From positions 2,046,001-2,110,000 of the forward strand of contig JAJQJQ010000017.1 in NCBI GenBank assembly GCA_028622995.1: 64,000 nucleotides of DNA, given 5' to 3'. This DNA comes from Panagrolaimus kolymaensis (taxonomy: Eukaryota > Nematoda > Chromadorea > Rhabditida > Panagrolaimidae). This document shows positions 1 to 64,000 of the stretch, piece by piece (positions within the stretch are counted from its first letter, which is position 1; every line of letters starts with the position of its first letter). Position numbers and translations under genes: made by a program. The notes under the pieces were generated by a model. That model was not told where the DNA came from. It saw nothing but the letters and a program-made list of their open reading frames with translations, and made no database searches.

Positions 1-1046
1 GCTAAATGGGTGAGAATTTTGGATAATATAGCATACATAATTGCCGCAATTATTTTACGCGAAAACGATGAAAATCAAATTGAAATATTATTAATTCAAG
101 AAGCTAAAAAGAAGGCATATGGTAAATGGTATTTACCTGCAGGACATTGTGAAGCCGGTGAAACAATTGAAGATGCAACAAAACGGGAAGTTTTAGAAGA
201 AACTGGATTTGAATCCTCTGTAGATGATTTGATTTCGTTGGAAGTAAGAGGAAGTGGATGGTATCGATTTGCATTTGCTTGCACAATTACGGGTGGGACG
301 CTTAAAAATATCGCCGATAAAGAATCCCTCTGTGCGGGATGGCATACAATTGAAGCGGTAAAAAATAAAAGCATTGAAATACGAAGTTATGATTTTGTAA
401 AAATTCTTGAAGAAGGACTTAAATACTTTAAATGGAAAAACTCTTTGGGTCCTTCCATCAATGATTATCCCTCTATTTTGACTAAACATGAAAATGAAAA
501 AGGTCTTTTTGTTGAATTTGTTATTGCTAAGGTTGGATCAACATCGTAAGCTTTACATGTTTTAAAACAAAAGTTGCATAGTTAATACATATTATGTTTA
601 GGGGTAGAACGGAAATTCTTGTACATCAAAGCATTCAAGAAGAAACAGAAATCCTTACTCGTGATGACGCTTTCCCTACTGTAGAATTTGGTTTTGAATA
701 TTTTTACCCTGTAATGGTTTCAAAATGTTATAAAGTAAAAAATCTCCAGAGAGTTGTTCCTTTTTTTCATTCTAAATGTAAATTTTTTTAGCATATCCTC
801 GAAGATGGTTCAACAGCTTTAGATCCTCCATCATGCGTAATTGCAATGACATGCCTTCCATCTCCCATTGAATCCTTTCAACATGGTTTACGTACTCGCA
901 TCTTATGTTATCATAAAAATACCTTTTCAAAATCCCCCATAAACGACCCACGACGTTATCATTGGTTAGAAATAAGAGATAAACGGGTTCTCTCTTCACT
1001 ATGTTTAGCCCCTGGACAATTTCAACCAAAACTATTCTTATTGTGA
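1..1046 (+). CDS. NUDT18: Nudix hydrolase, NUDT18-like (5' partial)
   Basis: The reading frame is open from the first base, so the start lies upstream of the window; the GTG at base 10 is not a believable start. The first exon holds a complete Nudix box (GHCEAGE, then REVLEETGF, about residues 45-68), which binds the metal and pyrophosphate. The flanking sequence (IQEAKKKAYGKWYLPAGH) matches NUDT18, which hydrolyses 8-oxo-dGDP and related oxidised nucleoside diphosphates to clean the nucleotide pool. I see three exons: 1-545, about 602 to 711 or 735, and 791-1046. Both candidate donors of the second intron keep the frame. The C-terminal part carries no motif I know but is in frame and ends with a clean stop. 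The family call is firm; NUDT18 rather than another Nudix member is likely. Confidence 0.85.
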
Positions 1047-1151
1047 TCATATTTTAAAACGAAAAGCTTTTACATTTTTATTTTTTTATTTATTTTTTAA
1101 ACAACAAAAACATCAAATGTACAGAAAAATAAAATTTTACAAACCAAGTGA

Positions 1152-1532
1152 TTATGTGTAAGAAGAAGTTGAAGCAGGTGGCGGCGGTCGAGAAATAGAT
1201 GAAGTTGGAGAAGGAACATAAACATTAGTTGCAACAGGTTTCTTGCTTAGATGAGTATATCCATATTCACATGCTTGATAAAGACCATAGAAAACATATC
1301 TCATAACGCGGAGAAAATATACGAGCGGCCATCCAGAGAGAAAAATGATAACGCGAACAGGATAAAGAATGGTATGAACATATTTTCTAATTTCATAATT
1401 AACAAATTTTCTAATAAACTTGAGAGCATATCTTACTGGCCACCATTCAAGAATAGGTTCAGGCGTTCCAATTTCAGAGAAATTTGTTGTTGAAGAAACT
1501 GGTGAAGAAGTTTTAGGCATTCGAGTTGACAT
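1152..1532 (-). CDS. hypothetical protein, 126 aa, two hydrophobic segments
   Basis: Single-exon frame that I do not recognise. The N-terminus is Ser/Thr-rich (MSTRMPKTSSPVSS). The middle (about residues 35-90) is hydrophobic with many aromatic and basic residues and could contain two membrane or membrane-hairpin segments, for example around TILYPVRVIIFLSGWPLVYF. The tail is Ser/Pro-rich (SRPPPPASTSS). The composition is not that of a chance AT-rich frame, and the ORF ends just before an A/T-rich stretch. It converges on the NUDT18-like gene. It could be a small reticulon-like or nematode-specific membrane protein, but nothing proves a function. Confidence 0.5.
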   Translation of the reverse strand: MSTRMPKTSSPVSSTTNFSEIGTPEPILEWWPVRYALKFIRKFVNYEIRKYVHTILYPVRVIIFLSGWPLVYFLRVMRYVFYGLYQACEYGYTHLSKKPVATNVYVPSPTSSISRPPPPASTSSYT

Positions 1533-1963
1533 CGTTATAATAAACTTTGACTTGAAAAAGTATTAATAAAGAATTGAATGAAAATTTTAGAAACCTTCTT
1601 CAAAATAAAAAAATAATAGTTTTCTTGAAAAGAAAATTTTTTCACGGAAATGGTATTCAAAATATTTTTTGAATAAAATAAAAACGGCTACTGAAATATT
1701 TTTTTAGAAAAATTTTCACAACAATGTTAAATAAAGATGGACGGAGTAAAAAAAATAACACAAAAATAAGAGTTTATTGATCGCTAAAGCTTAAACAACA
1801 GAGACGTAAACAAGACCCTCTTTCGCTGTTATCCGCAACAGCCCGCCTTGTTGTTTTTTTTCTACCAATAAACAAAACAAAATAAAAACATGCACACATT
1901 TTTTTTTCATTTAAAAGTATTTCATCACAACTTCAATCATACATAACAAACAGTGTTTTTATT
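1533..1963. other. intergenic, no gene seen
   Basis: About 430 bp of A/T-rich DNA between two minus-strand genes. The only notable feature is a short GC-richer block near 1800-1850 (around CGCTGTTATCCGCAACAGCC) followed by a T-run, which I could not assign to any RNA family. Confidence 0.5.
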
Positions 1964-3031
1964 TTATTTTTGAATTTCACCAAAGCGACGTTCAACACTG
2001 ATTTGAATTCCAGAAATACGATCAAGATTTTTAACATTTTGAAGTACATATTCAATGAGACGAGAAGATTTCATTGCTTGAGTTTCTTCACCTTGAGAAT
2101 GAGAAGGAGGAGAGTTGTGTGAAGAAGAACCGAGAGGATGTGAAGCACTATGATCCATAGATAGAATTGGTGAAGACTAAAAAAAATACAAACAATTAAA
2201 TTTAAAGGAATTATGTAAAAACATAAAGTAGGAGGAGCAGTAGTTGCTGCTGCAAGAGATTGAACCTTTGTAATTGGTGTGCTCTAAAAATGATAAATTA
2301 TGATTATTTTAAACAAGATTAAAGATTACAGTAGCAGTAGGTCCTAAAATTTCTTGTTTTTTTGTTCGTAAAACATCAATACTGCGATAAAGTTTATCTT
2401 TCAATTCACTCCAAGCACCTTTGATTGTTTCAATTTGTGGAAGACGGCTGGAACATGTTTCGGTTGTAGAAGCAGCTGAAGATTTGGACAAGGATTTGTG
2501 AGAAGGTTGATTAGATGGGAGAGTTTGAGACCGAATTGAAGAATTTAAGATGCCATCGGATACGGTTGTAGGTACGGTATTAAAAGTTGAAACAGATGAA
2601 GCATAAGTTAACGCGGAATCACCACTCATTTGTGTTGAAGCGGAAGCGGTCATTGGTGTTGAAGCAGTGAAAATGGGAGTTGAAGCTGAAGTAGAACCAT
2701 CAGTGGAAGTTGATGCAGAGCTTGAAGTTGCTGTACTCCCAGTAGACGAAGTTGAAGATCCAAATGACCCCTATAAAAAAGATTTGATTAATTTTTATAT
2801 TATTCAATATTTATTGCTTGCTTTAGTTGTAGCATCATCACTTTCATGATCACTTGCTGTTTGAGTTTTGGAGACTTCAATTGATTTTTCTTCACTTTTC
2901 TTATTTTCCTTTTCAACTGAATTTTCTTTTGGTACAAATGTTTGAAGAGCTTCGGATTCTGAAGTTGAAGCTTCATCAACTTTGATTATTTGAATTCTTG
3001 GCAAATCTTCTTTTTTCTTTGATGGCGTCAT
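1964..3031 (-). CDS. Ser/Thr-rich acidic hypothetical protein, four exons
   Basis: Not recognised. The exons read from the minus strand are about 2806-3031 (starts MTPSKKKEDLPRIQIIKVDE, acidic and lysine-rich), about 2330-2772 (long Ser/Thr/Ala tract, then a more ordered segment around GAWSELKDKLYRSIDVLRTKKQEI), about 2231-2283, and 1964-2175 (ends RLIEYVLQNVKNLDRISGIQ and a clean stop). The first two-thirds look disordered. The last 40 residues are probably helical and may be the folded part. The splice signals are ordinary for the window except for a GTTTTT donor on the third intron. A nuclear or cytoskeletal adaptor would fit the composition, but that is a guess. Confidence 0.5.
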
Positions 3032-3492
3032 TTATTTTTATTTCTCACGTGCGTATTTACAATCTTTGAGTAAATGATTTCCTTCTTTTGAAAAAATGTT
3101 ATCAAAAAAAGTGTGGTTAAAAATAAATGCAAATCTTCTTTTATGTCTTTTTTTATTTTCTTCATATAAGTTTTAGGCGTTTTTGTGTGTTCCTACTAGA
3201 AATGTGTTTAAAAAAATGAAAAAAATTGCTGATAACACCTTTCTTGAAAGCGAAGACTCAAGGAGATGACGGAAAAGGAGTTATCAATCAATTTCTTCTT
3301 TTAGACTTAAGAAAGAAGAAACGATGATTTTGAAGCATTACCACCAATCCTTTTTTTCTTTTTTTTCTTTTTTACAATACACGTCTTCCTCTTTGGTGTT
3401 GTTGATTCAGCTTTTCTTTCTTCAATACATTGATCTTTTTCATTTTCAACTTATTTTTCAGGTAAACGAAAAATATTTTTCACACATTCGAG

Positions 3493-4526
3493 ATGACGGC
3501 CACAAATTCAGCTTCTCGTATCCATGTAGTTTCAGCACGCAGTACAAATAATCCATACGGTAGTTAAAATTTTAAATATAATAATATTTTTTAATTTTAT
3601 TTAGGTTTGATAAATTTATACTGTACTAAAGTAAAAACAAAGGAACATTCGCAGTTTGTTGGAATTTTGAGCTTTGCTTTATTTATGTTAGTTTCTTTTT
3701 TAAAGTTTAGTTTTAAAAAACTTTTTTTAGATGCTTAACCGTTGCAAGCTTTATGATATATGAAGCTGAAGCAATATTCTTTATAGTTTTTGGAATTTTT
3801 ATTTATGCATTTTTGACAGAAAGCTTATTTCGGTCTCCACGACCTTGTGGTGTCTTATTGTACCTGGTTTTCGAAACACTCCAGATTGGATTTTATATTG
3901 CAACAATTATTTTTATTTTAGTCGAACTTACCTTCTCAGGTTACTATTCTGACATTGGATGTAATGATAATACCACAGATGCTTCGCCCATATCTCCATC
4001 CACTAGTACAGCATCAAAAGGTCCATCCTCAACTCCATGTTCAGATGAAGACCGCTTGAGCACTTTCGGGTTAATTATGGGAGTTTTAGTATTTTCCATT
4101 TTAATGATAGTTAAAATTTATTTCCTTAAAGTTTTTACTCACTATTATAAATTTATAAGTTACCAGGAACAACACTCAAATGAACTTCGCGCTCAATATG
4201 TTAATGGAAGGTAACTTTTCCATTGTTTCAACGAATTGTTTTAATTTTTTTAAACACGAAATAGCTTTATTTATTTTTCAGAGGTGTAAACATTGGTTTT
4301 CCTGATCCTGCCGCCTATAATAATCCAGTAATAAACGACCCAGCTTATGGTTATTCATTATATCCGCATACAAGCCCTCTTCCTGATTTGCCTAGCTATC
4401 ATCAAGCAATGAGCAATGTAAAACCATCAAATCCTCCAACCACAACAGTTTTAGCTCCTCCGCAATATTCTACTACCGAGTCTACAAATGATCAAACAAC
4501 AACACATCCCAATTCAAATGTTTGAG
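3493..4526 (+). CDS. four-TM membrane protein with proline-rich PPxY-type tail
   Basis: Four exons: about 3493-3559, about 3605-3679, about 3731-4210 and about 4282-4526. Splicing the second and third exons joins IL SFALF and ICLTVASFM into one hydrophobic helix, which supports the model. I count four TM helices: near residues 35-55, 62-82 (IFFIVFGIFIYAFL), 90-120 (LLYLVFETLQIGFYIATIIF) and 165-190 (LIMGVLVFSILMIVKIYFL). A Thr/Ser-rich loop with several cysteines precedes the last helix. The cytosolic tail is Pro/Tyr-rich and contains PPQYS and LPSYH, resembling the NEDD4-binding tails of LAPTM-type lysosomal proteins. The family is not certain. A TTTTCAG just upstream of the start codon could be a trans-splice acceptor. 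Confidence 0.65.
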
Positions 4527-4983
4527 GAAAACAACGTGTAATTTTCATCAAAAAATAATCATCTATTAAGCTATAATAAAACTACTTAGCATATAACAAA
4601 ATTCATATCTAAAAATGTATTCATTACTCTCTAACACTTTTATTGCAGTCCACTTTAATAAATAAAAATCCGATAAGCAGCAAAGCTTCATAAAAAAGCA
4701 TTGAGCTAATTCTTGTTATCACAAAGCGATAAAATACAAAGATTAATAAAATTTATTTTAAAATAGCACAAGATGAAGAATTATTAATTTGAAAATACAA
4801 AAGTAAAAACTCTGCAAAATTAGTAATTTTGGATAAATTTGCACAATTTTGAAGAATAAAAAATACATTAGAAAAAAATAAATTTGTTAATATTATATAA
4901 ACTCGTAATTACAAGACAAATGCCCAAGAATGAACAAATGCCAATGCAAAGTATAACAGAATATAAGTTAAAAAGTTAGAGAA
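4527..4983. other. intergenic, convergent 3' ends
   Basis: A/T-rich 3' flanks of the four-TM gene and of SNX3, with several AATAAA-like motifs. No other gene is seen. Confidence 0.6.
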
Positions 4984-5588
4984 TTAAACAGTGCGAATAC
5001 GACCAGGAACATAAGTCTTGTCAATTTCATTACTTTGAAGGAAAATATGAAGAGATTTTTCACTTTGAGCCAGAGGATGTCCAGAAACTCTATAAAAGAA
5101 ATAACGGTAAAATATTAACAAACGTAGATAATAAGACTTACTTGTTTAAAAACAATTCGAGACCTTTGCGTCTTTCTTCAATAAAACCTTCTTCAAATAT
5201 TCCATCATCAGCTCGGAAAGGAAGTTGTCGCTTTAAAGCTTTACCAGGAAGAGTTGGAACAATAATTTTTGAATCACGTTCAAGTTCAGATCTTAACCAT
5301 TCAAAGTCAGAGTATCTTCTACGAACACTTGATTCTTTATGTTTAAAAACAGGAAGATTTGTCTAAAAAAAAAGTTTATATATAATTCGAAAAGGCATTA
5401 AGAAAACATACTCTTAAGCGAACTTCATAATCAGTATAGCGATTCTTTCCAACACCATGTGTAATTGGATTCACCACTTCGATTTCAAGAAAGTTTGCAG
5501 GAGGCGCGTATGCTTCATCCAAGGTTTGCCTTTTAGTTTGTAAGCGTTGTGTTGCCGTAGTCATGTTTTGGCCTGAAATTTTGCGCAT
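4984..5588 (-). CDS. SNX3: sorting nexin-3 (PX domain)
   Basis: Three exons encode a protein of about 160 residues, the usual SNX3/SNX12 length, made almost entirely of a PX domain. Diagnostic stretches are YAPPANFLEIEVVNPITHGVG, the PI3P-binding RRYSDFEWLRSELERDSK, and LPGKALKRQLPFRADDGIFE. SNX3 binds PI3P on early endosomes and works with retromer to recycle cargo such as Wntless. The first ATG (5588) gives a nine-residue N-terminal extension; an in-frame second ATG (MTTATQ, 5564) lines up better with the usual start. Confidence 0.93.
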
Positions 5589-6284
5589 TAATCGATGAAT
5601 CGATAATTAGTTATAACGCGAAAAGAAACATGATTATTGAGAGAGAAAACGATTAATGATGTCAAAATAAGAAACAGAGAAGCTTTGTAAAAAAAAAGCA
5701 ATTCAAATAGCCATAAAAAAACTTGTTTAAAGCTATTATATGTTAAAACAATGTTAGACAATACATAATTAATGTTATGCGCTGTTAGAAGAAAAAAAAA
5801 TCAAATAAACAGTTGTGAAAAAAGAACCCAAAAGAAGTGAATCATCCGATTATACAAATCACAAAAAAATCAAGTAAAATTCACAATGGATGAAACCAGC
5901 GCAAGTTCAACAGTCAAAATCGAATTAAAGCAAAGGTTCAAAAAATGGGACCATAAAAATATTTGTAAGCTAGGTTAGTTATCTTCAAAAAACAAATGAG
6001 AAAAATCAGGAAATTTTATTATCGAAGAAGCAAAGCTTTAGCAAAACACATTGAAGAAACTTTTTTTTGGCAAAATGTTTATGTTTAGGAAGAGCGAGAG
6101 AAAAAAATATACAAGTTCCCCATACAATCGTCATCATCCAAAATTCAAATTGGCTGCTGTCTAAAGGCTATTTATTAGTTTATATGAAATATATGTATTG
6201 CAACAATAAAGTAGTCAGTTTTCAAAAAAGGAGATTATTTTATTTGAATCAATAAAAAATCTTTCACATAAAAAAAACTAGATT
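5589..6284. other. intergenic upstream of SNX3, weak small-ORF candidate
   Basis: About 700 bp between SNX3 and the kelch gene. A short ATG frame at 5886 (MDETSASSTVKIELKQRF...) followed by a GTAAGC donor has coding-like composition, but I cannot complete a convincing gene. The rest is A/T-rich. Confidence 0.4.
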
Positions 6285-7231
6285 TTAATCGATAACCACC
6301 GCTCCAGCTTTTTGACGAGCTTTTTTCAATGAAAAATTTGAAAGTTTTTCTAAACTTCCATTCTCTGCAATTTTGAATCTTTCAATTGAATTGAGGGATT
6401 CATTTCCATTCCATCCACCAATAATCCATAATTCACGCTTTGCTTTCAAAAATATTGTACAGTGATTTTCTCGAGCTATTTCAAGTTTTTGTGGTAAAAT
6501 TTGGATGCCATTTTTATCAAATTTTGCTATGCTGGAAATAGGAGAAATTCCATCATAGCCTCCTATAAGAAAAATTGAAGAATCAATCAAAGTTGCAGTA
6601 TGACCTTCAATCCGATAAGGAAGTATTCCATCCATTGTACACGTGAAATCTAATAATGAAATATTAAAAATTGTGTTCAGCGTCCTTTTCTCATCCCACC
6701 CACCAAAAACCAATACCGAATTAGAATTAAAAGGATTTGGGCAAGCAGCAGAATTTTTTAACGGTGTTGGAAGTTGAGAACGATGTTCCAATGAATTTGG
6801 GGATGGACCAAGGAAGACAGAATTTAAGCATTCAATACCATTAAAACCACCAGCAATAAATAATGAATTCTTAAAAGTCTAAGATTTAAAAAGCATTTTT
6901 AATGAATCTCACAAACTTTAGCTTCACAATAAGCAAAACAGCTTCCTTCATCAATTTTGGCTTCAATGATTGTTGCTTTAAATTTAGTATCAATTTTTTC
7001 GATTGATTTTAAATGTTTTCTTGGGCCCTTACAACCACCAATGACGTATATGAAGCCATTATTTGTAAAAATAGCAGATCCTCGTCGAGGATTATTTAAA
7101 ACTTTCTCAATTAGAACTCCATTATTACCATCACCATCTTCAAAAATTTCACAACACTTTAAACATCCTTCTTCAGAAGGTTCCGTACATCCGCCTATTA
7201 CGACAATTTTCATCTTAAATAATTCATTCAT
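6285..7231 (-). CDS. kelch-repeat beta-propeller protein
   Basis: Two exons joined across a 38-bp intron (donor GTTTGTGAG; the splice restores CEAK-TFKNSLFIAGG in frame). The ~300-residue product has six kelch-type blades, each with the double-glycine strand: IVVIGGC, FIYVIGGC, SLFIAGGF, SVLVFGGW, SIFLIGGY and ELWIIGGW. No BTB, BACK or other partner domain is present, so it is a stand-alone kelch propeller that probably acts as a protein-binding scaffold. It lies 143 bp downstream of the thioesterase gene on the same strand, spacing that would allow one operon. I cannot name the orthologue. Confidence 0.8.
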
Positions 7232-7373
7232 TTAATCTAATTTTAAACAAAACATAAACACATGACATTATTACGGTAATCCGTTAGAAAAATAAATTAT
7301 ACAAAAAATTAAATAAGAAAAAGCTTATTATTATATTTAGTTTTTAACCAAAGTGAAGACTTCATAAAAAAGC

Positions 7374-8508
7374 TTATTTTAAAATATTTGCCAAAAAATC
7401 TTTAACATCTTTCAATTCAGCAGCACAGCTCGAATGGTCCATGGGATAAGATTTAAATTGTGAATTTGGATTGAATTTTGAGATGGCTTCATTAGTTCTT
7501 TTACCGAAATCCAAAGGCACTAATTGGTCCTAAAAATTGTAATTTGTAAAGTGAAAATAAATGTATGAACTTAATTGAGTTCCATGTCCAAGGAAAACTG
7601 GAGTCTTTAAATTCGCAGTATGGTTCTAAAACAAATAAAGTTGATAGCAAAAATGATTTGAAAAAAAAGTTACCCCTGGAATTTTTTCACGCTGTAAGAG
7701 GAAAGAACTAAGACCAACGATTGCAGCCAAAGGTTTATCAAACGTCAAACCGCTATACACAGCGAGAGCTCCACCCATCGAAAATCCAGCAAGTGCAATT
7801 CGTTCAGAAGGAATTCCAGCTTTGATTTCAGCGTTGATAAGACCATGAACATATTCTGCAGCACGTTGAATACCAGGAGCATCTTCTGCTGAATTATCAG
7901 TTAATCCAAAGATATCATACCAAGCAGGCATTCTAAAATTTTTTTTTGAGATATTTAATTTAAAAGAAAAAATCTTTCTTACGGCATTCCAAAGTTGAGA
8001 GAAACAGAGCGTACCGCGCTAAAATAAAAGAATTAAAAACCCAACATAGCTTTAAGAAATTATATTACGCATTTGGACAAACAGTTTTGACATGAGGTAA
8101 AACAATATCTTCTCGAAATACTTGTGCCCATCCGTGCCCTTGATCACCTAAGCCATGAAAGAAAAATATCTGAAAAGTAAAATGATTACAAATGTTTATG
8201 AGAACGCAAGCACCTACAGTTGCAGTGTGATTTGATTTAGCATTGACAACAATTGGAGCTGAGCCTTCAACGTTCATATTGCCACCAGGATTTCCACCTC
8301 CACCACCAAGATTTTGCAAAAATGAAAACGTTTTGGCGGTAGTTTTAATAGTTCGAGTAAAATGGAATGTTGAAGTCCGCGAAGCGGAGATTGTTTGTAA
8401 AATTGATAAGACGAAAATGGCGCTAAATAAAATAAGAATAAAATATCTTAATGATGATGAATCACGTGCTTCACGACAAAATACAAATGAGCGAGAAATA
8501 AGAAACAT
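7374..8508 (-). CDS. ath-1: acyl-protein thioesterase with N-terminal hydrophobic segment
   Basis: Alpha/beta hydrolase of the LYPLA1/2 (acyl-protein thioesterase, carboxylesterase) family, which removes palmitate from cysteines and hydrolyses lysophospholipids. The catalytic triad is visible: nucleophile Ser in GFSMGGA, Asp in DQLVPLDFG and His in YPMDHSSC. The oxyanion-loop motif FFFHGLGDQGHGW is split by an intron from the N-terminal exon. Six or so exons are present. Unlike the cytosolic family members, the first exon adds about 90 residues: a hydrophobic stretch (RYFILILFSAIFVLSILQTI, about residues 21-40) and a Gly-rich linker (GGGGGNPGG). This suggests a membrane-anchored or secreted form, unless a downstream start is used. 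The stop is at 7374-7376. Confidence 0.87.
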
Positions 8509-8874
8509 AAAAAAAGTAATTTTTCAGACTTTGGAAAAATAATGGTGGAGTTTTTCTCCAACAGAAAAACATAAATGTCTAACACAAAAAGAGAAAAATA
8601 TGTATCGCCTTTACTAAAACACTTGGTGTTCCTTTCATTTTCCTGTTGTCAATTGACTCGGCAAAAAAAAAAGAGAGAAAAGAAAGAAGCAGAAGCAAAA
8701 TCTTCGTCCCGCGTTCATTTATTTTCATTCTTCGCTTTTATTTTCTAAAAAAGTGAAGAAGTGAATAAATTAAAATTTGTTTATCATCATTCAAAACGTA
8801 AAACATCTTATCTTGTACGAAAGTCAGCGAACTTTAGTTGTAATTAATATTGTTGCAACGAGCAAAGCTGTGCC
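8509..8874. promoter_or_regulatory. divergent intergenic between thioesterase and TM9SF4
   Basis: A 366-bp space between two divergently transcribed genes, so both promoters should lie here. I see A/T-rich DNA with purine runs and no recognisable site. Confidence 0.4.
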
Positions 8875-11336
8875 ATGGCTTTAAAACGTGGTACATTTTT
8901 TTGGACGTTCATTCTTTGCTTTCTTCCAATTTATAATGGCTTCTATGTAAGTATCGCATATTTTCACTTTTAACATATCTTCAATGCTTAAAATTTCAGG
9001 TTCCTGGTGTTGCGCCAAAAGAATTCAAAGATGGTGATGGTATTGAAGTCAAAGTAAGCTTAATTTTATTACAGGCTTTATAATTCTTAATCCCGAAGAC
9101 ATAAACATAATGACATCACTATATTTTCAGGCTATTAAACTTACTAGTGTAAAAACTGTAGTTCCATATGAATATTATTCTTTACCATTTTGTCGTCCTG
9201 CGGGAGATCTTCATTACAATTCTGAAAACCTTGGAGAAGTTATGAGAGGCGATAGAATCGTGAATACTCCTTATGAAGTCTTAATGAAGAAAGATGAAAA
9301 GTGTCGATCTCTTTGCTCTGCTACAAAAACTCCTACCAAAACTTTGACAACAGAAGAATCGGATCAATTGAGACAAAGAATAGCTGAAGATTATCATGTT
9401 CATTTGTAAGTATTGTTTGTATCTTTATGTATTTTTATTTTTGATTTTTAGACTCATTGATAACTTACCTTGTGCAACACGCTATGAAGTTCCAGAAACT
9501 GGCGAAATTTTTTATGATCACGGCTACAAATTGGGATGGACTGAAAATAACAAACTTTATGTTAACAATCACCTTGAAATTATATTGAAATACCATGAAC
9601 CACAACCAAATGTCTTTCGTGTTGTTGGTTTTGAAGTTCAACCAAAATCTATCGCTGCTAATAAATTCATTTTCACCGATGGTTCAAAATGCTCTTTTGG
9701 AGAAACTTCAGAACCACAAGAAATTATTTCGGGGTCAACAAATGAAATTGCCTGGACTTACAGTGTTCAATGGAAACAAAGTGACATACCATGGGCTTCT
9801 AGATGGGATAATTACCTTTCAATGAAAGATGTTCAAATCCATTGGTTCTCAATTCTTAATTCATTTATTGTTGTCGCTTGTTTAAGCGGGTTTCTCAGTG
9901 TTATCATTGTACGAACAGTTCGTCGAGATATTGCAAAATACAATCATGATGAAGAAATGGATGATACTTTGGAAGAAACTGGCTGGAAACTTGTTCATGG
10001 TGATGTTTTCCGTCCACCACGCTATACAACGCTTCTCGTATGTTTAGTGGGATCTGGTATTCAAATTATTGGTATGGTTACCGTTACAGTCACAGTAAGA
10101 AAAGCTCTTTATTTATTTCCTTAATTATGTATAAAATAATTTCAGCTTGCAATGATTGGAATGCTTTCACCTTCAAATCGAGGATCACTTACAACTGCTG
10201 CTATTGGTTTGTATTGTCTAATGGGTGTTATTGCAGGATATCATGCTGGAAGGTATTGTTTATTTTGAATGAAAATATTGTTAAAAACATTTTTTTTAGA
10301 CTTTACAAAACATTTCGTGGTATGGCACCTAAACGAACAGCATTGAAAACCGTAATAATTTAATTCTCACATTAATAATATCATCATCACTCAAAGACGT
10401 TTTTTAGGCTTTATTGTTCCCTACAATAATTTTGGGCACTGGATTTGTTCTTAATTTCTTCCTGATTGGTAAACATAGTTCTGGAGCTGTCCCCTTTACG
10501 ACGATGGTACTTTATGTTTTGTTTTATTTTCTAATCAATCTGTGATTTCTAGCTTGCTATTTTGACCATGCTCTTCGGGATCGATGTGCCACTAGTGTTC
10601 CTTGGCTTCCATTTTGGTTTTAGAAAACAAAGCTATTCACACCCATGCCGCACAAATCAAATTCCACGTCAGGTCCCTGAAATGCCGTGGTATCTCAGAA
10701 CAGTAAGTTATTGAATTTTTACAAAATAATAACATTCAATTTTAGGGTCCTTGTATGTTTCTTGCTGGAATACTTCCGTTTGGCGCTGTCTTTATTGAGC
10801 TTTACTTTATCTTTTCTGTAAGTAATCAATCACTCACTTTTTAATTTAAATGATGTGTTCTTTAATTTTAGGCTATTTGGGAAAACCAATTTTATTACCT
10901 CTTTGGTTTCCTCTTCATCGTCTGTTGCATTCTCTTTGTTTCATGCGCTCAAATTGCCATTGTTGTTACATACTTCCGATTATGCTGCGAGAACTATCGA
11001 CATTGGTGGTACAATAGTTTACTTCTTTCAACTACTCTATTAAAACCCCATAAATTTTAGGTCTTCGTATTATGTTTCTGGTGGTTCAGCATTTTATGTC
11101 ATGGCTTATTCCGTCTTCTATTATTACTCAAAGCTCAATATTATTGGATTTATTCCAACATTATTGTATTTCACATGTAAGTTAAAATAATATTTTTGCA
11201 CTGAATATGTAATTTTCCTTTTTTTTTAGATTCCGCTTTGATCGCAATTACTTTCTGGCTGCTGACTGGAACAATTGGTTTTTATAGTTCATACTTCTTC
11301 CTACGTAAAATCTATAGCGCTGTCAAGCTCGATTAA
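8875..11336 (+). CDS. TM9SF4: transmembrane 9 superfamily member 4 (nonaspanin)
   Basis: About ten exons encode a protein of roughly 620 residues, the normal TM9SF length. After the signal peptide the mature protein starts FYVPGVAP. The luminal domain carries [32 protein letters not shown] and [12 protein letters not shown]. Nine hydrophobic helices follow, with family signatures [50 protein letters not shown] and [14 protein letters not shown]. The cytosolic end SAVKLD fits the KxD-type COPI/Golgi-retention signal of the family. TM9SF proteins sort transmembrane-segment cargo in the Golgi and endosomes. TM9SF4 fits better than TM9SF2 by recalled similarity. The ATG follows an AT-rich leader and is the first in frame before the signal peptide. 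Confidence 0.93.
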
Positions 11337-11636
11337 ATTTTTTCTTTGTTTTGGTTTCATCTCTTTTATGCGTGTATTATTATTATTAAAAGTGATTGTT
11401 TTTAATATTTGTACCAACCAATCCCACTAATCCTATTTTACTTTGTTCTTTGTCACTAATTTTTGATTATCTTTAATGACGCATTATCTTTTTTATTTTG
11501 TTTTGGTCTTTGTTAAATATTATTATTGTATGTAATTATTTTAAAAAATTCCACCAAATTGGGTTTATAAAAGATTTTTATCAAATTTTTACACAAAATA
11601 AATAACATAAAAAATATGAACAAATTTTGAGATCAT

Positions 11637-14201
<2,565 letters not shown>

Positions 14202-14703
14202 TTAGAAAAAGTAAATAATACCTTTTGCTAAAAAATGGATAAATAAAAAAGGTTTTATAATTTAAAAATAATTATTCAATCAAAATTTCAATGAAGCTGA
14301 CTGATACTTTCAGAAAATATTTTTTATATACTCATGTGACACATTGCCAGATGATTTGAGTTAATTCAACAATTCTTTATTTATATTATTCTGAATAAAT
14401 AAAGCCATTCATCCATTTTAATAGTAGCTTGTGGCGGCCAAAGGCGGTCTTTTACTTACTAAAAGTGTAAAGCAAAAATTTCCATCTGGTTGCTTTGCAT
14501 TTTTGTTTGGGTGTTTTTTTACTTTTTCAAACATTGTAAGTTTTTGTATGTTTTTTTTCCAATAAAAATTCCCACTCGCATCATTGTTCAACGTTTCAGT
14601 GTTTGTTGATCATTCTTTTTTTTTCCTTTACAAGCAATGTACTTTTGCTTTAACGGTGATTTTGTTAAAATATATTAAGAAAGTCTCGTCATCATCGTCA
14701 TCG
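14202..14703. promoter_or_regulatory. divergent intergenic between DDX41 and MGAT2
   Basis: About 500 bp between head-to-head genes. A TTTCAG near 14595-14600, about 100 bp before the MGAT2 start, could be a trans-splice acceptor or the end of a 5' UTR intron. No other site is recognised. Confidence 0.4.
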
Positions 14704-16542
14704 ATGGCATACATCCGAAGAGTAAACCGCTGTTTAACTGGAGTTATAGCTATCTCATTTGTATGTTTTTTTTGTAGCTTTATTACATTTTTATCTATAT
14801 CATTTTAGTTCTGTCTCATAACAATATTTTATTCGAATCCTCCATCAAATTCCGATCATGGGAAACCTTATGATTTTTCAATGTTAAATGGATCAAAACA
14901 TACATCAAATGAAATATTTTCTTTGTCATTAAATTCGAGCAAAGTTAATGATCCGTCTCAATGGAAAGGACTCTTTAATATTCCTCCTGAATATAAACCT
15001 ATCGTTGAATCAATTGAATACCTGAACTTTCACCATGAAATTCAAAATGAAAAACGATTTGGTAGCGTTAATCAATCAACCTATGTTATCGTACGTGAAA
15101 TTTTATCTTCTTTTCTTCTTTAAAATGCTGTTTTAGGCCATTCAAGTTCACAAGCGACTTGATTACTTGAAATACCTTATCGAAACTTTAAAAAATGTCA
15201 AAGGGATTGAGAATGCTTTGCTTGTTTTTAGTCACGATTTGAATTCTGAACCCATCAATGATGCCATTAAACAAATCGATTTCTGCCGAGTAAGTTTTTT
15301 GCCATCATTATCTTTTTTTAATTAATTTTTACAGGTGATTCAAATATTTTTTCCATACAATATTCAAATTTTTTCAAATACATTTCCTGGTACTGATCCT
15401 AATGAATGTTCATCAAAAGTAAATGCCAAAGAGTTAGTATTGAATTGATGCAATTTTTTATATCGAATTTAATTTTTCAGAGCAGAAGCTTTGAAATGTT
15501 TAAATTGGCGCTTTCCAGACAAGTATGGTCATTATCGTATTGCTGGTCTTACTCAAATTAAACACCATTGGTGGTGGAAAACTGGGATGATTTTCGATGG
15601 AATTATGAAAAGATATGGACTTGACACATATACCGTATTCCTTGAAGAAGATCATTATGTGGCTCCTGATTTTCTTCATATTTTGAAAATTATGGTTGAA
15701 AATAAAGATAAATTCTGCCAAAACTGTAAAATTCTTTCTCTTGGTTTGTATCTCAAAAACTACAATACTTATCGGGTTGACATTAATCGATTGGGAGTTC
15801 ATAATTGGTAAGTAGTAATAAACCGTTATTAAATTTATTTTTATTATTAATTGTTGGTTTTAGGTTTTCAAGCAAGCATAATATGGGAATGGCTTTCAAT
15901 GCTTCTGTTTGGAATGAAATACGAGAATGTTCCAAAGTATGTTCATATTTTTTTGTTATTTTTTCACGTTTTTTGTACTTAGTCGTCATTCATTTTTGTT
16001 TTTATGACATGATTGTCTGAATATTATTTGTTTTTCATTTTTTCTTTTTAGCTTTTTTGTACTTATGATGATTACAATTGGGATTGGTCCATGTTACAAA
16101 TCAGTGTAAATTGTATGAAAGAAAAATTACGGGTTTTAACCATCAAAGCTCCTCGTGTTATTCATGTTGGAGAATGTGGAACTCACGTACATCATTGTGA
16201 CAATGTTCACAAAGCAACAGCTTCTGCTAGGTAAATTTGTTTTGTTTGATGACGTCATTATATATTATTAATAATTTTAGTGATTTATTTCAACAAAATT
16301 CTGATGTTCTTTTCCCAGAAAATCTTACGGTAACTGAAGTTTCAAAACGTATGCTAAAACCATCTAAACCTAATGGAGGATGGGGTGATCCAAGAGATCA
16401 AGAATTATGCTTAATGAATTCTTATCCTGCTCAAAATGGCACCTTTCTTCCAGAAACTCTTCTCAACTATTCCTCAATTTTACTTCCTTTTGATCGTGGC
16501 TTTAATCGAACATCCAAAACCAGCAATGAAAATGATTTATGA
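14704..16542 (+). CDS. MGAT2: alpha-1,6-mannosyl-glycoprotein 2-beta-GlcNAc transferase (GnT-II)
   Basis: Seven or so exons encode a type II Golgi membrane enzyme. A short basic cytosolic tail (MAYIRRVNRCLTG) runs into a hydrophobic anchor split by the first intron, then a stem with several N-glycosylation sites. The catalytic domain shows VHKRLDYLKYLIETL, IKHHWWWKTGMIFDG, the metal/UDP motif FLEEDHYVAPDF (EED in place of the classic DxD), YNWDWSMLQ and VIHVGECGTHVHHC. These match MGAT2 (GLY-20 in C. elegans), which adds the second GlcNAc branch to hybrid N-glycans to make complex types. ATG 14704 is chosen because it starts directly at the basic tail; an upstream in-frame extension crosses a likely splice acceptor. 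Confidence 0.93.
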
Positions 16543-18408
16543 TTTCCGGTTATTAATATTTATAAATGAAAAGAAAACGTGGTGCTACATAATTCTAAAA
16601 CAACTATTTACGGGTATCAAAAATAATGCTAACCAAATTTTTGCCAGTTCTCTAATTCTTACAGGTTTTACTTATTGTTTTGTAATAAATATACATTAAA
16701 TAAATGCATAATACATGTTTTTTTCTTTTTAAATGGAACAACTCAAAACAAAAACACTTTTAAAAACATAAAAAGTTTAATCGAACAATATAGCCTTAGG
16801 GCAAAACATCGAAGGTTACCGATCGAGGTCGGCGGTTTTTTTAATGAACGATGATGAATTTATAAAAAATAAATTTATTATACAAACAAAGATTAAAAAG
16901 AATCCCGCGAGTGTCCCGTTGCTTTTTTTAAAATAAAAAAACGTCAAAAAAAAAAAACTCGTTCAACATATTTTTTTACAATCAAATCAGATAAATTGAG
17001 CAATGGAGTTATTGTGTTACGTTTATTTTACAATCGTCATCTTGAACTTCTTATTCAAAAGAATAAAAAGAAAATGAAAGAACCTTCGAACTGGTTTCAA
17101 TTAGTTAGTATAAAGGCAAAAAGAAGAAGAAAAAAACTTTCTCTTTTCAAATAAAATAAAAGCCATTGAAAAAAATAATACACACATTCTAAAACCATTG
17201 TTTTCATTTATCAAAAGTGATTTCTGTACGAAGAAGAATCTCTGTGAAAAATAGAAGAAAAAATAAAAGAAAATGACGAAGTTTATTTTCAAAAGAAATA
17301 TAATGTGAGGAGTATCAATTGCGCGATGGATTGCATGCAACTTTGAGATAGGAAAATTTTCATGGACCCGTTTTTTTCTTCGAGGAATTAAAAAAAAAGC
17401 GCAGATCTATTCTAATTTGGATGAATCATATTATTTTTGGCTTCTAAAATTGATTTATTTATCTTCTCTTGTTAAATCTTAAAAAAGTATCTCTTATTTT
17501 TATATTAAAATTGGTGTAAATCTTTGAGCGATTACAGTATTATTATTTTTTTGTGAATTATTTTGAAATTAGAAAATTTAAGAGAAAAGGGTACGACTGT
17601 TATTCTTTAAAATTTGTTGCAAGAAACTAAAGAAAAAATTGTTATTTTGTTTTTAACTTTACAATAATAAAATTATATGACTACAATAAAAAGGTTTTGT
17701 TAATGTTAAAAACAAAAAAAAAGTTAGAGTCATCAAAACCCCAAAAACTAAAAAACTGAACGTTTTATTTTAATAAACTAAACAAATCATAAATAAAACC
17801 CATATTTAATGGATGTTTTAATTGAAAGTGAAAGTTTACCTTTTTTATTATTCGTTTTTTTTTTGCTTCTGAACAAGTTTTTTTTTCTTTCAAATTTTTT
17901 TTTGCGGTTTTTTTTATTCTCCCTTAGGGTTCTTGGCTATCATCCAATCAATTATTTTTTTGTTTTATGTTTCGCTTTTTTTTCTCTCTTTCTGATGCAC
18001 TTTTTAACTGATTTACTTTGTGGTTATGCAATAAAAATACTTGTCACATTTGAAGCTGCGCATGCTTTTTTTCTTTTGATTCGGAAATATTATAATACTC
18101 ACGGATTATTTCCACAAGGTGTACGTACGCTTGTTCCACTACAAAAATGTATTTGTCTGAAGATGATGAACTTAAAAGGCATCATCGAGAAAACCCATCA
18201 TCATTTTCTTTGCTTGTTTTACACGAACCTGTTTCCCGTCTATTTTTTTGTTGGAATTTTTTTTTGTCTTTCAAATAAGAGGCAAGAAAAAAAATAACCT
18301 ATGTTCTTTTTTCTTTGTTGTTTTTTGATATTAATGTTTTCGCTTCTTTTAAGATTCATTCAATAATAGTGTAAACGACATTTTTCTTCTTCAAATGTTC
18401 ATTGACAG
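16543..18408. other. gene-poor A/T-rich region
   Basis: Nearly 1.9 kb with no convincing gene. A 162-codon frame at 17809-18297 is mostly Phe/Leu from T-runs and looks accidental. A GC-richer inverted repeat around 16817-16840 (ACCGATCGAGGTCGGCGGT followed by a T7 run) is the only structured-looking sequence. Confidence 0.5.
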
Positions 18409-19863
18409 ATGACGATAAAATGTGTCACACTTTTTTGCCTTTGGATCGCCATTTTTTGTTTGGTTAATGTAATATTTGCTCAAAGACAAATAGCATCATC
18501 ACAAAATCCATTCCCACAACAAAGGCCAAATCTTCAGCCAATTCAACTTCAAGCACAACAACGCTCAGCATTTACAGAGAGGCGCTTTCGAACTCGACCC
18601 CAACAAAATCCCCTCACTCATCGACCTCTTCCAAGGTTTGCTTCTTCAAGGTTTTTATTAATTTTATTCTAACCTTTGTTTGTTACTAACATTTCCTGCC
18701 CTTTAGAATCAGTTTGCTCCGTAGAAGCCCTCCATTTCGACCTGGAATCAGTAACCGTAAACCTGCTCGAATAACCCTTGATCCTCAAACTAACTTATCT
18801 AAGGAAATAAGGTTAACATTTTAAATTAACTCTATAATAACATTTTTATTTTCGATGATTTTATACATAAATAAAAATAAAGGGAGAAAATTTTAGTGAA
18901 AATTCTCCTAAATTGAGAACTCAAGCAAATGCAGAATTTCAACGACCGACTGTATCGCCACAACAAAGGCTTCCTTTACCTCGACAACCAGCAAATTCTG
19001 CATCGATACCGCCCAGACGACCTCGAATTGAAGTAGCTCCAAGCAGAGGGCCCTTGAGAAGACTGCCACCTCCATCTGTGCAAGCTTCAAGGCGCCAACC
19101 TGTGCCACAACCTCAATCTGTGCGACCGAGAGCTCCTCCATCACAACAATCACCAACACGACCTCCATCATCGCTACAAAATCCAAGTTCATTGCCACCT
19201 CAATTTGTAAGAGCTCCTGTTGCTTCTTCTGCTCAAAGATCATCACCACCTGCTTCCTCAGTGGCTCGCCCTACTTTCCAACAACAAGCAAGGCAACCGC
19301 CACCTGCTCCTCAAACATTTTCTCAACAATCGAGAGTTGCTCATCCTTCACCAATTTCTCGACCTCCTCAACAACAATTTTTCCGACCTCCACCCGCTGC
19401 GCCTCAAACTTTCGTTCCACAGCCTCGACTTACACCTCCATCTCCTCCCTTGCTATTTCGACCTTCTCCAATGCAACCTCCTCGACCCCAACCACCGCCA
19501 TCAATCCAACCACAAAGAAGGCAACTAATTACACCCGATCAAAGATTTACTCGACCTGACCAAGCTCGCGTTTTACCTCTTTCTGCTCCAGTTGGACCAC
19601 CGAGACAAGCGCCTTTGATGTCTAACAGCATAGGTACGTAAACACATTTTTTGAATTGACAAATCCGATTCTTTTAATTTTCAGCTGATCCTCCTCCTTC
19701 TCCATCATTACCGATTCCACGATCGCGACCATCAGCACATCCACCAGGCTTTCTACCACCAAGCAATTCTATAATCGATGAACTCAATCATTCAAACAAT
19801 TTTATGGAAGTCGCTCGAAGGCTTCAATTACGTCGGGTTATAAGAGGAAGTGCTCGTAAATAG
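18409..19863 (+). CDS. secreted Pro/Gln/Arg-rich low-complexity protein
   Basis: The start encodes a clear signal peptide: MTIKC, a hydrophobic core FCLWIAIFCLVNVIFA, and probable cleavage before QRQ. Four exons follow (about 18409-18640, 18707-18815, 18898-19634 and 19684-19863). The mature chain of roughly 400 residues is dominated by Pro, Gln, Arg and Ser, with loosely repeated patterns such as RPPSSLQNP, PAAPQTF and QPRLTPPSPP. The last 40 residues (NSIIDELNHSNNFMEVARRLQLRRVI) are less biased and may fold as a helix. The composition suggests an extracellular matrix, cuticle-associated or secretory-gland protein. No cysteine pattern or collagen Gly-X-Y repeat is present. It is not a family I can name. 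Confidence 0.7.
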
Positions 19864-20045
19864 TTGCTTTTTATTTTTTTAAATAATTAATCTTTGTTAG
19901 ATTTTTTTTTTTTGCCATTGTACAAATTTGTCTCTTTTTTTTACTTTTATTGTCCTTACAAAAATCACCTCAACCTGCATTACATAGTTTCCCCGAGTGT
20001 AATTAAATAATATTATATTTTTTAAAGGATTTTTATTTTCCTTTT

Positions 20046-21724
20046 CTATATCCATTCTTTTATTGATTTTGCAACAATTTCTCGAGCATCTTGAAGTCCT
20101 TGAAGATCATTAGTTTGGGGAGGATACATATCAGCGCAATGAGCTGTACCATTAATGAGGATGGAAACCACATCCTCGGATTCGTATATTTTTTTATGTG
20201 GAAAATACAAACTCAAAGCATGCCAGGGGTCATTAGACCCATTAATAAGCACAAGATTGGTAGCATTAAAATGTTTCAAATCCCCGTAATACTCTTTCGT
20301 TTCTGCAATGTTTGAATCAATTGTCGATCGATCGAATTCAAATACATCGGTGCAAAGGTCAATGTAATAACTATAAATAAAAGAAAATTTGAATTTACAT
20401 TTAAAAAGTTTTTGATAGTCCTCACTCAAGTGTGATAGCACTTCCAAAAATATTTCTTCCCAAATCGGTTGATTGAAAAGATCCAAATTCGGTACACATT
20501 TGCCAAAGCCAACTTCGAATTGCGGCTAAAATTTTTTTAGGCTTTTTTTTTTTGCTTCACTTTATTTATTGTGGAATCTTACCATTTGAATTAAAGAATG
20601 ACTCTTCTTTCAAAGAATCTTTATAGCTTTGATAATCATTGTTAACTTTAGCATCTTCATCCTGGTTCATATAAACAAAAACGTTTTGAACATTTTGAAT
20701 AAATTGTAATTCGGAAGATGACGAGGAATCATCATCATTATTTTTCATAATCTCACAAACATTTTTCACGCCATACTCACCTTCTTCATAAACTTCCACA
20801 TTGTTATAACCATCATTTTGAATTGCGGTTTTAAAAGCAGCTATCAAAGAAGCAAAAAAAGTTTGAAAATCTTTTGGATCAGAACTTTCGCCAGAAAATG
20901 CTTTTGTGAAATTAAAGATTTCATTTAATTTATTTCTGCTGTCGGAACTCAAATAAAGTTGTTTTTGAATATTAGCAAATGCGGTTCCAATATTTTGGCT
21001 ACAATCGAGATTAAATTGTTTAAGAGTTCTTTGAACAACTTGAAGATATTCAAAGAAATTTATTTTAAAATTTAATGGAGCAGAGCTCGCTATTGCTCCC
21101 ACTGAATGAGTTTGATATTTTTCTCTAAACCAAGCTGAAAGAGCTCCTCCATAAGAGCCACCGAAAGTTATCCATTTTGGATTTGAAAAATTTATATTCA
21201 TTTTTTCAATAAAATTTTTTATGTCACCAAGTGCTTGTTTACTTGATAAATATTTGAGATTTTCAATTGATTGATTTCCTTCTTCAGGAATACTGTTTCC
21301 ATAAAATCGATGTTCTAACATAAAAACTTGAGCATTATGGTATTTAGCTAATTGAATATAACTCGCATTTGGGTTGGTGATCCATTTTTCATTTGCCGCT
21401 GATTCACCATTAATAAACAGAAAAACAACATCACTCGATTTGCGTTCATAAAAATCTGACATGCTCCAATATCGCTGTTGCAATGTCCGAAGATCGCTAT
21501 CATTTAAATGATCGAGAGGTTGTGTGATATAATTTTCCGTTGCATTAAAGGACTTTTCATAATCGGAAGGTTCAAAAGGAGCTGCTCCAATAAGAATGGG
21601 CCCAAATTTTAACCCAAGCGATTGATCTTCCCATGTTGTTGATATAATGGCCTAAAATTAATACCATACTTTGATATTTTAAAACGAAATAACTTACCAA
21701 AAATACAAAGCAAACTTTCCACAT
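20046..21724 (-). CDS. S28 family serine carboxypeptidase (prolyl carboxypeptidase-like)
   Basis: Five or so exons. A tiny first exon (21698-21724) encodes the signal-peptide start MWKVCFVFL and splices in frame to AIISTTWEDQSLG. The mature enzyme shows the S28 signatures: ENYITQPLDHLN, RYWSMSDFYE, VFMLEHRFYGNSIP, the nucleophile elbow ITFGGSYGGALSAWFREKY, the catalytic Asp in LINGSNDPWHALS and the catalytic His in INGTAHCADMYPP. Members cleave after proline in extracellular or lysosomal compartments. The length (about 500 residues) is normal. It resembles thymus-specific serine protease and nematode PCP-type enzymes, and I cannot choose between them. A Glu/Asp/Ser-rich insertion (NNDDDSSSSSELQ) sits in the cap domain. 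Confidence 0.92.
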
Positions 21725-22026
21725 TTTGGCCACAAAATAAATGAAAGAATTTAAAACAATAATGAAAAAAGCCGCTCAAATAAATTGGTTGATAAAGCAA
21801 ACTTCTTTTAAGATTATCATTTTGACTGAGACCTATCAACAAAAACTTTAAGCCGATTGGGTTGAAAAAACAAAAGGATTTTAAATAAAAAGCCTTTAAG
21901 AAGGACCATGTTTCAAAAAGTGAGCATTTGATACCACAAATAATAACCAAAAAAAGGAAAGAAGAGAAATATAACTTTATTTTATTTTACACAAAAGCTT
22001 TACAAATTTGATAAATTACAAAGAGA

Positions 22027-24962
22027 TCAGTCCTTCAAAATTTCTCTAAAGTTTTTAAGAATATTAATTGCATGTTGAGAAGTTGAACACCGAGAAAAGC
22101 TTGGTTGAGCCCATTGAGAAATAAGTGAAGAATGTCGAAAATCTGAATAGCGAGCATCTAAAAGAACAACAATCCCATAATCTGATTTATGTCTAACAAC
22201 TCTTCCAATAGCTTGATTAACTTGAGTCATACAAATATTTACAGCAAGATTTGAAGCAATTTCTGAACCACCAAAATGCTTTCGAAGATATTCAGTTTTG
22301 GCTTGAAATTCTGGAGTTAACATATTCGGATATGGCAATCCAACAAGAATTACGCATCTAGCAAGTTCATCAGAGAAATTCACTCCTAAAATAAAAATTA
22401 GATACGCATATACTATGGGTGATTAATCTTTAAAAATCATACCTTCACTAAACTTTCCACCTATAACAGCAAAAAGTGTTGCTTTTTGATTTTTAGCTTT
22501 AGTCGAATATTTTTTCCAAACATCCGGTGTTTCACCTTCAACAAAAAGATTTCGAGAAATCTAAAGACCACAAATAAAATGATTAAAATCGAAGTATAAC
22601 AAACCAAGTCTTTAAATTGTGGTGATTTTGTTTGTCGTATGTTTACAAGAAATGTTCCCATTAACGCTTTACTTGGAAAAAACACAGCTAAACCATTTGA
22701 AACAGTTTTGATAAAAGGGTGAAGAGATTCAAGCAATCGAGTAAAAATATTTTTCTCTTTCATCGACGTATGAGTAAAGGTTATTGGACCATGGGAGTCT
22801 CTTTCTAAATTTTGATAATAATATTACGGTAGAAATAAAAAATATATATTAAAGACTTATTTGTGTACAATAAGAAGAAGCTTACCAATTGAAACAATTC
22901 TTAAATTTGTTGCATCAATGATGTGATCGTAACTTTTATCAATGATTCTTTCTTTTTCAATTCCACAATCTTTTGTCAGCAATGATGTCACTAATTGTGT
23001 TGGTCGCATAGTTCCACCAATCAAAATTGTACTTCGAGCTTTCGAAACAACTGAAGCAAATTTTTCACCACCATTCAAACATAAAAGTTGAAATCTAAAT
23101 AATACCTTTAAAGCAACTTGTTTTATAAAATTTAACAAACTTTCGAGGATTTGAATTTGTATCTACAATGACTTGAAAATTATCACCAGCAGCACCCAAA
23201 GCAATAAAGAAATCAGCCAAATGAAACAATGGAAATGGTCCTTGTATTTCTGTTTCCTCCTTCTTTTCTGATTCCTTTGCGATGACGTTTTCTTCTGGTT
23301 TCTTTCGAGCAAGAAAGGATTGTAGTCCCTTTTTAGGCTTTATTTCTTCGTCTGATTTCATATGATATGCAGGACTACGATAATATGAATAAATTCGTGA
23401 AAATAAATTTGCTTTTTTCGCTTGTTCAATTGCTTGAATTAATCGAAGACCATCACCTTTAAAAAGCTAAAAAAAAGTTTGAAATTTTGATTCGAGTAAA
23501 TAATAACAAACTTCATCCAAAAATTTATAAACAGCAAAATTCTTTTCTGGCTTTCTAAAAAAATATGGTCCAGATAATAAAGTTTCTACTTGTTTCAAAG
23601 CATTTTCAAAAAGCTTCAAATTCTTATAATCAATTCCTTTGGTTCTTTCAGCTTTAGCATCTAAGAATTTTTGAAGTATGTGGCTTCCTGATGAAATTGA
23701 CAAAAGATCAATGGAACAGGAACTCATTTCAGTTAAAGTCGCTATAATTTTACTTTGACAAAAGGTAAAAAATATTAAACCAACCAAAAAGATTATGTGC
23801 TTCATCTACAACTACAATGGTTTTATCATCAATAGAAAGTCCTGTAGATCGTCGCATTTCAATATCAAATAAGTTAGCATATGGTACAAAAATTAATTCG
23901 CACCAAGGAAAAGCTTGTCGAGATGCATAGTACGCACAAGATTGCTGAGTTTTTGATTCTCGGATAACATCGCGTTGACCAGAAACAGCACCAACAAGTA
24001 TGTGATCAGCAAGGAGAGTGACTTTAGCTCGTTTGTAAAATGGACATTTATTGGCCTAAAATATTTATAAATCATACATGGTATTAGAAAAACAAAAACA
24101 TACATCTCTGAGATCTTTACATTTATCAGCGGCAGCGGAATTCGGTAGATTTTTAACATCTGAATTAATACAAAGAAGCGCACGTGAACCCAAAGATACA
24201 GTCTAAAATTTAATTTATTTCACACAGTATAGGATGATGAATTTAGCTAACCCTTGGTTGAAATTTTGTTCTTTTCAATTCCATCGTCAATTGCTCAATT
24301 TGAGAATGTGTTCGAGTCGTAAATATTACTTTGAATAATTCAGGCGATGGTTCAGATTCACGTGGAAGCTATAAATTCAAATATTAACAGTTTTTTTATA
24401 ACAAAAATAACGTACTCCACAATCTTCAATTTCAATTATATCTTGAAGTTTATAAGCTTCCAACCTTTTTCTTGCTTCTTCAAGTCTTTTTTCGGTTCTC
24501 AAAAGTTTTTCATCTTCGATATCTGCGAGTTCACGATATTTTTCTGATTCCTTGAAACGTTCCAATGCAATTTCGAAGTCTTCTTCACCATTATCTAAAA
24601 AATAACCATTATCATAAGCTTAAAATAATGAAAGACACAAACAAACCTTCTTTTAAATTTTTAGCCTTTTCTCGATTCTCAGAAATTAATTCTTTCACCT
24701 TTTTGTTTTCATCTTCGATGAACGTCAAAACGGCACAAAGCGAAGTTAACGTCTTTCCAGTACCAGTGGGAGATTCCAAAATTCCAATTCCACCTTGTTT
24801 TAAAATTTCATATAAATCAGACATAAATTTAAATTGAGTTGAATAAGGTTCAAATGGAAAAGAAAACGGATAACATTCAGCTTTTTCCATGAAAGGCCTT
24901 TTAACCAAAGGAACAGGAGCATTGTTTTCATTGTCGTTATCAGGTGGAGGAGGACGCTTCAT
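22027..24962 (-). CDS. DDX11: XPD-family DNA helicase DDX11/CHL1
   Basis: About a dozen exons encode a superfamily 2 helicase of the XPD/FANCJ/RTEL1/DDX11 group. Motif I is GILESPTGTGKTLTSL, near FPFEPYSTQFKFMSDLYEIL, which resembles DDX11 most. The DEAH box is IVVVDEAHNL. The Fe-S-cluster region lies around 23900-24150 (cysteines near CPFYKRAK and KCKDLRD). The C-terminal motif V/VI region reads CVILVGLPYPNM and QVNQAIGRVVRHKSDYG. DDX11/CHL1 unwinds forked and G4 DNA and supports sister-chromatid cohesion. The start MKRPPPPDND at 24962 is preferred; an upstream in-frame codon would add nine residues. Its promoter faces NCBP1, with a MITE between them. Confidence 0.9.
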
Positions 24963-25009
24963 GTAGTTAACAATTGAATAAGATTGCAAATACTATAATA
25001 TTCAAAACT

Positions 25010-25208
25010 TTAAAGGGACATAGCTATTTCATGCCTTTTTTGAAATTTCGTTTGCGGGCACTGAAAGTTACACTTGGTAAGGCGCGTGTTTGAATTACCG
25101 TGTAAGACAGAAGTGACACGGTAATTCAAACACGCGCCGCCCCAACTGTTCCTATCAGCCCCAGTATCGAAATTTTTGAAAAGGCATGAAATAGCTATGT
25201 CCCTTTAA
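25010..25208. mobile_element. palindromic MITE, copy 1 (TTAA-flanked)
   Basis: A 191-bp sequence (25014-25204) bounded on both sides by TTAA. The ends are inverted copies of AGGGACATAGCTATTTCATG, and a second internal palindrome (GCGCGTGTTTGAATTACCGTG and its reverse complement) sits in the middle, so one strand can fold into a long hairpin. A second copy at 36475-36673 has the same length and differs at about two positions, showing recent movement. It carries no coding capacity. TTAA targets suggest mobilisation by a piggyBac-like enzyme, but a TA target (Tc1/mariner) cannot be excluded. It lies in the shared promoter space of DDX11 and NCBP1. Confidence 0.9.
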
Positions 25209-25412
25209 TCAATCTTCACTTTTTTTGAACCTCCAATATTTTGACGAGACTTCAAAAATTTGAAATCGCTCCAATAATGTCTCAACACGACACATTTTCT
25301 TCATCTTACACAATCCAAAAAAAATTTTTCGCACAACTTTTTATTTATTTTCAAAGTACGTAATTACAACTTTTTGAAATCTGTATAGTTTTCATTTGTA
25401 AAAGCGCTTACA

Positions 25413-28400
25413 ATGAAAGAAGAATCAATGGAAGCTACTGCTACTACCACTGAAAACATTCCTAGCAATGAACTACAACCAGAAAATGGAAATGATGCCA
25501 AAGAAATGGTGATTTCAGAAGGAGAAGAACCTCAAGAAACTTTAATTACGACTGGAATCAAGCGACCTGCACCTCGTGATGGTATCTATCTTTTATTCTT
25601 ATAGTAGTTATAATAGCTTTATTTAATTTTTTAGAATCCGCTTATGACAGGAAGAAAATTTGTGGACCTACTCCTGATATGGCTGATGAACTTGAAGAGC
25701 TTATGGCAACAATTGGTGATAATACTGAAAAGAACATTGTTGAAACCCTTGAGTCCTTCCGCACCAGACTTGCTGAAAATTTACAAGCTCAAGAACCACT
25801 CATCATTAACATTTTTGCTCGCTGGTTAGTTTTTTAAAACTTGATTTATTTTAAATATTAATTTGCAGCATCAAATTTAAACCTGAAAAGCTAACTATTT
25901 ATTCAACTTTAGCTGGTTTAGTTAATGTGAATTCGCCGAATTTTGGAGCATCGGTATTTTTTATATTTTACATTAACTTTTTATAATTTCTTTTTTTTAG
26001 TTACTTGAACGTATCGTTACTGACTTAAATTCTTGCTTGTCTGCAGGCGAATTTGATATTGCTCTTCGAATTGTAAGCATTTTTTGAAATCCATAGTTCC
26101 CTAACTTTCGTTGTTTAGATAACATTTGTGGCTGATTTAGCAAATACTGGTATTATTACTCTTGAAACTGTTGCTCTTTTCTTGGATAAATTCACTGAAT
26201 TTATTACCACTGAAAATGTAAGTTTTTTTTTGTTAGTTAAAGTTGATAATGACATTTATTTTTTAGCTTCAAACCGATTTCTTTGTTTATACTGTTTTGC
26301 ACACATTACCTTGGGTTGGATGTAATTTTTATCTTCATGCTCCTCAACTTCTTCAACCTATTCTTGATAAGCTTTCGAATTATATTGGCAGCAGAAAGAA
26401 GAGTCATTTGAAGTCCTTACAAGTTTGGACTGGCAAATTAGAGCAAGAACAAGAAGATTATATTGACAGTCTTTGGTCTCAAATAATGCATCTTCGACAA
26501 ATGGAATGGAACGAAGAACATATTTTACGTGTGGATATGGCTTTTAAGGATGTATTGGTGGAAAGTCAAAAGCATGAACTTCATGAGTAAGTCTTGATTT
26601 ATAAAATGAAATGTGTTACAAGTAACTTTTTTAGAATCTGTATACCTCAATATAATGAAAGTCTCAGTTACCCACTTCCACGAATTGTCTTCCGTCTTTT
26701 CACACAAGAAGATTGTTCAAATAGTGATGCTCCTATGCCAACAACAAATTCCATTGAACGATTCCTTGTTGAAGAAGACCTTAATTGGATTATCAGTAAT
26801 AATTATCTAAATTGGAGAGTGTGTGGTCGAGAACTTCTTGCTTATTACCGTGGTGATTCAATTCCTTTGGAACATTGCATTGTCGAAGTTATCTTCAGTC
26901 AACTTTTTCGTCTCCCTGAAGCTCCATATCTTGAAATTTTTTATGGTGCACTGCTTATTGAACTTTGTCGAAAATCGGCTGATAAAATGCCTCAAGTTCT
27001 TGCACATGCTACTCAAATGCTTTATGAACGAACTCCACATATGCAGCTTGTTTGTGTTGAACGATTCATTAACTGGTTTAGTTATCACCTTTCAAACTTC
27101 CAATTTCGTTGGGCATGGAGTCAATGGGAAGATTGTATCAAAGCTGATGATTTATCACCAAAATATATTTTTGTTCGAGAAACTTTGGAAAAATGTATGC
27201 GCTTGAGTTATCATAAGAAAATCATTGAAATTTTGCCTAAGGATTTTACATCACTTATTCCTCTTGAACCTCTCTTTAAATTCGTCGTTGATGATGGTTC
27301 GTTTTTTTATTTACTGAACCTGACTTTAATTTTAATCTTTCTTTAGTTGAACATCCTGCTCATGAAGAATCCAAGCTTTTTGCTAATAAAATTCGTAACA
27401 AAGTATCTGCAGAAGAAATTATCTTGGCTGTAAAAAGAAATGAAAGTGAAGTAAACGAAGGTGAATGTATATATGATCCAGATCTCGTGGCAATTTTTAC
27501 TGGAACACTTTTAAAGCTCGGAAGCCAAACATTCAGCCATACTTTCGCTGCTTTAAACAAATACCATCTTGTTTTCATGGAATTTGTTAAATACGCCGAT
27601 GTTATGCAACCTGTTTTATTGAGAACTATCCATGAATGTTGGGGCAGCCATTTACAAGTTTGTATTGTTCCTTTTTTTTACTTTTTATCATTTCTTTTTA
27701 GTTCGTTGTTCTCATAATTGATAAATTATTGAAAATGCAAGTTTTTGATCCTCATATTATTATTGCTTGGGTATTTTCTGGTGATTTAAAAGATGAAATT
27801 GGTCGCTCATGGGTTTGGGAAGTTCTTAATATTGCTGTAACTCGGGCAAGTAAACAATATTATCTTCATAAACATACGAAGGAACAAGTTGAAAAATTTT
27901 ACAATAAGAAGTTGGCTAAATTGGAATCGAAGAATGGTGGTGGTGATGGTCATGATTTGCTTCTTGAAGGTGAAGAAATGGAGGTTATGGATGAAGAAGA
28001 AGACCTTGAATCAAATAAAAATACTGACGCCCGTATAGCTGCTTTAGCTGATGATGTTGGTAAAGCTGTCATTGATCATGGTAAAGCTTCTGATGACCTT
28101 AGAAATGTTGTGCTTGATGTTTGTCACGTAAGTTTTACATTCGATTGATAAAAATTAAAAAAAAACTTTTTAGAAATTCTCGATGGCTATTACTGAAAAC
28201 TTGTACGCTTCTGAAGAGGAAGGTTTATCTTTCGATACTCCTTTCTACCGTTTCTTAGTTGGCCGTTTCAAAGAAGTTCTCATCTTGGTACGTTCGTTTT
28301 TTATGCTTCCCTTTTTAATGGCTGCTCTATTTTTTAGCATTGGCGTGAAATCTTCCTTTATTGGAAAGATGTTGAAAGCGAACTTTTAAATTCATCCGCT

Positions 28401-28454
28401 ATTGATGATCGCATCCGTGAAATTTTCGTCGAGTTTCGTTCGTTAAAATATTGA
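25413..28454 (+). CDS. NCBP1: nuclear cap-binding protein subunit 1 (CBP80)
   Basis: About ten exons encode a protein of roughly 790 residues, the CBP80 size. After an acidic N-terminus comes the MIF4G-type helical repeat (DELEELMATIGDNTEKNIVE, FARCIKFKPEKLTIYSTLAGL). The second and third helical domains follow, including NYIGSRKKSHLKSLQ, LPRIVFRLFTQEDCS, APYLEIFYGALLIELCR and DPDLVAIFTGTLLKLGSQTF. The end reads FRSLKY and stop. With NCBP2 it binds the m7G cap of nascent Pol II transcripts in the nucleus and couples capping to splicing, export and decay. The acidic linker MEVMDEEEDLESN interrupts the last domain, as in the family. Confidence 0.95.
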
Positions 28455-29042
28455 ATTCTTGTTATCATTTTTTCTGTAATTTATTTTTGTTTGTGGAATT
28501 TTTTATGAAAATATAATTTCTCAGTTGTTTTTTTTGTTTTGTTAAAAAAACTTTGTTCGTTTATCGAAAAATCATATTTCTCTTTTATTTTTCTCAAGTT
28601 GCAAACTAGCATGCGCTTTTTATGACGTAGTTTGAAAGATTGAAGAGATCGTAGAGAATTTCTTTAGCGCTTGAAACATTACTGCGAAGAAGTAATACAG
28701 TTTTCCCCTCGCTATCACAGCCGTCAACCAACAACACGTGTCATCACTTGTTTCTTTTATTCTTTAAAACATTAACTAACATTGCAACTATTAGTTGAAA
28801 CGCATTAAATAATTGCATTTTATTCTCTAAGGACATTTCTTTTATGTACTTGCATTGCATTTCGTGACTGATTGTAGTTTTGGTTATGCGGAATTAGTCG
28901 GGCATTTCTTCTCTCCTTTTTTAACTTTTATTTTCTCCTTATTTTTAGCGCGCGGTTCTTTTTTTCTTTTGAATAAATATGCTTGTTGTAGATTTTCACA
29001 GCTGATAAAGTAAAAAAGCTGTTGTTTGTTATTCTTGCTATA
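28455..29042. promoter_or_regulatory. intergenic, likely sideroflexin promoter
   Basis: A 588-bp T-rich spacer between two plus-strand genes, too long for a typical operon gap, so it probably holds the promoter of the first sideroflexin. A TTGTAG near 28985-28991 may be a trans-splice acceptor. No gene is seen. Confidence 0.4.
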
Positions 29043-30126
29043 ATGGCTTCAACCGAACTTATACAAACTTTAGTACAGAAGCCAGATATTTCAAAGCCTC
29101 GATGGGATCAGTCTACTTATGCTAACAGAGCAAAATATTTCTTTACAGTCGTAAATCCTTTGAATTTATTTGTAACAGAAAAAACTTTGGATAAATCTCG
29201 TGAAATAGTGATGAATTATCGAAATGGAATTATTCCTAGAGATTTGACTGTTGAACAATTATGGAGAGCTAAAACTTATTATGACTCTACATTTCATCCT
29301 GAAACAGGTGAAAAGATGTTTTTTCTTGGAAGAATGAGCTGTCAAATGCCTGCAAATATGATCATCACTGGCGGCCTTCTTACTTTTTATAAATCAACTC
29401 CGTCAGTGGTATTTTGGCAATGGTTAAATCAAACTTTCAATGCTATTGTAAATTACACAAACAGATCAGGTGAAAATGCAGCTGAAGGAAGCAGGCTTAT
29501 TACTGCTTATTGTTGTGCAACAGGTGGTGCATTAACGGCAGCATTAACTCTTAACGCAGTTGCCAAAGTGAGTTTTTTTTATAAATCAATCATTTCAAAT
29601 ATTCCTTTTATTTTTATTTTAGAAATTACCACAATTTTATGGACGCCTTGTACCTTTCTGTGCTGTTGCAATTGCAAACGGTATTAACATTCCGATGATG
29701 CGTGCTGATGAGTTTAAAGAAGGTATTACACTGATTGATGAAAATGGTAACAAAGTTGGATCAAGTACAAAAGTTGCTAAATCTGCTGTGGCTCAAGTAG
29801 TATTTAGCCGAGTTGCGATGGCTACGCCATATATGGGTATATTATTACTTCACTTAATCATAATGTATTATGTTGTTTTAGTGCTGACTCCTGTTATTAT
29901 GAACCAAATTGAAAAGAAGCGATGGTATCAAGCTCGTCCATGGCTTAATGCTCCTATTCAAATAGCCATTTGTGGAGTTATTTTGCTGTTTTCCACTCCA
30001 TTGTGTTGTGCAATTTTTCCACAATTAAGTTCCGTGAATGTCTCTGATCTCGAACCTGATGTTAGGAAGAAAATTGAAGCCTTACCCAATTCTCCATCTG
30101 TTGTATACTACAATAAAGGTCTTTAA
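29043..30126 (+). CDS. SFXN1: sideroflexin, tandem copy 1
   Basis: Three exons encode about 320 residues. The N-terminus has the family hallmark [16 protein letters not shown], then [29 protein letters not shown]. The membrane part carries [20 protein letters not shown], the family HPDT-like/NRN region, [27 protein letters not shown] and [19 protein letters not shown]1/3-type proteins are inner-mitochondrial-membrane transporters that import serine for one-carbon metabolism. The 20-residue extension before the ATG in the same frame is leader. A highly similar paralogue follows 344 bp downstream with introns at matching places. Confidence 0.95.
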
Positions 30127-30469
30127 GAGCTTAGATTTAAAGTGATCACTTTTTTTTGTAATTTTTATATTCTTGTAATTTTAAAATTTTGACAAATAAA
30201 ATATTTTTCTTTATTATTTACAAGAATTTATGGCATTATCATTTGAAAACAAGCTAAAATAAATAAAGATTTAGTTTATGGAATTTCAAAAAAAACTAAT
30301 TTCATTTTCAAGTACGGTAAAAGCAACAAATAAATAAATAATATCATTTCATTTGTTTCTAAACACTTATGTAAATTTTTCTTCATTTTTTAAAAGAGTC
30401 TTTATAAAGCTTTGTTTGAACAATAAAAATAAAAAAACGTCTTCTTTCTTGTTAAAGAATAAATTCAAC

Positions 30470-31644
30470 ATGTCAACCGAACTTGTACATGCTTTAGTAC
30501 AGAAGCCAGATATTTCAAAGCCTCGATGGGATCAATCAACTTATGTCAATCGTGCGAAACATTTCTTCACCATTGTAAATCCTTTGAATTTATTTGTAAC
30601 AGAAAAAACTTTGGATAAATCTCGTGAAATTGTTTTGAACTACCGTAATGGAATCATTCCTCAAGATCTTACAATCACTCAACTTTGGAAAGCTAAAACT
30701 TATTATGATTCCACATTTCATCCTGAAACCGGTGAAAAGATGTTTTTTCTTGGAAGAATGAGCTGTCAAATGCCTGCTAACATGATTCTTACTGGTGGAC
30801 TTCTAACTTTCTACAAATCAACTCCAGCTGTAATCTTTTGGCAATGGTTAAATCAAACATTCAATGCTGTCGTAAATTATACAAACAGATCTGGTGAAAA
30901 CGCTGCTCATGGAAAAAGGCTTTTAACTGCATATTGTTGTGCTACTGGAGGTGCATTGGGTGTTGCATTATCTTTGAATGTTGTAGCTAAGGTTAGTGAT
31001 TTTGTTTTCAACCTTTAAAACATTAATAATAGACTGGCTTTACAGAAATTACCACAATTTTATGGACGCCTTGTTCCTTTCTGTGCTATTGCAATCGCAA
31101 ATGGTATCAATATTCCATTAATGAGAATCGATGAATTTAAAAATGGTATTGTTCTTACTGATAAAAATGGCAACAAAGTTGGTGAAAGTTCTAAAGTAGC
31201 TTATTATGCTATTTCTGCGGTCGTCCTAAGTCGAGTGAGTTTTTTATAACCGGAGCTTGATAGTTGAAATATTCATTACAAAATCATTTCTTTTTTTATT
31301 AAAGCTTATTTATTTTTTTTAGGTTGGCATGGGAATGCCTCATATGGGTATGTTATTATTCGTTGTACTTGCATACTATTGGTTAAACTTTTTTTTCAGT
31401 TTGCACTCCAATGATAATGAATTATTTGGAAAAATTTCCGACTATTAAAGCTCGTCCATGGTTAAATGCTCCAATTCAAACATCGCTTTGTGGCTTCTTG
31501 CTTCTTTTCTCAACACCTCTTTGCTGTGCATTCTTCCCTCAAGAAAGTTCTATCAATGTCTCAAAGCTTGAACCTGAAGTCAAAAAGAAGATTGAAGCTT
31601 TACCAAATCCTCCTCCAATTGTATACTACAACAAAGGTCTCTAA
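30470..31644 (+). CDS. SFXN1: sideroflexin, tandem copy 2
   Basis: Paralogue of the preceding gene with the same start ([20 protein letters not shown]) and nearly the same sequence through the first 180 codons, so it arose by tandem duplication. It has four exons: two introns match copy 1 (after VVAK and within the MPHM/VCTP codon), and one extra intron (about 31234-31322) lies after VVLSR. The C-terminal half is more diverged ([17 protein letters not shown] against [17 protein letters not shown]). Predicted role and location are the same: mitochondrial serine transport. C. elegans also has more than one SFXN1-type gene, but whether this pair is an independent duplication cannot be told here. 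Confidence 0.94.
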
Positions 31645-31758
31645 TTCACAAAACATGTTTTATGTCATTGTCGTAAAAAAGAATAAATAACTGTATAAAA
31701 ATAATCAATTTATTGAAACAACAAAACAAAGTTGTATAGCAAAACCATACAGCAAAAT

Positions 31759-32297
31759 TTACGCAACAATTTCAAATCGGACAGGCGTCAAAAGTTCTGG
31801 AGCATTTAATTTGTTGACTTTAACAAGATGAGCACGACGAGGTTCAGCAGGTTGACGACGAAGGCTAACATATTCAGCTTTACCGGCTTTAACATCACGT
31901 TTTTTTTGGTCGTTAGCTTTGCACCGAACTAAGAATTCAGCACGAGAATTTGATGGTTGAACGTGTTCGACGCGAACATTGATACGTTTAGGAAGAATAC
32001 GACCTCTGAAAAAAAGAAAAAATATAAAAAGCGAAAAGACAAGAAAATTACTAACTTAACACGTTTGTTTACAATGACACCAAGAGCATGTTGAGTAACA
32101 TTGAATACACGACCAGTACGTCCATGATAAGCTTTGAATGGCATACCCTTGTGGAAAGCACCATTGCCTTTGACTGTAACAATATCACCTCGTTTGTATG
32201 TTCGGTAAAAAGTTGAAAGATGTTCCACTCCATGTTGACGGAATCCTTTTGCGAACATATAACGCGTACCACGACGATAACCATTTGGATTGACCAT
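31759..32297 (-). CDS. RPL21: 60S ribosomal protein L21 (eL21)
   Basis: Two exons give about 160 residues, the normal eL21 length. The start [19 protein letters not shown] and the SH3-like domain [20 protein letters not shown], then [18 protein letters not shown], are diagnostic. The second exon reads [18 protein letters not shown] and ends RFEIVA. The intron is short (about 45 bp). It is a structural protein of the large cytosolic ribosomal subunit. It is divergent from UQCR10, with about 500 bp between them that should contain a strong promoter. Confidence 0.97.
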
Positions 32298-32806
32298 GAT
32301 GACTTGTTACCTAGAAAACGGAAAATTAGAGAGAATGTGTAAGAAGTGTAAAACAGCATAAAAAAACTAAATCGTGTGAAAAACGGAAAACAAAGTACAT
32401 ATCGTCCATGACTTTAAAGTCAAAATATATATATAAGTATAAACCATGATTTGGAATAAATAAGGTAAAATATCGGAAAAAGCAAAGCCAAAAATAGATA
32501 AGAGATAGATAGAAAAAAGTTTGGTTAAATTTTTTTAAAGAGAATTGCAATGGGCGCAAAAGAGGAGCTCATAAACACCGTAACACGCAGGCAAGGCAAT
32601 CAAATTATTCGCGTTGAGACTTTGTATTTGAAAAATTTGCTTTATCCAAACAAAAAAATATGAGAAGTGAAAGTTTCAAAAATTAATGTTAGAAAACATT
32701 CTTCGCTTTATTTTTATATTCTGAATAACTGTAAAAAAATGTCTTGCGTGTTTTAGGCGTTAAAATGGTATAAAATTTATTTTTTAGTTCAATCAAAGAT
32801 CTCAAC
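32298..32806. promoter_or_regulatory. divergent intergenic RPL21 / UQCR10
   Basis: About 510 bp between head-to-head housekeeping genes. A TTTTTTAG at 32780-32787, 20 bp before the UQCR10 start codon, fits a spliced-leader acceptor. No gene is seen. Confidence 0.4.
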
Positions 32807-33036
32807 ATGGCCATTCAAGGAATTTTCTATAAATCAGTCGCTCGTCGCTTTTCTACTCTTCTATTAGCATGTGCAGCTGGCTCTTATGTCTTTGATTTAA
32901 CCTTCAATACCGCTACTGACGCTTATTGGAATTCCGTATGTTTATATTTTTTCTATTGCGTCATTTTTAAAAGCTAAAATTTCAGGCAAACAAAGGAAAA
33001 CAATGGAAAGATATCAAAGATAAATTGGCTCAATAA
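32807..33036 (+). CDS. UQCR10: cytochrome bc1 complex subunit 9 (UQCR10)
   Basis: Two small exons (32807-32936 and about 32985-33036) encode 59 residues, the usual size of this subunit. The start MAIQGIFYKSVARRFSTLLL has an amphipathic mitochondrial-type leader running into one TM helix. The matrix-side signature is FDLTFNTATDAYWNSANKGK followed by QWKDIKDKLAQ, which aligns with the FERAFDQGAD...NEGKLWKHIK pattern of UQCR10. It is a structural subunit of respiratory complex III. The gene is easily missed because each exon is short. Confidence 0.88.
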
Positions 33037-33163
33037 ATATATAGATGAAGCTTTCGTCATTTCTAATGATGTGTATGAAAATTTAATTGTAGATTGTCTT
33101 ATTCATAAAAGTTTATTTTAAATAAATGTCATAGGATATACTAATGGAGAGAAAGAAGACATT

Positions 33164-33607
33164 TCATGCTTGTAAGAGTTCTTCACCGACATAACCATGT
33201 TGAATAAATTTTGAAGGAAAAGATTCAATGAAGCGATCAGTGACAGGATCTTTACGGAATGTTTGCAAAACAACAACTTTGCGTTGAGCAGCATCTTTGG
33301 CATATTCTTGAGCAACTTCATCAAGTGATATTTGCATGTGATCAGCGATAACAGCGATGACGGCAATAGGAATTTCAGAGTAATTGATACTTTCTAAAGC
33401 TGTTGGAAAGATTGATGATGCTTTATGAACCTCTTCAATTCCCTAAAATTAATAAATTATAAAATTATTTTGAAAATATGTAAAGATGCTTACTTGTTTT
33501 CGAACAACAATAATTGTGATAATTGCACAAACAATACCAGCAAGGAGAATAGTTGAATTGACAGCAGCAGCGACCATAGCCAAAGTACCGACTGTAGAAT
33601 AATCCAT
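33164..33607 (-). CDS. small single-TM hypothetical protein, 130 aa
   Basis: Two exons (33494-33607 and 33164-33442) joined across a GTAAGC...TTTTAG intron of about 50 bp. The N-terminal exon encodes MDYSTVGTLAMVAAAV then a TM helix (STILLAGIVCAIITIIVV), with VRKQ at the membrane edge. The second exon gives a soluble domain (YSEIPIAVIAVIADHMQISL, AKDAAQRKVVVLQTFRKD) ending GEELLQA. Introns are removed cleanly and no stop intervenes. The topology is probably N-out, C-cytosolic. I do not recognise the family. The gene sits 3' to 3' with UQCR10, 127 bp away. Confidence 0.7.
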
Positions 33608-34520
33608 TTTGTTGCTTTTTTGGTTGTTGAGATAATCAATGAATGAAAGTTTGAATCGTCAGCTGAGAAATTTTTGATAACAATAAACGGCAAACTTTTT
33701 CATACAAGTGCTAAAAAAATATGTTAATTTTTCAAATAAAAAGTTGTAATGATAACATTTATTGTGAAAATAACAAAAAAGTTAAATTTCAATAAAAGCT
33801 ATGAAAATTTAACTTTGATTTAGATTTTCACTTTATGGATCTTGCGCAATAACTACTTTCATTGTCTTCAATATTTATTTATTCTTAATTTGTTTTGAAA
33901 CTACTAAATAATGACGCCGATTTATTACGCTTTTTTTTTATATTTCTCTGGGCTTCTGCTAATATTTACACCGAATGCTTAACTCCAAGAAAATCAATAA
34001 TTACTCGAAACGTCTTACAGAAACTAACATTTTTCCAATTAAGAATTCGTTAGACTGTATGTATGTCTAGGTTTTTCTTCAAAACATTGATAATTTTTGC
34101 AGATTTTTGAGGTCCATTGATTGAATTAATTATGGGCCGCCCTTGAACGCTTTTGACGAAAATTTTATTAGATTTCGTGATAACAGTGTATTTGCTTTTT
34201 AATATTTTTCTGGAGACTTCAACGTCGATTTTTTCAAACATTTATATGTGAAAAATAAAATATCGTATTCCAAAAATTTCTGCGCTAATAATTATTTCAC
34301 AAATTTTCAATCTTTCAGTAACAAAAGTTTCCTCACTGACAAAACTTGTTTCACGAAGTGTTTTATTTTAATTTTTTTTATTTCACCGGATTTTATAAAA
34401 TGAATTTTAAGAAAATACGAGTAAATAGCAAAAAAAAAAGAATACAAAAAATTATACTCGAACAAATATTATTTCGTGGTACATATTTAAAATTTGGTGA
34501 TTTTAATTTAAAAAAAGGAT
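33608..34520. other. intergenic with one weak small ORF
   Basis: About 900 bp upstream of the small TM gene. A 63-codon minus-strand frame at 34050-34241 (starts MFEKIDVEVSRKILKSKY) has fairly coding-like composition but no introns, neighbours or family to support it. The rest is A/T-rich. Confidence 0.4.
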
Positions 34521-35999
34521 TTATAAAACAATCATATTTTCTGTATCAATGCTGCATTTAATAAAAATTGTATCCTCTTTAATGTAATGTGTAGCAAGCT
34601 CCATTTCGCAAAAATTTGTCGCCCCAAATGAAGCATTTCGATCTCCTTTGGGACGATTAAGATATTTTTCATTTTGAACAGAAGCATATGGTTTAAGCGT
34701 GTAAGAAAGATGCTTGCGCTTTTCTAAGTTCGGATTTTGATCCATAATAGTGAAAGTGATTTTATGAACAAATGGCCATGGTAAAATTGCGTCATAATCA
34801 CCTTTCATAATTGCGATAAAAATTGATAAATACTCTGCTCCATTTGAATCAGCTCCGCCACCTCTGAATCCGCATGACATCATTAACTTATATCCCTTAA
34901 AAAAAGTTTTAAATGTTTTTTTAACTGTAAAAGAAAAGAAAGGATACTTACATGTCTTCCAGAAAGAAATGGTGGTGAAAAGTAAATGGGATGATTTGTT
35001 AATTTTGATTTGTTTAATTTTGTTTGGAAGTCGTTCAATTTCCAAATATATTGAGCGCCATAAAGCTTTTCAAGTGAAAGAATTTTTGATGTTAAAAGTT
35101 CCATATTTCGTGAAAGTTTGTCTGCGTTGAGTTGAACAGTCGCAAGAAGAGCTTTCAAATCGAGTACTCCATCGCAGAGGAAGGATAAATGCTTAACGGG
35201 TTGATCTTTGATGTGTTTTTGAAGATTTTCTCGCCCACCAGTGTAATGACAACCAAATTCTCCAAAGGGGCAACATGAGCCAGCTTTTGGACATTCAGGT
35301 AAATGTTCGTTCATCTCCATTCGAGGCTTTGTTATTCCACAACCATTTGGGCAATCAATCAACATGGAAGGACAAATTTTTAAATGTGTTTTCAGACCTT
35401 TTAAAGTAACGGATTTTTCACAATGAGGGCATTCTTGAGTTTTTTTTGAACATTCTTCTTCAAGATGCTTTTCCTCTTCACTTTTTGGATAAACCATTCC
35501 ACAACCTCGTGGACAAATGATGTCTCCTTTATCACAAACGAGAGCATGTGCTTCAAGTTCTCGAAGTTCTCCTTTCCAAATACATCCATTATCATGAAAA
35601 GTGCATTGAACTGAAAGACGTTGAATGCGACGTTGTGATTCTTTGTCAAGTTTTAACTAAAATATTATAGAAATAATAATAAATTAAGCCTTAAAAATGG
35701 AAGGAATAAAAAAGACTAGCCTTTGTTGGATCAATGAGAGCGGAACATTCTGGACAAGTATGTAATCCTTTAACACAGTTTGCACAAAGTCGATGTCCGC
35801 AATTAAGTTTTTGAGGAAGCCGAAAAACTTGATCACATTTTTTGCATTGCAATTCGGCAGGCAAATCATCAAGAAAAACTATTTCAATTGGTTCATTTTC
35901 GTTGTTTTCTTCTCCTACAGTATCCACAAGCTTTGCTTCCGTTTGTGCTAGCATTGGAGTGGGAAGGCGATTTTCAATTTCAGAAAATGGAACTTCCAT
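34521..35999 (-). CDS. TRAF-family RING ubiquitin ligase/adaptor
   Basis: Four exons encode a protein of about 440 residues with the full TRAF layout. Residues about 50-90 form a RING finger (LQCKKCDQVFRLPQKLNCGH, RLCANCVKGLHTCPEC). TRAF-type zinc fingers follow (VQCTFHDNGCIWKGELRELE, ICPRGCGMVYPKSE, CPHCEKSVTLKGLKTHLKIC, CPNGCGITKPRMEMNEHLPE, CPFGEFGCHYTGG). A short coiled region (QLNADKLSRNMELLTSKILS) leads to a MATH/TRAF-C domain (YIWKLNDFQTKLNKSK, GYKLMMSCGFRGGGADSNGAEYLSIF). Such proteins link receptors to NF-kB/MAPK-type signalling through K63 ubiquitination. Which TRAF it corresponds to is open. Confidence 0.92.
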
Positions 36000-36474
36000 T
36001 TTTTATTTAAACGCAACGCTTATACAAAACCAAATATGATAATGAAAAATTCCAGAGAATATGAAAAAGAGGATAAGTTTTTGTTGCTAAGTGCGTTGCT
36101 TTGGATTCGATCAAAATGCATTTCTTGTTGATAATAGCAACAACAAAAAATACACATTAAATTTTAAGATTCATAAAAAAGGCTATAAAAAATATAAAGA
36201 AAAATATATTTCAAATTAATTATCCTTTCAAACCACATATTTCACATGGAAAATGATATTTCTATTACCGTAGTTGTCTTTTAATTTTGATCGTAAATGA
36301 AATTGGTGTTTGTAGGAATGTTTTATGTACAACCTTTGACGATTCTTTGCTTCTTCTAATTTGGAACATAATAAAAACAAATGTAATTATGAATCCCTTC
36401 TATGATTTTTGTAAAACAAAACATTGGGGATAATAGCTATATTTAAAGTAATTTTAAACCATAAAAAAATCTTG
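36000..36474. other. intergenic upstream of the TRAF gene
   Basis: About 475 bp of A/T-rich DNA between the TRAF start codon and the MITE. No gene or clear site is seen. Confidence 0.4.
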
Positions 36475-36673
36475 TTAAAGGGACATAGCTATTTCATGCC
36501 TTTTTTGAAATTTCGTTTGCGGGCACTGCAAGTTACACTTGGTAAGGCGCGTGTTTGAATTACCGTGTAAGACAGAAGTGACACGGTAATTCAAACACGC
36601 GCCGCCCCGACTGTTCCTATCAGCCCCAGTATCGAAATTTTTGAAAAGGCATGAAATAGCTATGTCCCTTTAA
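36475..36673. mobile_element. palindromic MITE, copy 2 (TTAA-flanked)
   Basis: Second copy of the 191-bp MITE (36479-36669), near-identical to the one beside NCBP1. Visible differences are GCACTGCAAG for GCACTGAAAG and GCCCCGACTG for GCCCCAACTG. Its right TTAA (36670-36673) is at the same time the left TTAA of the 1.27-kb element that follows. Confidence 0.9.
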
Positions 36674-37948
36674 AGGAGCCCAACGCGATAACGTAAATGC
36701 TTGTAACAAGAGTGTTCGTGGTAGGAACACTTTCTCTTTGTCAAAATTTTTTTTGAAAGCTTACAAAAGCATTTGAAAAAATTTTGGGTGCGCTACACTT
36801 TGCAGAATTTGTTCCTTGGCGCCAAGGAACAAGCTATTTGCAGAAAAATGGCGCCAAGGAACAAGGAACTAGGGCATTCTCAATAAGGAACAATAATAAA
36901 TAAGTCAAGTGCTTTGACGCTTTATTATCTTTTCAAGGACGTTTGCTCATATTAATATATAATTTAATAACTAATTCTTAATTAATTTCTCTAATTAATT
37001 AACTAACACTTGGTTAAAAACTATAGTCTAAATTTTGTACCAATAGAGCTAAAAAACCTCCATAAGTAACAAGTTTACTGATTTATTTTATGATAAATAG
37101 CACATAGTCGTTGTTGTTACTTTATCTTACGAAAAGAAACACTGCATTCATTGTTCCATAAAACATTAATTTAACTGCAACAACGAGAAATCTAAGGAAA
37201 TTACCTTCTAATTTGATAAATAAAACGGTAATTTGTTATTGTGAAGGACAATTAAAGTTGATCAAATTGATAAAGTTTTCTAACAAGCTACTTTTATTTT
37301 TATAATTGTATTATTTAAAGAAACTTATAAATTTTTAAACATACTTATTCAACTTAATATTGAAGAGAAAAAAAGAGATAAATGTAATCTAATTTGTTAT
37401 CATAGTAAAAGTTAAAGCTTGAACATGTTTTGTTTTAGTGTTTAAATTTTCTTAATTATTAAAATGCTAATTTTCATCTCAAAGTAATAATTCAAAATAA
37501 ATCCATGTGCAACAGCATTTGACTTATTTATTATTGTTCCTTATTGAGAATGCCCTAGTTCCTTGTTCCTTGGCGCCATTTTTCTGCAAATAGCTTGTTC
37601 CTTGGCGCCAAGGAACAAATTCTGCAAAGTGTCCTTTGCCCAAAATTTTGACAAAGAAAAAAGTGATCCTACCACGAACAATCTTGTTACAATCCGTTAC
37701 CAAGACGTTTGAACAACCATCGGAACGGTACGGAACGGACCGGAACGGAACGCGGTGTTTTTAGAACGAAAGTTTGACTTTGTTGGAATTTTTCGAAAAC
37801 TTTCGAAAACTTTTGAAAAATGGAAAATTCCAACAAAGTCAAACTTTCGTTCTAAAAACACCGCGTTCCGTTCCGGTCCGTTCCGATGGTTGTTCAAACG
37901 TCTTGGTAACGGATTGTACAAGCATTTACGTTATCGCGTTGGGCTCCT
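36674..37948. mobile_element. 1.27-kb non-autonomous inverted-repeat element (TTAA-flanked)
   Basis: The ends are inverted copies beginning AGGAGCCCAACGCGATAACG and continuing AAATGCTTGTAACAAG. TTAA borders both sides (36670-36673 and 37949-37952). The arms (about 36674-36915 and 37515-37948) stay alignable throughout and contain the palindromic block CCTTGGCGCCAAGG twice per arm. The arms differ by small indels and by a 227-bp hairpin inserted in the right arm. The ~600-bp core is A/T-rich without a usable frame, so the element cannot encode its own transposase. Confidence 0.85.
37690..37916. mobile_element. 227-bp hairpin MITE inserted in the 1.27-kb element (TA target)
   Basis: An almost perfect palindrome starting CAATCCGTTACCAAGACG and ending with its reverse complement, flanked by TA on each side (37688-37689 and 37917-37918). 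Deleting it with one TA yields CTTGTTACAAGC, exactly the reverse complement of the left arm of the host element. This proves insertion and a TA target duplication, as in Tc1/mariner-type MITEs. The stem contains tandem CGGAACGG-like units and GAACGAAAGTTTGACTTTG. Confidence 0.88.
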
Positions 37949-38007
37949 TTAAGCTTTACTCCAATTTTAAAAGCTTACATTTTTTGAGTTTTAAAATCGT
38001 CGTGCAT

Positions 38008-38021
38008 GTTTCCATGGTAAC
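38008..38021. promoter_or_regulatory. X-box (RFX/DAF-19 binding site)
   Basis: GTTTCCATGGTAAC matches the nematode X-box consensus GTHNYYATRRNAAC at every position and is nearly palindromic. It lies 59 bp before the ATG of the WD40 gene, a typical distance for DAF-19-controlled ciliary genes. Confidence 0.8.
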
Positions 38022-38080
38022 TGCTTTTTTTTTACCATTGGAATAAACAAAATTTATTTTTTGATTTTCCATCTAAAAAT

Positions 38081-39470
38081 ATGCAAGAATCAGAAATATT
38101 TTCTTTACAAATTCAATCATCATGGAATAAAGAAGTAGAAAAGGTGGATGCCACAATGGAAACGATGCCAACGCTTCAAAGAGAAGTGGGTTGTGATCCA
38201 ATGAAACCCACGCATGCTTCAACCCAAACAGATTCGATGGTTGAAGAAAGGCTTTCAGCTCGTGGAGTTTTAATTTCTCATCAAACCATTGATTTAATTT
38301 TGGAAGCTATTGAAGATGCGGGAAGATTAAATAAATATTTTGAAAAATTAGAAGCTTTTCGGAAAACTGATAAGTTGCAACTTGTGCCTGTTAAAAAAAT
38401 TTCACTTGAAAGTGTAAGTTTTTTAAATTTTTTGATTTCAAGAAAATTCAAATAATTTTAGAATGAAAAGCTACCCATTGTTGGAATTAAATGTGGCCGA
38501 AATGGGCGAATTGCTCTACTTTTAGGTCATTCTCAGCATGAATCCTGGTGCTTTCATACGGGAAAAGTTTTGATCCTTCATAAAAATCAAACAATTAATA
38601 TTCCACTTGCTAGTTGTCCTACCCAAATAATATTTGCTCCACAACAACAAGTTTGTTTTATATCAGCAATACGAAAGAACGAAGTTTAAATATTTAGGTT
38701 ATTGTTGCAACAGCTTCGGGTGAACTTCTTGTAACATTTGAAGGTGAAATTCTTTGGCAATCAGATTCCATCCATTCTCAAGCAATCACATGTCTTCGAT
38801 GGGTATCGGCTCATCTTTTGTTATCTGCTGGACTTGATGGAAGATTGGTGGTTTCAAGTTTGAAATCAACTAGCTTGGAAGCCATTAAATCGTCTTCTAT
38901 CACAGTATCGGATTTACCGCGATCGATGCGTCGCTCAAATATAAGTTCACGTCGAACGGGTGTTGTAGCAATTGCAGGTTCAAAGAGGGATTATTTTCTT
39001 GCAGGTAATATTTTATTTTAGAAAATAAATTAACTTCTATTTAATAAAAAAATATTACAGGCGAAACGGGAGCCATTTGGTCATTAAATGCTGATTCATT
39101 GATCGTTCAACCTATTGGAAATGATTCGGATGGAATTGAACAGCTTTTTACTTTTCCAAATGGTTTTATCGCTGTAACACCCGAGAAAGAATTAAAATTC
39201 ATTGCAAAAGATGCAATAACTTCAGAATACTTTCTTTCTGGACATAAAACATCTTCAGATATTTGTTTTCGTGATTCACTTTTGCTTTTCATCGATACAA
39301 CAACAACAACTGAAAATTCAGGTCCATTATTGGGGTTTGATTTAAATGAAAAATCACTTGTTCTTCGAGAAGATTCTCAAAAATATTTTGCCATTGATAT
39401 CAATGAGAATAATGAAGTTGTAGCAATTAATTCAAAATATGAAATTGATATTTTTCAATTTGCAGATTAA
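38081..39470 (+). CDS. WD40 protein, probable dynein-2 intermediate chain (WDR34-like)
   Basis: Four exons encode about 410 residues. The N-terminal third is disordered and contains THASTQTD, a TQT motif of the kind LC8 light chains bind in dynein intermediate chains. It is followed by a short helical segment (IDLILEAIEDAGRLNKYFEK). The rest is WD40-like: GKVLILHKNQTINIP, GELLVTFEGEILWQ, AITCLRWVSAHLLLSAGLDG and DYFLAGGETGAIWSLNADSL. The order GELL/ILW, SAGLDGRLVV, a linker with DLPRS, then AGGETGAIWSL resembles WDR34 (DYNC2I2), the intraflagellar-transport retrograde motor subunit. The X-box just upstream supports a ciliary role. It is shorter than vertebrate WDR34 and the later blades are weak, so another ciliary WD40 protein remains possible. 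Confidence 0.65.
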
Positions 39471-39635
39471 TAGAAAATTAAACTAAATTTGCCAATCGTT
39501 GTAATAAATATTTTTAACTTTTTGATGTTTTAATTTTAACACATTTGTTTTAATATTTTTTATTATCATTTTACATTTAAGATGTGAATTCATTCATCAA
39601 AAGGTTAAAAATAAAAATAAACTATGTATCATATT

Positions 39636-40806
39636 TCATCGCCGCTTTTTATCTTTTTCATGTTTTTTAGGTTTGAATTCAAATACATCTGGATGTTCTT
39701 TGTAAATTCGATATCTGTAAAAAACATATTAAAAATATGATAAAAATAAAAATTAAAACATACAGCAGAGGAATCGGATGTTGACACTTTTGTAATTGAT
39801 CCGTCGGTAATTTTCTTACAACTTCACGAAATCTTTCACTAAATTTTTTTTTATGAAATGGAAAAAATTTAGTTAAAGCTTACATAACAGCATTGAGAAA
39901 GAATGATCGAATAATATCCTAAAAGAATGATTTAAAAAATTAGATAGTCATAAACAAATTCAGTTACTTACAGATACTTCGGTGTATAACGCTATTTGAT
40001 ATATTTCTCTTAAAGAATGTCGTTCAATGAAATCCAAATATTCAGCTTTATTTGCACCAATGTCAGGTACCGGCACACCATGAATTTCACAACAAGTTCG
40101 AACCATATTATCTGCTTCTTTTTGTAACCAAGCTTCTTCATCACCTGGCACGGTTGGATCTCGGTCGTTTATCCAAAATCCATGAGATTCTGCTATTTTT
40201 TCTGCCATTTTTCTATAAAAAAAATATAAATTTTAAAATTAGATTTAGAAAAAGAATACAAACACTGCGCTGTTGAAAAGTTTGAATCGTTTTCCAGAAT
40301 CGATGGTCGAAAATGCAATGTATTCAAGTTCATCGGGCGTCATTTCAGTTTCAGTTTTGGGTTGCGTAATGTCGAGAGAAAGTGATGGCTGTGTTGAACA
40401 TGTTGTCAGCATTTGAGAAGTTGGCGGTACCTTCTTATTAACGTCTTTTTCATTATTTGACGAAGGTGGCATCGGGCGCGGCATAGGTCCATACGGAACA
40501 TTTTTTGGTTTGGATGGAAGCTTCACATTTAAATTTTGAGATGCAACTTGCTTTTCAGGTTGTTGATTGACAGGAGGCATCGGAAGAGGAAGAGGAGCAG
40601 GCGGAGGTAAGATAATTCCTTGTTTTGGTCTTCTTCTACGTTTCTTTCTGCAGCAACGTCTCACAATAATGATTATAGTAATAATAAGAATCACACTGAA
40701 AGATTGTAAAATAAAATTAATTTTTAAAAAATGTTAAACAATACCTTATACCAAGAGCTCCAAAGATAAGATAAAAATATAAATTCCAATTCTGAGATGT
40801 TTTCAT
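39636..40806 (-). CDS. single-pass membrane protein with Pro-rich linker and conserved-looking C-terminal domain
   Basis: Six exons. The first (about 40744-40806) encodes MKTSQNWNLYFYLIFGALGI, and splicing continues the hydrophobic helix as SVILIITIIIIV. It ends at a strong stop-transfer RRCCRKKRRRRPK, so the bulk of the protein is cytosolic. A Pro/Met-rich linker (LPPPAPLPLPMPPVNQQ) follows, then TPDELEYIAFSTIDSGKRFK. Splicing across 40213-40266 gives SAV-KMAEKIAESHGFW in frame, joining what could look like two genes. The C-terminal domain (about 150 residues; GDEEAWLQKEADNMVRTCCE, FIERHSLREIYQIALYTE) looks helical and ends in a Lys-rich tail. I do not recognise the family. Confidence 0.65.
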
Positions 40807-40927
40807 TTTTGCTTCGGTTGGTATTTTTGTTGCAAAACTAATAGTCGAAATAAAATTTTTACTGTAAATGAGAGATACAAAAATGGAAAAATTTAAATAT
40901 TACCCAAAAATTTGTTTGTTTTTTTAA

Positions 40928-41789
40928 AAGCCATTTTTTCTAGGAATCGCACTTTTTCGATGGATTTTGGGATTTGAGAAAAAAATAAATTTCGTAAATT
41001 GACTTTTGTTCAATCCCCCTTAGGTTTTCGGGGTCGCTGATGCCGAATCTGACCTCAGTTTCATTGGTTTCATAGGTATATCTCGAGATACAGCTGCCTT
41101 GATCAAAAAATTCAACTTTTTTTTAAGACGCTTTTTTTAAAAACTGTCTACACAGAAAAATAGTAAAAAATTCACTGATTATTTTTGTAATTGATGCCAA
41201 AAATACAAGTATAGGCTTAATGAGGTCAAACAGCCATTTTAAGGAAAAATTCAACGTTTCGCTTGGCAAAACTCGAAATCTATGGCCGCTGGCAAGCCTA
41301 TTGATGTCATATTCTGATTCCCCATAAAATTTCACCCTAGAAACAGGAAAATGTAAAAAAAAAATGGGTGGCCATTTGGAAATGGTGACTGGTTGAATGA
41401 TGTACACCAATATGAGGTCATAGAACAAGTATATCATAAGCACATGTGAAAATTATAAAATCTTAACAAAAAATGTAGTAAAACCCATAAAATAATTTTA
41501 GAAACTGAAAAAACTTCATGTTGTTATGCTTTTTGATTTTTTCTGAATTTTTTAAGGTACTATAGTAGCATAAGATGCACAAAAATATCAAAATACGCAA
41601 AAGTTAGAATTTTTTTTTGAAAGTTATCGTTTCTAAGTAAATTTGAAGTTGTAGAAACCGAATTTGCCATCATTTTTATGCAAATTCTATCATGAAATTT
41701 CATTAATGATCAAATAATAATCTCCCAATATTATTCAAAATTGTTGAAAATAAATTATGTTTTTGTTTTTTTATTATTTTTTCTTTTTA
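40928..41789 (-). repeat. left terminal inverted repeat of the 4.4-kb element
   Basis: Reverse complement of 44513-45365. It contains an outward-reading 106-codon frame (41123-41443) starting MLMIYLFYDLILVY. That frame is probably not a gene: it lies wholly within the repeat, is F/L/I-rich and has no splice or family support. The inner edge is where the match stops, in a T-rich run. Confidence 0.88.
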
Positions 41790-41903
41790 CATACATGTGT
41801 TAATTATTATTTTAATAGCAAATTTGCTACTGGCCGTCTTTTATCTAGATTATCTTATTTAATAATAATTTAAAAATTCTATAAATTAAAAAACAAAAAT
41901 TTA

Positions 41904-43127
41904 TTATCTTCGTATAAAACCGAAACAAGTAAAAACATGGGAAATACAAGAAAATAATAATACAACAATACTAATAACAATAAGAAGCCCAAATAAAAAT
42001 GTTAAAAACTGCCAATGTTCTTTAACAAAATTTACACAACCATCGATAAAAGACATAATAAAGTTAGTTCCTTGAGATTCTTCTTTTTTGTGACGTGTCT
42101 CGACTTTAAGATCGCTTTCGAGAGCCTCCTGATCTTTCTCCAACTTTATTCTATCACTTTCATCCATTTTCGTTTCAAAAGTGTGATATGTAATTTTAGT
42201 TGGAATATCACTAAATCCATAAAAAGTATGATTTCCTACATGAAGAACTTCATTTTTTCGGAGAACAACAGTAAACTTTCCAGAAGATGGAACTGTAAAA
42301 CTGTTTTTCATTCTTGTGGGCGCGTTCTTAGGCAATACAGAGAAAGTCTGGAAAAAACTTTAAAAATTTGCATGTGCATAAAAATAAAAAATTACCTTGA
42401 AATTTGTTACAATTTGAATAGTTGATTCATGTTGATGATATCGGATAAATCCTTCTTCGATTTTAAATGATTGCTTTTCACATTTATTGACATTATCGGG
42501 ATTGCACTCGGGGTATGATACAGCTGATATTGTGCATTTGTCTTCAGTTGCGCATTGGTAATAATCTAGCACAGCCCATTTTCCATTAATATTAACAAAG
42601 CGCGAAGGGAAAAGGGGTTCGGTATAAATATCATCTTTGATGGTGCCAAGAATTTGGAACTAAAAATTTAAATTTAAAATAGTTTAATCATTATTTTTTT
42701 ACTGACCTCATAAACTTCATTCTTTTCAAGTTCTCCACCGGAAATCATGGCATGATGAACAATAATGGAATCATTCGTGCATCCAGCAATTTTATTGTTA
42801 ATATTCAAAAGATTTGAATGTTCATCATAAGAGGAGAGAACATATTTCTCATTATAAGTTGTCCAATTATAGGTGGAACCAAACATATCAAGAATAGTTG
42901 ATGCAGCTTCAGAATGGTAAGTTGCAAGTAGTTGGGTAAAGAATCTTTTTTCTTCATTTCTCAAGGTAATTTCAATTAGATCTTTCGTTACCTGCGTTTG
43001 GTCTTTCATAAAAGCATGAAGATCTTCACTGATTTCCGAAAGTTTGTTATCATGAATAAAAGCCATGTATCCAAGGCCAGCAATCGATGCTACAATTAAA
43101 ACTGATGCAATAACAGCAGGTAAAAAT
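41904..43127 (-). CDS. membrane glycoprotein-like cargo protein with N- and C-terminal TM helices
   Basis: Three exons are supported: about 42705-43127, about 42398-42660 and 41904-42350. The N-terminal in-frame segment is hydrophobic (LPAVIASVLIVASIAGLGY) and has no ATG before a stop, so a first exon or unusual start is missing; the first ATG after it is at 43066. A helical stretch follows (ISEDLHAFMKDQTQVTKDLI). The ectodomain has N-glycosylation sites (NWTT, NHTF) and a Cys cluster (YYQCATEDKCTISAVSYPEC). A charged membrane-proximal helix leads to a C-terminal TM segment (FLTFLFGLLIVISIVVLLF) and a short tail ending FGFIRR. The layout recalls envelope-type glycoproteins, but no known family is recognised and the likeness rests on topology only. 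Confidence 0.65.
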
Positions 43128-43145
43128 CTATATTCTTATATCAAA

Positions 43146-44295
43146 ATGGCTACAGAGGAAACACCCGAAACTGAAGGATATGAATTTTGGAGAACGAAAA
43201 ATTCAATAACCAAAAAAGTGACAAAGCCAAAAGAAAAAAATTCCCCAAGTGAAGGTGAAAGCGATAACGATGATGTGGATAATGTTCACGAAATTATTAA
43301 TTTTGAAAAAAGTCAACCATCCTTCAATCCCTTTGCTTTATTCCAATGCCCAACTCCAAATTGTCAAAAACAGTATGCTAAAATAGGAAATTTATTGAAT
43401 CATATTGATCTTGGAAAACACAAATTATTACCGGAAAAAGCTCGCCTTTATGATTATGCTTTGAATTATTATGGCGACCAATTAGAAGGATTACAAAAAC
43501 GACAAGATAACTCACGCCTTCAAGAAAAAATTGAAGAATCGGTTAAAGAAGTAAATACAGATGTGAAACAAGGATGGGCACTAAGGGTAACCACAAAGAA
43601 TACAAGATTTACCAGTGATGTGCACAAATTCGTTGAAGAGCAAATGGAATATTGTAAATCCCATGGCAAAAGATTGGACCCAAAAAAATGTGAGAAAAAT
43701 ATGGAATTGGAAAAAAAGAAGGATGGCAAGCGCCGTTTTAAAGCGAATGAGCGTTTATCATCAAACCAGATTTCTTCGCTAGTAATAAGAAAAATGAAAA
43801 AAGCAAGTGGCGACAATGTAACAAGTAACGAAAAAAATAAACAGGATCGAAGAAATGCCATTAATAAAGAATTAGAAGAAGAAACAGGTAAAATTAATAC
43901 AGAGCTTTTATATTTTTTAAATCGATCATAATAATTATTTGTTAATCTTGGAGAAAAATTAAAAAAAAACCACATGAAACTAATATTTTTTTATTATAGG
44001 AGATATGGAAATTGAATTTCAAGATGATCCTTTGTTTCCCGATATTTTCGAAGATATACACAGTTTTACTAAGGAAAGTAAGAAGATTAGAAAAGATAAA
44101 ATAGGCGAAGAATCTGAAGAGGAGGAAGAAACTGAAGAAGATCAAGAAACTGGTGAAGAGGAAGAAGACGAGGAAAATATCCAGCCCTCAAAAAAGCAGA
44201 AAGGTGCGCCTCCAAAAACACCTTTAAAAAGATTACGACAAAGAATTAGTTCACCTCGAGATAACCCACCAAAAACAAAAACAAGTAAAAAATAG
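43146..44295 (+). CDS. C2H2 zinc-finger protein of a repeat-associated type, cargo of the 4.4-kb element
   Basis: Two exons (43146 to about 43888, and about 44000-44295); the splice joins EEETG to DMEIEFQ in frame. After an acidic N-terminus comes one C2H2-like finger (CPTPNCQKQYAKIGNLLNHI then DLGKHK). Then LYDYALNYYGDQLEG and a block QGWALRVTTKNTRFTSDVHK, GKRLDPKKCEKNMELEKKKD, LSSNQISSLVIRKM follow. From memory, this finger plus GWALK...RF...K.DP...NGNRLF...SKQI..FFSRL pattern recurs in many uncharacterised, multi-copy proteins of cnidarians, molluscs and fish. The tail is strongly acidic (a run of Glu) then basic (PKTPLKRLRQRIS), suggesting a nuclear DNA- or chromatin-binding protein. No nuclease or DDE motif is seen. 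Confidence 0.75.
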
Positions 44296-44512
44296 CCAAA
44301 TATTTTGTACTGTCATTTTATATTTATGTTGTTCTATTTAAAAAAAATAAAATATTTAAAGAAATTTTTTTGATTTTTGGTAAATCAAGGTATAATAAAT
44401 TGAAAATCGTAAATTAAGGAAATCATAATATGATTTAACAAAATTTTTAAACAAAGTACAAATATTTAACAAACAAAAAAATAAGCTTAAAATTGACATC
44501 AGTGAAAACAAA

Positions 44513-45365
44513 AAAAAGAAAAAATAATAAAAAAACAAAAACATAATTTATTTTCAACAATTTTGAATAATATTGGGAGATTATTATTTGATCATTAATG
44601 AAATTTCATGATAGAATTTGCATAAAAATGATGGCAAATTCGGTTTCTACAACTTCAAATTTACTTAGAAACGATAACTTTCAAAAAAAAATTCTAACTT
44701 TTGCGTATTTTGATATTTTTGTGCATCTTATGCTACTATAGTACCTTAAAAAATTCAGAAAAAATCAAAAAGCATAACAACATGAAGTTTTTTCAGTTTC
44801 TAAAATTATTTTATGGGTTTTACTACATTTTTTGTTAAGATTTTATAATTTTCACATGTGCTTATGATATACTTGTTCTATGACCTCATATTGGTGTACA
44901 TCATTCAACCAGTCACCATTTCCAAATGGCCACCCATTTTTTTTTTACATTTTCCTGTTTCTAGGGTGAAATTTTATGGGGAATCAGAATATGACATCAA
45001 TAGGCTTGCCAGCGGCCATAGATTTCGAGTTTTGCCAAGCGAAACGTTGAATTTTTCCTTAAAATGGCTGTTTGACCTCATTAAGCCTATACTTGTATTT
45101 TTGGCATCAATTACAAAAATAATCAGTGAATTTTTTACTATTTTTCTGTGTAGACAGTTTTTAAAAAAAGCGTCTTAAAAAAAAGTTGAATTTTTTGATC
45201 AAGGCAGCTGTATCTCGAGATATACCTATGAAACCAATGAAACTGAGGTCAGATTCGGCATCAGCGACCCCGAAAACCTAAGGGGGATTGAACAAAAGTC
45301 AATTAACGAAATTTATTTTTTTTTTGAAATCCCAAACCAAGTGCGATTTTTAGAAAAAATGGCTT
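44513..45365 (+). repeat. right terminal inverted repeat of the 4.4-kb element
   Basis: Inverted copy of the left arm, including the identical 106-codon outward frame (44858-45178). Outermost differences include GTGCGATTTTTAGAAA here against TCTAGGAATCGCAC on the left, and a short block next to it that does not align base for base. Confidence 0.88.
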
Positions 45366-45578
45366 TTAAACAAGCTTTTTATTTTATTTGCATGCATCAG
45401 ACTTTTTGTTTTAGAGCTTTTATAATAACTTTATTTTTCAATTCATATTTTTACTAATTTGTTAAAAAGTATTTAAAATGATTTTTTGTAAAATGATAAA
45501 AAATATTATTATAATCCGTTGTGAATAAATTTAAAAAAATAAAGTGTTTAAAAATTTCTACTAAAAAATGACAAATTT

Positions 45579-47374
45579 TTAAGCTTGATAAGCATTTGAA
45601 GTAACTCGGCCGCCACGTCCTGTCCAATTTGTGTGAACAGAAGTTTCCGGATCGGAAAGAAGTTTGTAAGTATGGGCTCCGAAATAATCACGCTGAGCTT
45701 GTATTAAATTTGCTGGGCCAACGGGGCGACGATAACCATCATAAAATGAAATGGCTGAAGTAAATGCAGGAATTGGAATTCCACCCAAAACGGCAGAAGC
45801 GATGACAACTCGCCATGATTCCTAAAAAAATGAAGGTATGAGAGGAATGATAAAATTAGGTTATGAAATTATCATTTACCTGAGCATCTGAGACAGCTTT
45901 TTTGAAAAAATCACTAAGTAATAAATTTTGAAGTTTTGGATTTGTATCAAATGCTTTTTTAATTTCTCCCAAAAATCTTGATCGAATTATGCATCCACCT
46001 CGCCACATAAGAGCGATAGCTCCAAAATTAAGTTTCCAATCAAATTCTTGACTTGCTTGAGATAGAAGCATAAAACCTTGAGCATAACTGCAAATTTTAG
46101 AAGCGTAAAGCGCCTGTAAAAAAACGAGCCATTTAATAAATATTTATTAATATTAAAAGAATTACTTACTTGTCCAAGTTTCAAGATAAAATCTTTTTTA
46201 TTTTTGAATGCTTCAGGTTTAGGTAAAGGGCTTCCTGGTAATACTTTAGAAGCATAAACTCTTTGTTCTTTTAAAGCTGATAAGCATCTAGCAAACACGG
46301 CCTCAGAAATAAGTGTTACAGGTTGACCATATTCCAACGCTGAAATTCCCGTCCATTTGCCTGTACCTTTTTGACCTGCTGAATCAAGAATTTTTGGTAC
46401 AAGTGGCTCGCCCTTTTCATCTTTAAATCTTAGAATATCGGTGGTAATTTCAATTAAATATGAATCAAGTTCCCCTTTATTCCATTCATCAAAGACATTG
46501 GCCATTTCATCATGAGAAAGTTCAAGGCCATTTAAAAGAAGATCATATGCTTCAGCGATAAGCTGCATATCGCCATATTCAATTCCATTATGAACCATTT
46601 TAACAAAATGACCACTTCCAGCCTCACCTAACCAATCACAACAAGCTTCACCATCGGATTTTGCTGCGATGGATTGGAAGATATCTTTAAGATGAGGCCA
46701 AGCTTCAGAAGCTCCTCCTGGCATAAGTGATGGACCATGGCGAGCGCCTATAGAAATTAACTTTTGTTAGTTTTAGTTTAGAAAAAAAATTCCACAATCA
46801 AAAACTTTTTAAAAAATGCTTTGGGTTAACAATTCGCTTGGTTGAATGAACCATTTTATGGAATATTTTTAGGTTAAATCATCCAAATACCACTGTAAGG
46901 TATGTGAAGATTATGCGCATTCTTGTTTTTATGGAAGAGCTGGATGTTTTAAAAGATAAACTAACCCTCTTCACCGCCCGACACACCACAACCAACAAAA
47001 AATATTCCTTTTTCTTTTAATTCTTTAAAACGCCGATTTGAATCATGATATTCGCTATTTCCGCCATCAATAATGATATCACCTTTTTCAAGATGAGGAA
47101 CAATTTGATCAATCATTGATTGAACGGCCGAACCAGCTTGAACTAAAAGCATGACCCGCCGAGGTCGTTTTAAGGATGCAACCATTTCTTCAATTGAATG
47201 TGCTCCAATAATTTTGGTTCCTTTTGCTTCATTTTCAAGGAACGCATCAACTTTAGCTACGGTTCGATTAAATGCGCAAACTCTAAATCCATGATCATTC
47301 ATATTTAATATCAAATTTTGGCCCATAACGGCAAGGCCGATAACAGCAATATCCGCAATAGCAGTTTCAGGCAT
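45579..47374 (-). CDS. PGD: 6-phosphogluconate dehydrogenase, decarboxylating
   Basis: Five exons give about 480 residues, the normal size. The NADP-binding Rossmann motif is [20 protein letters not shown], followed by [12 protein letters not shown]. Active-site and signature stretches are [52 protein letters not shown] (with the catalytic Lys), [12 protein letters not shown] and [15 protein letters not shown]. The C-terminus has [13 protein letters not shown] and HTNWTGRGG. It oxidises 6-phosphogluconate to ribulose-5-phosphate, making NADPH in the cytosolic pentose phosphate pathway. The intron splitting [14 protein letters not shown] is about 215 bp, long for this window. Confidence 0.97.
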
Positions 47375-48895
47375 GGTTCACAAAATCGTTAGCTGAAAAC
47401 TTAAAATAAATAAGTTCATAATGAAAAAAATTGTTGAGAGCAATAAACTACAAAAGAAAAAATTCTCCACGATGGTCTGATGCAAACAATAAAAAAATGA
47501 ACAAAAAAGCACAAAGTTTGCGCGATAAACAAAATAAAAAAAGAAAGCAGCAAGGAATAATGGGACCACAATGGCCGCCGCCGCCGTGTTGAATGCAATA
47601 ATACAATGGCGGTGGTGGTATGAGACAAAATCAAAAAAAAAAAACGAATTGAAGGCGGAGTTTCTTCGATAAAATCTACAAAATCTTCAAACAATCAAAT
47701 GGATCAATGCCGTTGAACAATCGGGAAAAACGCACATAGGTATTGAATCATCTAATATTTAAAGGGAAATTTGCTTTTTAAAAGGACATTCTATTTTATT
47801 AAAATTTAGAGAAACTAAAAATTACGCCTCCAGTAAGTAAAATTAAATTAACGAAACCTGAATTTAAAGCTTCTAAAGAAAGAATGTTAAAAAAATCCAA
47901 AAAAATTAAAACACAATTTTTAATGTTCACTATTTTAAGAAAAAATAACTACAAAGTAGAAAAAAAGAGTGACTATTGAGGTTTTTCACTTTTTCATTCA
48001 AAATGTTTCTCTAGTTTTTTTTTTTGCTGGCGGCTTTGTTATTTGGGAATAAAAAAAAATACATCAATATGCTGGAGAAATGCTTTAAGATTTAAAATAT
48101 AAGCTACAAACAATTTTTTTTTGAAAAGTGATACTTACTAATCTAAAAGAAGTATCTTGAGCAATTTTAAAACTTATTTTATCCTTTTCCAATTGTTTTC
48201 ATTTTTTGTTCCTGGATTTTACAATAGGATGTAAAAAATCTTTATCATGATGTTTGAATTGTTTATAAATCGACGATAGTAGAAACAACCAAAAACTATG
48301 TCTGCATAATAAGCAAAAAAAAAAAAACAAAAGCGATTTAAAAAAAACATCATTCCGTAAAAACTGAAAAATGTTTTAGATTTGTCCTTAAATTTTTTTT
48401 CTTCAGTAATTTAGGTTATTGTTCGCAAAAAGCTGAAGCGTTATTTATGTATGAATTTAGATGAAAAATAAAATTAAACATTCTGCAAAGTTTTATTACT
48501 AAAATAGAAAAAACGATAATAAAAAAATGCAAAATGTTTGAACTTTACGGCAGCTTGTGGAATTAAAAGTGTTACTCTTTATTTTGAAATGAAAGCAACT
48601 TTACTGTCTGTAATCAGGCACAAATGAAGATACTAATTATTACATATATACAATAATGCAAAAGTTAAGGTTAAGCAATGACGTTTAAACGTTTCACATC
48701 CCTGTCATGATAATACAGAATATCATTTAATTATACCTGTAAAGAATTGTTTGTTACTTAATTCTCGAAATGCACAGTTCTTGCCGCGAAATATAATAAC
48801 AAATCAAACAAATATTTTTTTGTTTGTAATGAAACACATTATTTATTTAAGAATTATATAAATTATTATTATTAAGCTTCTGTATAGTTTTCAAA
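47375..48895. promoter_or_regulatory. large divergent intergenic PGD / HBS1
   Basis: About 1.5 kb with no convincing gene; frames here are interrupted or low-complexity. A small GC-rich patch near 47572-47610 (GGCCGCCGCCGCCGTG) lies 200 bp from the PGD start. Long A- and T-runs occupy the rest. Confidence 0.45.
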
Positions 48896-51187
48896 ATGTC
48901 AAGACATAGACATTTGGCTAATTTAGATTATGAAGAAGGTTTGTTTTGGTTGAATGCGAAACAATGGCTGATTTTTACTTTTAGAATTAGAATCAGATGA
49001 TGATAGGGATTATTATGGAAAATCATTCGAAGAAGAATCGGGTATTGATAACACAAATGGTAAGATATAAATTTCAAAAGTAGTTAAAGCATTCAGTCAT
49101 TGTTTCTAGCTCAATACATTTATCGAAGAAATAGAGTTTCAAGCAGCAGAGCATCAAACAGTGTGGATGATTATATTCACGAAGAAGATTATCGTGACAA
49201 TGCAGAGGATCACGATGAAATGTTTCAGATGGAAGCTCCAGGTATTTGAAAACTTTTACAGAATAAAATTTAAAAGATTTTTTTAAAGCAAAATCTCAGA
49301 TGAATTCAGCTTCAAAACCTTCTCCAGCTGTTGCTCCTGCAATTCAACAACTTCGAATTAGCGAACAAAAACCCGCTCAACGACAAAGTTCTAAATCACC
49401 AGTTAGGATGACTCCAAATCTTAGCTCTCATAAACTTTCAGCTCTTGAAACTGCTGTTGCAGCTACACCTGTTTTCAAGTAAATTTTATAACAGAATATT
49501 AAGAATCAATGTATTTTAACTTTTACAGAACGAGAGAACGTGCAAAAGACACAAAAGAGTCAATAAATTTGGTAATTGTTGGCCATGTTGATGCTGGAAA
49601 AAGTACTTTAATGGGCCACTTACTTTTTCAACTTGGCTGTGTTGATCAAAAAACTCTCAACCGATACAAACAAGAAGCAAATAGGTTCAAACTTTTTTTA
49701 ATTTTAATTTTTATCATTCTTATTTTTATTTTTAAGAATTGGAAAATCTTCATTTTTTTATGCGTGGATTTTGGATGATACTGAAGAAGAACGGAGTCGC
49801 GGTGTGACTATGGATATTGCTCGAGCTTGTTTTGAAACTAAAAAACGGAAGATTAACGTTTTAGATGCTCCCGGCCACAAAGATTTCATCCCAAATATGA
49901 TCACAGGTGGATTGAGTTGTTCATTAAAGTAAATTAATAAAAATTTCTTTAGGAGCTTCTCAAGCTGATGCTGCTTTGCTTGTGGTTAATGCCACAAAAG
50001 GGGAATTTGAAACCGGTTTTGATCTTGGCGGTCAAACAAGAGAACATGCTCTGTTATTACGGTCCCTTGGAGTTACCCATCTTATTGTTGCTGTAAATAA
50101 ATTGGATACAGTTGATTGGGGAAAAAATCGATTTGATGAAGTTGAAGCAATTCTTGTAAGTTAAATTCATTCATTTTTTGCTATTTTATAAAACATGAAC
50201 CCTTTTGTTTAAACAAACTCGTTTTATTTTTAGCGTACATTTTTAAAACGTCAAGCTGGATTTTCCAAAATAACTTTTATTCCTCTTTCTGGTTTATCTG
50301 GAGATAATCTTACGAAGCCTGTGGGTGAAAGTCATCCGTTGAAATCATGGTATAAAGGACCAACCTTAATTGAAGCGTTAGGTAAGAAAATATACACATA
50401 AATACTAATTGAATCTTATTTACAGAAAGTTTAACTGCTCCCGAACGACCGGAAAACTTACCTTTACGAATTGTGGTAAATGATCTTTTGAAATCAACGA
50501 ATAACGCTCTTTCTTTGAGCGCTAAAATTGAAGCGGGTCATGTTGAAGCAGGAGATAAAGTTTTCCTTATGCCTCGAGCGGACTCTGCCGTAGTGAAAGG
50601 TGTATGTGTGGATGATGCAAACGCTTCAGCGCCTCCAAATACTGCAGCAGCAAGTGAGATTTGTTTCGCTGGAGATCAAATTTTGATATCACTTTCTGGT
50701 GCATTTGAAAACGAGTCAATTACCTCCGGCTTTGTTATTTGCCGAGGTGGAGCAGTAAGTTTAGCTTTTATTGTAGCGCGTTTTAAATTTCTTTTTTTCA
50801 GGATTGTTTGGTACCATGTAAAAAGTTTACAGTTCGTTTAGTTGTTTTTGATATTGCAATTCCAATTATAAGAGGAAGTAAAGCTGAATTGTTTGCCCAT
50901 TCATTATGCGTTCCTTGCACGATAACTCAATTAAAATGCACTCTAAATAAGTCAAATGGCGAGGTTCTCAAGCAAAAACCTAGGTAATCCCTTTTTTTAA
51001 TCGTTGCCGTCACCTCTTTTTCTTTTGCAGATGTTTGCCAAAAAATTCAACTGCATTGGTTCAAATTGAAACCGATACTCTTGTCAACCTTGAACCTTAT
51101 TCAAAGTGCAAAGCTCTTGGACGTATTACTCTTCGTGCTAATGGAATGACAATTGCTGCTGGGGTTATCGATGAAATTTCAATGTGA
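48896..51187 (+). CDS. HBS1L: HBS1-like translational GTPase (ribosome rescue)
   Basis: About ten exons. The N-terminus ([15 protein letters not shown], then [11 protein letters not shown] and AQYIYRR) is the HBS1 N-domain that contacts the 40S subunit. The GTPase core follows: P-loop [12 protein letters not shown], switch [32 protein letters not shown] and an SGLSGDNL motif. Two beta-barrel domains then run through [13 protein letters not shown] and [14 protein letters not shown] to [18 protein letters not shown]1 with Pelota dissociates stalled ribosomes in no-go and non-stop decay. The N-domain separates it from eRF3 and EF-1alpha. It heads a run of four same-strand genes with gaps of about 105, 115 and 220 bp. 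Confidence 0.94.
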
Positions 51188-51291
51188 TTTATTTTTAAAA
51201 ACGTCTTTACTTTGTTCATTGTTTTAAATAAAAAAATTTTATTGATTATTTCGTTAAAAGATTTTATCGTCAGCTGTTTTTCTTACATTCA

Positions 51292-52605
51292 ATGATTTTT
51301 AACACTTTTTTCTTTGCTGCTTTTTGCTGCTCATTGACTGAGAGTTACTCCCTTTGGAATCCAGCTCCTCCAGCATTTAATTGGACACAAGATTTTGACC
51401 GTAATCTAGCAGATTTTGCGTTAGAATTTGCAGCTGCCGTATATGCACCAGATCCACTACCATGTTTAACTAAGAATAAAGCAAAATTAATTAAACGAAT
51501 TCAATTATCATGTGATTCTATCCACGATGAATGTTGGGCTTTTATTGCGGTAACTGAAGAATGGATCGTTTTATCGGTAATAACATATAAAGTAATAAAA
51601 ATATAAAATAGAAATTAATTCAGATTCGCGGAACGAAGACAAAACTTCAACTTATTATAGAACTTGCTGAAACAATGACAGCACCAAAAAAAACTTTTCC
51701 AGCTGGTGGCAGTGTTCAACGGTATTTCTGTAATTTTGGTTTATTTTAATTTAAATTTTCAACCCAAACTTTTAGACGCGGCATTAGAATCACTTTGGCA
51801 AGCCGGATTTGGGCATATTTTACGGCAGCTAAAACAACAATGTCCAACTTGCAAGTTATTATTCACCGGACATTCACTAGGTAACAAATTTTCCTTATCA
51901 AATGCATTAAAAATAATAATTAATTTATTGGTAAATATCGAATCAAATTTTAGGTGGTGCATTAGTATCACTTGCATCAAGCCTTTTTGCTTACGAACAT
52001 CGACATCTTGTTGATTCTTCAGAAATTTTTCTTATCACATTTGGTCAACCGAGAGTTGGTAATCAAGACTATGCAACTGCCCATGATAGTCTGGTACCAA
52101 ATTCATGGAGGCTTGTTCATCGTTATGATATTGTCGCGCATGTAAAGTTTTTTTTTGACCAACGGCACATTAATTTGAGTTTTAGCTTCCTTATTGCTAT
52201 GAATCATTATTTTCCCATCAATGTTCATCCGCTTATAATCATGGCCCTTTTCATCATGGAACAGTTGAGTCAGATTTTATTAGTTATTTGCGTAATATTT
52301 TTTTTTTCTAGGAAGTTTGTTTGCTGCCAAAAGAGTTAACCGAATGTAAGAAATCAAAATTTTAGATTTGGTATCCAGAAGACATGGAAAACAATTCTTC
52401 ATTATTTAGAATTTGTACTGGAAGTCCTATTAACGAAGATAAAGCATGTAGCAATGGTTATTACATTCATTATCGAATAAAGGATCATTTATTTTATCTC
52501 GGGAAAGATGTAAGTAACTACGGTAATTCAGGATGCGTCACAGAAAAGAAGAAACGATTGAAATCAAACAAAACAAAAAATTTAAATATTTTTCTAAACA
52601 AATGA
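51292..52605 (+). CDS. secreted class 3 (fungal-type) lipase
   Basis: Six exons. A signal peptide (FFFAAFCCSLTESYS) is followed by the lipase_3 fold: DFALEFAAAVYAPDP, IAVTEEWIVLSIRGTK and the nucleophile elbow TGHSLGGALVSLASSLFA. An intron falls inside GHSLG/G. Further landmarks are FLITFGQPRVGNQDYA (containing the expected acid region) and a YDIVAHLPYC segment, with the catalytic His expected near HHGTVEIWYP. Cysteines near the C-terminus (RICTGSPINEDKACSNGY) suggest disulphides. It should hydrolyse acylglycerols outside the cell or in the gut lumen, as in the expanded nematode family. The 105-bp gap after HBS1 is operon-like. Confidence 0.9.
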
Positions 52606-52719
52606 TTTTTTATTGCAATTCACAAATAAACATTTTTTTCTTGATAAAAATTTGCATACCAATTTTATTTTGTTTTTAAATCAAAAAATGTCTTTGTTAG
52701 TGTATCAAGTGCGCAGACG

Positions 52720-54087
52720 ATGGGCTTTCTTCATCGATGGAGTAGTCATCGCCGAAGTGCTCGCACTCAACTGACTACTAACAAAAGCGAAAAAGTATTT
52801 CATCGTCCTTCAAGATTTGATTCTGGTGCTTCTACAATTGTTTCTGTATTAAAGACAAGAATATTAAAAAATGACAATGCTGCATCAAACGAAGTTGAAA
52901 CTTTGGTGGAAAACAAACATTTAAGAACTTACCCATTGATTCGTGGATTTCCAGTTGAGGTATGATAACTGTTTATATTTTTTTAGTTATATCATTGCTT
53001 GTTACCTTTTTAGAATGATTTTGTAATAGTTTGGAATTTTCCACACCATATTTCTCAAACTCGTTTTGGAGCTCGTGGTTCACCTTCAAATGCTTGTTCT
53101 TTAATATCTGCGGCACTTGCTGAAAATATTTTTCGAAAGGGGATCCATTTACCTATGTGGAATGGGGTCACTTCCATCGATGTTGATGCTGCAAGTTTTC
53201 CAACTAAACAAAATAACAAAACTCATCATGTCACAACAAAACAAAATGTAATTTTTCTTTTATTTTTGTAGTTAGAATAACATAATTTTTTTGTGACTTT
53301 TAGATTCTTCCTTCTCGACTTTGTGCTGCTATGGTAAACTCAATCGTTGATGGTAATGACCGAGCTGATGCTGTTACGAATGAATGTGATTCTTCTCTTT
53401 TTAACATTCCTACTGCTTTAAAACTTCTTGATTCCGGTTTTGGTGAAGTGGCGTTTGTTTCAACAAAATCAAAACATGGTGATGCTTTTTCACTTCTTTA
53501 CGGTAATCTTAAAAGTGCTATTGAACAGTAAGTTAAATAAAACATTTTTTTCAACTTTAATATCAAAAAAACTTTTAGCAATCTTGTAACAGAATGGAAG
53601 CAATTGTTTTTCCTTGTAATGTTTGTTGAAAGATGTGTTTTGATCGTTTATGAACGTGACACTGATTCTATTGCTATATTTGATTCTCATACTCATAGAA
53701 ATTTTGGAGCTCTTATTGCTGTATCAAATCAAAAAAATCTTCATCGCTTTTGCTCTTATGTCATTCGACGATTTTTTCCCGAAACAAATGGATTAAAACC
53801 TGATAAAATGGTAAATAGTTTTTTCATTTTTTGAATGCTTACCAAATAATTTTCTTTATTTTTAGAAATTTGAAATGTCCCTCTTATTTTTCAAAGGAAC
53901 TCTATCTGATTTTGATTGCCCTATTGATCCACGAAGTATTTCAAGAACAACGCAATTACAATATCGAAATAAACGACCAAATGTTTTTGAAAATTATGAA
54001 CGCTGGACAAGACAATTGCAATGGAAACCTCAACCAATGGAACTAATAACGAACAAACGAGTCATGAATATCTTGAAAGGATTTTAA
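52720..54087 (+). CDS. uncharacterised protein with cysteine-peptidase-like Cys/His pattern
   Basis: Five exons encode about 385 residues. After a basic N-terminus (MGFLHRWSSHRRSART) the protein has VIVWNFPHHISQTRFGARGS then PSNACSLISAALAENIF. Later comes CVLIVYERDTDSIAIFDSHT followed by HRNFGALIAVS. The order of an N-terminal Cys at the start of a helix and a downstream DSH on adjacent strands is the arrangement of papain-fold peptidases such as tegument-type deubiquitinases. An earlier WNGVT and a Gly-rich turn would suit an oxyanion region. This is inference from pattern; no family is identified with confidence. The C-terminus (RTTQLQYRNKRPNVFENYER) is basic. The gene lies in an operon-like run. 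Confidence 0.6.
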
Positions 54088-54306
54088 ACACTTTTTTGCT
54101 ACTAATTTACTGATTTTTATAAATAAAGGAATTAAATAAAACGAGTCTGATAATAAGGATTTTACATAAACGAGAAAAAAAAGTTACAGAAACTTTAGAT
54201 CAGCCATTTTGCCAAACAACACGACATCGTTGCTTTTTATTTATTTTGTGCACCATCAAAACATTTAATACAAAAAAACAAAAAATTGTTATTAGTTGTT
54301 CGAATT

Positions 54307-56399
54307 ATGGATCTCTTTATTTTAATCTGTTCCTTGTTATTAATGGTTCCATCGCTTAATTCCGAATTCAGTGCAGATTTTATTGGTGATCTTAATCATT
54401 ACAGTATTGCGTATTATTTGCAATTGGAAGGAGATCAAGAAAAGATTGACAAAATTTTTCAAGAAACTCCTGAAAGATTGGTGTCCATGAAAACGGCGGA
54501 TCAACAAGATTACACATGTGTTTTACCACAGGCTGAAGATAAAGTTTGTCTTTATTTTTGAGAATATTTGGTTAAAGCTTTATTTTTTTAGAACCAAAAA
54601 AAAATTGAAGAATATAAAGGACCCTCGCCATTCGAATTATTAAAACCTTTAGCTGATGAAAGAGAAATCTCTATTTATGGAGGAAGTGGATTTTGGTTTT
54701 ATGAAATAGCTCATGGAAGATTTATTCGTCAATATCATGATGACAGAGATAGCAAACAAACAACCGAATTTTTGCTTGGAACTTATAGACACGATCAAAG
54801 CATAGAAGTTTGATTTTTTACTTGATACTTCAAAAGCTGATATTTAATATTTTTTAGGATACCAAGAAATTTGATCAATTACATCCCCCAAAGACAAAAA
54901 TCAACAACATACAATATTCGTACTTCCCTGTTCAATATCGACACGGTACACCGTGTGATCTTACAGGCGAGCAAAAATTTATTATCTATTATTTAAATAA
55001 TTTATAATATCTTACAGGCAAGCCACGCCAAACAACTCTATTATATATTTGCTATGAGGTAGTATTATTATTGTCATTTCTTATAGTTTTTTCATGTTTT
55101 AGTACTCTCGTCATTTGATTCATTCCATCACTGAAGTTAGCACATGCAATTATGAAATCGCTATTTTAACAAACATTCTTTGTTCACATCCCGCTTTCGA
55201 TATGCCAACAACTCCAGAGCATGAAATTCGTTGTTATACACAAACAAAAAGTGCTAATGCAAAGCCCACTAATTTACAAGCAATCGAGCAACAAGCAGTT
55301 TCAGAACATTATGTACAATATTCCATGGCATCTGATTCATCAATTGCTCCTCAAAAATCTTCAATTTTTTCTAAATTAGTTAACCCTGAAACTGATTTAG
55401 AAATCAAAAAATATAAAAAGTCTTTGAAAATCAATGCGGATCAAACTGGAGAGGAAGAGAAATCGGTAACAGAACAACTTAAAGAGGTTATGGAAATGTA
55501 TAAGAAACTTCACGCGTCTGGAATTGATCCCCATCCAAGTAAAATGGCAAAATTTCAAAAAGGTTTCACTGATGAGGATTTTCAATTAATCGACGATTTT
55601 TGGTCTGGTAAAAGCTGTAAGCTTTTTGTATTCCACTCTCTAACAATTTAAAATTAGGGGTTTTTAAGGCTTCATTGGAGGTGGACAATCATATTGGACT
55701 TATGAATTTTGTTATAATAATAAAGTTGAGGGTTTTTTAAACGTGAGCCGATTAGATAATATTGTTTATAGGTAAGTCAATTCCATCTTGAAGGAGGTAA
55801 AAGAACGAAGGAAAATATACTTGGCGAATATGATCCGGAAATCCACCGTAAATGGTTATTAAGAAATCGTGAGAGAGCTTTTGTATATGATGATGATGAT
55901 CACCTAAAACAAGTATCAAATTTTTACGGAAATGGTGTTGTTTGTGAATCAACTGGGGAAAGAAGGTATCATATCCATAAATATATTAACATTTTTCTTT
56001 AAATTATTCCATTTTAGATCGGTTGAAGTTCGGCTTCGTTGTCGTATGCCATCTGCAAACGAATCCCCATCAATTGTACTCTTTTCTCTTGATGAACCCG
56101 AAACATGCAAATACACTCTTCTTCTTGAATCTGCTTTATTATGTGATGGTTTACAGCTGCTTGATAAAGATGGTCTCATGGATCCAAACACTGAATTAAA
56201 TAATGAAGTTTTAAGCGACGATGAAGCAATAAAAAAAATTGTTGAGAATATTAAAACAACCAAGCAATATTTAGAAACATTTCAAACTGAATTCATTGTC
56301 AAAGATATTACAGAAGAAGTTGAAGAATTATTGAATAGTAAATCCAAAAAGAAAGAAGAAACGGATAAAAAGAAAAAGCTTTCAAATGCCAAAAATTAA
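54307..56399 (+). CDS. ERLEC1: ER lectin with two MRH domains (ERLEC1/XTP3-B-like)
   Basis: About eight exons. A signal peptide (MDLFILICSLLLMVPSLNS) precedes the first MRH (PRKCSH) domain: GFWFYEIAHGRFIRQYHDD, LLYICYEYSRHLIHSITEVS and CNYEIAILTNILCSHP. A charged linker with a Lys/Glu coiled region (VTEQLKEVMEMYKKLHASGI) follows, then a second MRH domain: YWTYEFCYNNKVEGF, FYGNGVVCESTGERRSVEVR, CKYTLLLESALLCDG. It ends in a Lys-rich tail (KSKKKEETDKKKKL) without an obvious KDEL. Two MRH domains indicate ERLEC1 rather than OS-9; both recognise trimmed glycans on misfolded ER proteins and pass them to the HRD1 ligase. The intron before FIGGGQSYW seems to use an AAG acceptor. Confidence 0.88.
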
Positions 56400-56846
56400 G
56401 CGTTGTTTTAATTTAAATCGGGTTAGTATTATAAAAAGTTATCAATATCTTACTGTAAGTTTGTACGAGATATTTATTTTTTACCATAATTGAAAAGCAC
56501 ATGGCTTACTTAAATTATATTTGTATTAATTTATTTTATCATAGCTAGTTATTTCGTTTTATTTATAAGTAAAAACAATAAAGTTTAATATTTGTCCTGG
56601 AATTACATATTGCCTAGCAAAATGCTGCTTAAAAAAAATTAAAAAAGATATTTGCTTTCATAATTTTCAAAAGCTTTTTGCGAGTATACTTCTCCAAAAA
56701 GTTAAATTTCTCATATTATTTTTAACAAATGAAATGTTTAATACAACAAATAAATTTTATTGGGCATAATTAGAATCTCACAAAAAGGATCAAAGAAAGC
56801 ATAATAAACTATTTTTAACATAAAAAAAACTACAGTAAATAAACTC
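56400..56846. other. convergent 3' intergenic
   Basis: A/T-rich 3' flanks of ERLEC1 and MRPL24 with several AATAAA motifs. No gene is seen. Confidence 0.5.
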
Positions 56847-57884
56847 CTAATACCAATAGGTTGGTTTTGGCTTTCTAACTTCTTTAATTCCACATTCTTC
56901 CATAAGCTCTTCTTCAACCAAACAAAGTTTAGGAGTATAAGTTCGTTTGAGTGCTACATCAGCTTTGGTATCCTTGGCTTCACATTCTGAAAATTAGATT
57001 ATTACATAAATTAATCGTAATTAAAAGAAAACATACCGATGTAATCACTTGGAGATATATATTCGTATGTAACCTTAGCTTGATTGGGAAGAGGAATTTC
57101 GACAGAGCTTCTTTCACTAACACGGATCCATTCTGTTTTAGATTCATTTAATTCCCATTTTACAGTACATGGTTCCCTAAAGATACGCTAGTATTTAAGA
57201 TTTTAAAATAGAAAAAAGAAAACTTACTTTTCTTGCGGATCAAGAAGCATAACCTCCCCTTTTGAAACATCCAATGGACGTTCGTGCCATTTGTACATTG
57301 TTGGAATATTATAACGTTTCAAGTTTTCCATTTCTTTCTCAAGTTTCTAAAAAAAATAACCATATTAAAAAATTCAAAGGTTATTTTATGACTCACTGTA
57401 TGAAGTCCATCAACAAAAACGCTATTTGTATCACGCAAAACTTTTGAAACAATTCCTTCTTTTCCTTTATGTTTACCAATCATAACTATTACAGTATCAC
57501 CAGGGAAAATTGTCCATTCTTCATCTGGAATTCTTTCGATTTTATTGAATTCGATATCATAGAATTTGCTATGTAACAATTTTGAATGATATTTATTTTC
57601 CTTTCGAAGCGATTTTGAAAGAACTTTGTGTTCCCATGGGCGACCTTCATCACTTGGAATATAATCTTCAGGTAAGATGCTGAAAAAGTCCAAAATGTCT
57701 ATATATTTAAAAAGCAAAAATCATACTGATAGCGAGTTATAGCAGATGCTCCAAATCGATTATCATAAATTTTACGAGGAATGGTTCTTTTCATACGTTC
57801 AACATAAGCATTTGGCATATGCCTTGTATAATCAAGATGAACATAAGCCCTTTTGGGAGCATGGAGTATTTTCGAACATAACAT
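56847..57884 (-). CDS. MRPL24: mitochondrial ribosomal protein L24 (uL24m)
   Basis: Five exons encode about 260 residues. A basic, Arg-rich N-terminus (MLCSKILHAPKRAYVH) suits mitochondrial import. The KOW motif is EEWTIFPGDTVIVMIGKHKG, followed by KEGIVSKVLRDTNSVFVDGL. The mitochondrial-specific extension reads YNIPTMYKWHERPLDVSKGE, EPCTVKWELNESKTEWIRVS and ends KPKPTYWY. Bacterial L24 is much shorter; the length and extension point to MRPL24 of the large mitoribosomal subunit. Confidence 0.92.
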
Positions 57885-58159
57885 GTCTCTAAAATAGAAA
57901 TGATCGATTTAAAAAATAAAACAAACTATTGACAAATAAATATGGCGTAAAAAACCGCGATAAATCAAAACTTATTTTTACACCTAATTATTTATTTTTT
58001 CACCAATAAAAAAAACAACAAAGAGCAGAAATTTTGTCGCTTCAAAAATTTAGCATTAGTTAGAGAATATTAAAACTAACCAGATTTTTAATAAATAAAT
58101 TAATTCTAAATCGTCTGCTGCTGCAACAAGAAAAAAAACCCAAAGAAGTTGAGTTCTCG

Positions 58160-58297
58160 ATGACGATGAATTCAAACGCGGACGATATTTTCAATGAATG
58201 GCTTAACGCCAAATGTTTAATATTTCAAAAACTCCAACTAATGGAAAAAGCTTTTTCAAGGATGAAAACATTAGCTTTGTCGAATTTAACTTTTTAA
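58160..58297 (+). CDS. candidate microprotein, 45 aa
   Basis: A short ATG frame (MTMNSNADDIFNEWLNAKCL, later LQLMEKAFSRMKTLALSNLTF) in the space between MRPL24 and the ZIP gene. Its amino-acid mix (Asp, Glu, Ala, Trp, Met) is unlike chance translation of the local A/T-rich DNA, and it is predicted to form one amphipathic helix. I see no introns or family, and it may be chance or an exon of an unseen gene. Confidence 0.25.
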   Translation: MTMNSNADDIFNEWLNAKCLIFQKLQLMEKAFSRMKTLALSNLTF

Positions 58298-58497
58298 GAA
58301 ATTAATTGCAAAAAAATCATAAAACTTTTTTTATTGCGTAATCTGTAAAATTTAGTTTTGCAGAAAAAGTGAACCGAATAAATCATATGTTATTAAAAAA
58401 GAATGTGGAACAAAGACAAAGAAGTGTGGAAAGTATTACAAAAAATAGTACACGCATTAGTGCAAAGGAAAATGGTTAAACGATATCTAAAAATTCA

Positions 58498-59839
58498 TCA
58501 GCTTAATCCAACGTCCATGGACATCATCACAAGAAAACCGCCAATAGCGGCTGCTGATGCCATTTTTTCATTTCCATTTCGACCCGCTTCATGTATTAAA
58601 CTATCGAACACAACGTACATCATCGCTCCAGCGGCGAAAGATAAAGCATATGGAAGGACAGGTTCCATTAATATAACTAAGGTAGCACCTAATACAGCAG
58701 CAATGGGTTCAACCATACCACTTAATTGACCGTAAAAAAATGCTTTCCACTTTGGATAACCAAATCCAGCTAATGGTAAACTCACTGCTAATCCTTCAGG
58801 GCTTAAAATGTGAAAGATATATATAAGCATAAATAAGCGATAGTGTATTTTAAACTTACAAATTCTGAAGGCCAATTCCAAGAGCGAGATTAAAAGCTTT
58901 TTCAAATGTGGCAACGGGAGTTTTACCAATGGAACCAAAGCCAACACCAACAGCCATACCTTCGGGGATATTATGAACCGTGACGGCCGTAATCAACAAC
59001 ATTAATCTTCGCCATGATACTGAATAATTTTGGGAATCTGTACTTGGATCATCTCGAACATTGATTGAACGGTCCACCACCGAAGAATGTGGGTCAGCAA
59101 TCATCCTAGAATGGGAAGAACGGGTTCTATGACGCAATTCAGCGGAATTTGAATACCGTTGATTTGAAGCTGCATCATTGTGGTCATTAGAATGACGCGG
59201 CTTGCCTACATCCGAATGTTGATTAGAATGTTCTGTTAAGTGATCGATAATAGATAATTCTTTGTTAACACAGCTGCAAAAAATTGTTTTAAAAAGTGAA
59301 AATAAATAACATATAAAACTAACGAAGGAATGAAATGATCGGAAAGTTCAACAAAGCCGGCACCTATGGCTAAAAGTTAAAAAAAAATGCATTGTAATCC
59401 TGAGATAAAAAAATGCAATTAATTTCTTACCAAATCCAATAGCAACAGGCAAAAAGGCCCATTGCTCAAATTTATTTTCAGCAATTTCTATGGCTGGTGC
59501 TAAAAATGGCTTGAAGATGTCGCCTATTTCAAAATTTTATGTATCACTCACCAAGGAGACTCCAGAAACTCGCAGCTAAAAAAAGTATGCTATAGAAAAC
59601 TCAAAGATGCAAAAAGTATGTTGATACCTGTCATTACACCAGCTGCAAAACCTAAACTTACATCTAAAAATTGAATGACAGTAAGTAAGGTCAGATATTT
59701 AAAAAAAAGATAACCAACCAAGAATCTTTTTACTTCCCGATGGCAAAATGAACACTAAAGCTGCTCCAAGAGCTGTAACAAACCATGTAAATAATGAAGC
59801 AAACAAAGCTTGCAACACCGGATCATATCCGGTAATCAT
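58498..59839 (-). CDS. SLC39A11: ZIP-family zinc transporter, SLC39A11 (ZIP11)
   Basis: Six or so exons. The N-terminus [20 protein letters not shown] runs into TM1-TM3 ([30 protein letters not shown]). The long intracellular His/Ser-rich loop ([20 protein letters not shown]) is typical of ZIPs. TM4 holds the metal motif [18 protein letters not shown] and TM5 the second half-site [13 protein letters not shown]. The end [20 protein letters not shown] and MSMDVGLS match ZIP11, the gufA-type subfamily, which imports zinc into the cytosol from Golgi or other stores. A tiny exon (TAASFWSLL) is split by two short introns. The stop is directly downstream of GLS. Confidence 0.93.
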
Positions 59840-60839
59840 TTTGTAAGTTTATCTATCAATCCTAAAGATAGGCAATTAAGATATGTATTATTATAAAAAT
59901 GAAATTATTTTTAACATCTAACAAATTAAAAAATATGATAGAGGATAAAAATGCTTAATCTCAATTGATAAGAAAATTTGATTAATGTTTTAATCTTAAA
60001 GAAAATGAAGCAGAAAAGCTCCAAATCATTTGGATTACATCGAATCAAAAAAAATAAAATTAAATTATGCAATTAACTAGAGAAGAAAAGGTGTTATTTA
60101 TTAATTATTTTGAAAATCAGTAAAAATTAAACAAATAATACTTTTTAATACAGTACTCATACATATCCAGTAGCCTATGGTTATGTGTGACAATTTATTT
60201 AATGAAAGATTTAATTAAACATTTTGATTTTGTAAATCATCTAACGACTATAAAGCCTTGGTTGGAAAGAAATAAAATATCAACCGATTGAATTTGTTTC
60301 GTAAAAGAAAAGAAAAAGCGGACTAAATGGAAGAAAAGAAGAAAACCACAAAACCGTTAGCGATGATGCTGTTGTTGCTTCAGCATTGTGTTGGCATATG
60401 TATGTAATTGTGTATATACATACATATGTGGTGGGGGAATAAATGACGCTTGGCCAACAACCATTTATTGTTGTTGCTGCTTTTTTCTTTGATGCAGTTA
60501 TTTTTTTTGGATTTGTTGTTTACTGATATTTTTTTCACAATTTCCTCATCCATAAATAAACATTTTTTATAATGAAAAGTTTTTGACCGCTAACTATCAC
60601 CATCTCTTTCCTCGCTACCTTTTTTCGCTGATTTTGAAATCATCCAACCTTTTTTTTCTCTCGCGTCATTTTATCGCGTTGCTTTGAATGACTCATCAAT
60701 ATTTTTCTTTCTAAATATAAAAAAGTGAATATTTCAGTTTCGACGTTTCTTTTTCTTGAAACCCAACTAATTCTTTTTATAAGATTGCTTTTTCTGCTTC
60801 AACCAAAAAGTTCTTATAATTTTACAGCAACGGAATAGA
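59840..60839. promoter_or_regulatory. divergent intergenic ZIP11 / CHMP1
   Basis: One kilobase without a gene. It includes a short TATACATACATATG microsatellite-like stretch (about 60410-60430) and T-runs; a TTTTACAG at about 60822-60829 just before the CHMP1 start is a possible trans-splice acceptor. Confidence 0.4.
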
Positions 60840-61531
60840 ATGTCTGCTCTCGATAGTAAGTTTTTGTTTTAATTATTTTAAAAAATAATTCATCCTTTTA
60901 TAGCTCATTTGTTTAACTTGCGTTTTGCTGCTAAAGAACTTCAACGTAGTTCCAAGAAATGCGATAAACAAGAAAAGGAAGAAAAGAATAAACTTGTTAC
61001 TGCTTTAAAGGTAAAATTTTGTTTGATTTAACTGTGGTTTAATTGTATATATATTTTTAGAAAGGAAATCGTGATGTTGCTCAAATTCATGCCGAAAATG
61101 CTATTAGAAAAAAGAATGAGTCGTTAAATTATCTTCGAATGTCTGCTAGAATTGATGCTGTTGCTGCTCGAGTCCAAACTGCAGCCACTCAAAAGCGCGT
61201 TACTCAATCAATGTCTGGTGTGGTTAAAGCAATGGAATCCGCTATGAAATCAATGAACCTTGAAAAAGTTCAAAATCTTATGGATCGTTTTGAAAGAGAC
61301 TTTGAAAATCTTGATGTCCAATCCGCAACTATGGAAAGCTCTATGAATGCTACAACAACCCTTAATGCACCTCAACATCAAGTTGATGCTCTTATTCAAG
61401 AAGCTGCTGATCAAGCTGGAATCGAAGTCGGTATGGAAATGCCTACTGCAAATACAGCCTCTATTGGAACAAAACAACCTGTGGCAGAAAACGATGAACT
61501 CACAAAGCGTCTAGCAGCTCTACGTCAATAA
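60840..61531 (+). CDS. CHMP1: ESCRT-III protein CHMP1 (DID2)
   Basis: Three exons give about 200 residues, the standard length. The basic N-terminal half (THLFNLRFAAKELQRSSKKC, AQIHAENAIRKKNESLNYLR) forms the ESCRT-III core hairpin. The acidic C-terminal half carries ATMESSMNATTTLNAPQHQV and ends NDELTKRLAALRQ, a MIT-interacting motif (MIM1) that recruits VPS4. CHMP1/DID2 regulates ESCRT-III disassembly in multivesicular-body sorting and abscission. The first exon is only 16 bp of coding sequence (MSALD...), so the start could be missed by gene finders. Confidence 0.96.
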
Positions 61532-61694
61532 ATAAAAATTTCATCATTTGCTTTGTCTAAATTTGTATTAACAGGTTCACGATGTATTGATTTTTTCTCT
61601 TATTGTATTTTTTTCTTCTTTATTTGACAGCAAAAAACTCATGTAAAAACAATCTTTGTATATAAATAAACAAAACAGTAAAAAAAAGTAGGAT

Positions 61695-62895
61695 CTAATT
61701 AAATTTGAGCTCGGAAATATGCTTTTTAATTTGTTCATAAAGAGAATGTTGCTTTTCAGTTTCCTTAATTGCAGCAATAATCATAGCAACATCAGAATCA
61801 TTTGTGAGTTTTAAAAGATCTTTAAGTGCTGTACAAGAAACAAATATGCTACGATATCTTTCCATTGTTCGTTTACTTTGACGTTCAATAACCTTTGCAT
61901 CATGTTGTTCTTCTAAAAGAGTTGCTTTCTTTTCACCTAATTTTTCAAAGCGTTCTTCCACATTTTCAACTTCTTCCTCCAAATTGTTTATTTTACGACG
62001 TAATTTTCTGTATTCTTCTTCTCTGCGACGATTAAATTCTTTAAATTCATCAGTAAAAATTTCAAAATTAAGTTTTTTTGAAGCCAAAGCTTTTTTGGTT
62101 GTTGTTTTCAAAGTTGTGATAGACTTTTTTTGAGATCGAGATTGTTTAGGAACATCATGAGGATTTAAACGACCACCTTTAACGTCTTCTTTCATTTCTG
62201 AAAGTGGATGAGGTTCACAACAAAATAGATAGTGCAAAAAAGAATTATGATATTTAACTTTATGGAGCTCAGAGCCTTAAATTTTTTAAAGTTTAATCTC
62301 GTAAAAAAAGAAATTAGGGCGGTTTTCAGAGAAGAGATTCCCATAATTTCTAAAATGGTTGTTTTTCCTATTTCAGAAAAACTCCAGCCTATTTTTTCAT
62401 GATCACTTTAATCCGAATTATTAAATGTAAATTAAGTAAAAGTCTTACGTAAGAAATTTTTGTAATTATCCGTTTGACGGTAATCATCCATTTTCTTATC
62501 ATACTCTTTCTTAGCTTCTGTCGATGCATCGTCGTATGGCTGAAATCATATCAGCATTAAGTTTGAATAAATATCTTTCAATCTTACTTTACGTTCTTCA
62601 GGGGTCATTTTGTGCCAATCTTGCGACATTATTTTTATTACATCTCCAAGTGAAACACCAACATGCTTGTTTATGTATTCAGTTGATTTATGCTTCATGT
62701 AGAAATTGAACTTAAAGAAGTTATGATTATTAAAGGGAAAACTCGAAAATTAAAATTATCCATACTGATGTGGTTGGACGTCTAGGAGCATGGGGATCGA
62801 TAACTCTGGGCTAAAAAAATCTTTTCGATTATAATTTTAAATCCAAGGAGGAAACTAACTTTTCGATGCTTTTTTGGTTTATTTTCGTCATCCAT
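61695..62895 (-). CDS. HMG20A: HMG-box protein, HMG20A/HMG20B-like
   Basis: Five exons. After a Lys-rich start (MDDENKPKKHRK) comes an HMG box: VIDPHAPRRPTTSFNFYMKH, GVSLGDVIKIMSQDWHKMTP, EERKPYDDASTEAKKEYDKK. The long last intron probably ends at a CACTTTCAG (near 62178), giving NFLQMKEDVKGGR in frame. The C-terminal half is a coiled coil (EFKEFNRRREEEYRKLRRKI, NNLEEEVENVEERFEKLGEK) followed by VSCTALKDLLKLTNDSD, as in HMG20A and BRAF35. These are components of CoREST/LSD1-type chromatin complexes. The frame upstream of that acceptor (CCEPHPLSE) is probably intronic. Confidence 0.85.
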
Positions 62896-63337
62896 TTTTT
62901 ATAAAAAGAAATGAAAGCTTTAAAAAAAATTAAGAATTGCTTTATAAATATTTTTTCATAAAACTGGAAAATATATTTTTTTAGAAAACTTCTTTGGCCT
63001 TGTGGTTGGTCATTCGCTTTAGGAATTTGATTTATAGACCACGTAGCCTCATTTTTATTTTTCCTTACATAATCTTTATTCAAAGAGCTACTTCTTTATA
63101 TTAAATTTTTCCATTTTATAAAACACAGCTCACCATACTTCCATATCCTGCTTTACAGTATTAGAACATATTTATTATTAGCTGCTTTCCTTACATTTTC
63201 TTCTTAACATTTTCATAAATATTTTAAATCTGAAAGGACTTAAAGAAGGAATGTTATAACCTTTTATTATTATTATCAACCAACAACGTAACGTGTCGTC
63301 TTTTGAGCTTTTACACTTTTGATTAAAATATAGAAAG
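62896..63337. promoter_or_regulatory. divergent intergenic HMG20 / ZnT5
   Basis: About 440 bp of A/T-rich DNA between head-to-head genes; no gene or clear site is seen. Confidence 0.4.
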
Positions 63338-64000
63338 ATGTTAGCTAACGATATTTTAAAAGCTGATCATCGAAAATCGAAGGCCCCTACTTCTTTTACG
63401 TAAGAATTAATTTAAAAAAATAATATTATTTAGGATTTGATTATTTTAGATCCGCTACCCAATTTGTATTTTTATTAGTTGGAAAGCTTTCAAAATGTAT
63501 AGGTATTTTCGGAATTGGAAGTTTAGCAAAACAAGTTCATGTTGTAAGCTTACTTTTTGTAATGCGATTAATGTAAGTTTCTCTAGAGTTTTCTATTATT
63601 GATAATATAATAATTATTTTTAAATTTATAGTTCTGGTTCTATTTTATTACCATTACAAAAACCATGTACTTCTGGTAATACGATAAGAAGGGCTTTACA
63701 CGTTCGAATAGGTCAATTGGCATTTTTAAATATTTTGATTGAACTTTTATGGTTTTATGGAATCACTTTATGTGGACCTTTAAGGGCTATTCTCGTCTTT
63801 GAATTAAATCCTAAAATTATTGCAATTGCTTTAGAAGTTTTATTTTTTGGAAATCGATCACCTTCTCAAGTGCGTGGAATTTTTATGCTTGCAGTTGGAG
63901 CGCTTGCTCTTATTGTTATGGATGAAGATTCCACTGTTGAACTCAATCATGGTTAGCATATACATATCTTTTTACTTTTATTTTGTATTAAAACCTCAAA
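63338..64000 (+). CDS. SLC30A5: zinc transporter ZnT5-like (SLC30A5), 3' partial
   Basis: Three or four exons of the N-terminal part are in the window. The start MLANDILKADHRKSKAPTSF leads into hydrophobic helices (FVFLLVGKLSKCIGIFGIGS). The conserved stretch IELLWFYGITLCGPLRAILV matches the unusual extended N-terminal TM domain of ZnT5 ([20 protein letters not shown]), which ordinary cation-diffusion facilitators lack. Then MLAVGALALIVMDEDST follows. The frame reaches TAG just after a GTTAGC donor near 63954, so the real gene very likely continues past the window. ZnT5 with ZnT6 loads zinc into the Golgi and early secretory pathway. The catalytic CDF domain is not included. Confidence 0.85.

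What the first reader, a model, noticed from the sequence alone, without database searches (positions are those of the whole stretch)
40924..45369. A 4.4-kb TTAA-bounded element with very long TIRs and two cargo genes but no transposase
Arms of about 0.85 kb enclose a divergent pair: a two-TM glycoprotein-like gene and a C2H2 zinc-finger gene. The pairing of long TIRs, an envelope-like membrane protein and a repeat-associated zinc-finger protein does not match any standard DNA transposon I know. It could be a virus-like mobile element or a cargo-bearing derivative of a larger one, moved by a piggyBac-type enzyme that uses TTAA.
Basis: partly seen in the sequence, partly recalled or inferred. 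Interest (0 to 1): 0.88.

Follow-up and report, generated by a model that had tools for sequence, protein, structure and literature searches.

The report
Transposon remnant with glycoprotein gene
This 4.4-kb stretch is a likely internally deleted copy of a DNA transposon family, probably in a nematode; related copies encode a protein predicted to be a transposase that folds like a retroviral integrase, and several carry predicted membrane-glycoprotein genes, an unusual pairing that could make some of these jumping genes virus-like.

The parts
40924..40927 (.). left target-site duplication TTAA
   Evidence: single TTAA in the uninterrupted sites L064 and L065
40928..41788 (+). left terminal inverted repeat, begins 5'-AAGCCATTTTTTCTA
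   Evidence: repeated genome-wide
41904..42347 (-). last exon of the membrane-glycoprotein gene, with C-terminal transmembrane segment
   Evidence: 92% aa identical to the C93 copy over 41907-42335
42396..42659 (-). glycoprotein exon 4, cysteine-rich ectodomain
   Evidence: 97% aa to C93, 55% and 47% to two host paralogues
42707..43137 (-). glycoprotein exon 3, short of its first three bases; holds the internal hydrophobic segment. Exons 1-2 (predicted signal peptide) are missing here but present in C93
43137..43138 (.). junction where homology to the glycoprotein gene (C93) stops and homology to the transposase gene (C81) starts; inferred internal-deletion end join
43140..43887 (+). truncated exon of the transposase gene (C-terminal part), donor GT at 43888
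   Evidence: 76% aa to the matching part of C81 exon L031:3699-2518
43347..43421 (+). C2H2 motif C-x4-C-x12-H-x5-H
   Evidence: read from the translation; the profile of homologues matches C2H2 fingers
44000..44295 (+). last exon of the transposase gene, acidic/basic tail and stop
   Evidence: 70% aa to C81
44513..45365 (-). right terminal inverted repeat, ends GGCTT-3'
45366..45369 (.). right target-site duplication TTAA

Best explanation
The element is a likely internally deleted, non-autonomous copy of a long-TIR DNA transposon family: its zinc-finger gene is the last third of a gene that a 7.3-kb relative with the same ends carries and that is predicted to be a DDD transposase with a retroviral-integrase-like fold, and its glycoprotein gene is the 5'-truncated end of a predicted membrane-protein gene that another copy carries whole. 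Shown: the arms, the TSD, two uninterrupted sites, the family, the homology break at 43137/43138, and both relatives. Inferred: a parent element carried the two genes head to head; an end-joining deletion removed the catalytic domain, the promoter region and the first two glycoprotein exons; transposase from another copy recognises the AAGCC ends in trans, cuts the element out and pastes it into an NTAN site (TTAA preferred), leaving a 4-bp duplication. The glycoprotein most likely is a member of a host gene family captured at DNA level (matching introns) and kept by selection in the element lineage (dN/dS 0.24) before the window copy lost its 5' end. Neither remnant here is likely to make a normal protein.
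For: Arms and ends. Genome copies, including two ~2.05-kb deletion derivatives 97-99% identical to the window in shared parts (C1, C8) and 26 foldback copies of 1.5-1.6 kb. Uninterrupted sites. TSD equal in 15 of 17 copies, 0 of 20000 shuffled pairings as good. Chimeric match: window 40912-43137 to C93 at 91%, 43138-45368 to C81 at 78%; junction sequence. C81 gene of 8 exons, 1119 aa, no internal stop. Homologues. Fold. D at the places of P0003 D336/D417/D458 in every aligned homologue with a letter there (12, 10 and 11 of 13). C93 glycoprotein gene, 5 exons, 482 aa. dN/dS 0.24 (0.14-0.39) glycoprotein and 0.18 (0.12-0.25) transposase C-term. Host paralogues.
Against: No copy examined holds both genes complete, so the head-to-head parent is reconstructed from parts. 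C81 is only 78% identical to the window in the shared part (dS 0.8), so it is not the direct parent. C81's N-terminal exons are interrupted by about 170 bp relative to C94, so C81 may not be fully intact. Its own flanks differ by one base (ATAA/ATAT). Foldseek alone gave no match at E <= 0.001; the AF2 model has mean pLDDT 65, and the ten residues around D458 average 56. A second conserved acid nearby (E/D at P0003 449) could be the third catalytic residue instead of D458. Transposition, expression and protein function are not observed.
Confidence: 0.82

Rival explanations
1. A cargo-bearing element mobilised by a piggyBac transposase at TTAA.
For: TTAA on both sides here; 8 of the 17 copies examined have TTAA/TTAA.
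Against: Seven of the 15 copies with equal flanks use ATAA, TTAT, ATAT or TTAC, so TTAA is preferred, not required. The relative with the same ends carries its own DDD-type gene; no piggyBac Pfam hit in six of its ORFs or in the seven homologues scanned. The ends are AAGCC.
Confidence: 0.05
2. A lineage of the Kolobok superfamily.
For: Kolobok makes TTAA duplications and ends in 5'-RR...YY-3' (PMC9587614, passages seen); this family starts AA and ends TT and prefers TTAA.
Against: The C/DxxH signature is absent within 260 residues after the second D in 9 of 9 homologues with SDNA or CDNA there (four of 13 were not tested: three lack the stretch, one reads SDQA). In the model the third acidic residue sits on the helix right after strand 5, without an insertion.
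Confidence: 0.1
3. A virus-like element: the glycoprotein is an envelope or fusogen that lets the transposon spread between cells or animals.
For: C93 copy: predicted signal peptide, internal hydrophobic segment absent from the aligned host paralogue, seven NxS/T sites, C-terminal TM, dN/dS 0.24. Eight sister transposase copies have another glycoprotein ORF upstream.
Against: The gene is related to host loci; at the one examined no TIR was found. No match at the thresholds used in Pfam, PDB sequences, the protein database or viral contigs. No capsid, polymerase or packaging gene seen among the ORFs of the 7.3-kb copy.
Confidence: 0.12
4. The glycoprotein is a passive captured host gene fragment, as in Pack-type elements.
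For: Host family at two loci with three copies each; matching introns.
Against: Whole 482-aa gene in C93 with no stops, and dN/dS 0.24 between two element copies; remnants of the same gene in three further copies show it travels with the element.
Confidence: 0.3

Closest known systems
Retroviral/Gypsy integrases and Ginger DNA transposons
   Same: RNase H-like catalytic core; retroviral integrases fill the 50 rows shown in the structural comparison; 4-bp TSD as in Ginger (PMC2836005, passages)
   Different: No rve Pfam match, ends AAGCC instead of TGTNR, C2H2 finger after the core, much longer TIRs
Kolobok
   Same: TTAA-type 4-bp TSD and RR...YY termini (PMC9587614, passages)
   Different: no C/DxxH signature found, predicted integrase-like core without insertion
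Tm1 Mutator/Foldback family of root-knot nematodes (PMC3169594, passages)
   Same: nematode foldback family with long TIRs, few transposase copies and many short derivatives
   Different: 9-bp TSD and MULE/FLYWCH transposase there; 4-bp NTAN and an integrase-like protein here
Nematode Mavericks/Polintons with a putative fusogen (meeting report PMC10680173, one passage)
   Same: a nematode DNA transposon with an integrase-like enzyme, acquired genes and a membrane protein
   Different: 4-8 kb, no capsid or DNA polymerase seen, glycoproteins without a match in the searches made
P-element KP-type and MITE deletion derivatives (recalled)
   Same: internal deletions leave non-autonomous copies, some with a truncated DNA-binding part of the transposase
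   Different: here the finger lies at the C-terminus

Membership tests
TIR DNA transposon (cut-and-paste type) | terminal inverted repeats, multiple copies, TSD, empty site | tested here: met
TIR DNA transposon (cut-and-paste type) | related copy encoding a DDE/D-type transposase | tested here: met
   C81 gene, predicted RNase H fold and acidic triad in homologues; catalysis not tested
piggyBac | TTAA target site | tested here: not met
   as a strict rule: 8 of 17 copies TTAA/TTAA, 7 equal with other NTAN, 2 unequal; met as a preference
piggyBac | DDE_Tnp_1_7 transposase (PF13843) | tested here: not met
   no such hit for six C81 ORFs or seven of 13 homologues; genome-wide family search did not complete
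Kolobok | 5'-RR...YY-3' termini | tested here: met
   AA...TT ends; definition
Kolobok | TTAA-specific TSD | tested here: inconclusive
   4 bp, TTAA in 8 of 17 copies; the paper says one Kolobok lineage has no strong target preference
Kolobok | C/DxxH between second and third catalytic residues | tested here: not met
   0 of 9 testable homologues, searched within 260 residues after the second D
Ginger | TGTNR termini and Gypsy-like integrase (rve, H2C2) | tested here: not met
   ends AAGCC; no rve hit
Sola (Sola3 is recalled to use TTAA) | Sola transposase signature | not testable with these tools
   no Sola sequence or profile held; the recalled defining paper is not held
Tm1/Mutator | 9-bp TSD and MULE domain | tested here: not met
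   4-bp TSD; no MULE hit
Maverick/Polinton | DNA polymerase and capsid genes | tested here: not met
   in the 7.3-kb C81 copy only: one transposase gene and a glycoprotein scrap; larger copies not sought

The most novel reading that the evidence does not exclude
An unnamed lineage of nematode DNA transposons moved by a retroviral-integrase-like DDD enzyme has repeatedly taken on membrane glycoproteins: one on the opposite strand (window, C93), and in sister copies a signal-peptide-ectodomain-TM module whose tail splices in frame into the transposase, so that splicing versus intron retention would yield a membrane-tethered transposase or a free glycoprotein. These would be the DNA-transposon counterpart of retroelements that gained env, poised between transposon and virus.
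Probability: 0.2. Interest if true: 0.92.

Novelty: new variant of a known kind. Interest (0 to 1): 0.62.

Why it matters
It resolves an apparently transposase-less element into a derivative of a transposon family whose transposase got no Pfam transposase hit here although homologues occur in at least three other nematode genera. Two unrelated glycoprotein genes tied to one transposase family is a pattern known for retroelements (recalled) and Mavericks; my nine paper searches listed no report of it for short TIR transposons. It gives a concrete test of how DNA transposons acquire membrane proteins, and of whether such proteins help them spread.

Tried and rejected
Zinc finger as independent cargo: rejected, its reading frame from codon 43140 on aligns to the C-terminus of the C81 transposase. 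Glycoprotein only in the window: rejected, a whole copy lies in C93 and 3' scraps in C1, C8 and C81. Searches for the element glycoprotein: protein database, none at E <= 0.001 among 7996 candidates; Pfam, best E 0.08; PDB sequences, best E 0.27; viral contigs, 88 pattern matches, none a relative. The second glycoprotein's best Pfam hit is TMEM154 at E 7e-4, below that family's cut-off. A viral-contig scan with the transposase alignment could not start. Foldseek alone ranked acetyl-CoA carboxylase first (E 0.0026), HIV-2 integrase second (E 0.0035) and many Argonautes next, none at E <= 0.001; only VIA-align singled out integrases. Kolobok, Ginger, Tm1, Maverick and piggyBac were each weighed (Membership tests). 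Sola could not be tested. Root-knot nematodes as the host came from recall; no call confirmed a genus. I did not fold the glycoprotein: the alignments are too shallow. Papers: passages of PMC3169594, PMC9587614, PMC2836005, PMC5199201, PMC10294476 and PMC10680173; the rest as search listings only.
Full report
OBSERVATION. The inverted arms are real: 40965-41788 pairs with 44513-45336 over 824 nt at 99%, and the outer 40920-40954 with 45339-45373 at 91%. The element proper is 40928-45365 and starts 5'-AAGCCATTTTTTCTA; the TTAA copies are 40924-40927 and 45366-45369. The genome is 265.8 Mb in 807 contigs and the window is C16:2046001-2110000. The flanks match two other contigs, C39 and C15, at 98-99%; both carry the uninterrupted sequence with a single TTAA where the window has the element. 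I infer that the insertion is younger than the separation of these three sequences; precise excision from the other two is the alternative.

FAMILY. The left arm matches 66 places (40 of 284 first-look candidates were scored, so this is a lower bound). Of these, 62 pair into 31 two-armed copies: 26 of 1.5-1.6 kb with 93-114 bp between the matched arms, two of about 2.05 kb (C1, C8; 97-99% identical to the window in shared parts), C93 (4.46 kb), C81 (7.3 kb) and the window; 4 matches are single arms. I examined 17 of the 31 at both ends. In 15 of 17 the 4-bp flanks are identical: TTAA in 8, ATAA in 2, ATAT in 2, TTAT in 2, TTAC in 1. C81 and L039 differ at one base each. No shuffled pairing of flanks in 20000 did as well (that table has 18 rows, one a spurious second left end in L041, which I dropped from the 17 and which counts as unequal in the shuffle test). 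Targets are thus NTAN with TTAA preferred.

THE TWO GENES. Window 43138-45368 aligns with C81 (L031 3270-1014, 78%) and window 40912-43137 with C93 (L032 5975-3765, 91%). The switch is abrupt at 43137/43138. In C81 the right half is the 3' part of a minus-strand gene of eight exons with GT-AG introns, 1119 aa and no internal stop. Homologues and C94 extend further at the N-terminus; in C81 the matching exons lie upstream but are interrupted by about 170 bp, which I left as it is. The window keeps 347 codons, including the C2H2 finger, but not the catalytic core. In C93 the left half is the 3' part of a five-exon gene for a 482-aa protein with, by hydropathy, a signal peptide, an internal hydrophobic segment and a C-terminal TM, and seven NxS/T sites. 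The window keeps 378 codons, lacking exons 1-2. The two truncated ends abut, with no room for promoters. I read this as an internal deletion of an element that once held both genes head to head. C81 keeps a scrap of the glycoprotein 3' end beside its arm, which supports that layout, but no complete two-gene copy was found.

SELECTION. Between the window and C93 the glycoprotein has dS 0.135, dN 0.032, ratio 0.24 (bootstrap 0.14-0.39); the transposase C-terminus between the window and C81 has dS 0.81, dN 0.14, ratio 0.18 (0.12-0.25). Both genes were constrained for most of the time separating the copies. One pair was compared for each.

GLYCOPROTEIN AND HOST GENES. Own-genome searches found relatives of the glycoprotein at two loci with three copies each on C2, C9 and C17. 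One locus lies among trehalase and beta-eliminating lyase ORFs, and no inverted repeat longer than 34 nt was found in the three 9.9-kb stretches around it; the other locus was not examined for TIRs. The C93 and host proteins are 39% identical. In my gene models the four introns of the C93 gene have counterparts of the same phase in the host gene, three at the same aligned place and one within a residue. The element version has a hydrophobic segment that the aligned host protein lacks. I infer DNA-level capture of a host gene; the reverse direction is not excluded.

A SECOND GLYCOPROTEIN. In the C94 sister element, whose one arm I read and which has the same GGCTT end, a different ORF lies between arm and transposase: an NxS/T-rich ectodomain, one TM and a short tail. 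Its matches (19 rows, 18 places) include 8 places lying 1.9-2.4 kb upstream of, and on the same strand as, a catalytic exon: C94 twice, C7, C36, C58 twice, C26 and C31. These are 8 of 37 transposase matches, or 8 of the 27 with E <= 2e-22; they include the six long matches at 79-82% identity to C81, while the 93% fragment on C76 and C81 itself have none. Ten rows are not near a transposase match, among them two sets of three contigs that may be homeologous loci (not tested). Five rows show one stop; the query's last residues run into the intron described next, so such a stop may lie there. The C58 copy at 862920 begins with a hydrophobic signal-peptide-like stretch; the C94 copy has lost it. 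In C94 a 45-nt GT-AG intron would join the tail in phase 0 to the transposase N-terminal exon. The divergent C58 copy has an intron of 48 nt at the same place and phase, followed by an open exon, but I could not read on into its transposase. Three of 13 homologues' database gene models (P0004, P0005, P0012) also start with a hydrophobic signal-peptide-like stretch. Automatic models may fuse neighbouring genes, so this supports linkage more than fusion.

MECHANISM. Shown: insertion with a 4-bp duplication, the chimeric deletion structure, coding relatives. Inferred: mobilisation in trans by the family transposase through the AAGCC arms. Internal deletions would explain the series 7.3 > 4.4 > 2.05 > 1.6 kb.

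KNOWN KINDS. Kolobok shares TSD preference and termini (PMC9587614, passages) but its C/DxxH signature was not found in 9 of 9 testable homologues. Ginger (PMC2836005, passages) and Tm1 (PMC3169594, passages) differ in ends, TSD or domain. A piggyBac enzyme is not needed. Sola cannot be tested here. Nine paper searches listed no description of such an element; they cover open-licence PMC papers only. Nematode Mavericks with a putative fusogen are the nearest precedent I saw for a membrane protein on a DNA transposon (PMC10680173, one passage).

HOST. Nematode is inferred from the transposase relatives and short introns; three syntenic copies suggest a triploid-like genome. No genus was established.

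Noticed in passing
L060, L061, L062 (C9, C2, C17): The same gene block (trehalase, glycoprotein paralogue, beta-eliminating lyase) occurs three times, the glycoprotein gene at about 90% nucleotide identity, as expected of a triploid-like genome; the window's flanks are 98-99% identical between three contigs.
   Followed up: partly
L033, L034, L035 (C93): C93 holds several 96-100% identical pieces of the C93 element, one of them cut inside the glycoprotein, next to an 1112-aa PIF1-helicase ORF (Helitron type is my guess) that lies partly in inverted 2.3-kb arms; rearrangement, capture or assembly duplication.
   Followed up: partly
L031:5838-6011: About 170 bp interrupt the transposase N-terminus in C81 relative to C94; extra intron or damage not resolved and left as it is.
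   Followed up: no
L065:1109-1319 (C15, right flank of the empty site): The C15 flank carries about 190 extra bases with a 99-nt inverted repeat (97%) that the window lacks, perhaps another small insertion.
   Followed up: no
P0004, P0005: Panagrolaimus transposase gene models start with a signal-peptide-like stretch and a DGSGSG-rich part that recalls chondroitin proteoglycan sites (recalled).
   Followed up: no
window:19001-20000: One kilobase of 45% GC with strong skew in a window of about 31% GC.
   Followed up: no
window:45579-46724: The element lies beside a 6-phosphogluconate dehydrogenase gene (PF00393).
   Followed up: yes
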